Assembly (NCBI GenBank): GCA_019651435.1
Contig: BOYI01000001.1
Coordinates: forward strand, 434,001 to 498,000
Direction of reading: 5' to 3'
Source of the DNA: Pelagibacteraceae bacterium
GTDB taxonomy: Bacteria > Pseudomonadota > Alphaproteobacteria > HIMB59
DNA: 64,000 nt
Shown: positions 1-64,000 of the stretch, piece after piece
Numbering within the stretch: the first letter of the stretch is position 1
How the letters are laid out: each line of letters starts with the position of its first letter
Program-made: the position numbers and the translations under genes
Notes under the pieces: model-generated
Seen by the model: the letters and a program-made list of their open reading frames with translations, nothing else
Databases searched by the model: none
Told to the model about the DNA's origin: nothing

Positions 1-293
1 ATTTTCTTTTAAAGAAAATTACTGTACTTCCTGAAGGAGTACTTTCTTATCAATCACATAATTATCGCTCAGAACATTGGATAATAATTGAGGGTAAAGC
101 TACAGTCATCATTAATAATCGTACTTATTATAAATCTGAAAATGAAAATATATTTATTCCCAAAAAAGCTAAACATAGGGTGATAAATGAAAGTGCCAAA
201 AAAAAACTTGTAATTATTGAAGTTCAAACAGGAACTAAGTTTTTAGAAAGTGATATTAAAAGATATTCAGATATTTATGGGAGAAATAATTAA
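1..293 (+). CDS. Mannose-1-phosphate guanylyltransferase / mannose-6-phosphate isomerase, C-terminal part
   Basis: Only the last 96 or so codons are present; the 5' end lies outside the window and the reading frame starts at base 3. The visible part is the cupin (type II mannose-6-phosphate isomerase) domain: 'HNYRSEHWIIIEGKA', a 'FIPKKAKHRV' strand and the closing 'IIEVQTG...SDIKRYSDIYGR' signature of the ManC/AlgA/XanB family. These enzymes make GDP-mannose for cell-surface polysaccharide. The stop codon touches the next start directly (TAA then ATG), so it is probably cotranscribed with the DUF6165 gene. The guanylyltransferase half cannot be seen, so a stand-alone cupin isomerase cannot be excluded. 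Confidence 0.8.
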   Translation, partial: FLLKKITVLPEGVLSYQSHNYRSEHWIIIEGKATVIINNRTYYKSENENIFIPKKAKHRVINESAKKKLVIIEVQTGTKFLESDIKRYSDIYGRNN

Positions 294-683
294 ATGAAAA
301 TATTAGCTGAAATTTCAGTAGGAGAACTTTTTGATAAAATCACAATTTTAAATATAAAAACTCAAAAAATTAATGATACAGAAAAGCTGATTAATATTAA
401 AAATGAGTTGAATTTTCTTAATAATCAAGCTTCGAGTATTATCGTCAAAGATCAAGACTCATTGAGCCAAAATATTAATAAACTTCAATCTATCAACGAA
501 GAATTATGGGATATAGAAAACCATAAAAGGGAGTGCGAGGCTAATAAAGATTTTGGAGAAAAATTTATTCAATTATCAAGAGATGTACATTTTAAAAATG
601 ATATACGTGCACAAATAAAAAAAGAAATTAATCTTTTAACTGACTCTATAATAGTAGAAGAGAAAGAATATTCTAAGTACTGA
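294..683 (+). CDS. DUF6165 family protein
   Basis: 129-residue soluble protein, predicted largely helical. The N-terminal 'ISVGELFDKITILNIKTQKI' followed by an 'NIKNELNFL' helix is characteristic of the small proteobacterial family DUF6165. The biochemical function is unknown; members are often found next to polysaccharide or lipopolysaccharide genes. Here it begins immediately after the GDP-mannose enzyme, which supports a role in surface glycan synthesis by context only. Its 3' end overlaps the convergent apt gene by about 11 bases. Confidence 0.7.
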   Translation: MKILAEISVGELFDKITILNIKTQKINDTEKLINIKNELNFLNNQASSIIVKDQDSLSQNINKLQSINEELWDIENHKRECEANKDFGEKFIQLSRDVHFKNDIRAQIKKEINLLTDSIIVEEKEYSKY

Positions 684-1192
684 CGCTATAAAGGCTGACT
701 AATTTATCTTTCATTTTAGATCTGCCATTTAGAAAAGCTAGCTCTAATAAGATTATAACACCCAGTGTTTTTGCTTTTGTCTTTTTAATTAGTTTTATTG
801 AGGCTTGAATTGTACCGCTAGTAGCAAAAATATCATCTATAATTACTACTTTATCGTTTCCTTTGAGCATATCTTTTTGTATTTCTAATTGATTTTTACC
901 ATATTCAAGTTTGTAACTAGTGCAAAATGTTTTTCCAGGTAACTTTCCTTTTTTTCTAATCATGACTAATTTAAGTTTTAGTTTATAGGCTACAGCTGCT
1001 GCAAAAATAAAACCCTCGAGAGTCAATTCCTACTATAGTATTGGCTTTCATTTTTTTTACTTCGATCGTCATCTTATTGACAATTTTATTAAATTCTTTT
1101 GGGTTAGCCAGTATCGTAGCAATATCATAAAAAGCGATACCTTTTTTTGGAAAGTCTTTTATAATTCTGATACTTTTAGGGGCACCTTTCAT
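673..1192 (-). CDS. apt: Adenine phosphoribosyltransferase (one frameshift)
   Basis: Converts adenine and PRPP to AMP in purine salvage. The N-terminal part reads 'SIRIIKDFPKKGIAFYDIAT' and reaches 'GIDSRGF'. The frame then shifts near base 1010-1025 and resumes with 'GFIFAAAVAYKLKLKL', 'GKLPGKT' and the PRPP-binding loop 'VVIIDDIFATSGTI'. Joined, the protein is about 172 residues, normal for Apt. I chose the start at 1192 because the residues upstream of it do not resemble the family. The start codon overlaps that of divergent panB almost base for base. The shift is probably a sequencing indel. Confidence 0.85.
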
Positions 1193-1938
1193 GAAGAGAA
1201 AGATTAAATCAGTATTTAACAAAAAAAACAAAAAAGAAAATTATTTGTTTAACTTCTTATAGTTATAATTTTACAAAAATTATAGATGATTTAGTTGATG
1301 TAATTCTTGTCGGTGACTCGATGGGAATGGTCCTTTATGGTATGGATAATACAAGAGATATAAATGATGAAATCATGATAAGACACGCTTCTGCAGTAAA
1401 AAAAGCTGCTAAAAACTCTTTAGTATTCTTTGATCTTCCATATTCAAAAAAGTTCTCTGAGAAAAATATAATAAAAAGAACAATAAATATATTTAATCAA
1501 ACAAAATGCGATGGTGTCAAAATTGAGGGAAATTCAGAATTAGTAGATGTCATAAAATATCTAAAAAAAATGAATATTCCAGTAATGGCTCATGTCGGCC
1601 TTCAACCTCAAAAGTTTTCATCATCTAGTAAATTTAAAATATATGGGCGCAAAGATGATGATTTAAAAAACATATTAAACGATTGTATTGATTTAGAAAA
1701 AGCAGGAGCAATTTCTTTATTATTAGAGGGAATGCTTACAAAGATTGCAAAGCAAATAACTATTACATCAAAAATTCCTACAATAGGAATAGGTGCTTCA
1801 GAGAATTGTGATGGTCAGATTTTGGTATCGGAAGATATGCTAGGAATGTTCACAGAGTATCATCCTAAGTTTGTAAAGAAGTATGCAAAGCTTTCTACAA
1901 ATATCCAAAATGCTATCAAAAAATTTAGGAAGAAGTAA
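1191..1938 (+). CDS. panB: 3-methyl-2-oxobutanoate hydroxymethyltransferase (probable frameshift near the N-terminus)
   Basis: First committed enzyme of pantothenate synthesis; adds hydroxymethyl from methylene-THF to ketoisovalerate. The (beta/alpha)8 family motifs are clear: 'VDVILVGDSMGMVLYG', 'FFDLPYS', 'GVKIEG', 'PVMAHVGLQPQ' and 'SLLLEGM', which carry the metal ligands and the catalytic Glu. The open frame around 1198-1938 has no conventional start near its beginning. The ATG at 1191 gives a plausible N-terminus that joins the main frame if one base is off in the A-run at 1219-1240. The total of about 248 residues is slightly short of the usual 260-270. Divergent from apt with overlapping start codons. 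Confidence 0.8.
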
Positions 1939-1975
1939 ATAGCTATAAATTTCCTAACAAGAAATTTAGATATGA

Positions 1976-2970
1976 TTAATCTTGTCTTTTAATAGAGCTA
2001 ACTAACAAGTCTTTTAAAAGTTTTGATTGCTTGTTGTTATATTTGTCAATATATTTTCAGATTTTATTTGGTATTTTTTTGCTAAGACTAAACAATCTTT
2101 TTAATTTCATATTTTTCTAATTGACTAAAAGTAAAATTAAAATCTTTTTGATTTCTAATATTTTTAGTAAAAATTTCTTTTAATTTTTTGATATTATTTT
2201 TTGACATTTTTTTTAATAAAAGAATGATCGGAAGTGTAACTTTTCCTTCCATAAAGTCTTTGCCAATTTGTTTACCAGTTTTTTTATCTCCAAAGTAATC
2301 TAAAGTATCATCTATAATCTGAAAAATTATTCCAAAATTAATTCCTAATTTATAAAGATTATCAATTTCTTTATTATTTTTCTGTAAGAACTGCTGGAAT
2401 TTTCAAAGCTGCTCCAAAAAGCTCTGCTGTTTTTAATGATATAATTTTAATATATTCAGTGGATTTTAGTTTTATATTTTTCTCATTGGATAATTGTAAA
2501 AATTCTCCCTCAGAAATTTTACTACTCACTTCAGATAAATGTTCCATTGCTTTTAGAGATTTTCCCTGAGTCATTAGTTGAAATGATTTAGAGAACATAA
2601 AATCTCCAAGTAAAACACTAAATTTATTATTCCAAATTTCATTGATACTTTTTTGACCTCTTCTTATGGTACCTTTATCAATAACATCATCATGTAATAA
2701 GGTTGCCGCATGAATAAATTCTAATGCAGCTGACATATAAATATCAGTTTTTAAATTCGAGTAATTTTTATTTATCATTTTACTTGATAGAAGACACATT
2801 ACTGGTCGAAGTTGCTTACCTTTTTTTTTAAAAAAATATTTTCCTAGTTTTGGTATTATCGGAATTTCACTATTCAAATAAGCATCAATTAGTTTATTTG
2901 TTTTATTTAACTTTCCTTGAATCTCTTTATGAATTAGTTGTATATTTTTGTTAAAGTATAAATTGTTCAT
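1976..2970 (-). CDS. ispB: Polyprenyl (octaprenyl-type) diphosphate synthase, frameshifted
   Basis: Trans-isoprenyl diphosphate synthase that builds the ubiquinone side chain. The first aspartate-rich motif is in 'HAATLLHDDVIDKGTIRRG' and the second in 'IIFQIIDDTLDYFGDKKTGK', followed by 'GKDFMEGKVTLPIILLLK'. The frame breaks near 2370-2378 (end of 'IPAVLTEK') and again around 2050-2100, after which a helical tail reads 'SKLLKDLLVSSIKRQD' to the stop at 1976-1978. Joined, the protein is about 330 residues, the normal length. Its ATG lies only 5 bases from the ATG of the divergent methyltransferase. The chain length of the product is inferred from the family, not seen. Confidence 0.85.
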
Positions 2971-2975
2971 TTCTT

Positions 2976-3683
2976 ATGAGTATATACACCAAAGATCATT
3001 TGCTAGATGGTAAAATTGTCTATTTTCAGCCTAAACTTGGTTATCGTAGTGGAATTGAACCAATAATTTTAGCTTCACAAGCTAATAATAAAGATAAAAC
3101 CATTTTAGATTTAGGATCGGGGTGCGGTCCAATTTCATTAATCTTAGCTCATAGATTTGCAAATGCTGAAATAGTTGGTCTTGAAAACAACACATTTCAT
3201 TTAGAATTATCTCAAAAAAGTAAAATAGAAAATAAATTTAGCAATATTGAATTTAAAAATGAAGATGTTTGTAAATTTAATAAAGATTATATGAGTTATT
3301 TTGATTTAGTTTTATCTAACCCACCATTTTTTTTTGAAAATCAAATAATCAAATCTAAAAATGACTCAATAAACAATGCAAAATACATTTCAAAGGAAAA
3401 ATCTCAAAAATGGTTTAAAAATTTAATTCATTACATAAAAGACAAAGGAAGAGCTTTGATCATCAATCGTTTTGAAAATATTGATTTTATGCTGGGGGTT
3501 TTTAGTCTGTTTAATGTAATAGTTGAAATTACCCCTATTTTGTCATTTAAAGACACTAAACCCAAAAATGTCTTAATATCATTAAAGAAAAATGAGAAAT
3601 ATGTAGAAAAAACTAAAAATGAAATTATTATTCATTCCAATTCATCAAAGTATTCAAAGCAAGTAGAAGATTGGTTTAAATAA
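2976..3683 (+). CDS. TrmN6-like tRNA1(Val) adenine-N6 methyltransferase
   Basis: 235-residue class I SAM methyltransferase. The N-terminal 'KIVYFQPKLGYRSGIEPIIL' matches the TrmN6/YfiC group ('QPKxGYRxGxD'). The SAM loop is 'ILDLGSGCGPISLIL' and the catalytic N6-adenine motif is 'NPPFF' in 'LVLSNPPFFFENQ'. E. coli TrmN6 methylates A37 of tRNA-Val; the same substrate is inferred here from the family. It overlaps the next gene (S49 peptidase) by one base, so the two are probably cotranscribed. No Shine-Dalgarno is visible in the 5 bases that separate it from divergent ispB. Confidence 0.8.
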   Translation: MSIYTKDHLLDGKIVYFQPKLGYRSGIEPIILASQANNKDKTILDLGSGCGPISLILAHRFANAEIVGLENNTFHLELSQKSKIENKFSNIEFKNEDVCKFNKDYMSYFDLVLSNPPFFFENQIIKSKNDSINNAKYISKEKSQKWFKNLIHYIKDKGRALIINRFENIDFMLGVFSLFNVIVEITPILSFKDTKPKNVLISLKKNEKYVEKTKNEIIIHSNSSKYSKQVEDWFK

Positions 3684-4477
3684 TGTTTTCAAATTCTAAG
3701 AATATAATATCAATTGATTTAAAAGGAATGATTGCTTCAGGAGGTAGGGCACCTTTAAACATGGATAACCTTCATGGTTTATTTGGAAAAATAAGCAAAA
3801 TGAAATTTGATGCCCTTTCTATTGTGATTAATTCACCTGGTGGTTCTCCTGTTCAATCTTCTCTCATTGGACAAAAAATTAGAGAGATCACTAAAAAGAA
3901 AAATGTTAAATGTTATTGCTTTGTTGAAGATGTTGCGGCATCAGGTGGTTATTGGTTAGCATGTTCTGCAGATGAAATATACGCTGATGTTAATTCGATT
4001 ATTGGTTCAATAGGGGTCATTTCTGGAGGTTTTGGGTTTACTGAACTAATCAAAAAAATTGGTGTTGAAAGAAGGATATTTACTGCAGGAGAAAATAAAA
4101 GTTTTTTAGATCCTTTTCTTAAAGTTAATAAAAAAGATGAAATTAAATTAAAAGATCTACAGAAAAAAATTCACCAAAACTTTATTAATTGGGTTAGTTC
4201 TCGAAGAGGTAAAAAAATTAAAGAAAAAGACTTTAAACAGATTTTTTCAGGCACTTTTTGGTTATCAGAGGACGCTAAAACATTAGGCTTAATTGATGGA
4301 ATTTCTTCAGAAAGTACTTTTTTCAAAAAAAAATTCGGTGAAAAAGTAAAGATTAAAAAAATTAAACAACCTAAGTCTCTTAAGCAAAAACTCGGTTTAG
4401 GAATTTCCTCTTATGCTGCAGAGGAATTAGTATCTAAGGCTAAAGAAGAGTTAATGTTTAATAAATATGGACTTTAA
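3683..4477 (+). CDS. S49 family serine peptidase (SppA-like)
   Basis: 264 residues; short single-domain member of the SppA/SohB family. The conserved 'VINSPGGSP' strand is followed by 'DVAASGGYWLACSADEI' with the catalytic Ser at about residue 87, and 'FTAGENKSFLDPF' with the general-base Lys at about residue 139. No signal peptide or membrane helix is seen, unlike the large membrane-bound SppA, so a cytoplasmic or peripheral location is likely. Known relatives degrade remnant signal peptides. Overlaps the upstream methyltransferase by one base and is followed 9 bases later by glyQS. Confidence 0.85.
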   Translation: MFSNSKNIISIDLKGMIASGGRAPLNMDNLHGLFGKISKMKFDALSIVINSPGGSPVQSSLIGQKIREITKKKNVKCYCFVEDVAASGGYWLACSADEIYADVNSIIGSIGVISGGFGFTELIKKIGVERRIFTAGENKSFLDPFLKVNKKDEIKLKDLQKKIHQNFINWVSSRRGKKIKEKDFKQIFSGTFWLSEDAKTLGLIDGISSESTFFKKKFGEKVKIKKIKQPKSLKQKLGLGISSYAAEELVSKAKEELMFNKYGL

Positions 4478-4486
4478 TTTTTAATT

Positions 4487-5860
4487 ATGACTGCAAAAAA
4501 TATGGAAGATTTGGTCTCTCTATGTAAAAGGAGAGGATTTATATTCCCCTCTAATGATGTTTATGGTGGCATGAAGGGCTTATATGATTTTGGCCCGATG
4601 GGTGTAGAGCTAAAAATGAATCTTAAAAATTCATGGTGGAAATCCATTGTGTATGAGAGAGATGATATTGAGGGTCTAGACTCAACAATACTTACTTCTC
4701 CTACCGTTCTTAAATATTCAGGTCATGAAGATACTTTTTCAGATCCATTAGTTGATTGTAGAGTTTGTAAAGCAAGATTTCGAGCTGATCAACTTGAGTC
4801 AAGTGAGTGCCCTAAAGGAGGCCCATTATCAAAATGTAAAACTAAAGATTTAACTGAGGCAAGAGCATTTAATTTAATGTTTAAAACAGCCATTGGTCCT
4901 GTAGACGATGGAAGTTCTTTTGCCTATTTACGACCTGAAACAGCTCAACAAATTTTTGTTAATTTTAAAAATATTATTGACTCAACTAGCAGAACCCCTC
5001 CTTTTGGAATAGCTCAAATTGGAAAATCCTTTAGAAATGAAATTACCCCAAGAAATTTTATCTTCCGTGTTAGAGAATTTGAACAAATGGAGTTAGAGTT
5101 TTTTGTAAAACCAGGTTCTGATGAAGATTGGCACAAATATTGGGTCGATCAGAGATTAAAATGGTGGTCTGAACAAGGCGTCAGCTCTGATAGATTAAAA
5201 TTATTGGAGGTTGAAAAAGAGGAGTTATCGCACTACTCCAAAGCTACTTTTGACATTATGTATGAGTTTCCTCATGGCCTAGAAGAGCTTGAGGGTGTCG
5301 CTAATAGAACAGATTTTGATTTAGGCTCTCATACTAAAAATCAAGAAGATTATGAAATTAATGCCAAAGTAACCCCAAATAAGAGCTCAACAACTAAGTT
5401 AGCCATTCAAGATCTAGATTCCAAAAAATGGTACATACCCTTTGTTATTGAACCTTCAGCAGGTGTCGAAAGAGGGGTCCTTGCTATTCTAAATGAAGCT
5501 TATACTCAAGAAGATGAAAACAATCGTACTGTTTTAAAATTAAAATCACACTTATCTCCAATTAAAGCAGCAGTGATACCACTAAAAAGAAATAACTCAG
5601 ATTTAGTCAATTTAGCAAATAAGATTAAAGGTGAATTGCAATCTTTAGGGCTTGGAAGAGTAATGATTGAAAATTCTGGTAATATTGGAAAAAATTATCG
5701 TCGTCATGATGAAATAGGTACCCCGATGTGCATCACTATTGATTTTGAAACGCTAGAAAATCAATCCGTGACTGTTAGAGATAGAGATACTATGAAACAA
5801 GAAAGAGTTGATTTAAGCAATATTTCTACCTACTACTCAAACTACTTTAAAAATAACTAA
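4487..5860 (+). CDS. glyQS: Glycyl-tRNA synthetase, single-chain dimeric (alpha2) type
   Basis: 457 residues; charges tRNA-Gly. It is the class II alpha2 form: N-terminal '[17 protein letters not shown]', '[11 protein letters not shown]', motif 2 '[20 protein letters not shown]' and motif 3 '[14 protein letters not shown]', then a C-terminal anticodon-binding domain starting '[10 protein letters not shown]'. A short Cys-containing insertion (Cys in 'DCRVCKARF', then '[11 protein letters not shown]') lies at residues 87-117. Most proteobacteria have the unrelated tetrameric GlyQ plus GlyS enzyme instead. The stop overlaps the convergent ygfZ stop. Confidence 0.93.
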
Positions 5861-6475
5861 ATTTTTCTTAGACCAAATTCACTCTCTAAATTTGAATATT
5901 CGATATCTTTTGGCAGTCTAGAACTAAAAAATTTTTAATTTCAATTAATAGGTCAAAATTGTTAGGTAAGTTCAATGAATTTTGATCAATTTTTTCAAAA
6001 ATGAGAATATTCTTTTTTGCAGTTGTCGATGCTTAATTCGTGAAACGACTTCTTGACCTACAAAGCATCCTTTTTGATAATTTATATATTCATCATGTAC
6101 TTCTGATGGAATTAAAGTGGAGTGGGGGAGAAAATTTGTATCTAATCTTCCCATTTTCAAAGAATTAAGAAAATAATCTTCTCCATAATTTGCTATATCT
6201 AATCGAAATTTTTGTAAAGAAATATCAGAAAGTTTTGCGTATTTTTCAAAATATGAAAATAAATCTGATTGGTCATTAGAACAAATTATCTCTAGATAAT
6301 CGTTCATAAAATTAATTTGAATTTCGAATAATATTTTACCCTGCGGTGTCAAGATATAACTATAAAGACTTTTAGAATCATTCAGAATATCGTTCGTAAT
6401 AATATTTTGAATAAAATCAATTCTTTCATCGCCATAAATCAAAATTTTTATTGGATTTAGTGTTTCAATTTTCAT
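5857..6475 (-). CDS. ygfZ: YgfZ/GcvT-like folate-binding protein (3' end frameshifted)
   Basis: Folate-binding protein linked to Fe-S enzyme repair and tRNA modification. The family fingerprint K-G-C-[FY]-x-G-Q-E is present as '[18 protein letters not shown]', carrying the conserved Cys. The N-terminal part '[10 protein letters not shown]...[13 protein letters not shown]' also fits. After 'RIFSF' the frame breaks in the T/A-rich stretch around 5940-5995. A continuation ending '[20 protein letters not shown]' reaches a stop at 5857-5859. At about 206 residues it is a short member of a family usually 240-330 long. Confidence 0.8.
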
Positions 6476-6501
6476 CTAATATATTATCTATATTCCTTAT
6501 A

Positions 6502-7420
6502 ATGCATTTGCTTTTTATTTCATCCAATAGAATTGGTGACTCTTTGATCAATTTACAAGTATTAAATAAGTATATACGAAAAAATAAAAAAGATATTGAA
6601 ATTACTCTAGTATCTGGAGAACTTCCTTTACCTATCTATGATGATTATAACATGATCACAAATAGAATTATTTTAAAGAAAGAAAAATATAATCTTCACT
6701 GGTGGAAACTATATAAAAAATTATCACTTCTAAAATTTGACGAAATAATTGATTTTAGATCCTCTTTGATTTCATATTTTTTAAGAACAAAAAAAAGAAA
6801 CATCTTTAAAATGAATAAGAAAAAAAATATTTATCTACAGATTCATGAACTATTTGATACTGATAAAAAAAGAGATTTTAAAATTATGACAGATCGTGTC
6901 AGGAATATTTTCCCAAGTTCTAACTATGCTTGTGTGGCTCCATTTGCTAACTGGCCGCCAAAAGAATGGCCAACTGAGTCCTATTTAAAAATTTGTGAAA
7001 GTTTGTTTAACAAGGTGTATCTAAAATTTACATATTAGGTAGTGAAACTGAAAGTGTTCGTTTTGATATTTTCCAAAAAATTTTGGAAACAAAGTAATTA
7101 ATCGATGTGGAAAACAACACATATTAAATGATTATGGACTATTACAAAAATCAAGAATTTTTATTGGAAATGACTCAGCTATGATGCATATGGCAGCTTT
7201 AAGTAAAACTCCTACGATTGGTCTTTTTGGACCTACGAATGATAAAATTTACTTCCCTGAGATATTTGATCATTGTCATTTAGTGAGATCATCTGAAAGT
7301 TATGAAAGTTTAATTTCCAAGACTCAAAACTTTACTTTAAATAATTGTTTAATGAATGATGTCTCTTATAATCAAGTTGAAAATAAAATTATTGAAATTC
7401 TAAATGATCAAAATTTTTAA
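6502..7420 (+). CDS. Glycosyltransferase family 9 (heptosyltransferase-like), frameshifted
   Basis: ADP-heptose:LPS heptosyltransferase-type enzyme. The start at 6502 gives 'MHLLFISSNRIGDSLINLQV', the expected GT-B N-terminus. The C-terminal half has 'IFIGNDSAMMHMAALSKTPT' and 'IGLFGPTN', the donor-binding signature of GT9. Frameshifts lie near 7010-7030 and near 7080-7090; joined, the protein is about 305 residues. It likely transfers sugar to the LPS core on the cytoplasmic face of the inner membrane. Divergent from ygfZ with 26 bases between starts, and it overlaps the start of pyrC by 17 bases. Confidence 0.8.
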
Positions 7421-8417
7421 ACCTTGTGATTTCCATGTTCATTTAAGAGAAGGGATCTTGCAAAGCAAGTTTTAGCTGAAAACAATAAACATTTCCAAAA
7501 AATTCTTATTATGCCTAATTTAAATATTCCTATCACTAATAGTAAACTATTGAATAAATATCGTAATCATCTTCTTAAAAATAATAAAAATTTGGAAATT
7601 CTTTTTACTATTTATTTAAACCAAAATTGTTCAATTAAAGAATTATCTGAAATGAAAAAAAAGAAATTGTTTTTTTCAGTTAAACTCTATCCTCAAAATG
7701 CTACCACAAATTCCAGTTCTGGAGTTAGTGATATTAAAAAAATGACTAAAATTTTTTGAATTTTTAGAAAAAAATGAAGTACCTCTTTGTGTCCATGGAG
7801 AGCATGTTCAATTCAATGATGATCCATTTGAAAGAGAGAAAAAGTTTCTTGATATCGAGCTTCATTGGATTAGAAAAAACTTTCCTAATCTTAAAATTAC
7901 ATTAGAACATATAACCACCAAGGACTCTGTTGATTTTGTAAAACAGCATAACTTAATAGGAGCTACCGTAACTACTCATCATTTATTAGAAAATACATAT
8001 ACTTTTTTTGGTAATCATCTGAAACCTGAATTATTTTGCAAACCAATAATTAAAAATGCCAAACATCAACAAGCTCTACAAAAAGTTGTTTTATCTGGAC
8101 ATAAAAAATTCTTCTTTGGTTCTGACTCAGCTCCTCATTTGAAATCTAAAAAATTTACTGAATTCTGTTGTGCTGGTGTTTATTCGACAAAATATTCGAT
8201 ATCTAACATTATTGAGTTTTTTTATAGAAATAAAAAACAATCAAACCTAGATAAATTTCTAACACTGAATGGCAATAACCACTATAATCTGGATTATCAC
8301 CGTGAAAAAATAACCTTTAGAAGGACTCCTAATTATAAATTTAAAAGATTTTCAAAATTTAAGAATGATCATTTAATCAATTATAATTTTTATAAAAACT
8401 TTTGGTCTTCGATTTAA
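7404..8417 (+). CDS. pyrC: Dihydroorotase, type II (frameshifted)
   Basis: Zinc enzyme closing carbamoyl-aspartate to dihydroorotate in pyrimidine synthesis. The metal motif 'DFHVHLREG' lies right after the start. Then 'IMPNLNIPIT', 'FSVKLYPQNATTNSSSGVSD' with the carboxylated Lys, 'VPLCVHGEH', 'TLEHITTKDSVDFV', 'ATVTTHHLL', 'CKPIIKNAKHQQAL' and 'FFFGSDSAPH' follow in family order. Frameshifts are near 7455-7465 and near 7747-7760. Joined length is about 337 residues, normal for E. coli-type PyrC. pyrD and carAB are elsewhere in the window, so this pathway is well represented but scattered. Confidence 0.92.
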
Positions 8418-9447
8418 GTTAAAATTTTTGTCACGTGGCCCATTTTTCGGCCTTTTTTTGCCTCTTTTTTAAAATAATCGTGAAAATATATATTTTTTTC
8501 AATTTTCTTTTGATCTCTATATCTATAGATATCTTCCCCTAATAAATTTAACATTTGTGCTTTGCTTTTTAGCTCAGGACCTATTGGACTTAAATCACAT
8601 ACTGCTCGTAGATGCGATTGAAACTGACTTACATTGTATGATTCGATAGTCAAGTGTCCAGAATTATGAACACGAGGAGCTATTTCATTAACAAATAAAT
8701 TATCATATTTATCTACAAAAAATTCTATGCATATAACACCTACATAGTTAAGAGATTCAATAATGTCTTGAGACCATTTGATTGCTTTAGTTTGTAATTC
8801 TTGAGAAATAGAAGCGGGTGAAGTTGATGTATATAAAATTTGATCTTTATGAATATTTTCAATTGGCTTATAAGAGAATAAAGAATTATCTTGATAGCGA
8901 ACCGTAATGACAGATATTTCTGATTTAAGTTCTATTCTTTTCTCTAAAATATAATCATTTTTTTCTATATAGAGGTCTTCTTTAAGAGAATTAATTACAG
9001 TTTGACCTTTTCCATCATAGCCAAGCCTTCTAGTTTTTAAAATCGCTGGAAAAAACTTTTCTTCTACTAATAAGAGTTGATTTGAATCTTCAATTTGCAA
9101 ATAAGGTACAGTTGGAATATTTAAATCATTGATAAATTTTTTTTCTGAAAGCCTATCTTGAATAATATTATTTATTTGAGGATCAGGATAAACAGGTTTT
9201 TTTTTAAAAATATGATTTAAAGTTTTGTATGGAATATTTTCAAATTCATATGTAATCACATCACAAGCTTGAATAAATTTTTCAAGTTTTTCAAAATCAT
9301 CATATTGGGCAATTATATGTTCATCAGAGAATTTAGTTGCTGGGGAGTCTTCAGTATCTGTAAATATAAAGTTGAAATTTTTAGATCTTTTGCCTCTTGG
9401 CACATCATCATACCAAGCTGACCTCCCCCTAGAATTCCAAGCTTCAT
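8414..9447 (-). CDS. purK: N5-carboxyaminoimidazole ribonucleotide synthase (frameshift near N-terminus)
   Basis: ATP-grasp enzyme that makes N5-CAIR from AIR and bicarbonate. The start at 9447 gives 'MKLGILGGGQLGMMMCQEAK'. The frame shifts by one base near 9386-9395 and continues with 'DVITYEFENIP', 'TRRLGYDGKGQTVI' and 'EFFVDKYDNLFVNEIAPRVH', the family hallmarks for nucleotide and metal binding. Total about 344 residues. It overlaps the end of purE by 4 bases, so the two are translationally coupled and act in sequence. Convergent overlap with pyrC at the 3' end. Confidence 0.93.
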
Positions 9448-9935
9448 CGATTTGGAGTTTTTTTAACCTTTTTGGTTTGAGAAACCCTCCATTTAATCAA
9501 TCTTTTTTCTAGACCAATGTCTTCATTGCCTAATATTGCTGCAGCATACAGAGCTGCATTTTTGGCCCCACCTTCTCCAATTGCAACTGTTCCAACTGGT
9601 ATCCCAAAGGGCATTTGGACAATAGAAAGAAGACTATCAAGCCCTTTCAGAGTTTTTGACTCAATAGGAACGCCAATAACTGGTATGTGTGTTATTGCAG
9701 CTATCATACCAGGTAGATGGGCTGAACCCCCGGCACCTGCTATAATTACCTTTATGCCATCTTGATGAGCTGACTCTGCAAATTCATATAATCTTTTTGG
9801 TGTCCTATGTGCTGAAATTATTTTTTTTAGGTGTTTAATTTTTAATTGGGTTAAAATAGAGCTTGTGAATTTAAGAGTTTTCCAGTCACTTTGACTGCCC
9901 ATAGCTATAATAACTTTATGAGGATTATTTTTCAT
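9444..9935 (-). CDS. purE: N5-carboxyaminoimidazole ribonucleotide mutase
   Basis: Small (about 163 residues) class I PurE that rearranges N5-CAIR to CAIR. Signature segments are 'VIIAMGSQSDWKTLKFTSSI', 'SAHRTPKRLYEFAESA', 'VIIAGAGGSAHLPGM' and 'VPIESKTLKGLDSLLSIVQM'. The frame is open 20 codons further upstream, but the start at 9935 ('MKNNPHKVIIAMGS') matches the family; it overlaps the upstream SDR gene by 11 bases. Pairs with purK directly downstream. Confidence 0.95.
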   Translation of the reverse strand: MKNNPHKVIIAMGSQSDWKTLKFTSSILTQLKIKHLKKIISAHRTPKRLYEFAESAHQDGIKVIIAGAGGSAHLPGMIAAITHIPVIGVPIESKTLKGLDSLLSIVQMPFGIPVGTVAIGEGGAKNAALYAAAILGNEDIGLEKRLIKWRVSQTKKVKKTPNR

Positions 9936-10701
9936 CTTTATTTGAAATTCTTTTAGTAATTTTGAAGTATAATCTATATGGTAATATCCTACCAAATTTC
10001 ATCAGAATATTAAAAGGAAAAGGGAAGGATATCTCAAATCCTTTTTGATAAATTTTTGAAAATATTATTTTTGCTGCTTTTTCAGCGGACATAAGAAAGG
10101 GCATTTTAAACTGATTGATACTAGTAGCTGGTGTTTCTACAAAACCAGGATTAATAAGCTTGATATTAACCTTCGGCAAGTCGATTTTGAGCGCTTCAGC
10201 TAAATTTATTAATGCTGATTTAGATGGCCCATAGAGAATTGATCTTGGTAGACCTCTATAGCCAGCTACAGAGGAAATTATAGCTATAGTATGAGAGTGA
10301 GTTAGCTCAAAAAAGGATTTTATTTTTTCGATGATAAGATAAATGCTTAAAACATTAACATTAAAAGTCTCTTGAGCATTGATAAATTTAAAATTTTGGA
10401 AGTTCTCAGGGATATATATGCCAGCATTTAATATAAATGTATTGATATTTTTAAATTTTGAAAAAATTTCTTCAAAAATTTTGTTAGTATTCTGAAAATT
10501 ATTTAAATCTATTTGATAAAAATAAAAGCTATCAGGAAAATCGATAAAAAATTTTTTGATTTTATTCTTATCTCTTCCTAAGCCGATGACAATCCAATTA
10601 TTTTTCAAATAAATTTCTGATAAAGCATAACCTATACCACTGGTAGCCCCTGTAATTATAATAATCTTATTTTGTGTATTGTTGGATAAAATTTCTTGCA
10701 T
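9925..10701 (-). CDS. Short-chain dehydrogenase/reductase
   Basis: 258-residue classical SDR. The nucleotide-binding motif is 'IIIITGATSGIGYAL', the 'LNAGIY' strand corresponds to NNAG, and the catalytic set is 'AIISSVAGYRG' (Ser) and 'YGPSKSAL' (Tyr-x3-Lys). Substrate is unknown. The C-terminal 'PYRLYFKITKRISNK' segment is basic and may be peripheral to the membrane. It overlaps the photolyase-like gene upstream by about 35 bases and purE downstream by 11, so it sits inside a tight minus-strand run. Confidence 0.8.
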   Translation of the reverse strand: MQEILSNNTQNKIIIITGATSGIGYALSEIYLKNNWIVIGLGRDKNKIKKFFIDFPDSFYFYQIDLNNFQNTNKIFEEIFSKFKNINTFILNAGIYIPENFQNFKFINAQETFNVNVLSIYLIIEKIKSFFELTHSHTIAIISSVAGYRGLPRSILYGPSKSALINLAEALKIDLPKVNIKLINPGFVETPATSINQFKMPFLMSAEKAAKIIFSKIYQKGFEISFPFPFNILMKFGRILPYRLYFKITKRISNKDEK

Positions 10702-12145
10702 TTTTAAGGTGACTATCCAATTTGCTTTTTTCCATTTTTATAACAGAATGATACATCATTGAAAGTCTATGGTTTGTTTTAAAATAATCTTTATGCCTAT
10801 AAATGAAACTCCAATATAAACCATCAACTATACTAGACCATTCACCTTTTTTATAGTTGCTCATTTTTAACAAGTAATTAGATCCACAAAGATATGGTTT
10901 CGTTGCAAAAATGCCTCCATCACTAAATAGACCCATACCAAATACATTTGGAGTCATAACCCAATCTGAAGAGTCTATGAAGGTTTCCATAAACCATTTA
11001 TATACTTCGTTAGGAGCTATACCTGATAAATTCATTAAATTTGATAAAACCATCAACCTTGGTATGTGATGAACATAGCCATTTTTTTTTAAATTATTAA
11101 TTGTATCATCCAAAATTGGGATATTTGTGCTCCCTTCATACCAATGTTTGGTAAGTTTTTTCTTATGATTAAAGAAATTATTTTTATGAAATTGATCATA
11201 ATTTTTTAGATTCATGTATCTTATAAATTCTCTCCAACCAATAACCTGTCTTGTGAAACCTCCAAATTATTTAGACCCGGATCTTTATAGTCAATATCTT
11301 TAATCTCATTGACTATATCTTCAGGGGTAATCAGCCCCATATTTAAGGGAGCGCTTAGTAGGCTATGGTTTATAAATTCATCATCAGTACTAATAAAATC
11401 TTCATAATCACCAAAGTGGATAATTTTTCTGAATAAAAAAGTTAAACTTTTTCGTGTATCTTTTTGATTGAAAGGAAAAATAATATTTTCATTAATTTCT
11501 CCAAAATGAGATTGAAAATAAGTATCAATTAATTTTTTGATATCTTTATAAAATGGTGATTTGAAAGTAGGCTGATTATATTTTAAATAGTCTTTCGGCA
11601 GTCTTTTCCTATTTTCGCCATCAAAACTCCATTTTCCTCCCAGAGGATTTCCATTTTCTATAAGTATATCTAACTTTTTCCTGATGCTGCTGTAAAAACT
11701 AGCAAGTTGAACTTTTTATTTTGATAAACTTATAATCGTTTTCTTGAAGTAAAAACATAGGTGATTTAATGAACTCATATTTAACTTTCTGTTTGTTACA
11801 ATACTTTTCAAATTTATTTCGAAATAATTGATCTTCTATTTCAAAAAGATTAATTTTTTCAATATTATTTTTTTTTAAAAAAAAATTTAATCCCTCAAAG
11901 TAATCTTTGTACTCTTTAATATTTTTTTCTAAATCAATATAAGTAATGTTGAAATTATTTTTTTTAAGATATTCATGATACTCTCTCATACATCCTAAAA
12001 AATAATAAATTTTTTGTTTGTGATGTTTAAAATATGTGCACAAGCCCATATCTTCTTGCATAAAGAAAATAGAATTCTTTTTAAATGAAGATAAATATTT
12101 CTTATCGAATAATTGATTGCCGAGAATTAAAAAAGCTTCTTTCAA
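10667..12145 (-). CDS. Photolyase/cryptochrome-like protein (DPRP family), Fe-S cysteines absent, frameshifted
   Basis: Belongs to the group of deoxyribodipyrimidine photolyase-related proteins and Fe-S bacterial cryptochromes. The N-terminal Rossmann part reads 'AFLILGNQLF'. The FAD domain has 'QVIGWREFIRY', 'NGYVHHIPRLMVLSN' and 'SDWVMTPNVFGMGLFSDGG'. Frameshifts are near 11700 and near 11235; joined length is about 490 residues. In Fe-S members the segment after 'KPY' carries Cys-x2-Cys and a later Cys-Pro-Phe. Here it reads 'YKKGEWSSIVDGLYWSF' with none of these cysteines, inside an uninterrupted frame. DNA repair or light sensing is inferred from the family. Confidence 0.8.
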
Positions 12146-12151
12146 AGAAAA

Positions 12152-12856
12152 TTATTTTGTAATGAGTGTTGACCTACCACCATCAACATTAAAATTTTGT
12201 CCTGTAATCCATGAAGATTGGTTTGAAATCAAAAAGACTGCTAATTCCGCTATATCATTTCCATTTCCCAATCGTGACATTGGATGAAGTTTACCCAAAC
12301 CGTCAGCTACTTTTTCATTAGATGTAATGAAATTCGACATTTTGGAATATGACAAGCTTGGTGAAATTGTATTAAATCTAATTTTTGGAGCAAAATCTGC
12401 AGCTAAAGATACACTTAATCCTTTTAAAGCGCTTTTTGCTGAAGATATAGCAGTATGGTTTTTGAAACCTCTGGAAGCGGCTATGGAAGAAAAGAATACA
12501 ACAGAAGAATTATCAGAAAATTTATCAATGCTATTATGTAAAAAATTAGCAACATTGAAAAAATTACTATTCATGACATCCATAAATTCTTTAGTCGAAG
12601 TTTGTTTGAAAGGTTTTAAGACTATAGATCCTAGGGCAAAAATAATACCCGATATTTCGTAATCAATTGAATTAATAAATTTTTGAGTATTTTCATAGTC
12701 ATTAATATCTAGAGTAAATGAGGTTATGTTAGTGGAGTTTTCGATATCTCCTTCTTTACTTCTTGAAATTAGAACAAGTTCATTTTTATCTTTTAACTTT
12801 TGTACACAAGATTTACCAACAGCACCGTTAGCTCCAATAATAAGTATTTTACCCAT
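12152..12856 (-). CDS. SDR family protein lacking the catalytic tyrosine
   Basis: 234 residues. The Rossmann motif is 'ILIIGANGAVGKS' and the C-terminal 'WITGQNFNVDGGRSTL' is typical of FabG-like SDRs. The active-site region reads 'VVFFSSIAASRGFKNHTAIS' followed by 'SAKSAL': the Ser and Lys are present, but the residue four before the Lys, normally Tyr, is Ile. I recall SDRs with 'HxxIxxAKGA' in this position as a recognisable subgroup, so it may be a family trait. It ends 6 bases before the photolyase-like gene and starts 26 bases after ctaA. Substrate unknown. Confidence 0.75.
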   Translation of the reverse strand: MGKILIIGANGAVGKSCVQKLKDKNELVLISRSKEGDIENSTNITSFTLDINDYENTQKFINSIDYEISGIIFALGSIVLKPFKQTSTKEFMDVMNSNFFNVANFLHNSIDKFSDNSSVVFFSSIAASRGFKNHTAISSAKSALKGLSVSLAADFAPKIRFNTISPSLSYSKMSNFITSNEKVADGLGKLHPMSRLGNGNDIAELAVFLISNQSSWITGQNFNVDGGRSTLITK

Positions 12857-12882
12857 AAATACTTATACTTTTTTTATTTATT

Positions 12883-13908
12883 TTAGATTTTTCTACGATT
12901 TAAAAGAAGAAAGTAGCTAAAAGTAAGAGCAAACAATAGTGAGCCCACTATTTGATGAATAGACCCAAGAGAAATTTGAACATTGCTGAGAACTACATAA
13001 ATACCAATAACAACTTGTATGATCACTAATGAAATAATTGAAATAAAATGAATTTTTTGAACAACATATTTAATTTTTTTGAAGTGTAAAATTGAGATAA
13101 TTAAAATTATAGCAATACAAAGATAAGCCAGACTTCTATGAAAAAAATGAATAAATATACTATTATCAAAAACGCCCATAAATTTTTCTTCTGTAAAAAA
13201 TAGACCTTCAGGAAAAAATGTTTCACCCATTTTAGGCCAAGTATTGTAAGACTGACCTGCATCTAATCCAGCCATAAAAGCGCCATAGGTTACAGTTATA
13301 AAAATCGAACATGAGAAAATTAAAAATAGTAACGAATGAGAACTGCTTATTTTCTCATACCCTTGCAATGTTAATCTTTTTAAAAATAAAAATGCTATAA
13401 ATGATAAAATTATTTGAGCAATTAACAAATGAACTGCTAACCGAAAATGACTGACATATGGATTTAAATCTAATCCACTTTTAACCATCCACCAACCAAT
13501 CAAACCTTGAGTGCCACCTAAAAAAAGAAGAAATGTATAAAAATATAAATCTTTTTTTGAAAAACATTTTTTTAGGAAAAAAAAGATAAAAGGGCCAAGA
13601 AAAAGGATTCCAATAAATCTCCCAAGAACGCGGTGTCCATATTCCCACCAAAAAATAAATTTAAATTCCTTTAAAGTCATACCAAAATTTTTAATTTTGT
13701 ATTCAGGAAATAGTTGATATTGGCTGAACAAAAAATCCCAATCAGCTTCTGAGAGTGGGGGGACTATTCCCATAATTGGATCCCAATCCACCATCGAAAG
13801 CCCAGAACCGGTAAGCCTTGTAAGGCCACCCACCGCGATCATTATCAGAATAATTGTGGCTAATGAAAGTAACCAAATGTTGATATATTTTGAATAGGAA
13901 TTGTTCAT
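12883..13908 (-). CDS. ctaA: Heme A synthase (COX15/CtaA)
   Basis: 341-residue membrane protein with about eight transmembrane helices; oxidises the C8 methyl of heme O to make heme A for aa3-type cytochrome oxidase. Family motifs include 'VGGLTRLTGSGLSMVDWDPI', 'WWEYGHRVLGRFIGI', 'LNPYVSHFRLAVHL', 'FIHFFHRSLAYL' and 'LGSIHQIVGSL', carrying the conserved heme-ligating His pairs. Length matches alphaproteobacterial type II CtaA. First gene of the minus-strand run continuing to purK; implies aerobic respiration. Confidence 0.95.
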   Translation of the reverse strand: MNNSYSKYINIWLLSLATIILIMIAVGGLTRLTGSGLSMVDWDPIMGIVPPLSEADWDFLFSQYQLFPEYKIKNFGMTLKEFKFIFWWEYGHRVLGRFIGILFLGPFIFFFLKKCFSKKDLYFYTFLLFLGGTQGLIGWWMVKSGLDLNPYVSHFRLAVHLLIAQIILSFIAFLFLKRLTLQGYEKISSSHSLLFLIFSCSIFITVTYGAFMAGLDAGQSYNTWPKMGETFFPEGLFFTEEKFMGVFDNSIFIHFFHRSLAYLCIAIILIISILHFKKIKYVVQKIHFISIISLVIIQVVIGIYVVLSNVQISLGSIHQIVGSLLFALTFSYFLLLNRRKI

Positions 13909-14013
13909 TTAATCTAAATTTATAATCTTTAAGAATATTATTTATAATGTGATTTAGGTCGCACAGAAGTTATTGCAGAAAGATAAAATTGATATAATTT
14001 ACAGAAATTCAAA
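13909..14013. promoter_or_regulatory. Divergent promoter region between ctaA and the ferredoxin gene
   Basis: 105 bases with no gene. On the plus strand a perfect TATAAT box lies at 13993-13998, about 15 bases before the ferredoxin ATG. The closest -35-like element (TTGCAG, 13973-13978) is only 14 bases upstream, which is short. A TATAAT at that position would give a leader of under 10 bases. No clear Shine-Dalgarno precedes the ATG at 14014. The ctaA promoter must lie in the same interval on the other strand but is not recognisable with confidence. Confidence 0.4.
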
Positions 14014-14332
14014 ATGACTTATTTTATTAACGTTACAGACCATGATGGCAAAATTCATCAACTTGAAGCTACCGTTGGTTTTTCTTTGATGGAAATTATT
14101 CGTGATGCAGGGCTAGATGTTGAGGCTATTTGCGGTGGTTGTTGTGCTTGCGCTACTTGTCATTGTTATATCCAAGAAGATTGGATCTCAAAAATACAAT
14201 ACCGCAGATGACGATGAAGAATCCATGCTAGATCAAGCTTTTGATGTTCAAAAAAATTCGAGATTATCTTGTCAAATTCCATTTACTGAGGAACTTAATG
14301 GTATTAATGTGACTTTAGCACCTAAATTTTGA
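14014..14332 (+). CDS. [2Fe-2S] ferredoxin, adrenodoxin type (one frameshift)
   Basis: Small electron carrier of the ISC-type ferredoxin family, about 106 residues once joined. The cluster ligands fit C-x5-C-x2-C in 'CGGCCACATCHCYI' and a fourth Cys in 'NSRLSCQIPF'. A one-base shift near 14180-14205 separates the two halves; downstream of it the sequence 'DDEESMLDQAFDVQKNSRLS' is typical. Two additional cysteines flank the normal ligands (Ser and Val are common there). Its TGA overlaps the TTG start of lysK. Probable role: electrons for Fe-S or heme A synthesis. Confidence 0.88.
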
Positions 14333-15872
14333 CAGATTACAGCCAATATAAATCATGGCCTTTTGTTGAGGCCAAAAAAATCCTCAAGCGATTAGAGAAT
14401 GGACAGTCAAAGAAGAAAATAATTTTTGAAACTGGATATGGCCCATCAGGACTTCCTCACATAGGAACGTTCGGAGAAGTATTAAGAACAAATATGGTTC
14501 GTTTTTGCTTTGAAAAGTTAACTGGTTTAGAAACTGATCTTATTGCATTTTCTGATGATATGGATGGTTTTAGAAAAGTTCCTGATAATGTTCCTAAAAA
14601 AGAACAGCTATCAAAATATTTAGATTATCCCTTAACTACAGTTCCTGACCCCTTCAACATATGCAATAGTTTTGGAGAACATAATAATGCTAAATTAGTT
14701 GAGTTTTTAAATAGGTTTAACCTTCCTTTCACCTTTCAGAGCTCCACTCAGGCTTATAAGTCAGGTGTATTTAATGAAACAATTAAAAAAATTCTCTTGA
14801 ATTATGAAAAAATTTTAAATGTAGTGCTACCGACTCTGGGAGAAGATCGTAGAAAAACATATAGCCCATTTTTTCCCATTGATGAAAATACTGGTAAAAT
14901 TTTACAAGTTCCTGTTAATGAAATTAATACTGACGACTTTACTATCTCGTTTACACATGAAGGAAAAAATTATGTAAAGTCAGTTCTTGATGGCCAATGT
15001 AAACTTCAATGGAAGGTTGATTGGGCAATGCGCTGGGCAGCTTTTGGTGTTGACTATGAAATGTGTGGAAAAGATTTAACTGAAAGCTACGTATTATCTT
15101 CAAAAATATGTCGAATAATTGGTTCAAAACCACCAGAGAATTTAATTTATGAGTTATTTCTTGATGAGAATGCTGAAAAATAAGCAAATCTAAAGGGAAT
15201 GGCATAAGTATTGATGACTGGCTGAAATATTCAATTGAAGAGAGTCTATCTATGTTTATGTATCAAAGACCAACTACAGCAAAAAAATTATATTTTGACG
15301 TCATTCCAAAAAATACAGATGAATATTTAAGTCATTTAAATAAATGGCAAGATGAAGAATTGCCCGATAATCCTACTTGGCATATTCATAAAAATAATAA
15401 TCCTGGATACCAATCAAAAATCAATTATAGCTTAATTCTTAATTTAATTTCAGTTTGTAAATCAAATGATCCAAATGTAATTATGGGCCTCATTAAAAAC
15501 TATCAGACAACATTTAGCTCTATTGAATTAGACTATATTAATAGAATGATCTCTTGTGGAATTAATTATTTTAATGATTTTATTCAACCTAAATTAAAAT
15601 TTAAAATTCCAAACTCAAAAGAATTATCTATACTGCAAAATGTGGTTTCAGAAATTAACAAAATTGATGATTCTGCTGAGGCAGATGTTTATCAATCAGC
15701 TATCTTTAGTGTTGGTAAGAATTCAGAATTTAAAGATGATATAAAGAGTTTCTTCAAACTTATTTATGAAGTAGTTTTTGGACAAGAAAATGGCCCTAGA
15801 CTCGGATCTTTTATTAAAATTTATACCAAAGATAAAACTGTAGAGCTCTTTAATTCAAAGCTTAATGTATAG
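14329..15872 (+). CDS. lysK: Lysyl-tRNA synthetase, class I (one frameshift)
   Basis: Class I LysRS, the archaeal-type enzyme also found in many alphaproteobacteria. The HIGH-like motif is 'GYGPSGLPHIGTFGE' and the KMSKS-like motif is 'KISKSKGNG', split by a frameshift near 15178-15185. Further family segments are 'DMDGFRKVP', 'WKVDWAMRW' and the helical C-terminal anticodon-binding domain. Joined length is about 514 residues. The start is TTG at 14329, overlapping the ferredoxin stop; the frame gives 'MTDYSQYKSWPFVEA'. It overlaps pyrD by 8 bases at its 3' end. Confidence 0.93.
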
Positions 15873-16908
15873 CTTAGCTCATCGGATATTAAAAAATTTA
15901 AACCCAGAAACAGCTCATAACTTATCAATTCAAGGTCTAAAACTTGGCCTTTATCCAAAAGTTAATTTTAAAAATACTAATGTATTAGAACAAACAATAT
16001 GGGGTAGGAGATTTCAAACACCAATTGGTTTGTCTGCAGGTTTTGATAAGAATGCTGAAGTAATAAAACCTATTTTGAATATGGGTTTCAGTTTTACTGA
16101 ATTAGGCACTGTTACTCCATTACCTCAAAAAGGGAACCCTAAACCAAGAATTTTCCGCTTTCCTCAACACCAAGCTTTAGTTAACTCTCTTGGTTTCAAT
16201 AATAAAGGATTAGATAATTTTGAAAGAAATATAGTTAACACAAACAATTCTGAAAATTTCCAAGATAAAATTATTGGAATTAACATTGGTAATAATAAAG
16301 AAACCAAGGAAATCATACATGATTTGGAAAAACTCTTTGATCGTCTTTATAGACTTGGTGATTATATTGTCATTAATCTATCATCCCCGAATACACCAGG
16401 ATTGAGAGATAACCTAAAATCTCAATCTTTTGAGAAAATTGTAAATCACCTGCAAAGGCTAAGAGAAAAAAATAATTCTAAAATTCCTATCTTATTCAAG
16501 ATTTCGCCAGACATATCAGAGCAAGAAAAGAAGGACATAGCTTTGATCTCTTTGGCCAATGATGTTGATGGATTAATTTTAACTAATACTTCAATAGATA
16601 AATCCACACTAGGTACTGAAATGAATGGTGGAATTAGTGGGAGACCACTTTTTTTTAAATCTAATAAAATAATTAGGGATTTTTATACTTTAACTTCAGG
16701 TAAGATAAGAATTATAGGTGTTGGAGGAGTATTCACAGCTAATGACATTTTAACAAAAATGAAATTGGGGGCTTCTTTGGTTCAACTTTATTCAAGCTTT
16801 ACCTATCAAGGACCTTATCATGTCAAAAAGATCACCTTAGATTTGATAGCCTTAATTCAACAAGAAGGATATCGAAATATATCTGAAGTAATAGGTCAAC
16901 ATTCTTGA
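15865..16908 (+). CDS. pyrD: Dihydroorotate dehydrogenase (quinone), class 2
   Basis: 347 residues; FMN enzyme that oxidises dihydroorotate and passes electrons to ubiquinone at the inner membrane. The N-terminal amphipathic helices 'YSLAHRILKNLNPETAHNLS' are the class 2 membrane-association region. Then come 'PIGLSAGFDKNAEVI', 'GTVTPLPQKGNPKPRIFR', 'VINLSSPNTPGLR' with the catalytic Ser, and 'IIGVGGVFTANDI' plus 'LVQLYSSFTYQGP' for FMN phosphate binding. Uninterrupted. Overlaps both neighbours, so part of the plus-strand operon from the ferredoxin onward. Confidence 0.96.
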   Translation: MYSLAHRILKNLNPETAHNLSIQGLKLGLYPKVNFKNTNVLEQTIWGRRFQTPIGLSAGFDKNAEVIKPILNMGFSFTELGTVTPLPQKGNPKPRIFRFPQHQALVNSLGFNNKGLDNFERNIVNTNNSENFQDKIIGINIGNNKETKEIIHDLEKLFDRLYRLGDYIVINLSSPNTPGLRDNLKSQSFEKIVNHLQRLREKNNSKIPILFKISPDISEQEKKDIALISLANDVDGLILTNTSIDKSTLGTEMNGGISGRPLFFKSNKIIRDFYTLTSGKIRIIGVGGVFTANDILTKMKLGASLVQLYSSFTYQGPYHVKKITLDLIALIQQEGYRNISEVIGQHS

Positions 16909-17727
16909 AAAATATATCTTCGTTTAAGGATTTAGTAGATAAATATGATTACTTTTTATTTGATCAATGGGGCGTATTACACAATGGTCAAAAAAAATTT
17001 GGAAAAGCTGAAGAGTGCTTAAAGCTTTTAAAAGAGAGAAACAAAGAAAGTAGTGCTAATTTCTAATAGCTCATTACCATCAAAGTTTTCAATTTCTAAT
17101 TTGAAAAGAATTGGTATTTCAGAGAGCTTATATTCTTATTGTATAACCAGCGGTCAAATAGCTTTAGATAATTTAAAAAAAGATATATATAAAAAATATG
17201 GAAATAAATGTTTTCCTATTCGCCTTCCTAGAGAAAAGATTAAATACTTTAATCTAGATATTGAAAAAAATGCTTCCAAAGCAAATTTTGGAATGATAGC
17301 AGATATAGATAAAGGACTCTCAATACTTGACTTTGCAAATCTCTTAGACAATTTAATGAAAAATAACCTTCCTTTATTGTGTTCTAACCCTGACTATTTA
17401 GTTGATGATGGCAACAAATTATCAATGTGTGGAGGAACAATTGCACAGTTATATGAAGATATGGGAGGAAAAGTTTTCAGATATGGTAAACCCTATGAGC
17501 CAATTTATTCAAATATTGAAAAGAAAATGAATATTAAAAATAGGAAAAAAGTCTTAGTTATCGGAGATTCTTTGTGGCATGATATTTGTGGCGGTCTAAA
17601 AATGGGCTATGACAGATTGTGGATTAAAAAGGGTATCCATAGGGCGCAATTAAAAATTAGTGTTGAAATCAATCCGCTATTGGACAAATATCCTCCAACT
17701 TTTGCCCAAAATGAATTAAAACTTTAA
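16905..17727 (+). CDS. HAD-superfamily class IIA hydrolase (TIGR01459-like), one frameshift
   Basis: Haloacid-dehalogenase phosphatase related to NagD. Motif I is 'YFLFDQWGVLHNG' (catalytic Asp, with Gln in place of the usual second Asp, as in the alphaproteobacterial TIGR01459 group). Motif II is 'LISNSS' and motif III/IV 'VLVIGDSLWHDICGGLKMGY'. A one-base shift near 17045-17055, just before motif II, separates the parts. Joined length about 274. The start is a TTG at 16905 overlapping the pyrD stop. The substrate is unknown; sugar or nucleotide phosphates are typical for relatives. Confidence 0.8.
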
Positions 17728-17740
17728 TTAATAACTAGTA

Positions 17741-17769
17741 TTGTAAAAAAGGAACTTTTGTATTATAAA
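17741..17769 (+). promoter_or_regulatory. Candidate promoter for rpmB
   Basis: TTGTAA (17741-17746) and TATAAA (17764-17769) are spaced by 17 bases in the 50-base gap before rpmB. An overlapping TATTAT at 17761-17766 could serve instead. Either places the transcription start within a few bases of the ATG at 17778, implying a nearly leaderless message. No Shine-Dalgarno is present next to the start. Pattern recognition only. Confidence 0.4.
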
Positions 17770-17777
17770 CTCTCTTC

Positions 17778-18071
17778 ATGTCTAGAGCTTGTGAAATAAC
17801 AGGAAAAAAGCACCAAACTGGTCACAATGTTAGCCATTCTAATATTAAAACCAAGAGGCGCTTTATGGTCAATCTTAATAACGTTACCCTTTTTAGTGAG
17901 TCACTCAAAAGAAAATTTCGTTTCAGAATAGCGTCTTCCACACTTAGAACTATTGATAAGCATGGCGGTCTTGATCAATATTTAAATAAAACTAGTTCCA
18001 GATTACTTACTGATAAGGCTCTAAAATTGAAGAAACAAATTGAGAAAAACGTTAGCCAAAAAGCTAACTAA
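17778..18071 (+). CDS. rpmB: 50S ribosomal protein L28
   Basis: 97 residues. 'SRACEITGKKHQTGHNVSHS' and 'NIKTKRRFMVNLNNV' match bacterial L28 and its long alphaproteobacterial form, followed by 'RIASSTLRTIDKHGGLDQYL'. Basic, rRNA-binding large-subunit protein. Its TAA is directly followed by the ATG of the transporter gene. The promoter candidate immediately upstream fits separate high expression. Confidence 0.97.
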   Translation: MSRACEITGKKHQTGHNVSHSNIKTKRRFMVNLNNVTLFSESLKRKFRFRIASSTLRTIDKHGGLDQYLNKTSSRLLTDKALKLKKQIEKNVSQKAN

Positions 18072-18842
18072 ATGCTTCAAGATTTTTTTTTAAATTTATC
18101 CTCTTCTTTAAATTCTTTACCCGTAATAACAATTTGGCTATTTCAAATAATTTTTTGTTATTTATCTATTTTATTATCATTAAAGTTTTTTGGTAAAACA
18201 GGTATCTATGTCTATGTCTCAATTGCAATTATCCTTGCGAATATTCAAGTTCTAAAAGTAGTCGAGTTTCCATTTTTTCCTGAGCCCATGGCTTTAGGTA
18301 CAATATTATTTATCTCAATTTTCTTATGCACGGATATTCTTAATGAATATTATGATAAAAAATCTGCAACCAAATGTATTTATTTGGGAATAAGTGCTTA
18401 TCTATTCTCTACTATTATAATGTTCTTAACTATCTCTTTTAATCCTATCGACCCAAGTATACATCAAAATTGGGGATGGAGTTATGAGATGCATCAATCT
18501 ATTACAACAATTTTTCTTCCTCAGTTCCCAATTATTGCTGCCAGTATCTGTGCTTTTTTTCTTAGTCAAAAATTAGATATTTTTATTTTTTCTTATTTGA
18601 AAAATAAGGACAATAGTAAACTCTGGCTCAGAAATAATGTATCGACCATCATTTCGCAATTTATTGATAATCTTATTTTTAGCATTCTTGCATTTAATCT
18701 ACTTTCATCAAATCCTGTACCATTATTTGATTTAATCGTTTCTTATGGAATTGGTATCTATTTAATTAGAATAATATTAAGTTTATTTGATACGATTTTT
18801 ATATATTTAGCGAAAAACTTCCTACCAAAAAATATTGACTAG
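18072..18842 (+). CDS. YhhQ/VUT-family queuosine precursor transporter
   Basis: 256 residues with about seven hydrophobic helices. Family features are 'EFPFFPEPMALGTILF' and 'FLCTDILNEYYDKKSATKCI' (the D-x-L-N-E motif typical of the family), with 'ISQFIDNLIF' near the end. E. coli YhhQ imports preQ0 and preQ1; relatives in other bacteria take up queuine or q. It overlaps tgt by 8 bases, so transport and insertion of the base are translationally coupled. Start is the ATG right after rpmB. Confidence 0.88.
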   Translation: MLQDFFLNLSSSLNSLPVITIWLFQIIFCYLSILLSLKFFGKTGIYVYVSIAIILANIQVLKVVEFPFFPEPMALGTILFISIFLCTDILNEYYDKKSATKCIYLGISAYLFSTIIMFLTISFNPIDPSIHQNWGWSYEMHQSITTIFLPQFPIIAASICAFFLSQKLDIFIFSYLKNKDNSKLWLRNNVSTIISQFIDNLIFSILAFNLLSSNPVPLFDLIVSYGIGIYLIRIILSLFDTIFIYLAKNFLPKNID

Positions 18843-20037
18843 CTTCTTTGAAGTTTTAAAACATAGCTCAAATTCTAGAGCTCGATTGGGTAATATAAAT
18901 ACCGCCCATGGAGAAATTAAAACCCCTTCATTTATATTTTGTGGAACAAAAGCCACAGTAAAATCAATTCTCCCACAGCAATTAAAATTAGCTAAAACAC
19001 AAATTATTTTATCCAATACTTACCATCTGATGATTCAACCTGGACCAGAAATTATTGCTCAAGAAAAAGGATTGCAAAATTTTACTCAATGGGGAGGCCC
19101 CATGATGACTGACAGCGGAGGCTACCAAATTTTTTCTCTAGGTCATGGCTCTGTATCAGAAGAGATCAAAGGCAAAAATAAAAATATCAAAAGAAAGTCT
19201 TTAATCAAAATATCAGAGGAGGGAGCTACATTTCGAAATTATCTCAATGGAGATAAGGTTTATTTAACTCCAGAGAGATCCATAGAATTACAAAGGCATT
19301 TTGGTGCAGATTTAATTTTTGTACTTGATGAGTGCACTCCATTTAATGTTTCAAAAAAATACACTGAAAACTCAATGTATCTCAGTCACCGTTGGGCCAA
19401 AAGATGCTCAGCAGCATTTAAAACTATGTTTGCCAATTACGAATCTCAAATGGGATCAGCAGGTAAGCAATATTTATATGGAATTGTGCAAGGAGGTGTC
19501 TATGAAGATTTAAGAAAAATTGCCTGTGAGGAGACTTGCTCAGGCGATTACCATGGATTGGCCATAGGGGGTTCTCTTGGAGGTACCAAAGAACAAATGC
19601 ATGATATTTTTTCTTTTTGTTCTGAATTAATTGATACATCAAAACCTGTTCATGTTTTAGGTATTGGAGGGTTGGACGATATTCTGCATGGTGTTAGTTG
19701 TGGGTATGATACTTTTGACTGCGTTTCTCCTACTAGAATAGCACGGCATGGTATTATGTTATCTCGAATTAATTCTAAAGGAATTAATTTAAATAATTCA
19801 AAGTTCAAAAATGACCATTCATTATTAGATGATGAATGTGAATTGTCAGAAATCAATAATTTTACAAAATCTTATTTGCATCATTTATTTAAATCTAATG
19901 AAATCTTGGGAATAGTTATTTTGTCTTTATATAATATATGGTTTATGAATAAATTTTTTGAAGATATTAGAACCAATATTGAAAGTGATACTTTTGAAAA
20001 GTTTAAAAAAAATTTTTTTGATAATTTAACTAAATAA
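18835..20037 (+). CDS. tgt: tRNA-guanine transglycosylase, zinc ligands largely lost
   Basis: 400 residues, uninterrupted. Exchanges G34 of GUN-anticodon tRNAs for a queuosine precursor base. Catalytic features are intact: '[11 protein letters not shown]' with Asp93 and '[12 protein letters not shown]' with nucleophile Asp295. The substrate-loop equivalent of bacterial 'GGLAVGE' reads '[12 protein letters not shown]' at 244-254. The usual C-x-C-x2-C zinc motif before 'YLHHL' is '[20 protein letters not shown]': Cys335 is kept, but Leu337 and Ile340 replace the next two Cys, and Tyr366 replaces the His ligand. The start is TTG at 18835, inside the transporter gene. Converges on cobT with 12 bases of overlap. 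Confidence 0.93.
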
Positions 20038-21816
20038 AGACTCTATCTTTTCAAACATAATCCCACCAAGTTCTTCTACATCGTGTATTGTAATAGCTTT
20101 TGAGTAATATTGACCAACATTATGACCAATGCCAATTGCTAATAATTCAATATTCGACCTCTCCTCAATAGATAATATGGTACTTTTTAAATGTTTTTCT
20201 AAGTAATTACTGTTATTTACCGATAGGGTGGAGTCATCTACTGGAGCTCCATCAGATATGACAATTAATATTTTTCTACTTTCAGGTCTTTTGGACATTC
20301 TTGAGGTTGCCCATAGCAATGCCTCACCATCAATATTTTCTTTTAAAAGACCCTCTTTTAGCATCAAACCTAAATTGATTTTAGATTTTTTGGAGTTTTG
20401 ATCAGCGGATTTATAAATAATGTGACGAAGATCATTTAATCGACCAGGATTTTTTTCTTTTCCATTTTTAAGCCAGTGTTCTCTTGTTTTCCCGCCCTTC
20501 CAAGCTTTGGTTGTAAATCCTAGTATTTCAACCTTAATTTTACACTTTTCTAATGTTGCGGCTATCATGTCTGTTGTAAGAGCAGCTACCATAATCGGTT
20601 TTCCCCTCATAGATCCTGAATTATCAATCAATAGTGTAACTGTAGTATCTTCAAATTTTATTTCTTTTTCTTTCTTGTAAGATAATGAGTTATTAGAGTT
20701 TGTAATAATCCTTGTTAGTTTGGAAGTATCTAAAATACCTTCATCTAAATCAAAATTCCAAGAACGGTTTTGTTTAGATTGTAGCTTTCTATAAAGTTTA
20801 TTCGCTAATCGAGAAATTTGTTTTTGATAAATATCATTTTTTTCATCGAGCTGTTTTCTCAGAGCAATTAACTCCTCAAGATCACACAGTTTATGAGCTT
20901 CAATAATTTCATCATATTGACTAGTAGCGGCTTTATAGTTTTGACTTAAATTTTTATAACTTTCAATTAGTTGAAGGGTCTCCTCAACCTGCTGGTCAGT
21001 AATTTCTACATCAATCTCTTCTCCTTGAACGCTTGATTGATTATTATCTAGGTCACTTTCTGGAGTATGTATATCTTCATTGATTTCTTGTTCTTCAGGG
21101 CTTGATTTTTGATTTTCTTCATTATTTTGTTGCTGATTGACATCCTCTTCTTGAGGGCCGTCTTCAGTATTTTTGTCTTCAGGTTTATTATCATCTTGTT
21201 GTTTTGGAAAAATAAGTCTTAAAAGTTCAATAGAATTATTAGCAAATAGTTTTTGGTTACCTATAACCTCAATAAAATTTGTGAGATATTCATATATTTT
21301 TGAGTGATTTTCTTTAGTTGAAATTTTTTAAGATATTCGTTTTTTTGTCCAAATTTTACCATTACTAGCATCTAGAAAAAAATGCGTTAGCGTAAAAAGT
21401 AGCAAATCAAGAAGGTCAGATTGTTTCTTTAGTTTTATATTTTCAAGTCTTTTTATCCATTTTGATTGTATATTTCTTTTTATGCCTAAAAAATTTTGGG
21501 ATCCTAAATACTCATACCTTATTCTCTCTAAAAAAATAATCTCTTCTTTAATATCTATATTTTGATTAGTAATTTGATTTAATAATTTTTCGTTATGATG
21601 TTTTTTCTTTAATGCAAATGAATCCGATGCCCCTCTCATATCCTCATAGTTAAAAAGTGATGAAATAGAGGGTAAATTAAGAGTATCCTCTTTCTCTAAA
21701 ATGATATTTGAGTTGATATTAATTTTTAAACTTTGATTGCTCGATATAGTTTTATTAACACTGTTTAAAGTGGTCGATATTTGTTTTGGAATATTTGTTA
21801 TTTGTTGTTTTGCCAA
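20026..21816 (-). CDS. cobT: CobT-like cobaltochelatase subunit with VWA domain (internal disruption)
   Basis: VWA-type partner of CobS. The N-terminal half has '[20 protein letters not shown]', the middle has an acidic linker rich in Gln/Glu/Asp (about 21010-21190), and the C-terminal VWA domain has the MIDAS motif '[20 protein letters not shown]' and 'ISDGAPVDD'. An in-frame TAA at 21328-21330 interrupts the gene. Reading one frame over across 21310-21350 gives 'KNEYLKKF', so a pair of compensating indels is likely. The start is TTG at 21816, touching the cobS stop. Classical role: AAA+/VWA chaperone for cobalt insertion with CobN, which is not in this window. Confidence 0.85.
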
Positions 21817-22772
21817 CTAAAAATCTTCACCAAATGTTCTTTGGAAATATTCTTTATATATATCTATTTCGCTTTCATCACATTTGTTTAAAAAAGTCAT
21901 AGCAAGAGAACTTTGAACATTATTAATTAATTTATAGTTTTCTGCCCACATAATGACCGTACGAGGGCTCATGACAATAGAGATATCTTTTGTTCAAATC
22001 CTTTTCTTGTCAAATTAGCCATTTGAACCATTGATTTAATTAATTTTTTTTCTTCGGAATTAGCTGAAATTTTTTTAGAGATAATTTCTATTTCTTTTTC
22101 TTCATCTAGGTAGTTTAACTTTGCAACAATATTCCATCGATCCATCTGACCTTGATTGATTTGATTAGTTCCATGATAAATACCAGAAGTATCTCCAAGA
22201 CCAACAGTATTAGCTGTAGCAAAAATTCTAAAAAATGGATGAGGTGTCAGAACTTTACTTTGATCCAATAAAGTTAATTTACCTTCAGTTTCTAATACTC
22301 TTTGAATGACGAACATTACATCTGGCCTCCCAGCATCATATTCATCAAAAACCAAGGCTACATTGTTCTGAAATGCCCAAGGTAAAATTCCCTCTTGGAA
22401 TTCTGTAACTTGTTTGTTGTCCTTTAAGACAATTGAGTCTTTTCCAATAAGATCAATTCTCGATACATGACTATCTAAATTAATTCTTATACATGGCCAG
22501 TTTAGCCTGGCACAAACCTGCTCTATGTGAGAAGACTTACCAGTTCCATGAAGACCTTGGAGAAATACTCTTTTGTTAAATTTTAAACCTAATAGAATTG
22601 CAACAGTTGTATCATCATCGAAAACATAATTTTTATCAATTGGGGGGCAATGATCAGCTCTTTTTACAAATTGTGGGACTTCAAAATCATATTTTATTCC
22701 AAAGAGTTCTGCTGAAGAGACATTACTAGTCTCATTTAAATCTTCTTTTTTTATAGACTCAATCTTATTCAT
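21817..22772 (-). CDS. cobS: CobS-like AAA+ (MoxR-type) ATPase, one frameshift
   Basis: Walker A 'FLQGLHGTGKSSHIEQVCAR', Walker B 'NVALVFDEYDAGRP' and sensor 'FFRIFATANTVGLGDTSGIY' match the CobS cobaltochelatase ATPase. The main frame covers 267 residues. A one-base shift near 21985-21995 leads into 'MSPRTVIMWAENY' and the family C-terminus 'YFQRTFGEDF', total about 318. It starts just after the J-domain gene (4-base overlap) and ends right at cobT, so the three form an operon. Hexameric ring with CobT in the known enzyme. Confidence 0.92.
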
Positions 22773-23281
22773 TTTTTATATCTTTCTAAAAGGTAATTAT
22801 AAGCTTCAACAATTTCTCTAAATTTATCAATACTATTCTTACTGTTACCCTTTATATCTGGATGATGCTTTTTCGCCAGTTCTTTGTACCTTTTTTTTAT
22901 CAAGTTTAAATCGGTTTTAATATCTAAATCAAGCTTTGAAAGAGACCAGAGTAACTTATTTGAGTGGCCAGGTTGTTTGGCATTTGGATTTTCGAAAGAA
23001 CCCATATCTTCCCCATTTATTGAGAAGTTATAAAATTTTGCACCCGAGCCAAAGCTTTTGGTAGGTCTTCTCCAGATAGTATCAAATCTGATGTCGTTTT
23101 CTATTTCATCTGAATTCATTTTATTGTGATAATTCCAGCTTTTATTAAATTCTTTAATGTGCTCCAAGCAAAACCATTGATAATCATTTAAACTTTCATA
23201 TCCTGTAGGTGCACGATAATCCCCTTCCAATTCACAACCGGGGAAGTTACAAATTTTTTTTTCTTTATTATTTTTATTCAT
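22769..23281 (-). CDS. J-domain (DnaJ-like) protein encoded with cobST
   Basis: 170 residues. A Cys-containing N-terminal module ('ICNFPGCELEGDYRAP', 'WFCLEHIKEFNKSWNYHNKM') precedes a C-terminal J domain with the diagnostic 'AKKHHPDIKG' loop at about residues 138-147. Proteins of this layout are typical companions of cobS and cobT in alphaproteobacteria. It probably recruits DnaK to an assembly step; which client is unknown. The ATG is 14 bases from the ATG of divergent bolA. Confidence 0.85.
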   Translation of the reverse strand: MNKNNKEKKICNFPGCELEGDYRAPTGYESLNDYQWFCLEHIKEFNKSWNYHNKMNSDEIENDIRFDTIWRRPTKSFGSGAKFYNFSINGEDMGSFENPNAKQPGHSNKLLWSLSKLDLDIKTDLNLIKKRYKELAKKHHPDIKGNSKNSIDKFREIVEAYNYLLERYKK

Positions 23282-23295
23282 CTATGATTAATTGT

Positions 23296-23553
23296 ATGAA
23301 TTTAGAGAAGATTAAAAACCTTTTAATTAATATTAGTCAATTTGAAATTATCAAAATAATTGACAACAGTTCAAGTCATGCTAGTCATAAAGGAGTTCAG
23401 GGCTTATTGAATAATTTAACACATGTTGAAATTCATGTAAAAAATCCAAATAATTTAAATAGATTAGATATCCACCGACAAATATATAATAATTTAAATT
23501 CAGAAATAGAGTTAGGTTTACATTCTATTGAAATAAAAATATTAAAGAATTAG
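23296..23553 (+). CDS. bolA: BolA family protein
   Basis: About 85 residues. 'SSSHASHKGVQGLLNNLTHV' matches the class II KH-like BolA fold with its His-bearing loop, followed by the family 'RLDIHRQIYNNLNSE' helix and the closing 'GLHSIEIKI' strand. BolA proteins pair with monothiol glutaredoxins in Fe-S cluster handling. An alternative in-frame ATG lies four codons upstream at 23284. The 3' end overlaps the convergent CorC-like gene by 12 bases. Confidence 0.85.
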   Translation: MNLEKIKNLLINISQFEIIKIIDNSSSHASHKGVQGLLNNLTHVEIHVKNPNNLNRLDIHRQIYNNLNSEIELGLHSIEIKILKN

Positions 23554-24790
23554 CTTAACTTTATTTATCTTATTTATTGATCGTGAAATTATTTGTAGTT
23601 TAAATTCTTTATAAGTTACAATTTTACCTACTTTTGGAATTTCTTTCGCAATATCGTGAATTAATCCAGATAAAGTAACAAATTGATCTGGAAAATCTAT
23701 ACTCAAACTTCGGTTTATTTCTCTATACTAGCATTTCCATTAAATAAAAAATTATGATCATCTATTTTTCTAAATAGCTCTCATCAGTATCTGTCTCATC
23801 AAAAATCTCACCTATAATTTCCTCAATTATATCCTCTAAAGTTATTAGCCCTTGTATTTCACCATACTCATCCACAACTAATGCCATGTGCTCACGTTGA
23901 CTTTTAAAATCTATTAATTGTTTTATCGCAAGTTTGTTTTGTGGAATGAATACAGGTTGAAATGAATTTTTTTCTAAATAATTGTTATCACCATTATCAT
24001 TAAATGAAGGATCTTTTAATAGTTCTCTTATATCAATTATACCAATCAGGTTATTAAAATTATTTTTGATTAATGGAATTCTTGTAAATGTTGAATTATT
24101 TATTGCTTTTAGATTATTTTTAAAACTATCCTCTAAATCAAGATAAAGAATTTCATTCCTATGGGTCATGAGCTCGTCTACTTTTAAATTTTTCAGTTCA
24201 AGTAAATTACTCATATACTCTACTTCATTGTCTCCCTTTTTTGAAAGTTGCCTTTGTAATTGAACTGCTCCCTCAAATTCTTCTTTAATGGTTTTAGATT
24301 GATCGGTTTCAAGGCTAAGACCAAGTTTTTTAATAATTTTCTCTGAAATATAGTTAATAAGTTTAACAATTGGTTTAATTAATTTTGTATAAATATAAAA
24401 AAATCTAGCAACTTTTAATGCATAGAGCATAGGTCTATTAATTGCAAAAATTTTCGGAGTCACCTCAGAAAATATAACAATCATAATAGTCATAAATATG
24501 GTAGCCACTGTTACACCAAAACCGCCAAACTCAGAAACCAATAACTCTGTCATTAGGGCCGTAGCTAGGATATTAAAAACGTTATTGGCTAAGAGTATTC
24601 CTGTAATAAATTCATCTTTAAGCTCTTTAATTTTCAAAATAAAATTTGAATTTTTGATACCTTTTTCATTTTGTCTATGCGCTTGAAGCTTAGAAACAGC
24701 AGTCAACGCCGTTTCAGATCCAGATGAAATTGCAGAAAGTAGAAGCAATATTAAAATTGCTATCAATTTTAATAATATCAATAACGTCAT
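23542..24790 (-). CDS. CNNM/CorC-family membrane protein with CBS domains (frameshift near C-terminus)
   Basis: DUF21 (CNNM) transmembrane domain at residues 1-150 with 'LSAISSGSETALTAVSKLQA', then a CBS pair ('VDELMTHRNEILYLDLEDSF' and 'ALVVDEYGEIQGLITLEDII'). After 'DTDESYLEK' the frame shifts near 23730-23760 into a CorC/HlyC-type domain: 'DFPDQFVTLSGLIHDIAKEI' and 'KIVTYKEFKLQIISRSINKI', ending at 23542. Total about 415 residues. Relatives are involved in magnesium or other cation export at the inner membrane. Confidence 0.85.
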
Positions 24791-24815
24791 TAATTAATTT
24801 GAAGTAGTATAGACT

Positions 24816-25845
24816 CTAATTTTTAAAAGTGATATTTTTAACGAAGCCACCTTTGTCATCAATACAGATAAAGCTAACATTATCATCATTTACTTTTTTA
24901 TCAAATTTCATTTTATTTATTAATTTCTTAATATTTTTCTTCGAAATATATTTTGAATAATTTAAAGGCAAGTTAAAATTTCGAATTATGTTAGTTATAG
25001 GTTCAATAGATTTTTTATAATAACCTAAGTGTTGAGATATTTTCAATTCAATTATCATTCCAATGGCTATTGCTTCACCATGTTTTATAGAATTATTATA
25101 TGAATTTGAGTTTTCTATTGCATGTCCTATAGTGTGACCAAAATTTAATACAGCTCTAGAACTTCTCAAATTAGACTTTTCCCTAAAGTCAGATACATAG
25201 TTCAATTTAGTTTTGATTGAATTTTCAATTATCGAAAATAAAAATTTTATCATTATTTTTTTGTTTTTCTAAAATCTTTTTTAAAGGATGTGGCTTAATG
25301 AGAGAATATTTTATAACTTCTGCAAAACCACATGCTATCTCTCTTTTAGGCAGAGTCTTAATGAATTCAGGACAAACTAGAACCTTTTTTGGTAGATAAA
25401 AAGAGCCGATTAAATTTTTTCCATATTTGCTGTTTACTCCTGTTTTCCCACCAATAGAACTGTCTACCATAGCCAAAGTGAAGTTGGGATCATGATATGA
25501 TCAATACCTCTAAGTAGAGAGGAGGCTAAAAATCCAGAAAAATCTCCAACTGTCCCTCCACCAAAAGAGTAAATTTTACTTTTTCTTTGAATTCCTATTT
25601 TGATTATTTTTTCAATGTTCTTTTGAAAGTTTTTTAAGTTTTTTATTTTTTCATTTCCTTGAACTATTAAAGTTCTACTTTGAAATTTTTTGAAAATTTT
25701 TTATAAGCCTGATACTAGTTAAAGATTTATCAATTATTAAAATATCAAGATGTGATATTTGTTTATTTAACTGCTTTTCTAATTCTCTATAACTAATTAT
25801 ATTAATAATATGTTTCTCTTTATTGATTAACTTGCTAATTATCAT
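24816..25845 (-). CDS. aroB: 3-dehydroquinate synthase (several frameshifts)
   Basis: NAD- and metal-dependent second enzyme of the shikimate pathway. Recognisable pieces in order: 'IYSFGGGTVGDFSGFLASSL', 'MVDSSIGGKTGVNSKYGKNL', 'LPKREIACGFAEVIKYSLI', 'RAVLNFGHTIGHAIEN' and 'IKHGEAIAIGMIIE', holding the metal-binding Glu and His residues. Shifts lie near 25685, near 25470-25480 and near 25225-25255. Joined length is about 343 residues. The start at 25845 overlaps the aroK stop, as in the classic aroKB operon. Confidence 0.92.
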
Positions 25846-26344
25846 TATTAATTTCTTTTAAAATTTCGTTTATTGTATTTTTTGGATTTAAAGTTGCATT
25901 AATCGTTATATCAGCTGCCTTATTGTAAATATCTTTTCTCTCATTGAAAAGATTTTTCATTTGCGAGGATGTATCCTCATTTAGCAATGGCCTAAGATTA
26001 TTTCTTGATGCTCTTTGAGTCAATATATCTAAACTACAATATAGGTAGATATTAAAAGATATCTTCAATTTATCTAAATTTTTAATGACAAGTCCGCCCC
26101 CAGTAGAAATAATTATTTTATTTTTATTTATTAGCTCATTAAATACAGCTGTTTCAACTGACCGAAAATAATCTTCTCCTTTTTTAGAAAAAATATCTTT
26201 AATTTTAATTTTTTCTTGCTTTTCAATTTCTTCATCAGTGTCAAAAAAAGAATATTTTAATTTCTCCGATAATTGTTTTCCGATAGTGGATTTACCTGAG
26301 CCTGGCATTCCAATTATGCAAATACGTTCTTTATCCTTGTTCAT
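25835..26344 (-). CDS. aroK: Shikimate kinase
   Basis: 169 residues, intact. P-loop 'IGMPGSGKSTIGKQLSEKL', shikimate-binding 'FFDTDEEIEKQ' and 'YFRSVE', 'IISTGGGLVI', and lid 'RASRNNLRPLL' are all present in family order. Phosphorylates shikimate with ATP. Directly upstream of and overlapping aroB. The start lies 63 bases from the divergent small-protein gene at 26408. Confidence 0.96.
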   Translation of the reverse strand: MNKDKERICIIGMPGSGKSTIGKQLSEKLKYSFFDTDEEIEKQEKIKIKDIFSKKGEDYFRSVETAVFNELINKNKIIISTGGGLVIKNLDKLKISFNIYLYCSLDILTQRASRNNLRPLLNEDTSSQMKNLFNERKDIYNKAADITINATLNPKNTINEILKEINNDN

Positions 26345-26407
26345 TTGATATGTTGTTTATTTATTTGTTTTGAATATATAATAAAAGTTCCTATATAATA
26401 ATTAACA

Positions 26408-26539
26408 ATGAGAAAAATTATAATAATTTCAGCAATTTGTGCTCTTATATTTATAACATTTATCGCGATAAATAGTATTAAAATACCATCTCCATCAAAA
26501 TTGAATAAATATACCATTTCTACTGAAGAGTTTTTATGA
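26408..26539 (+). CDS. Small single-helix membrane protein (43 residues)
   Basis: Short open frame starting 'MRKIIIISAICALIFITFIA' followed by a polar tail of about 20 residues. It predicts one N-terminal transmembrane helix or an uncleaved signal anchor. Its stop overlaps the ATG of the following secreted protein (ATGA), which argues that it is a genuine translationally coupled gene. I do not recognise a family. It could be a small partner of the 486-residue protein or merely a leader ORF. Confidence 0.5.
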   Translation: MRKIIIISAICALIFITFIAINSIKIPSPSKLNKYTISTEEFL

Positions 26540-27996
26540 ATAAATTTTTTCTTATATTTTTATGTATTCTTACTCCAAATATATTAAAAGCTAACTTTGA
26601 AGAGGATATAGCATTTCAGCTTCAAACAATTTCTCAAAATAACTTAATTACAGAAATTGAAACAAAAAATGATTTAATCAATTTAATTGAACAAATTGAA
26701 TTCAAAGATAATTTCTTCTACTCTTTATTTGATCCTTTGACCAATTCTGATATTTTTCCAAAATATTCTGATAATAAAGATTTCTTTTTTGAAAAAATAA
26801 AAACATTTTCAAATAAATCATATGGTTTTCAAATTAATTCTAATTTATTTGAAAAAATTTTATTTGAAAACTTCCAAGATCCTGAAATAAATCGCGCATA
26901 CCTCTTTAACCTTTTTCAATCAAATCAGGTAGAAAACTTGTGTGATTATTTAAATCAACTAGAGGGCAATCAAAAAAATTTTGATAATTTAATTGAGTTT
27001 AATATTGTTTGTCTTTTAAACGACAATCAAGATCAGCAAATTTCATTATTATTAGAAATTTATAGTGAAGATGAATTTACTAAACTTAATACTATTCTTT
27101 TGAAAGATTACTTAAATAAAAAAGATCTTAATGATGAATATAATTTATCTAAATTAGGAATTATTGATCTTTTTATACTTTCTTTAAAAGATGAAGCTAA
27201 TTTTTATATAGAGTATATTTCAAATATATTTGAATTGGAGCTATACAGAAAATCAAATGATTTAAAGGTATATGAATTAAATTACTTATTTAAAAATAGA
27301 ATTATAAATAATTCTCAGTATTTGTCATTACTCTCAACTTTAAATGAGAAACCCAAAGAATTACTTATGTTCAATGAGATTAATAAAGAAATAAACTATA
27401 ATAAAAAACTAGCTATACTAGAAAAGTATATTCCAGATATACAATTAGACTTATATGACCTATCTCGTTTAATTTATAATCAATTTAGAGAAATGCGTAT
27501 TACCTCTAGAAATTTAGATTACATAAATGCTTTAATCTTACTTTCTTTATATGAGAATTCCTCTTTTCTTGAAAATTTAAAAGTAGTTTTAAATGAAACT
27601 TCTGAAGAAAATTTAGAGAATAATTATTTAGCTTTAGGAATTAAAAGATATTTATCAAAAACTGATCAATCTGAGCTTTATTCAGATAAAAGAAATGACT
27701 TAAAAAGCCCATTAATGCGTTTTTTCTTTTTAAGTGGAAATTTGAAGTTTGCTGATTTAGAAAAATCATTCATTGAGGAAAAAAAAGAGGTTCTTGTTGA
27801 CCCTATTTACTTATTTTATCTATCTGAGAACTTTAACCTAATTGAGAGCTATATCTATTATATTCAATTAAGTGAGGATTATTATAGTCTAAATGAATTT
27901 GACCTTTATTTTATAAATAAATATTTGATTGATAATGAATATTTAAAGAATGAATTCATAAAGTTATTTTTCAAAGTTCATTTATCTAATTTATGA
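26536..27996 (+). CDS. Secreted or periplasmic protein of unknown function (486 residues)
   Basis: N-terminal signal peptide 'MNKFFLIFLCILTPNILKAN' with a plausible cleavage near residue 19, then an Asn/Leu/Glu-rich, apparently all-helical body that may form alpha-solenoid repeats. No catalytic motif or cysteine cluster is evident. It is intact, which is notable for this window. It overlaps the xerC-like gene by 4 bases. In many alphaproteobacteria an unnamed large protein occupies this position between shikimate kinase and a tyrosine recombinase; I suspect it is that family, but sequence alone does not let me assign it. Confidence 0.7.
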   Translation: MNKFFLIFLCILTPNILKANFEEDIAFQLQTISQNNLITEIETKNDLINLIEQIEFKDNFFYSLFDPLTNSDIFPKYSDNKDFFFEKIKTFSNKSYGFQINSNLFEKILFENFQDPEINRAYLFNLFQSNQVENLCDYLNQLEGNQKNFDNLIEFNIVCLLNDNQDQQISLLLEIYSEDEFTKLNTILLKDYLNKKDLNDEYNLSKLGIIDLFILSLKDEANFYIEYISNIFELELYRKSNDLKVYELNYLFKNRIINNSQYLSLLSTLNEKPKELLMFNEINKEINYNKKLAILEKYIPDIQLDLYDLSRLIYNQFREMRITSRNLDYINALILLSLYENSSFLENLKVVLNETSEENLENNYLALGIKRYLSKTDQSELYSDKRNDLKSPLMRFFFLSGNLKFADLEKSFIEEKKEVLVDPIYLFYLSENFNLIESYIYYIQLSEDYYSLNEFDLYFINKYLIDNEYLKNEFIKLFFKVHLSNL

Positions 27997-28845
27997 ATTT
28001 AGATAGTCATCTTGATATATATAAAGAATTTTTACTTTCAGAAAAAAATCTTTCTCAAAATACTATTAATAATTACTTAGTCGATTTAAAACAATTTTTA
28101 ATATTTTTTGTTAAACATGAAAGTATTAATCAAAATATTGAGAAATATATTTCATCACTAAGAAAAAAAAATATTTCTAATGCTTCTATTAATAGAAAAA
28201 TATCATCTTTAAAAAATTTTCTAAAATTTCTTCATTCTGAAAAAATAATTAAAGATATCAATTTAGATATTTTTGAGTCCTTAAATAATTCAAAAAAAAT
28301 ACCTAAAGCTATTTCAAAAGATGAGATAGATAAAATTTTTAATTCTTTAAACAACTCTAATTATATAAATAAAAATATTTATATAATTATTTTAAAGTTA
28401 ATGTATTTATCTGGTTTGAGAATTTCAGAGGCTTTGGCCTTAAAATGGTCTGATTTATCAAAGGCTAATATGACTTTAAATATTTATGGAAAAGGTTCTA
28501 AAGAAAGAAAGTCATATTTGACATTGATTTTCTTGATACCTTATATTCTTTAAAAAAGATGAAGGTTTTATATTCAATATAAAAGGAAAAAAAATTTCAG
28601 TACGTTCAGTCAATAAATTCTTAGATAAAGCATATAAAGATGGTTTAATTGAATATAAAATTTCATCTCATGTTTTTCGACATTCATTTGCAACCTCGAT
28701 GTTAGAGAATGATGCTGATATCAGACATATTCAAAAATTATTAGGACACTCAAGTATTTCAACTACAGAAATTTATACTAAAGTAGCTAAATCTCTAAAA
28801 AAGAGTGTTTTAGACACTTATCATCCTTTAAAAAATAAATTATAG
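27993..28845 (+). CDS. xerC: Tyrosine recombinase XerC/XerD type (frameshifted)
   Basis: N-terminal SAM-like core-binding domain ('[19 protein letters not shown]', '[16 protein letters not shown]') and catalytic domain with Arg in '[15 protein letters not shown]', Lys in '[11 protein letters not shown]', then '[14 protein letters not shown]' (His-x2-Arg), '[19 protein letters not shown]' (His and nucleophile Tyr). Shifts near 28512-28525 and near 28555 fall between the Lys and the His-x2-Arg parts. Joined about 284 residues. Likely chromosome-dimer resolution at dif; whether XerC or XerD cannot be told from one copy. Confidence 0.88.
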
Positions 28846-28852
28846 TCTCGAA

Positions 28853-29794
28853 ATGTTTTATCTCGATTTTGAAGAAAAGTTAGAAAAACTAGAAAGTGAA
28901 AAAAAATCTCTTCAAAAAGCATCAGAAGAAAGTGGAATTGATATATCCTCTAAAATTTTATCAATTGAGAAAAAAGAAAAAACTGAACTTGAAAAGATTT
29001 ACTCAAATTTATCTCCATGGCAAATTGTGAAAATTGCCAGACATCCTCAAAGACCTAAAACTAAAGATTATATTCAAAATATTTTTGAAAATTTTACATC
29101 TCTTTATGGTGATAGGCTTTATTCTGAGGACAATGCTGTTATTTCTGGGATGGCTTTTTTAGATCAAAATCCTGTCTTAGTTCTTGGTACTGAAAAAGGC
29201 CATGATATGAATTCTAGAATAAAACATAACTTTGGTATGGCTAAACCAGAGGGTTATAGAAAATCACAAAGAATTATGAAATTAGCTTCTAAATTAAATT
29301 TACCATTAATCTGTTTTATAGATACCTCTGGCGCATACCCTGGCAAGGATGCTGAAGAAAGGGGTCAAGCTGAAGCCATTGCTCAGTCAATGAAAGTAGC
29401 TTTAAACTGTGAAGCACCATGTATTTCTGTTGTTATAGGCGAAGGTGGTTCTGGAGGAGCAATAGCTTTAGCTACAAGTGATAAAGTTTTAATGCTTAGC
29501 AATTCTATTTATTCTGTTATTTCACCTGAGGGGTGTTCTTCTATCTTATGGAAATCTTCTGATTATGCTGAGACGGCCTCTAATTCACTAAAAATTACAG
29601 CTAAAGATTGCTTAGATTTAAAAATCATAGATGAAATTATTGAGGAACCTATCGGAGGAGCTCATAGAAATCATGAAATTATTTGTAGGGATCTAAAAAA
29701 ATCTCTCTTAGAAAATTTGAATGAGCTAAAAAAAATTGATTTAGCTACTCTTTTGACAAAGAGAAATAATCGCTATTTAAATTATTTACCTTAA
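28853..29794 (+). CDS. accA: Acetyl-CoA carboxylase carboxyltransferase subunit alpha
   Basis: 313 residues, intact. '[20 protein letters not shown]', '[20 protein letters not shown]', '[20 protein letters not shown]' and '[20 protein letters not shown]' are the AccA signature; the glycine-rich loops bind carboxybiotin and acetyl-CoA. Makes malonyl-CoA with AccB, AccC and AccD, none of which is in the window. Follows the recombinase by 7 bases; converges on secA with a 9-base overlap. Confidence 0.97.
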
Positions 29795-32254
29795 GCTATA
29801 CTTCCCGTGACATTGTTTATATTTTTTTCCTGATCCACAAGGGCATGGGTCATTTCTTCCAATTTTTTTTGGTGTAGAGATATTAAAATTTTCATCTTCA
29901 TTTTTTTTTGAACTCTGATTAGTTATATTCATATTATTTAAAACTAATACTATTTGTTTTTGTATTTCATAAACTAAAGTGTTAAAAGCAGCAAAAGAGG
30001 CTTTTCTAAACTCATTTAAAGGATCTTTTCCTCCATATCCACTTAAACTCACGACATTCTGATATTTGTAAGTTCTTGAATATGATTATGCCAATTTCTA
30101 TCCAATATAGTTAAGCTTACTTGCCCTTTAAAATTTTTTTATAGATATCTTTATGTTTATCAAAATTTTGTTTTTTTAAATTTTATTAAAGGATCAAGAT
30201 AAATTGATTTATCATTCATATTTTTATTTTGCATGAAGGGTAGGGTATTATGAAAATTTTTAATTTCATCTTCTTCCCCTTCAAGTAAGTTAGTAATAAA
30301 TTCTTCTTCAGTTTCTTTAATAAAATTCAAAATATCTTCAGTTATTATCATTTCTCTTTTTGAGTAAATGATGTTTCTTTGGTTATCGATAATATTATCA
30401 AACTCTAATAATTGTTTTTTAATATCAAAATTATGCCCTTCTACTCTTTTTGGCTCTTTCAAAGAGGAGGGGAGCCACTTATGCTCAATCACTTCTCCTT
30501 TTTTTTTCCCTAGAGTTGACAACATAGATTGAAGTTTTTTCTGAACCAAAAATTCTCATAAGATCATCCCTTTAAAAGATACAAAAAAAATACTTTCTCC
30601 TGGGTCCCCTTGTCGTCCAGATCTCCTCTAAGTTGATTATCTATTCCCTTTTCTTTCATGTCTTTCTGTTCCAATAATACAAAGCCCTCCTAATTCTATA
30701 CTTTTTTATAGTCTGAGTCCTAAAGTTTTTTCCAAACCCCAGGATTACCTCCTAATTTGATATCAGTCCTCTACCACCCTATTGGGAGCAACTGTTATTT
30801 GAAATGGCTTTCCAGCTAAAGCTATAATTTCAGCTTCATTTTCATGGTTTTTGCATTTAATACATTATGAGGACTTCTGCCTTATTTAAAATTTCAGAAA
30901 TAAAGTTAGATTTTTCAATTGAAGTGGTACCTATCAAAAGAGGTTGTCCATTTTGATATTTATTCTTAACTAAGTTTAAGACTGCTTCATATTTTTCTTC
31001 ACTGGTTTTATATATTTGATCATTTCGATCTAATCTTATCATGGTTTTATTGGTAGGTATTTCTATGACACTTAGCCCATAAATCTCCAAAAATTCTTCT
31101 GCTTCTGTTTGAGCAGTACCAGTCATACCTGCCAATTTTTCATACTTTTTAAAATAATTTTGAAAAGTAATGCTAGCTAAAGTGATGCTTTCAGCTTGAA
31201 TTTTTACATTTTCTTTTGCCTCAAGAGACTGATGTAGTCCCTCTCCAAATCTTCTTCCTTGAGCTAACCTTCCGGAAAACTCATCGATTACTACAATCTG
31301 CCCATCTTTTACTATGTAATCTTTATCTTTCTCATAAATAAATCTTGCTTTTAATGATTGATTGACTATCTGGTAAGCTTCTAAATTTTCATTATCAAAT
31401 AAACTATTACCTTTTAGATAATTAATTTTTTTTAGGTTAAATTCAATTTTTTTGATTCCACTATCTTTGAGCAGAACATTCTTTCTCTCCTCATTTATTT
31501 CCACATCATCTAAAGATATATCTTCAGTAATTTCATAACAAAGTTTGAATAATTGAATGGGGTTTTAACAGGACCAGAAATACCAAGAGGTGATCTTGAC
31601 TCATCAATTAATACAGAGTCAGCTTCATCTATAATTGCAACATTTAATTCATTCTGCATTTTGGGCGTATTGATAGAACGAAGATTATCTCTTAAATAAT
31701 CAAAACAAAATTCATTATTATTTCCATAAACGACATCATTATTGTAACTAGAAATTTTTTCATCAACAGTCTGATCATTTTGGATAAAAGAATTTGTAAT
31801 ATTTAAATATTCATAAATAGGGTTCATCCAATTAGAGTCTCTTTTGGCAAGAAAATCATTTACAGTAATTAAGATGAACCTTTTTCTTTAATAGGTTGTT
31901 TAACAAAACCGGAATTGTTGCTACTAAAGTTTTTCCTTCTCCTGTCTTCATTTCAGCAATAAAACCATGAAATAACGCAAGACCACCAATAAGTTGACAA
32001 TCATAATGTCTAAGCCCAATAGTTTTTAATGCTACTTCTCTAACAACAGCGCAAGCAAAACAAATATCATCTTCTGAAAGAACACCATCTGACTTATCTC
32101 TGATTTCATCTAGTTTTTCATGAATATCCTCTTTGCTTAGAGTCTTAATTTCATTTTCAAGAGAATTTATTTTTTCTACATATTTACCAGAAATTTCTTT
32201 TAAAAGTTTAGAATTTTTTTGGTTAGCAAAAAAATCATTAATTTTCTGAAACAT
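29786..32254 (-). CDS. secA: Preprotein translocase ATPase SecA (many frameshifts)
   Basis: SecA pieces in order: '[20 protein letters not shown]' and '[20 protein letters not shown]' (Walker A), '[12 protein letters not shown]', '[19 protein letters not shown]' (Walker B), '[20 protein letters not shown]', '[13 protein letters not shown]', '[16 protein letters not shown]' after shift repair, and the zinc-binding tail '[20 protein letters not shown]'. At least six indels fall near 31850, 31507, 30855, 30550-30800 (several) and 30055-30160. The span equals about 820 codons, close to normal. SecA is essential, so these are best read as sequencing errors. Confidence 0.93.
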
Positions 32255-32279
32255 AGGATAGGTTTATATCAAATTATAT

Positions 32280-32987
32280 TTATTTCCACGATGTAAATGT
32301 GGAAATTTCTATTTCTACTGGAATGTAATCATGTTTTGCCACCAATTCTTTAAATAAAGAGGTTGTCTTTTTATAAAAATTTTTATTCGATCTACTTTTT
32401 TCTTTGTAATAGTTTGAAATACCTAATTCCTTAAAATCTTTTCTTATTTTATTAAGAGATTTGTAATTTACTTCTATATTTTCAGTACTTACAACTACCT
32501 CTTTGAATTTATTATCATTTAGATCTGATATTATATTGGAGATATTGTGAAAAGGACCAAATCTAAGCTGTGCACCATTAAATACATGATCATCAATTTC
32601 TAGAAAAATTTTCTGAAGAGTTCTAAATGAATTTAAGGTCAATAGGTTAAAGCAAAAAAACCCATTTTTATTAAGAATTTTGTATATATTTTTATATAAA
32701 TTTTGAGCATTATTTACCAAAGGTATTTGCAGATCAAAATTACAAATCAAAGCATCTACCTTTTTTTCCTTCTCAAAAATTAAGTTAATATCATTAATTA
32801 TAAAATCATTACTTGAAGAGTCCTTTACTTTAAGTCTTTCATCAAAAAGAATTGAAGAATTTGGTTTATGAAGAATTAAATCAGTTTTTTTGTTGATTAA
32901 TTCAATCCCTAGTTCAGCAACAAAATTATTTTTTTTATAATATAATTCTTTTCTGGCTTGTTTTTTTTTTAAATTAAATTCTAACAT
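32280..32987 (-). CDS. NDUFAF5/BioC-like methyltransferase-fold protein without a SAM motif
   Basis: 235 residues, intact. The C-terminal part 'GFFCFNLLTLNSFRTLQKIF' and 'NGAQLRFGPFHNISNI', plus the 'KIRKDFKELGISNYY' segment, resemble NDUFAF5 homologues, which modify the complex I subunit NDUFS7. N-terminal 'KKQARKELYYKKNNFVAELG' also fits. The glycine-rich SAM loop expected near residues 35-48 is missing; this stretch reads 'KKTDLILHKPNSSILFDERL'. It may be catalytically inactive or use SAM differently. Its ATG is 3 bases from that of the divergent small gene. Confidence 0.6.
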   Translation of the reverse strand: MLEFNLKKKQARKELYYKKNNFVAELGIELINKKTDLILHKPNSSILFDERLKVKDSSSNDFIINDINLIFEKEKKVDALICNFDLQIPLVNNAQNLYKNIYKILNKNGFFCFNLLTLNSFRTLQKIFLEIDDHVFNGAQLRFGPFHNISNIISDLNDNKFKEVVVSTENIEVNYKSLNKIRKDFKELGISNYYKEKSRSNKNFYKKTTSLFKELVAKHDYIPVEIEISTFTSWK

Positions 32988-32990
32988 TTT

Positions 32991-33314
32991 ATGTTAAATT
33001 ACCTCATGATTTCTAGATTTAACTTAGATCAAAAAAGATTGAACTTCTACGAGGATATTGAAAAATTTAATAAGGATTTTGACTCAATCAATTCTATGAC
33101 AAATAAAGAAGAGTTTGATTATTTAGCTGAAAAACCATCAGTATTAATCAATAAAGAGAAGACACTCAAGTTAAGTTTAATAAGGAAAGATAAAGAATTT
33201 ACCTATATTTTATTTGCCAATCATAGCCTATCCATTCTACCAGAAGAGAGCATCAAAGTTCATAAGGCTTCTAAGGAAAATACTTCTTTTGAATTATTTT
33301 CTCTTAAAGATTAA
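32991..33314 (+). CDS. Small protein of unknown function (107 residues)
   Basis: Basic/acidic mixed soluble protein, no signal peptide, no cysteines. Start may be 32991 or the in-frame ATG at 33006. The C-terminal 'SLIRKDKEFTYILFANHSLS' suggests a small beta-rich domain. It overlaps the nitrilase-family gene by one base. In many alphaproteobacteria a glutaredoxin gene (grxC) sits in this slot before the amidase and DUF1178; this protein has no CxxC and is not a glutaredoxin. Confidence 0.6.
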   Translation: MLNYLMISRFNLDQKRLNFYEDIEKFNKDFDSINSMTNKEEFDYLAEKPSVLINKEKTLKLSLIRKDKEFTYILFANHSLSILPEESIKVHKASKENTSFELFSLKD

Positions 33315-34102
33315 TGAGATTATCTCTTATCCAAATAACAGTTGGTCCCCAAATTGAAAAAAACTTTGAAAAAGTTGATAAATTTATCAATCAAGCTTTA
33401 AGCTTTAAGCCAAATTTAATTTTATTACCTGAGTGTTTTTTATTTCTATCTAATTTTAAGAAATTTTCATTCTCCATGGATCATGAATATATTTTGCATT
33501 ATCAAAATTTTGCAAAACAAAACAAAATAAATCTTTTATTAGGATCCTTGCCTATTTTAGATAATGATAAAGTTTATAATAGATCAGTTCTAATTAATCA
33601 TGAGGGAAGCATTGCTTCATATTATGATAAAATACATATGTTTGATGTTATTTTAAAAAATAATGAGGTGTATAAAGAGAGTGATACCTATACTTCTGGG
33701 TCTTCGTTAAAAACTATGGAGATTGATGGACAATTGATGGGTCATTCAATATGCTATGATTTACGTTTCCCTAAACTTTATAGAGAATTATCTAAAAAAT
33801 CTTGTAAAGCTATAGTAGTTCCCTCAGCATTTACTTATACAACAGGAAAAGCACACTGGCATTGTCTTCTTAGGGCTAGGGCTATTGAGAATGGTGTTTT
33901 TATAATAGCCCCAAATCAATGGGGAATTAATGAGGAAAATAGGTCAACTTACGGCCATAGTCTTGTAGTTAATCCATGGGGAGAAATTATATCTGAGGCT
34001 ACAGACTCCGAAATGGTTTTAAATTGTGAGATAGATTTAAATATCGTTGAAAATTTTCAAAATTCTATTCCTGTTTTAAAGCATGATAGAAATTTTGACT
34101 AA
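33314..34102 (+). CDS. Carbon-nitrogen hydrolase (Nit1-type, deaminated glutathione amidase-like)
   Basis: 262 residues, intact. The nitrilase triad is visible: Glu40 in 'NLILLPECFLF', Lys106 in 'YYDKIHMFDV' and Cys147 in 'MGHSICYDLRFPKLYRELS'. 'AFTYTTGKAHWHCLLRARAI' and 'YGHSLVVNPWGEII' are typical of the Nit1 branch, whose best-studied members hydrolyse deaminated glutathione as metabolite repair. Grouped with DUF1178 in many alphaproteobacteria, as here. Confidence 0.88.
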   Translation: MRLSLIQITVGPQIEKNFEKVDKFINQALSFKPNLILLPECFLFLSNFKKFSFSMDHEYILHYQNFAKQNKINLLLGSLPILDNDKVYNRSVLINHEGSIASYYDKIHMFDVILKNNEVYKESDTYTSGSSLKTMEIDGQLMGHSICYDLRFPKLYRELSKKSCKAIVVPSAFTYTTGKAHWHCLLRARAIENGVFIIAPNQWGINEENRSTYGHSLVVNPWGEIISEATDSEMVLNCEIDLNIVENFQNSIPVLKHDRNFD

Positions 34103-34137
34103 CTTGAAAATATAAATTTAAATATTAAATAATTAAC

Positions 34138-34572
34138 ATGATTAAATTCGACCTTAAATGCGATAACGATCACATATTCGAAGCTAGTTTTGATGACTCT
34201 GACTCATTTGAAAAACAGAGAAAAAAAAAGCTGATAGATTGCCCATTTTGTGGTTCAAGTAAAGTTTTTAAGTCTGTGATGGCACCAAATATTGCTTCAA
34301 AATCAAATAGTATTGCTAAACAAAAAAGAAATCAGGAAAAAGTTTTTGCAAATTACAATCAACAAATAAAAAAATTGAAAGAAGAGGTTGAAAAAAATTA
34401 TACATATGTAGGTAAAAAGTTTCCCGAAGAGGCAAGAAAAATTCATTATGGTGAAAAAGAAGATAAACCTATCTATGGAGAGGCTACAGAAAAAGAGAGT
34501 AAAGATCTTATTGAAGAGGGGATACCTTTAATAAGATTGCCTTTTGAAAAAAAACAAAAGAAAAAAAATTAA
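34138..34572 (+). CDS. DUF1178 family protein
   Basis: 144 residues. N-terminal zinc-ribbon-like segment 'MIKFDLKCDNDHIFEASF' with a second pair in 'LIDCPFCGSSKV', a linker of Lys/Asn-rich helix, then 'TYVGKKFPEEARKIHYGEKE' and 'PIYGEATEKESKDLIEEGI', which define DUF1178. Function unknown; consistently found next to the nitrilase-type amidase. The 3' end overlaps convergent ubiG by 4 bases. Confidence 0.9.
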   Translation: MIKFDLKCDNDHIFEASFDDSDSFEKQRKKKLIDCPFCGSSKVFKSVMAPNIASKSNSIAKQKRNQEKVFANYNQQIKKLKEEVEKNYTYVGKKFPEEARKIHYGEKEDKPIYGEATEKESKDLIEEGIPLIRLPFEKKQKKKN

Positions 34573-35228
34573 TTTCTTAAAGATACAAAGTAATTTACTA
34601 AGTCAATTTTTGATAATTTAAAACTTTTAAATAAAGGGTTATAGGTCATTCCTGAAACATCAATTAGATGTAGTTTATTATTGTTAGCTAAATTTTGAAT
34701 TTCAGATGGTTTTAAAAAATATTTATCATCATGGGTATTTTTAGGAAGTAATTTAAGATATTTTTCTGCCACATCGATAGCTAAAAATTTAGAAATTATA
34801 TTTTTATTCAAAGTTGAAATAAAAATTAAAGAGTTTCTATTTAATAATTTGAATAGATTTTTAAATAAAAATTCTCTTTCAGAAAAACTTAAATGCTCCA
34901 AAAATTCGAATATAAAAATAATATCGAATTTTTTTTTATTATTTTTAATGAAATTTTTTAAGTCAGTATTTTTCAGGGTAAAACCAATTTTATTCTTAAA
35001 TTTAAAGTTTTGTTGAATGTCTATGCCCAAGCATTGGTTATTCAATTCATGATAGTTTTTAAGAAATTCACCAGTTCCACAACCTATATCTAATATCTTT
35101 TTATTCTTGAGATATTCGTAAATATTCAAATGAGTGATTTTTTTAATAATTTTACTCATATATTGATGCCTGACGGCTATCATTTGTTCTAAGGGTTCGT
35201 AATATTTATAATTATAGTTCTGCATCAT
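34569..35228 (-). CDS. ubiG: UbiG-like ubiquinone O-methyltransferase
   Basis: 219-residue SAM methyltransferase. The SAM loop is 'KILDIGCGTGEFLKNY' and post-motifs 'IIFIFEFLEHLSFSEREFLF' and 'FISTLNKNIISKFLAIDVAE' plus 'LLPKNTHDDKYFLKPSEI' match UbiG, which methylates both O-positions of ubiquinone intermediates. The N-terminus 'YEPLEQMIAVRHQYMSKII' corresponds to the usual 'PLHxxNPxRLxYI'. Divergent from lysC with 39 bases between starts, a common alphaproteobacterial arrangement. Confidence 0.88.
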   Translation of the reverse strand: MMQNYNYKYYEPLEQMIAVRHQYMSKIIKKITHLNIYEYLKNKKILDIGCGTGEFLKNYHELNNQCLGIDIQQNFKFKNKIGFTLKNTDLKNFIKNNKKKFDIIFIFEFLEHLSFSEREFLFKNLFKLLNRNSLIFISTLNKNIISKFLAIDVAEKYLKLLPKNTHDDKYFLKPSEIQNLANNNKLHLIDVSGMTYNPLFKSFKLSKIDLVNYFVSLRN

Positions 35229-35267
35229 CTTTACTTAACAATACTTAAATGTATATTACCGTAATTT

Positions 35268-36477
35268 ATGAAAGTAAAAGTTTTAAAATTTGGAGGCACA
35301 TCTGTTGGTAGTCCAGAAGCGATTAAGAGATCGGCATCAATAATTTCAGATTGGTCAAAGAAATTTAAGGTTATTGCGGTATTATCTGCAATGTCAGGTG
35401 AGACGGACCGACTTATCAACTTAGCTAAAACTTTCTCAAAAAATCCAAATTCTATGGACTATGATAATGCTATTTCTACAGGAGAAAATGTTTCTTGTTC
35501 TCTAATGTCTATTTATCTCAATAGCATTAAAATAAAATCTAGATCTCTGTTAAGTTGGCAAATTCCAATAAGAACTTCTAATGAACACATGAAATCAAGA
35601 ATTCTATCGATAGAACATGATAAAATATTTAAAGAACTGCAAGAATATAATGTATTACTTATCCCAGGATTTCAGGGAATAAATGCAAAAAATGAAATTA
35701 CTACCTTGGTAGAGGTGGTTCTGACACTAGCGCCGTAGCCGTAGCGCGCTATAAATGCAGAATGCATATATATACTGATGTGATGGAGTTTATACAACTG
35801 ATCCTAACTTAGTTAAAAATGCAAAAAAAATTCCTCAAATATCATATGAAGAAATGCTTGAATTAGCTTCGCAAGGAGCTAAAGTTCTTCAAACTCGGTC
35901 AGTGGAATTGGCAATGAGAAAAAAAACAAAACTAAGTGTAAGATCATCAATGAAGCCAAAAACATCAGGCACTGTTGTTACCGAAGAAAATAGTAAATTA
36001 GAAAATAATACAGTTAGTGGTATTGCTTATTCAAAGGATGAAGCAAAAATAACCCTTTCAAGAGTTTTAGATAAACCGGGTGTTTCTTCAAAAATTTTTG
36101 GACCTTTAGCTAAGGGAAATATAAATGTTGATATGATTTTACAAAATGTCTCTCAAGATGGCAAATTTGCTAATTTATCTTTTACTCTTCCTAGAGGAGA
36201 TCTTGAAAAGGCTCTGAAAATTTTAAAAAAAGAAAAACCCAATATTGGGTATAAAAAAATTAATTCTTCAAACTCAATTTCAAAAATTTCTGTTGTTGGA
36301 GTAGGAATGAGATCACATGCTGGAGTTGCTCAAACACTCTTTGATACACTGGGAAAAAACAAAATTAATATTCAAGTGATCACAACTTCTGAAATCAAAA
36401 TTAGTATCTTAATTGATGAAAAATTTTCAGATATTGCAGTACAGAAACTACATCAAGCATTCAAATTATATAAATAG
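35268..36477 (+). CDS. lysC: Aspartokinase (frameshifted)
   Basis: First enzyme of the aspartate family (Lys, Thr, Met). 'KVLKFGGTSVGSPEAIKRSA' and 'IAVLSAMSGETD' form the nucleotide site; after a shift near 35705-35715 'LGRGGSDTSAVAVA' continues, and a second shift near 35780-35800 leads to 'ELASQGAKVLQTRSVELAMR'. Two ACT domains follow: 'ITLSRVLDKPGVSSKIFGPL' and 'ISVVGVGMRSHAGVAQTLFD'. Joined about 403 residues. The ACT domains predict feedback control by end products. Confidence 0.93.
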
Positions 36478-36482
36478 TTTTT

Positions 36483-37206
36483 TTGAATAAATCGTTTTCC
36501 ATCAAAGAAGCAAGGTTAGAAAAAGGTCTATCAATTGAGGATTTAGCACATAGGTTAAAAATTAGCCCATTAATAATTAAAAAAATTGAAAATAATGAGG
36601 AGTTACCTGAAAAATATAAATCATATGAGAAGATTTTTAGAAACTCTATCCTTAAATTGCTTGGTCTATATGAAATTTCAGGAAACAGTAAAACTAAATA
36701 AAATCCCTGATGATAATTCAAAATTAGTTTTAACAATATTTTCACTTTTCTTAATTTGTATTTTTTTGTTCTCAATATCTTTCGATATGTACAAAAAGTA
36801 TAATTTAAAACCTAGATTGAAGTTTTTCGAAAAAGATCAAACTTATCTTGATATGGAAAATAAATTATCAAATTTTAGATATGATGAAATTGATCATGAA
36901 CAATTTTTAAATAAATTAATATTCTTAAAAAATAACAATTTTTATAATTATTTTGAGATATCTGTTTTAGATAATAATACTATTTATTATAAGGTCTCTA
37001 ATGATAACAAAAAAACTTTAAAATTTGGCTCTATTACTCCCGATAATCCTCTATATTTAAATTTTAACGATGATTTTTCTATTGATTTATCTAATATTAA
37101 ATTCATTGATAAAATATTTGTAAATAATTCTATTTATCAAATTAATGTAGATAAGTCTTATGCATTAAAAAAATTTGATATAAATAAACTTATTGATCAT
37201 AAATGA
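36483..37206 (+). CDS. RodZ-like HTH membrane protein (one frameshift)
   Basis: An N-terminal cytoplasmic HTH resembling RodZ ('[20 protein letters not shown]', '[14 protein letters not shown]') is followed after a shift near 36640-36700 by a transmembrane helix ('[20 protein letters not shown]') and a periplasmic beta-rich domain of about 130 residues. The start is TTG at 36483. The HTH-TM-periplasmic layout and position directly before ispG match the alphaproteobacterial RodZ/DUF4115 type gene. A role with MreB in cell shape is inferred. Overlaps ispG by 4 bases. Confidence 0.75.
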
Positions 37207-38290
37207 AATATTCTTACACCATAAAAAGAAAGAAAACTAAACAGATACAAGTAGGTAGTGTTTTAGTGGGAGGAGATGCTCCTGTATCTGTTCAAACCAT
37301 GACTAATACTTTAACGCATGATATAGAAGCTACTTTAGAGCAAATAAGTTCAATTGAAAAAGAAGGTTGTGATATTGTAAGAGTCTCAATACCTGATGAA
37401 AAATCTTCAGACGCGCTAAAAAAAATAATTCCAAATATATCTATACCTGTTATTGCAGATATTCATTTTCACTATAAAAGAGCATTGGAGGCTGCTGAAA
37501 ATGGAGCTAATTGTTTGCGAATTAATCCTGGAAACATAGGATCAGTTGAAAAGATAAATGAGGTTATCGAAGCGGCAAAACAAAATAATATCCCTATTCG
37601 AGTGGGTGTGAATGCTGGCAGTCTAGAGAAGCAAATTTTAGAAAAATATAAAAGCCCTACAGCTCAAGCTTTGTTTGAAAGTGCTAAATTAAATATCCGA
37701 TTATTAGAAGATCAAAATTTTGATAATTTCAAAATTAGTGTAAAGGCCTCTAATATCTTTACTTCAGTAGAAGCGTATCAACTTTTGTCAGATTACTGTG
37801 ATTATCCTCTTCACTTGGGAATTACTGAAGCTGGTAGTTATTTTAGTGGTTCTATAAAATCATCCATAGGTCTTGGAATGCTTTTATATCAGGGTATTGG
37901 CGATACCATTCGGGTGTCTCTCTCAGATCACCCAACGCAAGAAGTTAAAGTGGGATTTGAAATGTTAAAATCTCTGAATTTAAGGGATTATGGGGTAACT
38001 ATTATTTCTTGCCCTCATGCGCCCGCCAGCAATTTGATGTTATTAAGACCGTTAAAAGTGTTGAAAGTCGTTTATCTCATATTAAAAAACCTATAACGGT
38101 ATCCATTATTGGGTGTGTTGTTAATGGACCGGGGGAGGCAACTATGACAAATATAGGTATTACAGGTGGGGGGAATGATACCCATATGGTCTACGTTGAC
38201 GGTGAAAAAAGTCATAGAATCCAAAATGAAGATCTTGTTGAGTATCTAGTTAAAACAATCGAAAATAAAGTAGAAGAAATTCACAATTAA
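37203..38290 (+). CDS. ispG: 4-hydroxy-3-methylbut-2-enyl diphosphate synthase (one frameshift)
   Basis: [4Fe-4S] enzyme of the MEP isoprenoid pathway (GcpE). '[20 protein letters not shown]', '[20 protein letters not shown]', 'LRINPGNIG' and 'HLGITEAGS' form the TIM-barrel. A shift near 38010-38025 precedes the cluster ligands in '[11 protein letters not shown]' and '[11 protein letters not shown]'. Joined about 362 residues. Feeds the polyprenyl synthase near the start of the window. Lies in the conserved RodZ-like, ispG, hisS order. Confidence 0.94.
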
Positions 38291-38293
38291 ATT

Positions 38294-39536
38294 ATGAAGA
38301 AAAATATCCAACTAGTTAAAGGCACGCATGATATTTATGGTGAGGATATTAAAAAATTTAACTTCATTGTTGATAAATTTTATTCTGTCACCAAAAAATT
38401 TAATTTTCATCAAGTTCAGACTCCAATTATTGAACACCAAGATTTATTTACTCGCTCTGTAGGTGAACACACAGATATCGTTTCTAAAGAAATGTATTCT
38501 TTTACAGACAAGGGAGATAGTACTATCTGTCTTAGACCTGAAGCAACTTCTAGTATAGCAAGATTAGTTGCAAGTGAATATCAATCAGGCTCCATGAAGA
38601 TTTCTACGCATGGCCCAATGTTTAGAAGGGAGAGACCTCAAAAGGGTCGATATCGTCAATTTCATCAGATTAATTTAGAAAATATGGGTGAAAAATCACC
38701 TTATCTTGATTTTGAAATTATTTTGATAGCATATAATTTGTTAAATGAATTAGGGGTAGATAAAAAACAATTCAAACTTATTTTAAATTCACTAGGCTCT
38801 CAAGATGATCAGTCAAATTATTCTAAAATTTTAATTGATTATTTAAGTCAATATAAATCTAAATTGTCTGAAACATCACTTTCTCGACTAGAAAAAAATC
38901 CAATGAGAATTTTAGATAGTAAAGATGAGCAAGACAAAGAAATACTTCTAAATGCCCCAGTAATCACTGAAAATTTATCTCAAGAAAGTTCCCAGTATTT
39001 TAATCAAGTAAAAGAACTTTTAGAAAATAATGGATTGATTTCACAATAGATCATAAATTAGTTCGAGGTTAGACTATTACACTGATACGCTTTTGAATTT
39101 CAAACAAACGAAGATAAAAGGCAAAATGCAATTCTTGCAGGAGGAAGATACGATAAGTTAATAAGCCTAATTTCAACAAGAGATATACCAGGAATTGGTT
39201 GGGCCGCAGGTGTGGAAAGATTGATGAGTCTAATTAATATTGAAAATCAAAAAGAGGAAAAATCATAAAGTCCTTTTTGCTGTTCAAAATGAAAAATACC
39301 TTCTTAAATCTGAAATTCTAAAACAAATTTATGACTTAGATTGTATTCATGAGACTAAAATCAATAAAAATATAAAAAAAATCTTTACTTATGCTGATAA
39401 AAATAATTTTAATTTTATTTTGCTCATTGGCGAAGAGGAAGACTCCAAAAATAAAATTATTTTGAAAAATTTAAATACAAAAGAGCAAAAAATATTTAAT
39501 CAAAGTGACATTAAATTAGTCAATGAAATTAGATAA
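38294..39536 (+). CDS. hisS: Histidyl-tRNA synthetase (several frameshifts)
   Basis: Class II synthetase. '[20 protein letters not shown]' at the start, motif 2 in '[20 protein letters not shown]', 'LVRGLDYYT' (split by shifts near 39040-39110) and '[14 protein letters not shown]' with motif 3 '[10 protein letters not shown]'. The anticodon-binding domain follows after a further shift near 39240-39260 ('[18 protein letters not shown]'). Joined about 414 residues, normal. Overlaps prfA by 14 bases. Confidence 0.92.
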
Positions 39537-40603
39537 ACAAATAACTGATCTAAAAAGTAAATATGATCATTTGAATGATCAATTAATGAACTCAGAAAAT
39601 TTAGATAATAAACAAATTATCCAAATAAATAAGGATCTATCAAAGCTAGAACCCATAATTTCATTATCAGATACTATCAAAAAATTGGAAAATGAAATTG
39701 AAGGATATAAGGAAATTTTAGAAAATGAAAATGAAGAAGAATTACGATCTTTAGCAAAACAAGAATTACCAATTTATGAAAAAGATCTTGAACAAAAAAA
39801 TAGAGAGTTACTCATAGCTCTACTTCCAAAAGATGAGGCTGATGATAAAAATGTTATTTTAGAAATACGAGCTGGCACAGGTGGAGATGAAGCTGCGTTA
39901 TTCGCAGGAGATTTATTTAGAATGTATGAAAGATATTCTGCCATAAAAAATTGGAACTTTCAGCCAATGGAAAAAAATGAAACAGGATTAAAGGGAGTGA
40001 AAGAGGCGATTATTGAAATTAAAGGTGATGGTGTTTTTAAATTTTTAAAAAATGAATCTGGCGTTCATCGAGTTCAAAGAATTCCAGAAACAGAATCTGG
40101 TGGAAGAATTCATACATCTGCTGCTACCGTAGCTGTTCTTCCTGAGGCTGAAGAAGTAGATGTTGATATTAAAGAGTCTGACTTAAGAATAGATGTATAT
40201 AGATCGGGTGGAGCTGGCGGTCAGTCAGTAAATACTACTGATAGTGCTGTAAGAATAACTCATTTGCCAACTGGGATAGTAGTAACTCAACAAGATGAAC
40301 GTTCACAACATAAAAATAAAGCAAAAGCACTTAAAATTTTGCGATCTAGAATTTATGATGTTGAAAGACAAAAAAAAACAACAAGAAGAGTCTTCCAATA
40401 GAAAAAGTCAAGTAGGATCAGGTGATCGTTCAGAAAGAATAAGAACTTATAATTTTCCTCAAGGAAGGGTTTCTGATCATCGAATTAATCTTACTCTTTA
40501 TAAGTTAGATCAATTTTTAACTGGAGAAGCTTTAGAGGAAATGATATCTGCTCTATCAGCAAGTGAACAGGCTAAAAAACTTAGTCAGCTTGATGCTAAA
40601 TAA
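39523..40603 (+). CDS. prfA: Peptide chain release factor 1 (one frameshift)
   Basis: Recognises UAA and UAG. The catalytic GGQ loop is '[20 protein letters not shown]' and the stop-codon recognition P-x-T motif is in '[20 protein letters not shown]'. A one-base shift near 40370-40400 (A-rich run) precedes '[20 protein letters not shown]'. Joined about 360 residues. It overlaps prmC, the methyltransferase that modifies its GGQ glutamine, by 11 bases: a functional pair. Confidence 0.95.
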
Positions 40604-41446
40604 AAAAATTCAAAATAAAAATGATCTAAGAGATGAAATTAATTTAATACTAAATAATCACTCTTTAAAAAATTCACTTATAGAGTCTCAGTTAATCATT
40701 TCCTACTCAGCAAAAAAATTAAATTATTTTGATGTGAAATTTGATGAAATTGATATTCAAGAAATAAAAAGATTTAGAAGAAAGACTTAAAGGAAAACCT
40801 TTGTCAAAAATTATAAAACAAAAAGGTTTCTGGAAAGATATATTTTACACTGATGAAAATACTTTAGACCCTCGATCAGACTCTGAAATTCTAATAGAGA
40901 ACATTATAAATGATTTAATGCTCAAAAGATACTCAGTTCAATTTTATTGACCTTATGTTGTGGAACTGGCTGTTTAGGAATTTCTTTGTTAAAGAATTTA
41001 AGTCTTCAAAATGTGATTTCATTGATATTTCAAATCAAGCATTGTTGAATTGTAAAAGAAATATTTCTGCTTTATCAGTTGAAAATAGATCTAATATTTT
41101 TGAGTCAGATTTATTTGAGAATTATCCAATTTCAAAAATTAAAAATATTAAATTTATTGTTTGTAATCCTCCTTATATTCCAACTGAGAAGTATTTTTTA
41201 TTAGATAATGAAACCTTACATGATCCAAAGATCTCTTTAGATGGAGGTTTAAATGGTCTTGATTTTTACATAAAAATTATAGAATTTTTAAAAAATCAGC
41301 AATTTACAGGTGATGTTTATTTTGAAATAGATCCACTAATCGTGAAAGAATTGGATAAATTTTTATTAGAAAAAGCTATAAAAATAGTCTATAAAAAACA
41401 AGATTATCTTAATTTAGATAGATTATTAAAGATAACATTCCCATAA
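40593..41446 (+). CDS. prmC: Release factor glutamine methyltransferase PrmC/HemK (frameshifted)
   Basis: Methylates the GGQ glutamine of release factors. Diagnostic pieces are '[19 protein letters not shown]' with '[15 protein letters not shown]', and the catalytic '[14 protein letters not shown]' followed by '[20 protein letters not shown]'. Shifts are near 40785, near 40945 and near 40970-41040, the last within the SAM loop region. Joined about 284 residues. The start at 40593 lies inside prfA. Confidence 0.88.
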
Positions 41447-41495
41447 AACTTAAATTGTAGGGCTTTTGTTTATAGATAATCAAATAAAAAAATAT

Positions 41496-41889
41496 ATGAA
41501 AAATTATCCAAAAAGAAAACCTTTTGGTTCTTCAAGAAAAATTTAACTCTGGTGGAAGAGGGGGTGTTGCTGACTCTCCATATCTTCAAAGTAATGGAAA
41601 TTTAAATGGTTTCAAAAGAAATGGGAAAAACCCTAAAGATCAATATAACGATTTCTTAAACAAAGCTAAGGATGCAAAAGGTCAAGGTGATGAAGTGCTT
41701 GAGCAGTTTTATCTTCAACATGCTGAACATTATTATCGTCAAATGGAACACTCTAATAGAGGTTCCGTTTCACGTAAAATTATTTCAAAAGATAGAACAG
41801 AAACAGATCAAGATAAAAATGTTGAAGTCGCAGTTGATCAGCAAACATCAACTACAGATTTTGATGATTTAGCTAGCCAATTATCCTAG
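41496..41889 (+). CDS. DUF4167 domain protein (one frameshift)
   Basis: Small basic-to-acidic protein. 'MKNYPKRKPFGSSRKN' leads, after a shift near 41535-41545, into 'GRGGVADSPYL' and the conserved helix pair 'KDAKGQGDEVLEQFYLQHAE' plus 'HYYRQMEHSNRG', which is DUF4167. Joined about 130 residues. Function unknown; the low-complexity N-terminus suggests nucleic-acid binding. Conserved position after prmC in alphaproteobacteria. Confidence 0.85.
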
Positions 41890-41890
41890 T

Positions 41891-43367
41891 TTATAATTTA
41901 TTTTTATAACCATCTATTTCTTGATTCTTTAAAACCACTAATTTTTTTAGCTCCTCTAGTTGTTGATCATTTAACTTTCTGCCTGAGGGTAGTTTTAAAG
42001 TAGATGGATTTACTTGCTTGCCATTCACAATTATTTCGTAGTGCAAATGAGGGCCAGTAGATCTACCTGTCGATCCTACAAATCCAATTACATCGCCTTG
42101 TTTTACCCTTACGCCTCCATATACACCCTTTTTAAAACCATTTAAGTGAGCGTAAGCAGTTTTATAAGTGCTATCATGACGAATACGAATATAATTACCG
42201 TAACTTCCATTTTTTCCTGCAAACTCTACTACGCCATTTCCAGCTGCAAAAATAGGAGTGCCTGTAGGAGCGGCGAAATCTACTCCCTTATGCATTTTGT
42301 TATATCCTAAAATTGGGTGCTTTCTCATACCATAATTTGAGCTTAATCGAGCACCGTTTATTGGAGTTTTCATCAAACTTTTAGTCATGCCCTTTCCATT
42401 TTCATCAAAATATTCGCTAAATTCATCATTTGAATAAAGATAGTAAATTAAAGGAGTACCTCGTGAGCTAAGAACGAGGTATTCAGGGTCATCAATTTGA
42501 ACTGTTTTTCCTTGATCATTTTTTCTTCTTGTAAAAAGCGCTTCAAAATAATCACCTTCGTAAATATCTCTTTGAAAATCAACATCAAAGCTATAAATCC
42601 TTATAATTTCTGTAATAATTAATTCTGATAAGCCAGCTTTCTTCATTGCTTGATATAAGCTTGTTGTAATTTCTCCACTTACAAAAATTTTCTCTTCAAA
42701 TAGTTCTATTTGACGAATTTCATATGCAAAATTTTTATCGATATAATTTACAATTAGTTCTTGATTTTCAGAAAATCGATAAATCATTTTGAATTTTTCT
42801 AAATTATCTTCAATATTATAATTTGACTGAACTTTCACTATATCTCCAAGATAAATTTTAGAAAAATCATATATATCTTTGCCATTTATCAATAAACGAT
42901 CAATGTCTCTTCCTTTTAGCCCACCCTTTCTGAGTATCTTTGCAAAATTATCTCCTTGATTAACTGATATTTCTTCGAATTGATCTTTTTCTATTTCAGA
43001 AATTAATTCTTCTTCAGTTTTTAATTGAACAGGAGGACCTATCTTAGTATTTATATATTGAAACTTGCTTTCTTTCTCTTGATCAAATAAGTCAAATAAA
43101 TTATCAAAAGCGATATCTTTGAAATAATTTTTAGATTTTTCTTCATTCAAATTGTGGGTCTGATAAGTTTTCAATATCTATTTTTTCATAATATTTTTGG
43201 AATAACTCTTTATCAAAATAGTTAATATTCATATCCTCAAAAAGAACCAAATCCTCTTGATAATATTTTGAAAATTCTTGATAGCTAATATAGAAAAAAA
43301 ATAAGCTAAAACTAAAAAGCGTTAAACTAATTAATATTTTAATACTGAAACTGTTTGTTCTTATCAT
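41891..43367 (-). CDS. M23 family metallopeptidase (murein hydrolase type), one frameshift
   Basis: N-terminal membrane anchor ('ISLTLFSFSLFFFYIS') joins after a shift near 43145-43175 a long body ending in an M23 (LytM) domain. Zinc ligands are His and Asp in 'MHKGVDFAAPTGTPIFAAG' and His-x-His in 'GRSTGPHLHYEIIVNG'. A preceding stretch at about 42540-42900 resembles the OapA/M23 N-terminal domains. Joined about 490 residues. Likely a periplasmic peptidoglycan endopeptidase or amidase activator. Divergent from the Gate-domain gene with 44 bases between. Confidence 0.87.
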
Positions 43368-43411
43368 TAATTTCTTTATAAAGGATTAAATTTTAATCAA
43401 TATATACATAA

Positions 43412-44365
43412 ATGAAAAATATCCAAAAAGTACTTACTGATATTATTCAAGAAAGTAGCAAAATATTTTGGGTATTATTTAAAGTAATTTTACCAGTTAT
43501 TATTATAATTCGCGCTTTAGAATTACTAGGAGCAATTCCCTATTTAGCTAAATTTTTAGAACCATTAACAAGTTTCATAGGAATAGATGGCTCACTTGGT
43601 CTTGTTTGGATGGCGGCTATATTGGTAAATATTTATGCAGGCATGGCTGCTTTTGCTAGTCTTCAACCCATCTTTGATTATACGGTCGCAGAAACAACTA
43701 TATTAGGTCTCATAATTTTAATAGCACATAGTTTGCCCATTGAAGTAGCTATAGCAAGGCAATCAAGAGTCTCAGCAATATTTAATTTACTATTTCGTTT
43801 TATCAATGCAGTAATTGCGGGTAAAATTTTAAATTATATTTTTATCAAGTTTGAACTTTTTAATGAAAAAAATAGCTCAATATTAGATATTCCCTCAAGC
43901 GTTGTTTCTAATTTGGATTGGTTAATTCTTCAGTCTAAAAATTTTCTTATAATTTTTGTGATAATTTTTTTGATCATTTCAACAATCAATATTCTAAAAT
44001 TTATAGGACTCTGGCAATTCATTATAAATATTTTAAAAATTCCACTTTCTTATTTAGGAATGTCTGAAAAGGTAGCTAATATTATTTTAATTGGACTTAC
44101 CTTGGGTATTTCATTTGGTGGAGGGTTTTTAATTGAAGAGTCTAAAAAGAATAACATATCAAAAAAAGATATACTTTTATCCTTATCATTCCTTAGTCTT
44201 TGTCATAGTATTATTGAAGATACTATACTTATTTTACTTTTGGGAAGTCACATTAGTGGAATATTATTTTTTAGAATGATTTACACAATTGTAATCATTC
44301 TATTTATGAAATATTTATTAGATACAAAACTTGAAAATAAAATATTAGATAAAGCTTACATATGA
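43412..44365 (+). CDS. Gate-domain (nucleoside recognition) membrane protein
   Basis: 317 residues with about eight hydrophobic helices. Two Gate-type repeats are suggested by 'GLVWMAAILVNIYAGMAAFA' and 'IGLTLGISFGGGFLIEESKK'. The family includes SpoIIM/SpmA-SpmB-like proteins and parts of nucleoside and ferrous iron permeases; the substrate is not known here. It overlaps the DUF1045 gene by 4 bases, so the two are likely coexpressed. Confidence 0.75.
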   Translation: MKNIQKVLTDIIQESSKIFWVLFKVILPVIIIIRALELLGAIPYLAKFLEPLTSFIGIDGSLGLVWMAAILVNIYAGMAAFASLQPIFDYTVAETTILGLIILIAHSLPIEVAIARQSRVSAIFNLLFRFINAVIAGKILNYIFIKFELFNEKNSSILDIPSSVVSNLDWLILQSKNFLIIFVIIFLIISTINILKFIGLWQFIINILKIPLSYLGMSEKVANIILIGLTLGISFGGGFLIEESKKNNISKKDILLSLSFLSLCHSIIEDTILILLLGSHISGILFFRMIYTIVIILFMKYLLDTKLENKILDKAYI

Positions 44366-44982
44366 CTAGTTATATTCAATTTCCTCGATATTGTTTATTT
44401 TTAATACCTGATAAAAATTTTACTGATGATTTTGAAAATTTTTGTGATCAAAATTCTATAGATAATTTGTTATTGGATGAATCAATTTATGGATTTCACT
44501 CAACTGTGAAGGCTCCATTTTATTTATCTCATTTATATTCTGAAGATTTGCTAATAGAAAAATTTCAAAATATTGATAAAAAAACTATTTCTTCACTCTT
44601 ATCAAAAGCATATTTAGTAAATAAATTAGATCGTTTTAAAAATACATTAGTATTAAGATTTCATCAAAATGATAATTTTGATTTTATGATTAATAATCTT
44701 ATGAGGGAATTTGATTTATATAGAAAAACTCTCAATAATTCTGAAATTAAAAAAGATATTATGAGATTTGATCAACTTTCAAAGAAGGAATTAATGTATT
44801 ATCAAATTTGGGGATATCCATTCTATTTTGAGTGCTCTTTTCATCATATTACACTTCCTCTTCATCAAAAAGCTAATCAAGATTATTTAAATTCAATTCA
44901 TGAAGTCAAATATGAAAAACTTAGTTTATTGAGGCAAAATAGTATAAATGAGAATTTTGAAGAAATTTCAAGTTTATCATAG
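44362..44982 (+). CDS. DUF1045 family protein (2H phosphoesterase-like)
   Basis: 206 residues. Two His-x-Thr motifs typical of the 2H phosphoesterase fold are present: 'IYGFHSTVKAPFYL' and 'CSFHHITLPLH'. 'LSKKELMYYQIWGYPFYFE' is the conserved DUF1045 segment. Members are known from phosphonate-utilisation clusters, but no phn gene is near. Probably hydrolyses a cyclic phosphate or related diester; substrate unknown. Ends in a hairpin terminator shared with livK. Confidence 0.82.
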   Translation: MTSYIQFPRYCLFLIPDKNFTDDFENFCDQNSIDNLLLDESIYGFHSTVKAPFYLSHLYSEDLLIEKFQNIDKKTISSLLSKAYLVNKLDRFKNTLVLRFHQNDNFDFMINNLMREFDLYRKTLNNSEIKKDIMRFDQLSKKELMYYQIWGYPFYFECSFHHITLPLHQKANQDYLNSIHEVKYEKLSLLRQNSINENFEEISSLS

Positions 44983-45004
44983 GGCTTAAAAAACTAAGCC
45001 CTAT
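44979..45004. terminator. Bidirectional hairpin between DUF1045 and livK
   Basis: A perfect 10-bp inverted repeat (ATAGGGCTTA / TAAGCCCTAT) with a 6-base A-rich loop. It lies between the convergent ends of the DUF1045 gene (stop at 44980-44982, inside the left arm) and livK (stop at 45020). No strict T-run follows on either strand, though both flanks are AT-rich. Best read as a shared transcription terminator or 3'-end stabiliser. Confidence 0.6.
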
Positions 45005-45019
45005 GAATAAAATTAAGCT

Positions 45020-46122
45020 TTATAGGTAATCGTAACCACCATTTTCCCAAACATACCAAACGTATCCAGGGAGTGTAACATCACCTTTATCATCAAAGCT
45101 AAGGCTACCTAAAACAGTATCGAAACTTCCAGAATTTAGAGAGTCTAATACTGAGTCAGAGTCATTACTTCCAGCTGCACCAGCTGCTTGAGCCCATGTT
45201 TGAATTGCAGCATAAGTATAAAGCACATAACCTTCAGGTGTAATTCCTGCATCTGTGAATTTCTTCACCAATCCAGCGTTAGCAGGATCTTTTGCTGGAT
45301 CAGGACTAAATGTCATAAGAGTACCTTGTCCTGCATCACCTGTGATTGCCCAATATTCTAGAGTAACAAGAGCATCACCAGAAATTAATTGAGTATCCAT
45401 TCCTTGATCTCTCATTTGACGTACCATTAGTCCTGCTTCTGTGTGGTAACCACCAACATATAAAGCATCAATATTGTTTTGCTTTAACTTTGAAACAAGT
45501 GCTGAATAGTCTTTTTCTCCAGCTGTGTATGCTTCATAAAGAGCTGTATTGCCACCTAAAGCTTCAAAAGCTGCCATAGTTGCATCTGCTAAACCTTTTC
45601 CGTATGCAGTTTTGTCGTGAACAATCGCAACATTTTTGCCACTGTAATTATCAAAAAGGTATTGTCCTGCTACTTGACCTTGTTGATCATCTCTACCACA
45701 GACTCTGTGAGTATAAGGACCAGGTCTTTCATCAGTTAAAGCAGGGTTAGTAGAAGCAGGGGAAATTTGGATAATCCCTTTCTTCATTGTAGACTGAAGA
45801 AGCAGGAATTGATGATCCTGAACAAAAGTGTCCAGCAACAAAGCTAACACCTTGACCAGCAAGATCATTTGCCACTGCCAACTGCTTGTTTTGGATCACA
45901 AGCATCGTCACCAACGATTAACTCTAGCATTGCCCGTTAACACCACCATTAGCATTAATATCGCAACTGCCATCTCTGCTCCAGCTTTCATTTGTTCACC
46001 AAATGAAGCATATTGACCACTCATAGGCCCAACTGTTGCTATTTTTACTGCATGACTTCCAGCAAAAGCTGTAGAAAAGTCATTGCAAATAAAGCAACGA
46101 TAATAGATGTAAGTTTATTCAT
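45020..46122 (-). CDS. livK: Branched-chain amino acid ABC transporter substrate-binding protein (frameshifted N-terminal part)
   Basis: Periplasmic binding protein of the LIV family. A signal peptide starts at 46122 ('MNKLTSIIVALFAM'). 'IATVGPMSGQYASFGEQMKA', 'LIVGDDACDPKQAV' and 'VAGHFCSGSSIPASS' follow through about four indels between 45790 and 46080. From 45868 down the frame is intact: 'IIQISPASTNPALTDERPGP', 'YLFDNYSGKNVAIVHDKTAY', 'GGYHTEAGLMVRQMRDQG'. Codon use is more GC-rich than neighbours and the Shine-Dalgarno is strong, both fitting very high expression. Last gene of the liv cluster, probably with its own promoter. Confidence 0.93.
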
Positions 46123-46128
46123 TGTTTT

Positions 46129-46134
46129 CCTCCT
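46129..46134 (-). promoter_or_regulatory. Strong ribosome binding site of livK
   Basis: AGGAGG on the minus strand, 6 bases before the livK ATG. It is one of the few perfect Shine-Dalgarno sequences noticed in the window and fixes the livK start. The interval upstream to 46185 also holds the palindrome GAACGTTC at 46141-46148, which could be an operator half-site or coincidence. Confidence 0.75.
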
Positions 46135-46185
46135 ATATAGGAACGTTCAAAATAAATAATTCTTAAAGTGGATACAAGGAATTGA

Positions 46186-46511
46186 TTATTTATTTTTATA
46201 GGAGAAAAAGCCTGATTTTTGATATTTCCAAGGATATTGATTAACCATGTAGCTTATTTTAGCAATTCTATATGAAATCAAAGAAATTAGGGACAGTGTA
46301 ATGAAATCAATTAAAAACATTACTACTGAGAGTAGTTCTTGTTCAAAAAGTGCAAATAGTAAAAAACGATCAAATGCTGTCAATAGCAGTACATAAAAAT
46401 CATTAAAGAAATAGGCTGCCAAGTATTTGCCATGGCTTTTCCTAATTGATAACTACACCATCCAAAAAGTGTAAGTGTCATTAAAAGAAATTGAATTAAA
46501 TGAAACTCCAT
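46186..46511 (-). CDS. DUF6867 family membrane protein (one frameshift)
   Basis: About 108 residues. It starts '[20 protein letters not shown]' and 'LGKAMANTWQP', shifts by one base near 46410-46425, and continues with helices ('FDRFLLFALFEQELLSVVMF') to the conserved end 'RIAKISYMVNQYPWKYQKSG'. This C-terminus matches DUF6867, a small membrane protein encoded with liv transporter genes in alphaproteobacteria. It may modulate or stabilise the LivHM permease; no biochemical role is known to me. The start lies inside the end of livF. Confidence 0.75.
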
Positions 46512-47207
46512 TATGCTCCTCTAGATATGCTTTTTTAATTTCAGAATTTTCTAATAATTGTTTTGAGTCACCGCTTATAGTAACTTTTCCATTTACCAAA
46601 ACATATCCTCTATCTGATAACTTTAAAGCTCCAAAGCATTTTGCTCAACCAATAAAATTGTAGTTTTGTTTTCTTATTTATTCTTTTAATGGTTTCAAAA
46701 ATTTGTTTTACAATAATTGGTGCCATCCTAAGGAAAGGTTCGTCAAGAAGAAGTAAACTTGGTTGTGATACTAAAGCCTGGCCAATGAAAGCATTTGTTG
46801 TTCTCCTCCTGAAAGAGTTCCTCCACGTTGATTTATTCTTTCTTTAAGTCTTGGAAAAATTTCAAAAACAAAATCTAAATTAATTTCTTTTCTTTTTTTT
46901 GAGGATCTCCAATTAATAGATTTTCATAAACTGTTAATTTAGGAAATATTCGTTTTTCCTTCTGGTGACTGAGAAACTCCCATTCGAATTATTTCATGAG
47001 TAGGTAATGAAGATATATCAGTGTTATTAAAATAAATTGAACCTGTTTTTGCAGGTACAATACCACATAAAGTCATTAATAAAGTTGATTTACCTGCACC
47101 ATTTGAACCAATTATTGAGACGATTTCACCTTGTTTACTTCAATAGAAACATTGTCTAAAGCTTGAATATTTCCATAATAGCTACTTATATTTTCTGCTT
47201 TTAACAT
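46453..47207 (-). CDS. livF: Branched-chain amino acid ABC transporter ATPase LivF (frameshifted)
   Basis: '[20 protein letters not shown]', Walker A '[19 protein letters not shown]', '[20 protein letters not shown]', signature '[12 protein letters not shown]' and Walker B '[20 protein letters not shown]' are readable after repairing about five single-base shifts between 46640 and 47150. The C-terminus '[10 protein letters not shown]' is normal for LivF, but the open frame runs about 15 codons further to a stop at 46453. Starts right after livG. Confidence 0.9.
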
Positions 47208-47991
47208 CTACTCTTCACCTAAATATGCTTTAATCACTTCAGGATTACCTTTGACTTCATTTGGCATACCTTCTGCAATTTTTTTCCATAATCTAAAACA
47301 ACCACTTTATCAGAAATGCCCATTACAACGCTCATATCATGTTCAATTAATAATATGGAGATTTTATGTTCGTCTTTTATAAATTTCAGTAAACTATTCA
47401 ATTCTAGTGACTCATTAGCATTAAGACCTGCGGCCGGTTCATCTAAGCAAAGAAGTTTCGGATCTGTGCACATAGATCGACATATTTCTACTTTTTTTTG
47501 TTGACCATAAGGTAAATTTCCTGCCTCAATATCAGCACGATCAGTTAAATTTATTTTATCTAGCCAATATTTGGCTAATTCCTTAGCTTCATTTTCTGCA
47601 TTTAAAAGGATTTAGCATTGATTAATCCTTTAAGAGAATAAAGCGAAGCTGTCATCAACTTGTTATGCTGTGCAACAATTAAGTTTTCTAGGACTGTCAT
47701 TTGAGGAAAAAGTCTAATATTCTTGAAAAGTTCTAGCAACTTTAGCTTTTTGAGGAATAGTAAAATCATTCATTCTCTCTAAATAAAATTTTTTATCTGA
47801 ATTTAATAAGATCTCCCAACAGTTGGTTTGTAGAATCCAGTAATACAATTAAAGACAGTAGTTTTTCCTGCTCCATTTGGGCCTATGAGAGATGTGATAG
47901 TATTTTTTTCAACATTAAATGAAACATCGTCAATGGCAACCAAGCCACCAAATTTCATAGTTAAATGATTGATTTCTAAAATATTATTCAT
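47208..47991 (-). CDS. livG: Branched-chain amino acid ABC transporter ATPase LivG (frameshifted)
   Basis: 'LEINHLTMKFGGLVAIDDVS', Walker A 'SLIGPNGAGKTTVFNCITGF', 'KVARTFQNIRLFPQMTVLEN', signature 'AGNLPYGQQKKVEICRSM' and Walker B 'PKLLCLDEPAAGLNANESLE' identify LivG. Indels lie near 47810, 47725, 47610 and 47285. Ends 'VIKAYLGEE'. ATP-binding subunit paired with LivF on the inner face of the membrane. The ATG overlaps the livM stop. Confidence 0.92.
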
Positions 47992-49246
47992 TTTTTATTT
48001 AGTAAAATTGATGGTTCACGGTTTGGCAAGAAGACCTCGAGGTTTCATGATCATGATGACGATCATCGCTAAGCCAAAAGCTAGCATTCGAAATTGTTCT
48101 AATTCTCGAAAGAGTTCAGTACTACCTATGAGAACAATTGAGGCTATACAACTCCAATTTGACTACCCATTCCTCCAAGAACTACGATAGCCAATATTAT
48201 TGCTGACTCAATAAATGTAAAACTTTCAGGACTTACAAAACCTTGCCTTGTAGCAAAAAAGAACCAGCAAAACCTCCAAACATAGCTCCAATTGCGAAAG
48301 CTGTTAACTTTGTATTTGTTGGATTTATACCAATAGCTCTACAAGCAGTTTCATCTTCACGAAGTGCTTCCCAAGCTCTACCTACAGGAAGATTTCGAAT
48401 TTTTATTGTAAAGAAATTTGTTATTAAAGCTAAAATTAGTATTAGGTAATATAAAAAAATAATTCTGTGCATCGTTGAGTATTCTAACCAAAGAGTTCAT
48501 GAAAAGTTGTATCTTCACTCTTTCGAGCAAAAGGAAAACCAAAAAAACTAGGACGAGGTATTCTGCTATACCATCAGGACCATTAGTGAACTCATACCAA
48601 TTCAATAAGATTAGTCTTATGATTTCTCCAAAACCTAATGTGACAATAGCTAGGTAGTCACCTCTAAGCCTTAATACCGGAAAACCAAGAATATTCCGCG
48701 AATGCTGCTAAAATACCTGCTAAAGGTAAGCATATCCAAAAAGATAGATCAAAGTTGTCGCTAAAAGCGCATAAGAGTAGCACCTACAGCAAAAAAGCAA
48801 CATATCCTAAATCCAATAAAACCCTAACCCCTACAACAATATTTAATCCCCATCCTAACATGACATAGGTTAATACAAGTGTAGCTACATCAACAACATA
48901 TCTATTAGCAAAAGGCATAAAGGGAGCGTAAAAGCTATAATTGCTGCCCCAGCTCCTAAATAAAAATTAAGTTTTTTTAAAAATTTTTTTTATTTTCTTC
49001 AGAGTCTTCCTTTGGTTTTCTTTGTATCTTTGAAAACCAATAAATATGAAATAAAAATCTAACTCCGACTATGAAACCTACAACTAAAAAAGCTATGATA
49101 AAGTTATAATTAAATATTAAACCGGTAGAGTCTGTTGTTGAAATTTCTGTTCTAAATCCAACTATAGGTATTAATAAAACGGTAGCTATTAATCCAGTAA
49201 AAATAAGATCTTTAATAATAAGAGATAAATTTTTTTTGGAAGTCAT
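47988..49246 (-). CDS. livM: Branched-chain amino acid ABC transporter permease LivM (many frameshifts)
   Basis: An N-terminal hydrophobic extension ('[20 protein letters not shown]') as in alphaproteobacterial LivM is followed by the permease core with '[20 protein letters not shown]' and '[20 protein letters not shown]', then '[20 protein letters not shown]' and '[13 protein letters not shown]'. At least six indels fall between 48140 and 48960. About 420 codons. Overlaps livG at its stop and abuts livH. Confidence 0.88.
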
Positions 49247-50160
49247 TAGACCTTTTCAACTTCTGGCTTTCCAAGAATTCCATATGGTCTAAAAATTAGC
49301 ACTATGACCAAGATACTGAAGACAGCGACATCCTTATATTCAATAGTAAAGTATGCTGACCAAAAAGTTTCAATTAATCCAATTAGCAAACCTCCAATGA
49401 CAGCTCCAGGAATAGATCCAATTCCGCCTAAAACTGCAGCTGTAAAAGCTTTTATACCTGTCAAAAAACCTATAAAGAAATCAATCACTCCATAGTAAAG
49501 GACGAACATCATTCCAGCTACTGAAGCTAAAGATGCACCGATGATAAAAGTAATTGAAATTGTTTTATCTACATTTATGCCTAAAAGCTTAGACATAGTA
49601 AGATCTTGCTCACAAGCTCTTTGAGATCTTCCCAGAGGAGTTTTAGAAATAATATATGAAAAAATAGATAATAAAATTATTGTAATTATAATTATAAAAA
49701 TTTGTAAGTAACTTAAACTAACTACAAGAGAACCATTTTCAAAAAAAGTAAAACCTCCCTGTATAACAGGTTGAATAGGTTTAATTTTAGCACCTTGGGA
49801 TACTTGAACAAAGTTTTGCAAAAAAATTGATGCACCAAGAGCTGTGATTAAAGCTGCTAAACGAAAAGATCCTCTTAAAGGACGATAAGCTACTCTTTCA
49901 AGCGTCCATCCATATACACTTGTTATTAATATAGCTGCAAAAAGAACAACTAAAAGGGCTAAGGGAAGGAAAGCCCCAGTGCCTACACCTAGAATCACCA
50001 TTGCAATAAGAGATACAAAAGAACCAATCATAAAGACATCTCCATGTGCAAAGTTAATCATTCCAATAATGCCGTAAACCATCGTATATCCGATAGCTAT
50101 CAGTCCATAAATAGACCCTAAGGTAAGAGAGTTGATTAGTTGTTGAAGAAAATATTCCAT
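49246..50160 (-). CDS. livH: Branched-chain amino acid ABC transporter permease LivH
   Basis: 304 residues, intact, about eight membrane helices. 'NSLTLGSIYGLIAIGYTMVY', 'GMINFAHGDVFMIGSFVSLI', 'ERVAYRPLRGSFRLAALITA', 'SKTPLGRSQRACEQDLTMSK' (EAA-like loop contacting the ATPases) and 'GIKAFTAAVLGGIGSIPGAV' are typical. First gene of the liv cluster; the promoter must lie in the gap 50161-50278. Confidence 0.95.
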   Translation of the reverse strand: MEYFLQQLINSLTLGSIYGLIAIGYTMVYGIIGMINFAHGDVFMIGSFVSLIAMVILGVGTGAFLPLALLVVLFAAILITSVYGWTLERVAYRPLRGSFRLAALITALGASIFLQNFVQVSQGAKIKPIQPVIQGGFTFFENGSLVVSLSYLQIFIIIITIILLSIFSYIISKTPLGRSQRACEQDLTMSKLLGINVDKTISITFIIGASLASVAGMMFVLYYGVIDFFIGFLTGIKAFTAAVLGGIGSIPGAVIGGLLIGLIETFWSAYFTIEYKDVAVFSILVIVLIFRPYGILGKPEVEKV

Positions 50161-50278
50161 ACTTTTAATCCCTCGGAAATATACCCTATTAATACATAAA
50201 AATTAAGTCAGTTAATCGTAAGTTAGTTTGATTTATTATATTCAATATGATTAGTTAATTTAGGTATATTTGATAAAT
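50161..50278. promoter_or_regulatory. Divergent intergenic region livH / dsbA-like gene
   Basis: 118 bases, very AT-rich, holding the divergent promoters of the liv cluster (minus) and the thioredoxin-fold gene (plus). TATGAT at 50246-50251 is a possible plus-strand -10, but no -35 at normal spacing is recognisable. No other conserved element seen. Confidence 0.4.
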
Positions 50279-51178
50279 ATGGGGATATATTCGAGAAAAA
50301 GAAAAAAGTCTGGCTTTAGGGTCTTCATTTTAACCCTTTTTGTTTTGTCTATCTTTTTAGTTTTAGGCTACTATTTCTTTAATCCTAATAATTTAAAAAC
50401 CGTCTTAGATAAAAACCTTTCAGATAAAGTTGTTGAAACGCAAAATGAAGTAGAAGTAGAGAAAGTAATTGAAACTAATGAAAATGAATATTTTCAATCT
50501 GAAATTGATATTGATTTATCAAATTATCTTGAAAAAAGTGATTTAGATAAAAGCATAAAAGATTTTATTCAAAACAATCCTGAATTTATTATTGATGTTC
50601 TCAGTAAATATCAAGATGAGCAAAATAAAATTGAGCAAGAAAAGACAAGTCAATTAAATAACTTAAATATTATCAGTTTAAATTTATTTGATAACCCAAT
50701 GATAATTGGTAATAAAAATGCTTCCAAAATTATATATGAATTTGTTGATTATAACTGTGGGTATTGTCTTAAATTTCATCAACAAGTATTAAACGTACTT
50801 AATGAAGACCTAAATACCAAATTAGTTATAATGCAGATGCCTATTTTAGGTGAAAACTCTCTTACTTTATCTAAAATTGCAATAGCAGCTAGTTTCCAAA
50901 ATAAATTTGAAGAAGTACATAACTACCTATATTCATCTGAAAGAAAATCAAAATTGACTGATATTTTAGGTGATTTATTTTTGATGAATATTGACATCAA
51001 TCAATTAGAAAAAGATATAAATTCTGAAGAAGTAGCTAAAGTGATTTTATCTCATGAACAATTTGTAAATGAATTCAAATTTAATGGAACTCCTGCAATT
51101 ATTATTGGAGAAACAATTATTCCCGGCTATATAGAAAAAGATAAAATTATAGAAATTTTGGAAAATGAATTTTCCTAA
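50279..51178 (+). CDS. DsbA-family thioredoxin-fold protein, membrane anchored
   Basis: About 299 residues. An N-terminal signal anchor ('VFILTLFVLSIFLVLGYYFF') precedes a charged linker and a DsbA/Com1-type domain with active site CxxC in 'YEFVDYNCGYCLKFHQQVL' and the cis-Pro loop 'KFNGTPAIIIGETIIPGYI'. A 'DKSIKDFIQNNPEFIIDVLS' helix before the domain is common in the BdbD/Com1 group. Likely a periplasmic thiol oxidase or disulfide isomerase. ATG at 50279 chosen; a TTG three codons earlier is possible. Confidence 0.87.
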   Translation: MGIYSRKRKKSGFRVFILTLFVLSIFLVLGYYFFNPNNLKTVLDKNLSDKVVETQNEVEVEKVIETNENEYFQSEIDIDLSNYLEKSDLDKSIKDFIQNNPEFIIDVLSKYQDEQNKIEQEKTSQLNNLNIISLNLFDNPMIIGNKNASKIIYEFVDYNCGYCLKFHQQVLNVLNEDLNTKLVIMQMPILGENSLTLSKIAIAASFQNKFEEVHNYLYSSERKSKLTDILGDLFLMNIDINQLEKDINSEEVAKVILSHEQFVNEFKFNGTPAIIIGETIIPGYIEKDKIIEILENEFS

Positions 51179-51183
51179 ATTTT

Positions 51184-52704
51184 ATGAAAATAAATAATTT
51201 TTCAAAAATATCTTCGAACATATTCAGCTCTCGAGTTACTGGATTTTTTAGGGATGTTTTATTTGCAAACTTTCTAGGAGCTAACATTCTATCGGATGCT
51301 TTTTTATTTGCTTTTAGATTACCGAACCTTTTTAGAAGGATTTTAGCCGAAGGGGTGATGAATAGTGTATTTATTCCACTATATATAAGACAGAGTAAGG
51401 AAAGTCAGTCACTTGCAAATGATTTTACTTCAGCAATTTTTTTAATTTTTTTATTAATTACTTCGATAATGACAGTTCTTGTCTATTTTTTTAGTGGTCA
51501 AATTACTAGCTTACTTGCTCCAGGTTTTTTAGAAAATGAAGATCAATTTAATTTTGCGACTCAATTAATCCCAATTATTTTCCCTTTTTTGATATTTGTA
51601 ACACTCTCGGGAGTAATAAGCTCAGTCTTAAATATAAGAGGAAAGTTTTTTTTACCATCGTTTTTATCAGTCATTTTAAATTTATTTATGATAGGCACTC
51701 TTTTAATATTTAAATCTGACTCGCATTTTCCTTTAGCATGGTCAATTTTAATAGCTGGGATAATTCAATTATCTCTTTTATTGATTAATGCAAATATTTT
51801 AAAAATATTATTTCAATTTGGTCTTAAAAAGATTCTACTTTTAAGTTCAGTTTTAAAAACTTTTTTTAAGAGATTTCTTTTTTCTGTTTTAGGTTCAGGA
51901 ATTGTTCAATTAAATATTTTTGTTTCTATGTTATTTGCTTCTTTAGTAGGAGAGGGTGCAATAAGCCATATTTACTATGCTGATAGAATAATAGATTTAC
52001 CTTTTGCTTTAATTGCTGTTGCAATGACATTTACCCTTTTGCCATACTTAAGCAAAAATATTTTAGATGAAGAAAAAAATGCAAATGCTTTTAACCAAAC
52101 AATAATTTTTTGTTTTATTTTTGCTATACCAAGTAGTTTTGCTTTATTTTTTATTTCTGAAGATATAGTAAGAGTTTTATTTGGTCGTGGTGAGTTTTTA
52201 AATAAAGATGTTTTGATTACTGCTAATTTACTTCTTATTTATTCTTTTTCTCTTCCTGGTTATATGATCTCAAGAATTTGTAATCAAGTTTTCTATTCAT
52301 ATGAAAGAGTAGATTTACCAATTAAAGCTTCGATTCCTACTTTTATTTTGAATTTGATTTTATGTTTTTCTTTGTATCGATCAATGGGAGTCTATGGTTT
52401 GGCTATAGCAGGAGCGATGAGTGTTTGGCTTAATGTATTTATTCAAATATTTTATTTGAGGAATTATTTCTCTAATTTTTATAAGAAAATAAAATTGATA
52501 AATATTTTAAAAATGACAAAAATACTTGCCTCTTCTTTAATTATGATATTTGTGATTATATTTTTGCAAAATATTTTAAACATCAATATTTACATTGATT
52601 TATTTATTTTAATTGTGATTGGGGTTTTTGTTTTTTTTACAATGTTAAGACTATTAAAGTTGGAAGAATATCGTTTGATTTATAAGTCAGCACTATTTAA
52701 TTAG
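51184..52704 (+). CDS. murJ: Lipid II flippase MurJ
   Basis: 506 residues, intact, about 14 membrane helices. 'SSRVTGFFRDVLFANFLGAN', 'AFLFAFRLPNLFRRILAEG' (spelled with start 'DAFLFAFRLP') and 'MNSVFIPLYI' match the MurJ/MviN N-terminus; 'IYYADRIIDLPFALIAVAM' and 'LFGRGEFLNKD' are further family marks. Flips lipid II across the inner membrane for peptidoglycan synthesis. Follows the DsbA-like gene by 5 bases. Confidence 0.95.
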   Translation: MKINNFSKISSNIFSSRVTGFFRDVLFANFLGANILSDAFLFAFRLPNLFRRILAEGVMNSVFIPLYIRQSKESQSLANDFTSAIFLIFLLITSIMTVLVYFFSGQITSLLAPGFLENEDQFNFATQLIPIIFPFLIFVTLSGVISSVLNIRGKFFLPSFLSVILNLFMIGTLLIFKSDSHFPLAWSILIAGIIQLSLLLINANILKILFQFGLKKILLLSSVLKTFFKRFLFSVLGSGIVQLNIFVSMLFASLVGEGAISHIYYADRIIDLPFALIAVAMTFTLLPYLSKNILDEEKNANAFNQTIIFCFIFAIPSSFALFFISEDIVRVLFGRGEFLNKDVLITANLLLIYSFSLPGYMISRICNQVFYSYERVDLPIKASIPTFILNLILCFSLYRSMGVYGLAIAGAMSVWLNVFIQIFYLRNYFSNFYKKIKLINILKMTKILASSLIMIFVIIFLQNILNINIYIDLFILIVIGVFVFFTMLRLLKLEEYRLIYKSALFN

Positions 52705-52757
52705 ATTTACTATTTACTATCTTATTTTTTTATATAAAAGTAGAGATCCCTAATTTT

Positions 52758-52834
52758 GGGCGTGTAGCTCAGCTGGTTAGAGTACTTGCTCGACACGCAA
52801 GGGGTCACAGGTTCGAATCCTGTCACGCCCACCA
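52758..52834 (+). tRNA. tRNA-Val (anticodon GAC)
   Basis: Complete 77-base cloverleaf with encoded CCA: acceptor GGGCGTG/CACGCCC, D arm GCTC/GAGT, anticodon stem CTTGC/GCAAG, T arm ACAGG-TTCGAAT-CCTGT, discriminator A. The anticodon loop is TCGACAC, giving GAC at 52792-52794. Position 33 is C (52791) where U is nearly universal. Not part of an operon; sits between murJ and the PagL-like gene. Confidence 0.93.
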
Positions 52835-52869
52835 TTTACATTTAAGTTTCTTAGTGTAAGTTTTATCTA

Positions 52870-53349
52870 ATGAGAATACTTCTGTTTATAGTTTCTATTT
52901 TATTCTTTCATTTGAATTTATCTGCTAATAGCTTTTCTATTTTTGGCGGCTCTTATGATTATGATGATGACAATACTTCTACGCTTTATGGTCTAAATTA
53001 TCATCTTTCTGATAATGCATTCAGTGTCTTTAATTTAATCGATTTAAATCCTGTAATTGGAGGATTTGTGACAGCTAAGTCTGCAACAATGTTTTATAGT
53101 GGATTTGAGACAAATATTGGACAAGACTCCATTTATCTTAATTTATCATCCTCTGCAGGTATTTACTCTAATGGTGACGGGAAAGACCTAGGTAATGCTT
53201 TGCAGTTTAAATCCGAGGTAAATCTCTTTTACAGACTAGGTAAATCATCAAGTATAGGTCTAGGATCTCATCATATTTCTAATGCAGGTTTGAGCTCAGT
53301 TAATCCTGGGACTAATAATTTTTACTTGATTTTTAACAGAGATTTTTAA
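52870..53349 (+). CDS. PagL-like lipid A deacylase / acyloxyacyl hydrolase family protein
   Basis: 159 residues with a signal peptide ('ILLFIVSILFFHLNLSAN') and an eight-stranded outer-membrane barrel pattern. The C-terminal 'LGSHHISNAGLSSVNPGTNN' matches the PagL motif H-x-S-N-A, holding the catalytic His and Ser. The third residue of the Pseudomonas triad (Glu in 'NDGIES') aligns with Asn here ('NPGTNN'). It would remove a 3-O acyl chain from lipid A if active. The barrel ends with Phe, as usual for BamA substrates. Confidence 0.78.
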   Translation: MRILLFIVSILFFHLNLSANSFSIFGGSYDYDDDNTSTLYGLNYHLSDNAFSVFNLIDLNPVIGGFVTAKSATMFYSGFETNIGQDSIYLNLSSSAGIYSNGDGKDLGNALQFKSEVNLFYRLGKSSSIGLGSHHISNAGLSSVNPGTNNFYLIFNRDF

Positions 53350-53403
53350 TTTAATCCCAAATTAAGTAATTGTTTAAATCATTCTAATCGTTTATTTTTA
53401 GGC

Positions 53404-54273
53404 ATGGTAAAAAACTTTTTAGCCTATTTATTTTTGTCTGCTCTTCTGGTTGTTATTTTCGTCATCGGTTATGAACCAATTATGGGCTATTACAAAGCTA
53501 ATCCTTATATCAATGGAGTAATTCTCTTAACACTTATTGTTGGATTTTTAATCTATACAGTAAAAATTATATCTTTGAGTTCAGAGTACAGATTTATGAA
53601 TTCAGTAGCATTTGGTAAGCTTCAAATAAATGATACTAGCCTAAATAATTATCCAATTACAAAAAATATAGCAAAAAATTTAGGTATTATTTCCTCAAAC
53701 AAAACAATTAATAAATCTTTAGAAGAAATTTTAGATGAGCTTTATTCTAAGATTGAGAGCGGTAAAGACATCTCAAGATATCTTATTAATTTAGCAGTTT
53801 TTTTAGGACTAATAGGAACTTTTTATGGGCTATTACTTACTATTGGTAGTGTATCAAATGTAATTGATGGCTTATCTATCGAACAGCAAGACTTTGGAGT
53901 ATTTTTTGACTCTTTGAGAAATGGATTAAAATCTCCCCTTTCTGGAATGACAATAGCATTTAGTTCATCTTTATTTGGATTAGTCACATCATTGATACTT
54001 GGGTTATATGAAATTATTTCAAAAGGTGTCAAACAAACTTATTTTGAGTTCTGTGAGAGTCAGATTAGGCTATATTACAAAGCCAGTTCAAACCAAAGAG
54101 TATCATCATCAAGCAATGATAATTTAGAACTAGTTTCAAAATTATCTGAACTAATTAACAGTCTGGATAAAATTAATAATAATTTTTCTAACTCTAATGA
54201 GGAAATTAAAAAAGAAATTTCTTCGGAATTCAAAAATCTAAGTAAAAACATAAAAGACCTAGTCAAGAAGTGA
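53404..54273 (+). CDS. MotA/TolQ/ExbB-type proton channel protein
   Basis: 289 residues. Two N-terminal helices (about residues 5-25 and 35-57), then a cytoplasmic stretch and two channel helices: 'YLINLAVFLGLIGTFYGLLL' and 'GMTIAFSSSLFGLVTSLILG', which match the MotA/TolQ/ExbB core. A coiled-coil-like tail ('NLELVSKLSELINSLDKINN') follows. It overlaps by 4 bases the OmpA-like partner, so the two likely form a stator-like, proton-driven complex in the inner membrane. Not a flagellar motor by context: no flagellar genes are near. Confidence 0.85.
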   Translation: MVKNFLAYLFLSALLVVIFVIGYEPIMGYYKANPYINGVILLTLIVGFLIYTVKIISLSSEYRFMNSVAFGKLQINDTSLNNYPITKNIAKNLGIISSNKTINKSLEEILDELYSKIESGKDISRYLINLAVFLGLIGTFYGLLLTIGSVSNVIDGLSIEQQDFGVFFDSLRNGLKSPLSGMTIAFSSSLFGLVTSLILGLYEIISKGVKQTYFEFCESQIRLYYKASSNQRVSSSSNDNLELVSKLSELINSLDKINNNFSNSNEEIKKEISSEFKNLSKNIKDLVKK

Positions 54274-55700
54274 GTTACTATACAAAGTCTCAAAGATCTG
54301 AGGATAACAGCATAATTTGGCCAGGCTTTGTGGATGTATTAGCATCCACATTAATGGTAATCATATTTGTTGTATTACTCTTTACTGTGGCTCAGGTTTA
54401 TTTAGGAGATTTAGTTGTTGGTAAAAATAAACAAATTCTTAGTCTTGAAAAAACTATAGAAATTCAAGATGAAACTATTGTTGAACAGGATCTTTCTTTA
54501 TCTGATAAAGAAATAGCGTTACTTGAAAGACAAGAAGTTATTAAGCAGTTAGATACCGAGCTAAATATTTTAGATGAAGAGATAAAAGCTAAACAATTTG
54601 AAATTTCTGAAAAAGAAAATCTATTAACGGCTAAAGATGAAGAAATTACACTACAAGATGAACTTTTGAAGGAAAAAGATGAAACTATTTTAACTTTAGA
54701 TGATCTAATTAATAAGCAAGCATTAGATATTACTGAATTAAATGAGATTATTGCTCGAATTACAGAAGAATTATCATTATCTTTAGAAGAAAAAGAAGAA
54801 CTTAGAGGCAGGCTTTCTTCTTTAAATGAAGAACAAGAAAATTTAAAAAACAAACTACAAGAATTGGGTGGAGAAAATGAAGTGCTGGTAAGTCAATTAT
54901 CAGACTCACAAGGAAGAATTCAATCCCTACTTGAGTCATTAAGCTCCTCACAAGGAGAAAATGAAATTTTGGAAACTCAGATATCTTCAGTAGAAAATCA
55001 AAATCAGTCTTTAAGAGATCAGATATCATCTTTGGAGCAAGACTCGGTAATTCAAACGACAAGTTTAAATGACGCTTTAGCACAAATATCAAGATTATCT
55101 GAGGACATAAAGATTTTAAGCAATGAAATTCAATTGCTTAATAATTTACTTGAGTCAAAAGAAGCTGAAATCGCATCAAATAAAATAGAACTAGGAGAAT
55201 TAGGTGATAGGTTAAATAGAGTTTTAACCAGTGAGTTATATAAGTTACAAAAATATAGATCTGAATTTTTTGGTCAATTATCTGAAACGCTAGGCCAAAG
55301 AGAAGATATTCAAATTAAAGGTGATAGATTTATATTTCAGTCAGAAATATTATTTGAGTCTGGTAGTACAGATATTCAATCAGGGGGTAGGGTGGCTTTA
55401 TCATTAATAGCCAAAACCTTAATTGATTTATCAAATCAAATTCCAACCGATTTAAACTGGATTTTACAAGTGGATGGGCATACGGATAAAGTTCCCATAT
55501 CGACTGCAAGGTTCCCTTCTAACTGGGAACTTTCGCATGCAAGAGCTTTAGAGGTTGTAAAGTTTTTTATTCAACAAGGAATACCAGCGGATAAGCTTTC
55601 AGCTAATGGTTATGGCGAACACCAACCGATTAGTTTAGGTAGTTCGCCAGAAGATTTAAAGTTGAATAGAAGAATTGAACTAAAAATTACCCAAAGGTAG
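54270..55700 (+). CDS. MotB/OmpA-like protein with long coiled coil
   Basis: 476 residues. One N-terminal membrane helix with a conserved Asp ('WPGFVDVLASTLMVIIFVVL'), the position used for proton transfer in MotB, ExbD and TolR. A heptad-rich coiled coil spans roughly residues 45-330. A C-terminal OmpA-like peptidoglycan-binding domain follows ('WILQVDGHTDKVPIS', 'NWELSHARALEVVKFF', 'LSANGYGEHQPIS'). Partner of the upstream channel protein. The coil could span much of the periplasm. Converges on the cyclophilin gene with a 2-base gap. Confidence 0.87.
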   Translation: MSYYTKSQRSEDNSIIWPGFVDVLASTLMVIIFVVLLFTVAQVYLGDLVVGKNKQILSLEKTIEIQDETIVEQDLSLSDKEIALLERQEVIKQLDTELNILDEEIKAKQFEISEKENLLTAKDEEITLQDELLKEKDETILTLDDLINKQALDITELNEIIARITEELSLSLEEKEELRGRLSSLNEEQENLKNKLQELGGENEVLVSQLSDSQGRIQSLLESLSSSQGENEILETQISSVENQNQSLRDQISSLEQDSVIQTTSLNDALAQISRLSEDIKILSNEIQLLNNLLESKEAEIASNKIELGELGDRLNRVLTSELYKLQKYRSEFFGQLSETLGQREDIQIKGDRFIFQSEILFESGSTDIQSGGRVALSLIAKTLIDLSNQIPTDLNWILQVDGHTDKVPISTARFPSNWELSHARALEVVKFFIQQGIPADKLSANGYGEHQPISLGSSPEDLKLNRRIELKITQR

Positions 55701-55702
55701 TT

Positions 55703-56260
55703 TTATTCAATCCACATTTTGATGATTTTGTCAGGATCATCAACCATTCCATTTTTGATAGGATCACCTTTTTTGATCATATCAACAAATTCCATTCCCT
55801 CGATTACCTCTCCCCAAACTGTATATTGTCCATCTAAATGAGGAGTATCATCAAAACAAATAAAGAATTGACTATCTGCACTATTTGGGTCTTGAGCTCT
55901 TGCCATGCTAAGTGTTCCTCTTTTATGAGGAGTATCATTAAACTCAGCATTTATATTTTTTCCAGATCCGCCTGTGCCAGCACGTCTTAGGTCAAAAGAC
56001 TCAGAGTTTGAGTTTCCAAACTGAACATCTCCAGTTTGAGCCATAAACCCATCTATAACACGATGAAAAACTACCCCATCATATTTTCCTTGGGCTACAA
56101 GATCTTTAATTTGTTGTACATGGTTCGGTGCCTTATCATCTAAGGTCTTGATTTTGACGATACCGTCTTTGAGTTGTAAGTTAATGACTTCCTCCTTGGA
56201 TAAAACATTATTAGAAAATAAAAGAAATATGAGTGAAAAGAAAATTTTTATCAATTTCAT
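55703..56260 (-). CDS. Periplasmic peptidyl-prolyl cis-trans isomerase (cyclophilin)
   Basis: 185 residues with a signal peptide ('IKIFFSLIFLLFSNNVLS'). Cyclophilin motifs: 'YDGVVFHRVIDGFMAQTGDV', 'KRGTLSMARAQDPNSADSQF', 'FFICFDDTPHLDGQYTVWGE'. The 'AxDPNSADSQFFI' form is typical of bacterial PpiA/PpiB. Catalytic Arg in 'FHRV' is present. Located 35 bases after sufE. Confidence 0.95.
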   Translation of the reverse strand: MKLIKIFFSLIFLLFSNNVLSKEEVINLQLKDGIVKIKTLDDKAPNHVQQIKDLVAQGKYDGVVFHRVIDGFMAQTGDVQFGNSNSESFDLRRAGTGGSGKNINAEFNDTPHKRGTLSMARAQDPNSADSQFFICFDDTPHLDGQYTVWGEVIEGMEFVDMIKKGDPIKNGMVDDPDKIIKMWIE

Positions 56261-56295
56261 CTGATCAAATTAACACAATTTAAAATTGATCAAAT

Positions 56296-56712
56296 TTAAT
56301 TTTTCGATAATTCTGTCGCTATTGATGCGATCTTTTTTTTAAGAGAATTTAGACCATTGGATCGGGAGGGACCCAAATGACTTGATAAACCTATTTCATC
56401 AAAGAAATCCAGAGGTTGTTGTAATATAGTTTGAGGCTCTTCATCATTGTAAACAAATTGAACCAAATAAAATAACCCCTGAACGATCACTGAGTCACTG
56501 GCGCCAATAAATTTCAATTTGTCATCAGATAATTGGGGAATTACCCATAAATTAGAGGTACATCCCTGAACCCTAAAATCCTCAGTTTTGTATTTATCCT
56601 CTAATTTTGGTAACTTTTTGCCAAGGTCAATAAGATACTGATATTTATCTTCCCAATTATCAAAATAAGAAAAATCCTCTTTAATTTGGTTGATTTTTTC
56701 TTGAATTAACAT
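56296..56712 (-). CDS. sufE: SufE-family sulfur acceptor
   Basis: 138 residues. 'NWEDKYQYLIDLGKKLPKLE' and 'DFRVQGCTSNLWV' with the sulfur-accepting Cys at about residue 51, then 'GLSSHLGPSRSNGLNSLKKK', are the SufE signature. Accepts persulfide sulfur from SufS for Fe-S assembly. Divergent from rpmJ with 37 bases between starts. Confidence 0.95.
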   Translation of the reverse strand: MLIQEKINQIKEDFSYFDNWEDKYQYLIDLGKKLPKLEDKYKTEDFRVQGCTSNLWVIPQLSDDKLKFIGASDSVIVQGLFYLVQFVYNDEEPQTILQQPLDFFDEIGLSSHLGPSRSNGLNSLKKKIASIATELSKN

Positions 56713-56749
56713 AAATTCCCACTCTATTAAATTAACTTAAGAATTAAAC

Positions 56750-56875
56750 ATGAAAATTAAAAGCTCACTTAAATCTGCTAAAACTAGAGACAAGAACAAT
56801 CAATTAGTTAGAAGAAAAGGCAGATTGTACGTGATTAACAAAACTAACCCAAGAATGAAGGCCCGTCAGGGTTAA
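56750..56875 (+). CDS. rpmJ: 50S ribosomal protein L36
   Basis: 41 residues: starts '[17 protein letters not shown]' and ends '[20 protein letters not shown]'. This is the cysteine-free, 41-residue form of L36 typical of alphaproteobacteria, lacking the zinc-binding Cys/His. No Shine-Dalgarno is apparent. Stops 4 bases before the convergent trxB stop. Confidence 0.95.
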
Positions 56876-56879
56876 TATA

Positions 56880-57800
56880 TTAGCTAAGAAACTTTTCTGC
56901 CTCTAAAGCAGCCATACAGCCCATCCCAGCTGCTGTAATCGCCTGTCTATAAATCTTATCTTTGACGTCACCTGCAGCATAAACCCCCTTTAACGAGGTC
57001 TCGGTACTATCTGGTTTAGTAATAATGTATCCTTCTGAGTCCATATCGATTTGTCCTTTAAACAGGTTAGTCGCAGGATCGTGGCCGATCGCAATAAAAA
57101 CCCCATCTAAGTCAAGGTTTGAGTTTTCATTTTTATCTTTATGGTAAAGTTCAATAGATTTTAGGTCTTGATCACCAATAAATTTGGAAACTTCAGTGTT
57201 CCAAATGAATTTAATTTTTGAATTATTTTTTAGGCGGTCTTGCAAAATTTTTTCTGCTCGAAGTTGATCTCTTCGATGAATAAGAAATACCTCAGAGGCA
57301 AATTTGGTAAGAAATAAAGCTTCTTCAGCAGCACTGTTTCCCCCACCTATAACTGCAACTTTTCTATCTTTAAAAAAGAATCCATCGCATGTAGCGCATG
57401 CCGATAAACCATGACCTTGAAATTTTTCTTCATTTTCTAGTCCAAGCCACCTTGCTTGAGCTCCAGTGCTAATGATCACAGTTTTAGATTCAATAATACT
57501 ACCATCATCAAGAAAAATTTTTTTTAATGAGTCATTAAACTCAACTTTGTTTACTTGAGTATTTAATATTTCTGTACCAACTAATTGTGCTTGTTTTTGC
57601 ATTTGTTCCATCAGCCATGGGCCTTGGATGGGGTTTTCATAACCAGGATAATTTTCAACGTCGGTAGTAATTGTTAACTGACCTCCGGGTTGAAGACCGC
57701 TTATAAGAGTAGGATTTAAATTAGCTCTAGCTGAGTAAATTGCGGCCGTATAACCAGCAGGACCTGAACCAATAATTGTGACTTCTTTAATATTAGCCAT
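56880..57800 (-). CDS. trxB: Thioredoxin reductase
   Basis: 306 residues, intact. FAD motif 'VTIIGSGPAGYTAAIYSARA', redox-active CxxC in 'LSACATCDGFFFKDRKVAVI', NADPH motif 'GGGNSAAEEALFL' with 'HRRDQLRA', and C-terminal 'GVYAAGDVKDKIYRQAITAA'. Reduces thioredoxin with NADPH. Overlaps the oxygenase gene start region by 8 bases. Confidence 0.97.
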   Translation of the reverse strand: MANIKEVTIIGSGPAGYTAAIYSARANLNPTLISGLQPGGQLTITTDVENYPGYENPIQGPWLMEQMQKQAQLVGTEILNTQVNKVEFNDSLKKIFLDDGSIIESKTVIISTGAQARWLGLENEEKFQGHGLSACATCDGFFFKDRKVAVIGGGNSAAEEALFLTKFASEVFLIHRRDQLRAEKILQDRLKNNSKIKFIWNTEVSKFIGDQDLKSIELYHKDKNENSNLDLDGVFIAIGHDPATNLFKGQIDMDSEGYIITKPDSTETSLKGVYAAGDVKDKIYRQAITAAGMGCMAALEAEKFLS

Positions 57801-58422
57801 TTATTGGCCAGCTAGTAGGGAAGGTAACGTAGTTAATTTGCATACATCTTCTCTCGATTTTAATCTCTTTTTTTTCTAGTCCGTGCCAAGTGTTATTTCC
57901 TGAAGCAAAAAAATACCCCGAGTTATGTTTATAAGGAATTGTTTTAACAAGTTTCATATCAAGGTCATAAAAATCAGTGCCAAGTTTTTCAGATTCATCA
58001 TAGGTATTAATAAAAAGCATCATTGTCATAAGTTTTTCGGGAATATCTAAATGGGGTTTTAACCAAAATCCTTTTCTATCTGCGATGTACTCAATTCGGA
58101 TATAGCTATTTGTTAAATCTTTTTTGATTTTTTCTTGGACCGCATCAATGACTTCTTTATCTTTTAAGTCCTCGATAAGCTCCATTCCGTTAGGAAGGAG
58201 ATTAGAATTATCTTTTTCTAAAAAAACTCTTAGCTTACCATCTATGCCGTCTCCTCCTGCATCAGCGGCTCTTGTGCCATCAAAAGAACGAGGGGCATCA
58301 GATATTTTGACATTTTGAAGCTCATCTATCATTTCTTCTGAAAGAGGATTATCTAATTCCCAATGAGGGAAAGGGTCATTATAAGATTTGATTTTATTTA
58401 ATATTGAATCTTTAAGATACAC
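57793..58422 (-). CDS. 2-oxoglutarate/Fe(II)-dependent oxygenase-like protein
   Basis: 209 residues. A double-stranded beta-helix oxygenase is suggested by His-x-Asp in 'GFWLKPHLDIPEKLMTMMLF', 'GTDFYDLDMKLVKTIPYKHN' and the distal His in 'FFASGNNTWHGLE', followed by Arg in 'KIERRCMQINYV' for 2-oxoglutarate binding. The substrate is unknown; small members of this type hydroxylate proteins or small molecules. It overlaps both neighbours by 8-11 bases. Confidence 0.72.
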   Translation of the reverse strand: MYLKDSILNKIKSYNDPFPHWELDNPLSEEMIDELQNVKISDAPRSFDGTRAADAGGDGIDGKLRVFLEKDNSNLLPNGMELIEDLKDKEVIDAVQEKIKKDLTNSYIRIEYIADRKGFWLKPHLDIPEKLMTMMLFINTYDESEKLGTDFYDLDMKLVKTIPYKHNSGYFFASGNNTWHGLEKKEIKIERRCMQINYVTFPTSWPING

Positions 58423-59344
58423 TGTTTTTGAACCATAAATTACTTTCGATCTTATTCAAGATCTTACTTTTTAACTCTGAATTATAAGCACTCATTGAGA
58501 CAGTGTAGGGTCTCATATTTCTGCTGAAACTTTTAAGGAAGCCTTTTTGTTTAACCATTTGATGGAATAGTTGATATCTCTTAGGGCAACTTTCTTCTTC
58601 GAATTCATAAAGGAATGTTCCTGTTTCAGATGAGATTGCTTCAGAAATCATTGAAATGGAGTCCCAAGTAACTATTTGCATATTAGACTCTGATAAAAGA
58701 TTACCATAAGTAATAGGATCAAATAAATCAGTAATAATTTTATATTATGATTTTTAGCTATTGATAAATTTTTAATAAATTGATGAGGGTTCTTCTTGAA
58801 GGAATTACATTTACAGAAGAAATTTCTGATAAAAATTCTAAATCATTTAGTATTTTATTTTGTGTATCTTAGTTGAATTTAAAATATTGTTGAACCTCCA
58901 ATGATAAAATTAATTGTATTTAGTCTTTTTTTATTTAAATCAAAATTAATATTATGAAGAGCAGTAATGTTGAAATACTTTTTTGGTTTTTAAGCTGATC
59001 ATGCTCTGGAGAAATTATTAGATCAAAAAGATTATGATTTGATTTAGGGTCTTGGATATGAATATTGAAAACAAGACCTTTAAACTTTTTTTTTAAATAA
59101 ATAGAAGCTTTAACACTTTTTTTACCACAGCTGATCACCAATACTTTTGATTGTATTTTTATTTGATCAATATTTTGATAAGCTTTTGCACTAGCAGGAA
59201 TTAGCTGAATTGGGAGTTTTTTAAAAAGGCTTAATTTGAACATCAAAGTTTGGTGGGAACTACAAATTAATTTGCAAGACCTTCTATTTGGCTCCTCATC
59301 CCAGCAGCTCCTTCGCTGATGGTGATTGCTTTTAGGTCAATCAA
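58412..59344 (-). CDS. ELM1-like (mitochondrial fission ELM1 family) glycosyltransferase-fold protein, frameshifted
   Basis: N-terminal 'AITISEGAAGMRSQIEGLA' and 'LPIQLIPASAKAYQNIDQI', middle 'KVLVISCGKKSVKASIYLKK' and 'DLIISPEHDQ', and C-terminal 'VTWDSISMISEAISS', 'YQLFHQMVKQKGF' match the ELM1 (DUF1022) family, a GT-B-like fold found in alphaproteobacteria and plant mitochondria. Indels are near 59280, 58980 and several between 58680 and 58930. Probable start TTG at 59344. About 310 residues. Bacterial function unknown; an envelope glycan role is suspected. Confidence 0.75.
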
Positions 59345-59349
59345 ATTAA

Positions 59350-59823
59350 TTATTTAAAACGAACTGATTTAATTTCATAAGAAGTTACTCCTTTAGGTGT
59401 AGAAACTTCTATGTAATCGCCTTTTTTCTTACCAATTAAAGCTCGTGCAATTGGACTGGTAACAGAAATTTTTTTTTGTTCAATATCTGCTTCAACCTCA
59501 CCTACAAGCTGATACTTAGACTCTTTATTGTCATCTAGGTTGATAATAGATACCGTTGCACCAAACTTAACTACTGTTCCTGATAATTTCGAAACATCAA
59601 TGATTTCAGCTTGAGCAATAGTGCTTTCTATTTCAGCTACCCTACCTTCGATGAAGCTTTGCTTTTCTCTAGCTGCGTGATACTCAGCATTTTCGGATAA
59701 ATCACCGTTACTTCTAGCATCGGCGATGGCTTTGATAATAATTGGACGCTCAACAGTCTTTAAATGTTTTAATTCATCAAGGAGCTTTTTCTGCCCCTCT
59801 TCAGTCATTGGTATTTTTTCCAT
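59350..59823 (-). CDS. greA: Transcription elongation factor GreA
   Basis: 157 residues, intact. '[20 protein letters not shown]', '[20 protein letters not shown]' (with the acidic tip DLSENAEYH that enters the RNA polymerase channel) and '[18 protein letters not shown]'. Stimulates cleavage of backtracked RNA. Lies just before the ELM1-like gene on the same strand. Confidence 0.97.
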
Positions 59824-59894
59824 ATTTTTATCTCAATAAATAATAAGTGGTAGAAATTATTGAATTTTCAAGGGGTTTTCAAATGAATTTTTAT

Positions 59895-62800
59895 TTAATA
59901 GATATGATGATTTTGTATGGCTTTAACCGAAATTTCACTAGTTTTGAGAGAAATCAAGGATTTATAGAGTATTTTAGCACTTCTTAAGTTTGTAAAATAA
60001 GGGACATTTAAATCAACAGCAGTTCTTCTAATTGTGAAACTGTCTTTAATGGCTTGTTTATTTTCAGTGGTATTAATTATCATATCAATTTTACCTTCTT
60101 TAATAAACTCAACAACATGAGGAGAGCCCTCAGCTACTTTATTAACCAAATTAGTAGAAACACCTTTTTTGATAGAAATTCATGAGTCCCACGAGTTGTA
60201 TAAATATTATAGCCATTATCACTCAAAGAGTTAACAACTTCAAAAATTTCATCTTTATCCTCATCTTTGACTGAAACGAAGATATTTTTTAGATCATATA
60301 GCTTATGACCTGAACCTATCTGACTTTTCAAATATGCCATATTGAAATCCTCATCTATTCCCATTACCTCACCAGTGCTTTTCATTTCTGGACCTAAAAT
60401 TACATCTGTATTTGGAAACTTATTAAAAACAAAAACAGCTTCTTTCATGGCGAAGTAAGGTAATGACTCAGGTTTAAAATTAATGAAATCTTTAGACAAA
60501 GATTTTCCAGCTATTAATTCTGCAGCTATTTTAATAAAAGGTATACCAATAGCTTTTGCTAGGAAAGGAATTGTTCTACTGGCTCTAGGGTTGGCTTCAA
60601 GAATATAGATTTCATTATCTTTAATTGCATATTGTACATTCATCAAACCTACTGTACCTAATTCATTTGCTAGGCTTTTACTAAAACTTTTAATAGAGTT
60701 AATTATCTCATTACTTAGAGAAAAAGGAGGAATACAGCAAGCACTATCACCTGAATGAACACCAGCTTCTTCAATGTGTTCCATAATTCCAGCGATCATA
60801 CAATTACCAGAATTATCTCTTAGAACATCTACGTCTACTTCTTTTGCATCTTTTAAAAATTCATCAATCAAAATTACATTATTTTCAAGTGCCCAATAAT
60901 TTTGATCAATATAATTTTGAACATCCTCAGAACTATTCATTTTTTCCATCATCCTACCTCCAAGAACATAAGAGGACGCAGTAAAATAGGGAAGTTTAAT
61001 TTAGTTGTTTTCTTTAGAAGCTCTTTAGTGCCAATAGATATATCACTTTTAGGTTGTTTTAATCCTACTTTTTGAATTAATTGCTGAAATCTCTCTCTAT
61101 CTTCGGAAATATCAATAGCATCAAAAGATGTTCCAAGGATTTCATATCCAAACTCTTTTAATTTATTAGCTATACGTAAAGGAGTTTGACCACCAAATTG
61201 TACAACTACCCCTTTAACAGAGCCCTCAGAGTTTTCTCTATCTATAATATTTTTAACAAATTCAAAGTCTAAAGGTTCAAAATATAGTTTATCTGATGTG
61301 TCATAGTCTGTTGATACGGTTTCAGGGTTGCAATTAACCATAATTGTTTCATAACCTAATTTTTGAAATGATTTCACAGCTTGAACACAACAATAATCAA
61401 ATTCTATCCCCTGACCAATTCTATTAGGCCCTGATCCAAGTATTATAATTTTTTCTTTATTAGATGGTCTAGCTTCACAACTAAACGGATTTATATCTTC
61501 ACTAAAACTAGAGTAGAGGTAGGCCGTAGAGGAGTCAAATTCATTACCACAGGTATCTACCCTCTTAAAAACGTTTTTTGCTCCGTTTTTATTTAACAAA
61601 TGATAAATATCTTCAACTTCTTTTTTAATTAAGCTGGCAATATGCGTATTAGAAAAACCAATTTTCTTAGCTTGAGTGATCAAATTCAAATCTAATACTC
61701 CTTGGGATTTTATAAGTAATTTTTCAGTATCAATTATTTCATTAATTTCTCTTAGAAAAAAATTATCAATCCCAGTTATTGAGTTAATATCCTCAATAGT
61801 AAAATCTCTTCTTATAGCTTCAGCTACTAAAATCAATCTATCAGGTCTTTGTATTGATAGTTGTTCTCTTAGCTCATCATCTTTCAAGTTCAATAACTCG
61901 TGAGAAATATCAAAACCTAAATTATCACCTTCGATAGAATATAAGCCTTTTAAAATAGACTCTTTAAAGTTCCTACCAATTGCCATAATTTCCCCAACAG
62001 ACTTCATGGCGGTATTTAAAACTTTTGGCGTTCCTTGAAATTTTTCAAAATTAAATTTTGGAATTTTTGTTACTACATAGTCGATTACAGGTTCAAAACT
62101 TGCTGGAGTAACTTTGGTAATATCATTTTGTAATTCATCTAACGTATATCCCACAGCCAAGAGAGCTGCTATTTTAGCAATTGGAAATCCTGTTGCTTTT
62201 GAAGCAAGAGCTGAGGATCTACTTACTCTTGGGTTCATTTCGATAATTAGTATTCTTCCATTAGAAGGATTGACGGCAAATTGCACATTAGAACCTCCTG
62301 TTTCTACTCCTATTTTTCTTAAAATAGCGATGCTTTGATTTCTTAGCTTCTGAAATTCTTTATCTGTCAGCGTTAGAGCAGGGGCAATAGTAATACTATC
62401 GCCAGTATGCACGCCCATAGGATCTAGGTTTTCAATAGAGCATACAATTATTGAGTTATCTGATTTATCACGAACGACCTCGAATTCAAATTCTTTCCAA
62501 CCAATTAAAGATTCCTCAACTAAAGTCTTAGAAACTGGGCTAAGATCAATTGCATTTTTAACTTTGGGTAAAAATTCATCTTTGTTAAAAACAATACCGC
62601 CTCCGGTACCACCAAGTGTATAAAAAGGTCTTAAAATAAGAGGATAGGTGACCTCTGAAGCTATTTTTTCTAAATCAGATTTGTCATCTACGATTATGCT
62701 AAAAGGAGTTTCAAGTCCTATTTCAGTCATAGCTTCTGCAAATAGTTTTCTATCTTCAGCTACATCAATTGACCTGGGGCTAGCGCCAAGAATTTTTATA

Positions 62801-63135
62801 GGGCTATTAGAGAAGTAATTCTCCTTATTTAACTCTCGTATTATATTAAGAGCAGTTTGACCTCCCATTGTAGGAAGAATTGCGTCTGGTTTTTCTTTTT
62901 CAATTATTTTTTTGACAATTTCTTTATCAATCGGCTCTATGTAAGTTTTATCTGCAAATTCAGGATCGGTCATAATAGTAGCAGGATTGGAGTTGATAAG
63001 AACAACCTGATAACCTTCGTTCTTAAGCGCTTTGCAAGCTTGACTTCCAGAGTAGTCAAATTCACAAGCCTGTCCTATTACAATAGGCCCTGATCCAATC
63101 ACTAAGATTTTGGAAATATCTTTTCTAGCTGGCAT
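59895..63135 (-). CDS. carB: Carbamoyl phosphate synthase large subunit (two frameshifts)
   Basis: About 1080 codons. First ATP-grasp half: '[20 protein letters not shown]', '[17 protein letters not shown]', '[20 protein letters not shown]'. Second half: '[20 protein letters not shown]', '[20 protein letters not shown]', '[20 protein letters not shown]'. A shift near 60955-60990 ('ILLRP...[11 protein letters not shown]') and another near 60150-60170 precede the C-terminal regulatory (MGS) domain '[20 protein letters not shown]'. Makes carbamoyl phosphate for pyrimidines and arginine. Overlaps the carA stop. Confidence 0.96.
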
Positions 63136-64000
63136 TGGATTTCATTAATTCAATAAATTTGTCAAAAAGATAACGGCTATCATGCGGACCTGGACTAGAC
63201 TCAGGGTGATATTGAACTGAGAACAGAGGTTGTGACTTAGATCTCATCCCGTCAACCGTATTATCAAATAGCGATATATGCGAGATTTCTAAATCATTTG
63301 GAAAATCATCATTACTTACGACAAATCCATGATTTTGTGATGTGATTTCTACTTGACCTGTTTCTAAATTTTTAACTGGATGGTTTCCTCCTCTATGACC
63401 TTTGTCCATTCTTTTAGTTTTAGCATTGAAAGCCAAACTAAGAATTTGGTGACCTAAGCAAATTCCAAAAGTTGGTATTTTGCTTTCTAAAATTTTTTTA
63501 AGTTCTGGTTTGATGTTGTTAAATACTTTTTGTGGGTCACCTGGCCCATTACTTAAAAAAATTCCATCGGGTTTTTTTGACAAAATACTTTCTGCTTTAA
63601 AGTTCATATCGAACTCAAGTAAATTACAATTTCGATTTGATAGATTTTTTTTTATGTTATCTTTTGCTCCAAAATCAAGAAAAGCAATATTTAAAGACTC
63701 TTTTTTGGTATCCTTAACTGTTACTTCTAATTCGTTAGTGTAATCTGCAATAACGTCATTTTCTTCTAGTGTCGGATATTGATCTATTTGATCTATAATT
63801 AGGTCAATACCTTTTTCATTGAAATAACTTTCACTACATAGCATGATATTTTTTGGGCCATAATCTCTAATTATTTTAGTTAGGGATCTTGTATCTAAGT
63901 CAAAAAAAGCACATGATTTTTGATCTAATAGCCAATTAGTGAAATTTATATTTGATCTCCAATTAGATGAAGAACTAAAAATCTCACTACATATTAGGCC
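63125..64000 (-). CDS. carA: Carbamoyl phosphate synthase small subunit (5' end beyond window)
   Basis: About 290 codons of the glutaminase subunit; the frame stays open to the window edge. '[19 protein letters not shown]', '[17 protein letters not shown]', '[14 protein letters not shown]', nucleophile Cys in '[14 protein letters not shown]', '[20 protein letters not shown]', 'TSQNHGFVV' and catalytic His/Glu in '[19 protein letters not shown]'. Hydrolyses glutamine and passes ammonia to CarB. The promoter is outside the window. Confidence 0.97.

What the first reader, a model, noticed from the sequence alone, without database searches (positions are those of the whole stretch)
18835..20037. 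tRNA-guanine transglycosylase that has lost its zinc site
Seen: Cys335 is the only remaining ligand of the canonical C-x-C-x2-C plus His set; Leu337, Ile340 and Tyr366 replace the other three, in an uninterrupted 400-residue frame whose flanking motifs ('YLHHL', 'NEILG') are conserved. Known: Zn in bacterial Tgt is structural and its ligands are normally invariant; catalytic Asp93 and Asp295 are present here. Inferred: coordinated loss of three ligands points to a zinc-independent Tgt subfamily, possibly a metal-sparing adaptation to a zinc-poor ocean. The rpmJ product here is also the zinc-free L36 form, but that is common in the class.
Basis: partly seen in the sequence, partly recalled or inferred. 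Interest (0 to 1): 0.7.

Follow-up and report, generated by a model that had tools for sequence, protein, structure and literature searches.

The report
Zinc-free queuine-type tRNA transglycosylase
An ocean bacterium's tRNA-editing enzyme has lost the zinc site that the enzyme is said to need; related bacteria lost it several separate times, so the zinc seems dispensable, and this version probably inserts scavenged queuine.

Summary
In detail: tgt (18835-20037, +) is intact and has C335, L337, I340, Y366 where the zinc ligands Cys-Cys-Cys-His belong. It is no sequencing error: 0 of 31 genus genomes with tgt keep the set, including one on a single 1,410,127-bp contig (very probably HIMB59), while 17 of 17 sister-family genes read keep it. 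The reading is partly right. This is not one zinc-independent subfamily, and nothing points to an ocean adaptation. Of 198 Tgt sequences read from 195 alphaproteobacterial genomes, 37 lack a ligand (35 lack two or three), in 20 of 120 families; trees need at least 7 and 5 changes. Of 67 records not labelled alphaproteobacterial, 66 keep all four. Sinorhizobium meliloti, Shinella and Methylobacterium also lost it, and published S. meliloti genetics implies such an enzyme works. The fold is predicted intact. In this order tgt lies beside a queuosine-precursor transporter gene in 52 of 53 genomes with tgt, and queA is found in 0 of 60. Most likely: direct queuine salvage by a zinc-free Tgt. No metal or activity was measured.

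The parts
18835..20037 (+). tgt, 400 aa, long-insert tRNA-guanine transglycosylase without the zinc ligand set
18072..18842 (+). queuosine-precursor transporter (QPTR/YhhQ family), 256 aa, overlaps the start of tgt by 8 bases
   Evidence: PF02592 135.1 bits; TIGR00697 134.4 bits, cut-off 50.95; far below the cut-off of NF008406, the preQ0/preQ1 transporter model (31.5 vs 252); beside tgt in 52 of 53 order genomes with tgt
19837..19839 (+). C335, first ligand position, Cys kept here (Ala or Ser in 3 of 31 genus sequences)
19843..19845 (+). L337 at the second ligand position (Cys in the 62 zinc-type long Tgts compared)
19852..19854 (+). I340 at the third ligand position
19930..19932 (+). Y366 at the His ligand position (Tyr in 31 of 31 genus sequences; His in 62 of 62 zinc-type long Tgts)
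19918..19941 (+). residues 362-369 on helix 357-383: I362, Y366 and W369, each fixed in 31 of 31 genus sequences and in at most 3 of 62 zinc-type long Tgts; proposed hydrophobic repacking at the empty metal site
   Evidence: packing is inferred, no coordinates were available
19141..19206 (+). region of the about 18-residue insert (residues about 103-124) that marks the long type; 29 residues between flanks instead of 11; residues 105-114 under pLDDT 50 in the model
19567..19581 (+). GGSLG base-pocket motif (residues 245-249), without the Val of GGLAVG
   Evidence: role of Val233 and Gly from passages of PMC3660597 and PMC6165067
19111..19113 (+). D93, Asp of TDSGG (general acid/base by homology)
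19717..19719 (+). D295, Asp of FDCV (nucleophile by homology)
19405..19620 (+). span holding four genus-gained cysteines C191, C231, C235, C262 (possible but unproven alternative site)
17778..18071 (+). 97-aa ORF directly upstream (bL28-like by eye, not tested); perhaps on the same transcript
   Evidence: name recalled

Best explanation
A functional tRNA-guanine(34) transglycosylase whose small C-terminal zinc knuckle has become metal-free: hydrophobic residues (L337, I340, Y366, with I362 and W369 on the same helix as Y366) stand where zinc was bound, while the barrel and the two catalytic Asp remain. It is of the long-insert, open-pocket Tgt type found almost only in genomes without queA, so it most likely inserts queuine, imported by the neighbouring transporter, directly into tRNAs with GUN anticodons (salvage, as in Chlamydia and eukaryotes). 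Shown: ligand loss, conservation, selection, recurrence across the class, gene pair, no queA hit and no queC hit over cut-off in the order. Inferred: absence of bound zinc, hydrophobic packing, queuine as substrate, activity of this protein.
For: Loss in 31 of 31 genus sequences with hydrophobic residues at positions 337 and 366 throughout and at 340 in 29 of 31, Gly in 2; purifying selection. The model is confident through the former zinc subdomain (block means 93-98 over residues 321-390; a zinc-type control gives 93.1 overall). Recurrent loss: 37 of 198 sequences, 20 of 120 families; fewest changes 7 in the long type and 5 in the short type on trees built without the site's columns. S. [quoted passage not shown] Long Tgt: 55 of 58 in genomes without a queA hit; short Tgt: 134 of 140 in genomes with one (Fisher p 4e-38, not corrected for kinship). 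In the order: queA 0 of 60, queC over cut-off 0 of 60, transporter gene beside tgt in 52 of 53.
Against: No metal content or activity was measured. The pocket reads GGSLG, not exactly the published queuine signature GG[LS][AS]G (PMC11570991). Three of 58 long-type sequences lie in genomes with queA (G160, G265, G177). Genomes with tgt as the only Q gene can take preQ1 (Bartonella, and as proposed Pelagibacter; PMC11570991). In Z. mobilis Tgt the Val233Gly change opened the pocket but gave no queuine insertion (PMC3660597). S. meliloti Tgt is of the short type and keeps one ligand Cys; I read strain Ak57, not the mutated strain 1021, and the passages seen report complementation for queF only and no tRNA measurement, so this is an analogy, not a test of this protein. 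Missing queA in incomplete genomes can be a gap in the data.
Confidence: 0.65

Rival explanations
1. Zinc-free Tgt that salvages preQ1 (not queuine), leaving preQ1 as the end product, as proposed for Bartonella and Pelagibacter.
For: Genomes with tgt as the only Q gene can do this (PMC11570991); QPTR proteins carry preQ0/preQ1 in some bacteria and queuine in others (same paper).
Against: 0 of 58 long-type sequences have the GGLAV pocket, which that paper gives for Bartonella and Pelagibacter; the transporter falls far below the preQ0/preQ1 transporter model NF008406.
Confidence: 0.2
2. Metal-sparing adaptation to the zinc-poor ocean.
For: The window's L36 is also the zinc-free form; a named Pelagibacteraceae Tgt lacks two ligands (L297).
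Against: The sister family of the same order keeps the site in 17 of 17 read; soil and plant Hyphomicrobiales lost it; ZnuA-family proteins are found in both families; losers in the class sample have genomes from 0.8 to 5.6 Mb. Habitats of the unnamed losers are unknown.
Confidence: 0.1
3. The metal site has moved: four cysteines gained on helices 174-200, 224-236 and 252-263 (C191, C231, C235, C262) form a new site.
For: Each is absent from 15 of 15 sister-family sequences and present in 30 or 31 of 31 genus sequences; they are 4 of 33 fixed differences. C231 and C235 are one helix turn apart.
Against: L030 (G013) lacks two of the four and still has an open gene; no coordinates were available to measure distances.
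Confidence: 0.06
4. Local sequencing errors or a decaying gene.
For: The assembly is prone to frameshifts: 7 of 17 ORFs of G030 that match the window are split there.
Against: Ligand set absent in 31 of 31 genus genomes, open frame, dN/dS 0.06-0.20.
Confidence: 0.01

Closest known systems
Bacterial Tgt of E. coli / Zymomonas mobilis (PF01702, TIGR00430; preQ1 type)
   Different: Zinc ligand set lost; about 18-residue insert after FSL; pocket GGSLG instead of GGLAVG; no queA hit in the genome
Queuine-inserting bacterial Tgt (Chlamydia trachomatis type; PMC11570991)
   Same: Genome without queA, transporter of the same family, open base pocket; a Chlamydiae MAG relative (L305) has the same insert length and a GGSMG pocket
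   Different: That Chlamydiae relative keeps the zinc ligands; here three are gone; the host is presumably a free-living marine bacterium
Sinorhizobium meliloti Tgt (SMc01206 of strain 1021; strain Ak57 gene read as L330)
   Same: Zinc ligand set also lost (one Cys left), yet required in the published genetics (PMC3568095)
   Different: Short type with GGLAVG pocket and a queuosine synthesis pathway; different ligands replaced (S, T, N)
C- (zinc-free) ribosomal proteins such as S4
   Same: Same kind of change: a zinc-binding protein of translation with zinc-free variants (PMC3087516, abstract)
   Different: There the abstract reports old forms spread by gene transfer; here the losses look lineage-specific within one class

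Membership tests
Bacterial tRNA-guanine(34) transglycosylase (PF01702 / TIGR00430) | Profile score over curated cut-off | tested here: met
   388.3 vs 306.75 and 383.3 vs 26.3 bits
Bacterial tRNA-guanine(34) transglycosylase (PF01702 / TIGR00430) | Both catalytic Asp residues | tested here: met
   D93 and D295, invariant in the 25 long-type sequences of A1
Bacterial tRNA-guanine(34) transglycosylase (PF01702 / TIGR00430) | Tgt barrel fold | tested here: met
Zinc-containing Tgt | C-x-C-x2-C plus His ligand set | tested here: not met
   C335, L337, I340, Y366; so it is not filed as a zinc Tgt
Queuine-type bacterial Tgt | Genome lacks queA | tested here: met
   no hit in 0 of 60 order genomes, the window's own included (the model rings in 9 of 14 control genomes)
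Queuine-type bacterial Tgt | Pocket signature GG[LS][AS]G (PMC11570991) | tested here: inconclusive
   GGSLG: the Val is gone and Gly present, but one position differs from the printed pattern
Queuine-type bacterial Tgt | Inserts queuine into tRNA | not testable with these tools
   needs an assay
QPTR queuosine-precursor transporter (neighbour) | TIGR00697 score over cut-off | tested here: met
   134.4 vs 50.95 bits

The most novel reading that the evidence does not exclude
In the HIMB59-type genus the Tgt has not only lost its old zinc knuckle but gained, on the same branch, four conserved cysteines on three successive barrel helices (C191, C231, C235, C262): the metal site may have been relocated from the C-terminal knuckle to the outside of the barrel, in an enzyme that also takes queuine.
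Probability: 0.05. Interest if true: 0.75.

Novelty: new variant of a known kind. Interest (0 to 1): 0.52.

Why it matters
Tgt is listed in print as requiring zinc (PMC9508795, passage) and its zinc residues as highly conserved (PMC4425180, passage). Repeated loss within one class, including in the genetically tractable Sinorhizobium meliloti, makes the question of what the zinc is for directly testable with natural variants, and gives a list of replacements that seem to work. It also points to direct queuine salvage in presumably free-living ocean bacteria; PMC11570991 ties the switch to queuine to intracellular life.

Tried and rejected
Sequencing error or pseudogene: rejected. Zinc-poor ocean: not supported. 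Loss tied to the queuine type: rejected; 11 of 58 long and 26 of 140 short sequences lack a ligand (Fisher p 1.0). A Trp before the His position as compensation in the short type: 23 of 27 losers but also 70 of 124 keepers in the tree set, so not specific. preQ1 riboswitch in the window: none over Rfam's gathering scores; the one match is a tRNA at 52758-52831.

Rows dropped: 65 of the 260 Tgt-bearing class genomes are not in the count of 198. One of them, G037, was read and keeps all four ligands, but my duplicate filter removed both of its copies (L037, L051; also L036 of G040, outside the class sample); it lacks a queA hit, so long-type figures with it would be 56 of 59 without queA and 11 of 59 lost. 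The other 64 were never read: the two listings stop at 150 rows, and I fetched most but not all listed rows; the unread rows score under about 481 bits to TIGR00430, so the rate of loss may be off. queA was called at E <= 0.001 (199 of 289; 191 over cut-off). The 67 comparison records were the best matches from a capped scan, chosen by likeness to this protein; 2 of the 67 (L295, L317) are labelled only 'bacterium'. Tree sets: 88 long rows, 16 of them named records, and 151 short rows, 11 of them named records.

Papers: PMC11570991 parts 1 and 3 of 6 plus passages; passages only of PMC3568095, PMC3660597, PMC6165067, PMC4425180, PMC9508795, PMC2770081, PMC13416341, PMC10308909, PMC10734472, PMC3815206; abstract and outline of PMC3087516. 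No title or abstract start in the listings of searches is about a zinc-less Tgt; one search (queuosine with HIMB59) found 0 papers, and none of the 8 listed of 54 papers in one search contains queuine. Most subscription journals are missing from that library.

Full report
WHAT IS THERE. The frame 18835-20037 (+) encodes 400 residues from a TTG start. TTG stands there in 28 of 29 genus genes whose start was read, GTG in one. The start overlaps by 8 bases the end of a gene for a queuosine-precursor transporter (18072-18842; PF02592 and TIGR00697 over cut-off). The protein passes the Tgt models by a wide margin. Against E. coli Tgt the ligand positions read C335, L337, I340, Y366 (E. coli residue numbers recalled). 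Both catalytic Asp residues are present.

NOT AN ERROR. Of 37 genus genomes searched 31 have the gene, and none of the 31 has the ligand set; one of them (L046) is read only to residue 370. The six without a hit are incomplete genomes (54-84% complete). One of the 31 is G030, a single contig of 1,410,127 bp, 99% complete, 91% identical over the whole protein. Its size matches strain HIMB59 (1410 kb, Table 1 of PMC3815206), so the window very probably belongs to the HIMB59/AEGEAN-169 lineage. The named single-cell genome AG-900-E05 (L250) shows the same ligand residues. dN/dS in seven genus pairs is 0.06-0.20. The window's assembly does carry frameshifts: of 17 ORFs of G030 (120 aa or more) that match the window, 7 come in two or three pieces; tgt is whole.

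WHEN IT WAS LOST. In the sister family of the same order 22 of 23 genomes have tgt; I read 17, and all 17 keep C-x-C-x2-C and His. The genus is one clade (support 100) beside that family (support 84) on a tree made without the zinc-site and insert columns. Three genus members that stand apart from the rest (L029, L030, L046) have Ala or Ser at the first Cys as well; the other 28 keep it.

NOT ONE SUBFAMILY. I read and counted 198 Tgt sequences from 195 of the 260 Tgt-bearing genomes among 289 sampled Alphaproteobacteria. Thirty-seven lack at least one ligand: 2 lack one, 15 lack two, 20 lack three. They fall in 20 of 120 family codes. In 19 of these no read sequence keeps the set; in the twentieth, f5, one does, and it groups with the non-alphaproteobacterial rows in a genome rated 8% contaminated, so it may be a contaminant. 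The fewest changes on the trees, named records included, are 7 for the long type and 5 for the short type. Many inner branches are weak (30 of 84 open in the long tree, 46 of 147 in the short one), so the exact number is unsure, and well-supported branches alone force fewer. The replacements differ between lineages (for example CLIY, LNSH, SCAN and LLSH in ligand order). Of 67 records not labelled alphaproteobacterial 66 keep the set; the exception is a Magasanikbacteria MAG (L273). Against the class this is Fisher p 2e-4, with no correction for kinship.

A PROBABLE WORKING EXAMPLE. Tgt of Sinorhizobium meliloti (L330), Shinella (L332) and Methylobacterium bullatum (L333) carries Ser, Cys, Thr or Ala, and Asn at the four positions; Sphingomonas (L334), Magnetococcus (L335) and Paracoccus (L331) keep the full set. 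In L330, strain Ak57, the ORF upstream looks like queA (by eye), as the neighbouring numbers SMc01206 (tgt) and SMc01207 (queA) of strain 1021 suggest. [quoted passage not shown] This implies that a Tgt without the zinc set works in vivo. Limits: the strain 1021 sequence was not read here; the passages seen report genetic complementation for queF only; 'HPLC' and 'mass spectrometry' do not occur in the text; the queA mutant had little symbiotic defect. In print Tgt is listed as requiring zinc for activity (PMC9508795, passage).

A LOOSE END. Compared with the sister family, four of 33 fixed differences are gained cysteines, C191, C231, C235 and C262, and a His at 328 is also new. One genus member (L030) lacks two of the four cysteines. 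A moved metal site is thus possible but not favoured.

WHAT IT PROBABLY DOES. The protein is of a long-insert type (about 29 residues between flanks, where the short type has 11). The pocket is GG[SCT][LF]G in 57 of 58 long sequences and GDCLG in one; the short type has GGL[AS][VI] in 139 of 140 and GGWLF in one. In the class sample 55 of 58 long sequences are in genomes without a queA hit, and 134 of 140 short ones in genomes with one. The counter-examples are G160, G265 and G177 (long with queA) and G082, G213, G264, G156, G338 and G141 (short without). In the HIMB59 order queA is found in 0 of 60 genomes and queC over cut-off in 0 of 60 (54 of 60 give hits below cut-off, at most 27.4 bits). 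The transporter is found in 52 of 60, with its matched domain at most 98 bases from the tgt match in all 52. The one genome with tgt and no transporter hit (G026) has its contig end 50 bases upstream of tgt. Opening the pocket at Val233 lets queuine fit (PMC3660597, PMC6165067, passages), though Val233Gly alone gave no queuine insertion in Z. mobilis Tgt. A long insert and a pocket without the Val also occur in Chlamydiae, Anaerolineae, Trueperaceae and Solirubrobacterales records that keep the zinc set. Among other classes of the phylum the best score was 297 bits, below the lowest long-type score of about 335 in the class sample. So the pocket switch and the zinc loss look like separate events: loss is as common in the short type (26 of 140) as in the long (11 of 58).

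THE OCEAN STORY. Loss is not confined to the sea (Hyphomicrobiales of soil and plants), the sister family of the same order keeps the site, and ZnuA-family proteins are found in 47 of 60 order genomes, both families included. A metal-sparing cause is therefore unproven. Relaxed need for the knuckle in this class, followed by drift or repacking, is the simpler account; that too is inference.

VERDICT. What is missing is metal and activity measurement.

Noticed in passing
window 10673-11715, 14494-15869, 16905-17724, 21820-22772, 23545-24721, 24822-25845, 27993-28842: Seven genes (among them class I LysRS and an AAA ATPase beside cobT; others named by eye only) are split by frameshifts relative to G030; with 69% completeness at nearly full genome size this points to indel errors in the assembly.
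   Followed up: partly
window 19405-19620 (C191, C231, C235, C262 of tgt): Four cysteines gained and nearly fixed in this genus, absent from 15 of 15 sister-family sequences, on three successive helices of the barrel.
   Followed up: partly
window 56750-56875 (+): Ribosomal protein L36 without cysteines, the zinc-free form (named by its motif).
   Followed up: no
window 22769-23281 (-): J-domain protein with a Cys/His-rich N-terminal stretch that looks like a kept metal motif, a few genes from the Tgt that lost one.
   Followed up: no
L113, L114 (1.2-Mb single-contig genomes) and L297 (Pelagibacteraceae): Small-genome short-type Tgts have lost zinc ligands in three different ways (CNLH, VCSH, SNCH).
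   Followed up: partly
L162, L094, L297: Sequences with only one or two ligands missing (CCSH, CGCH, SNCH), as expected if the site decays stepwise.
   Followed up: no
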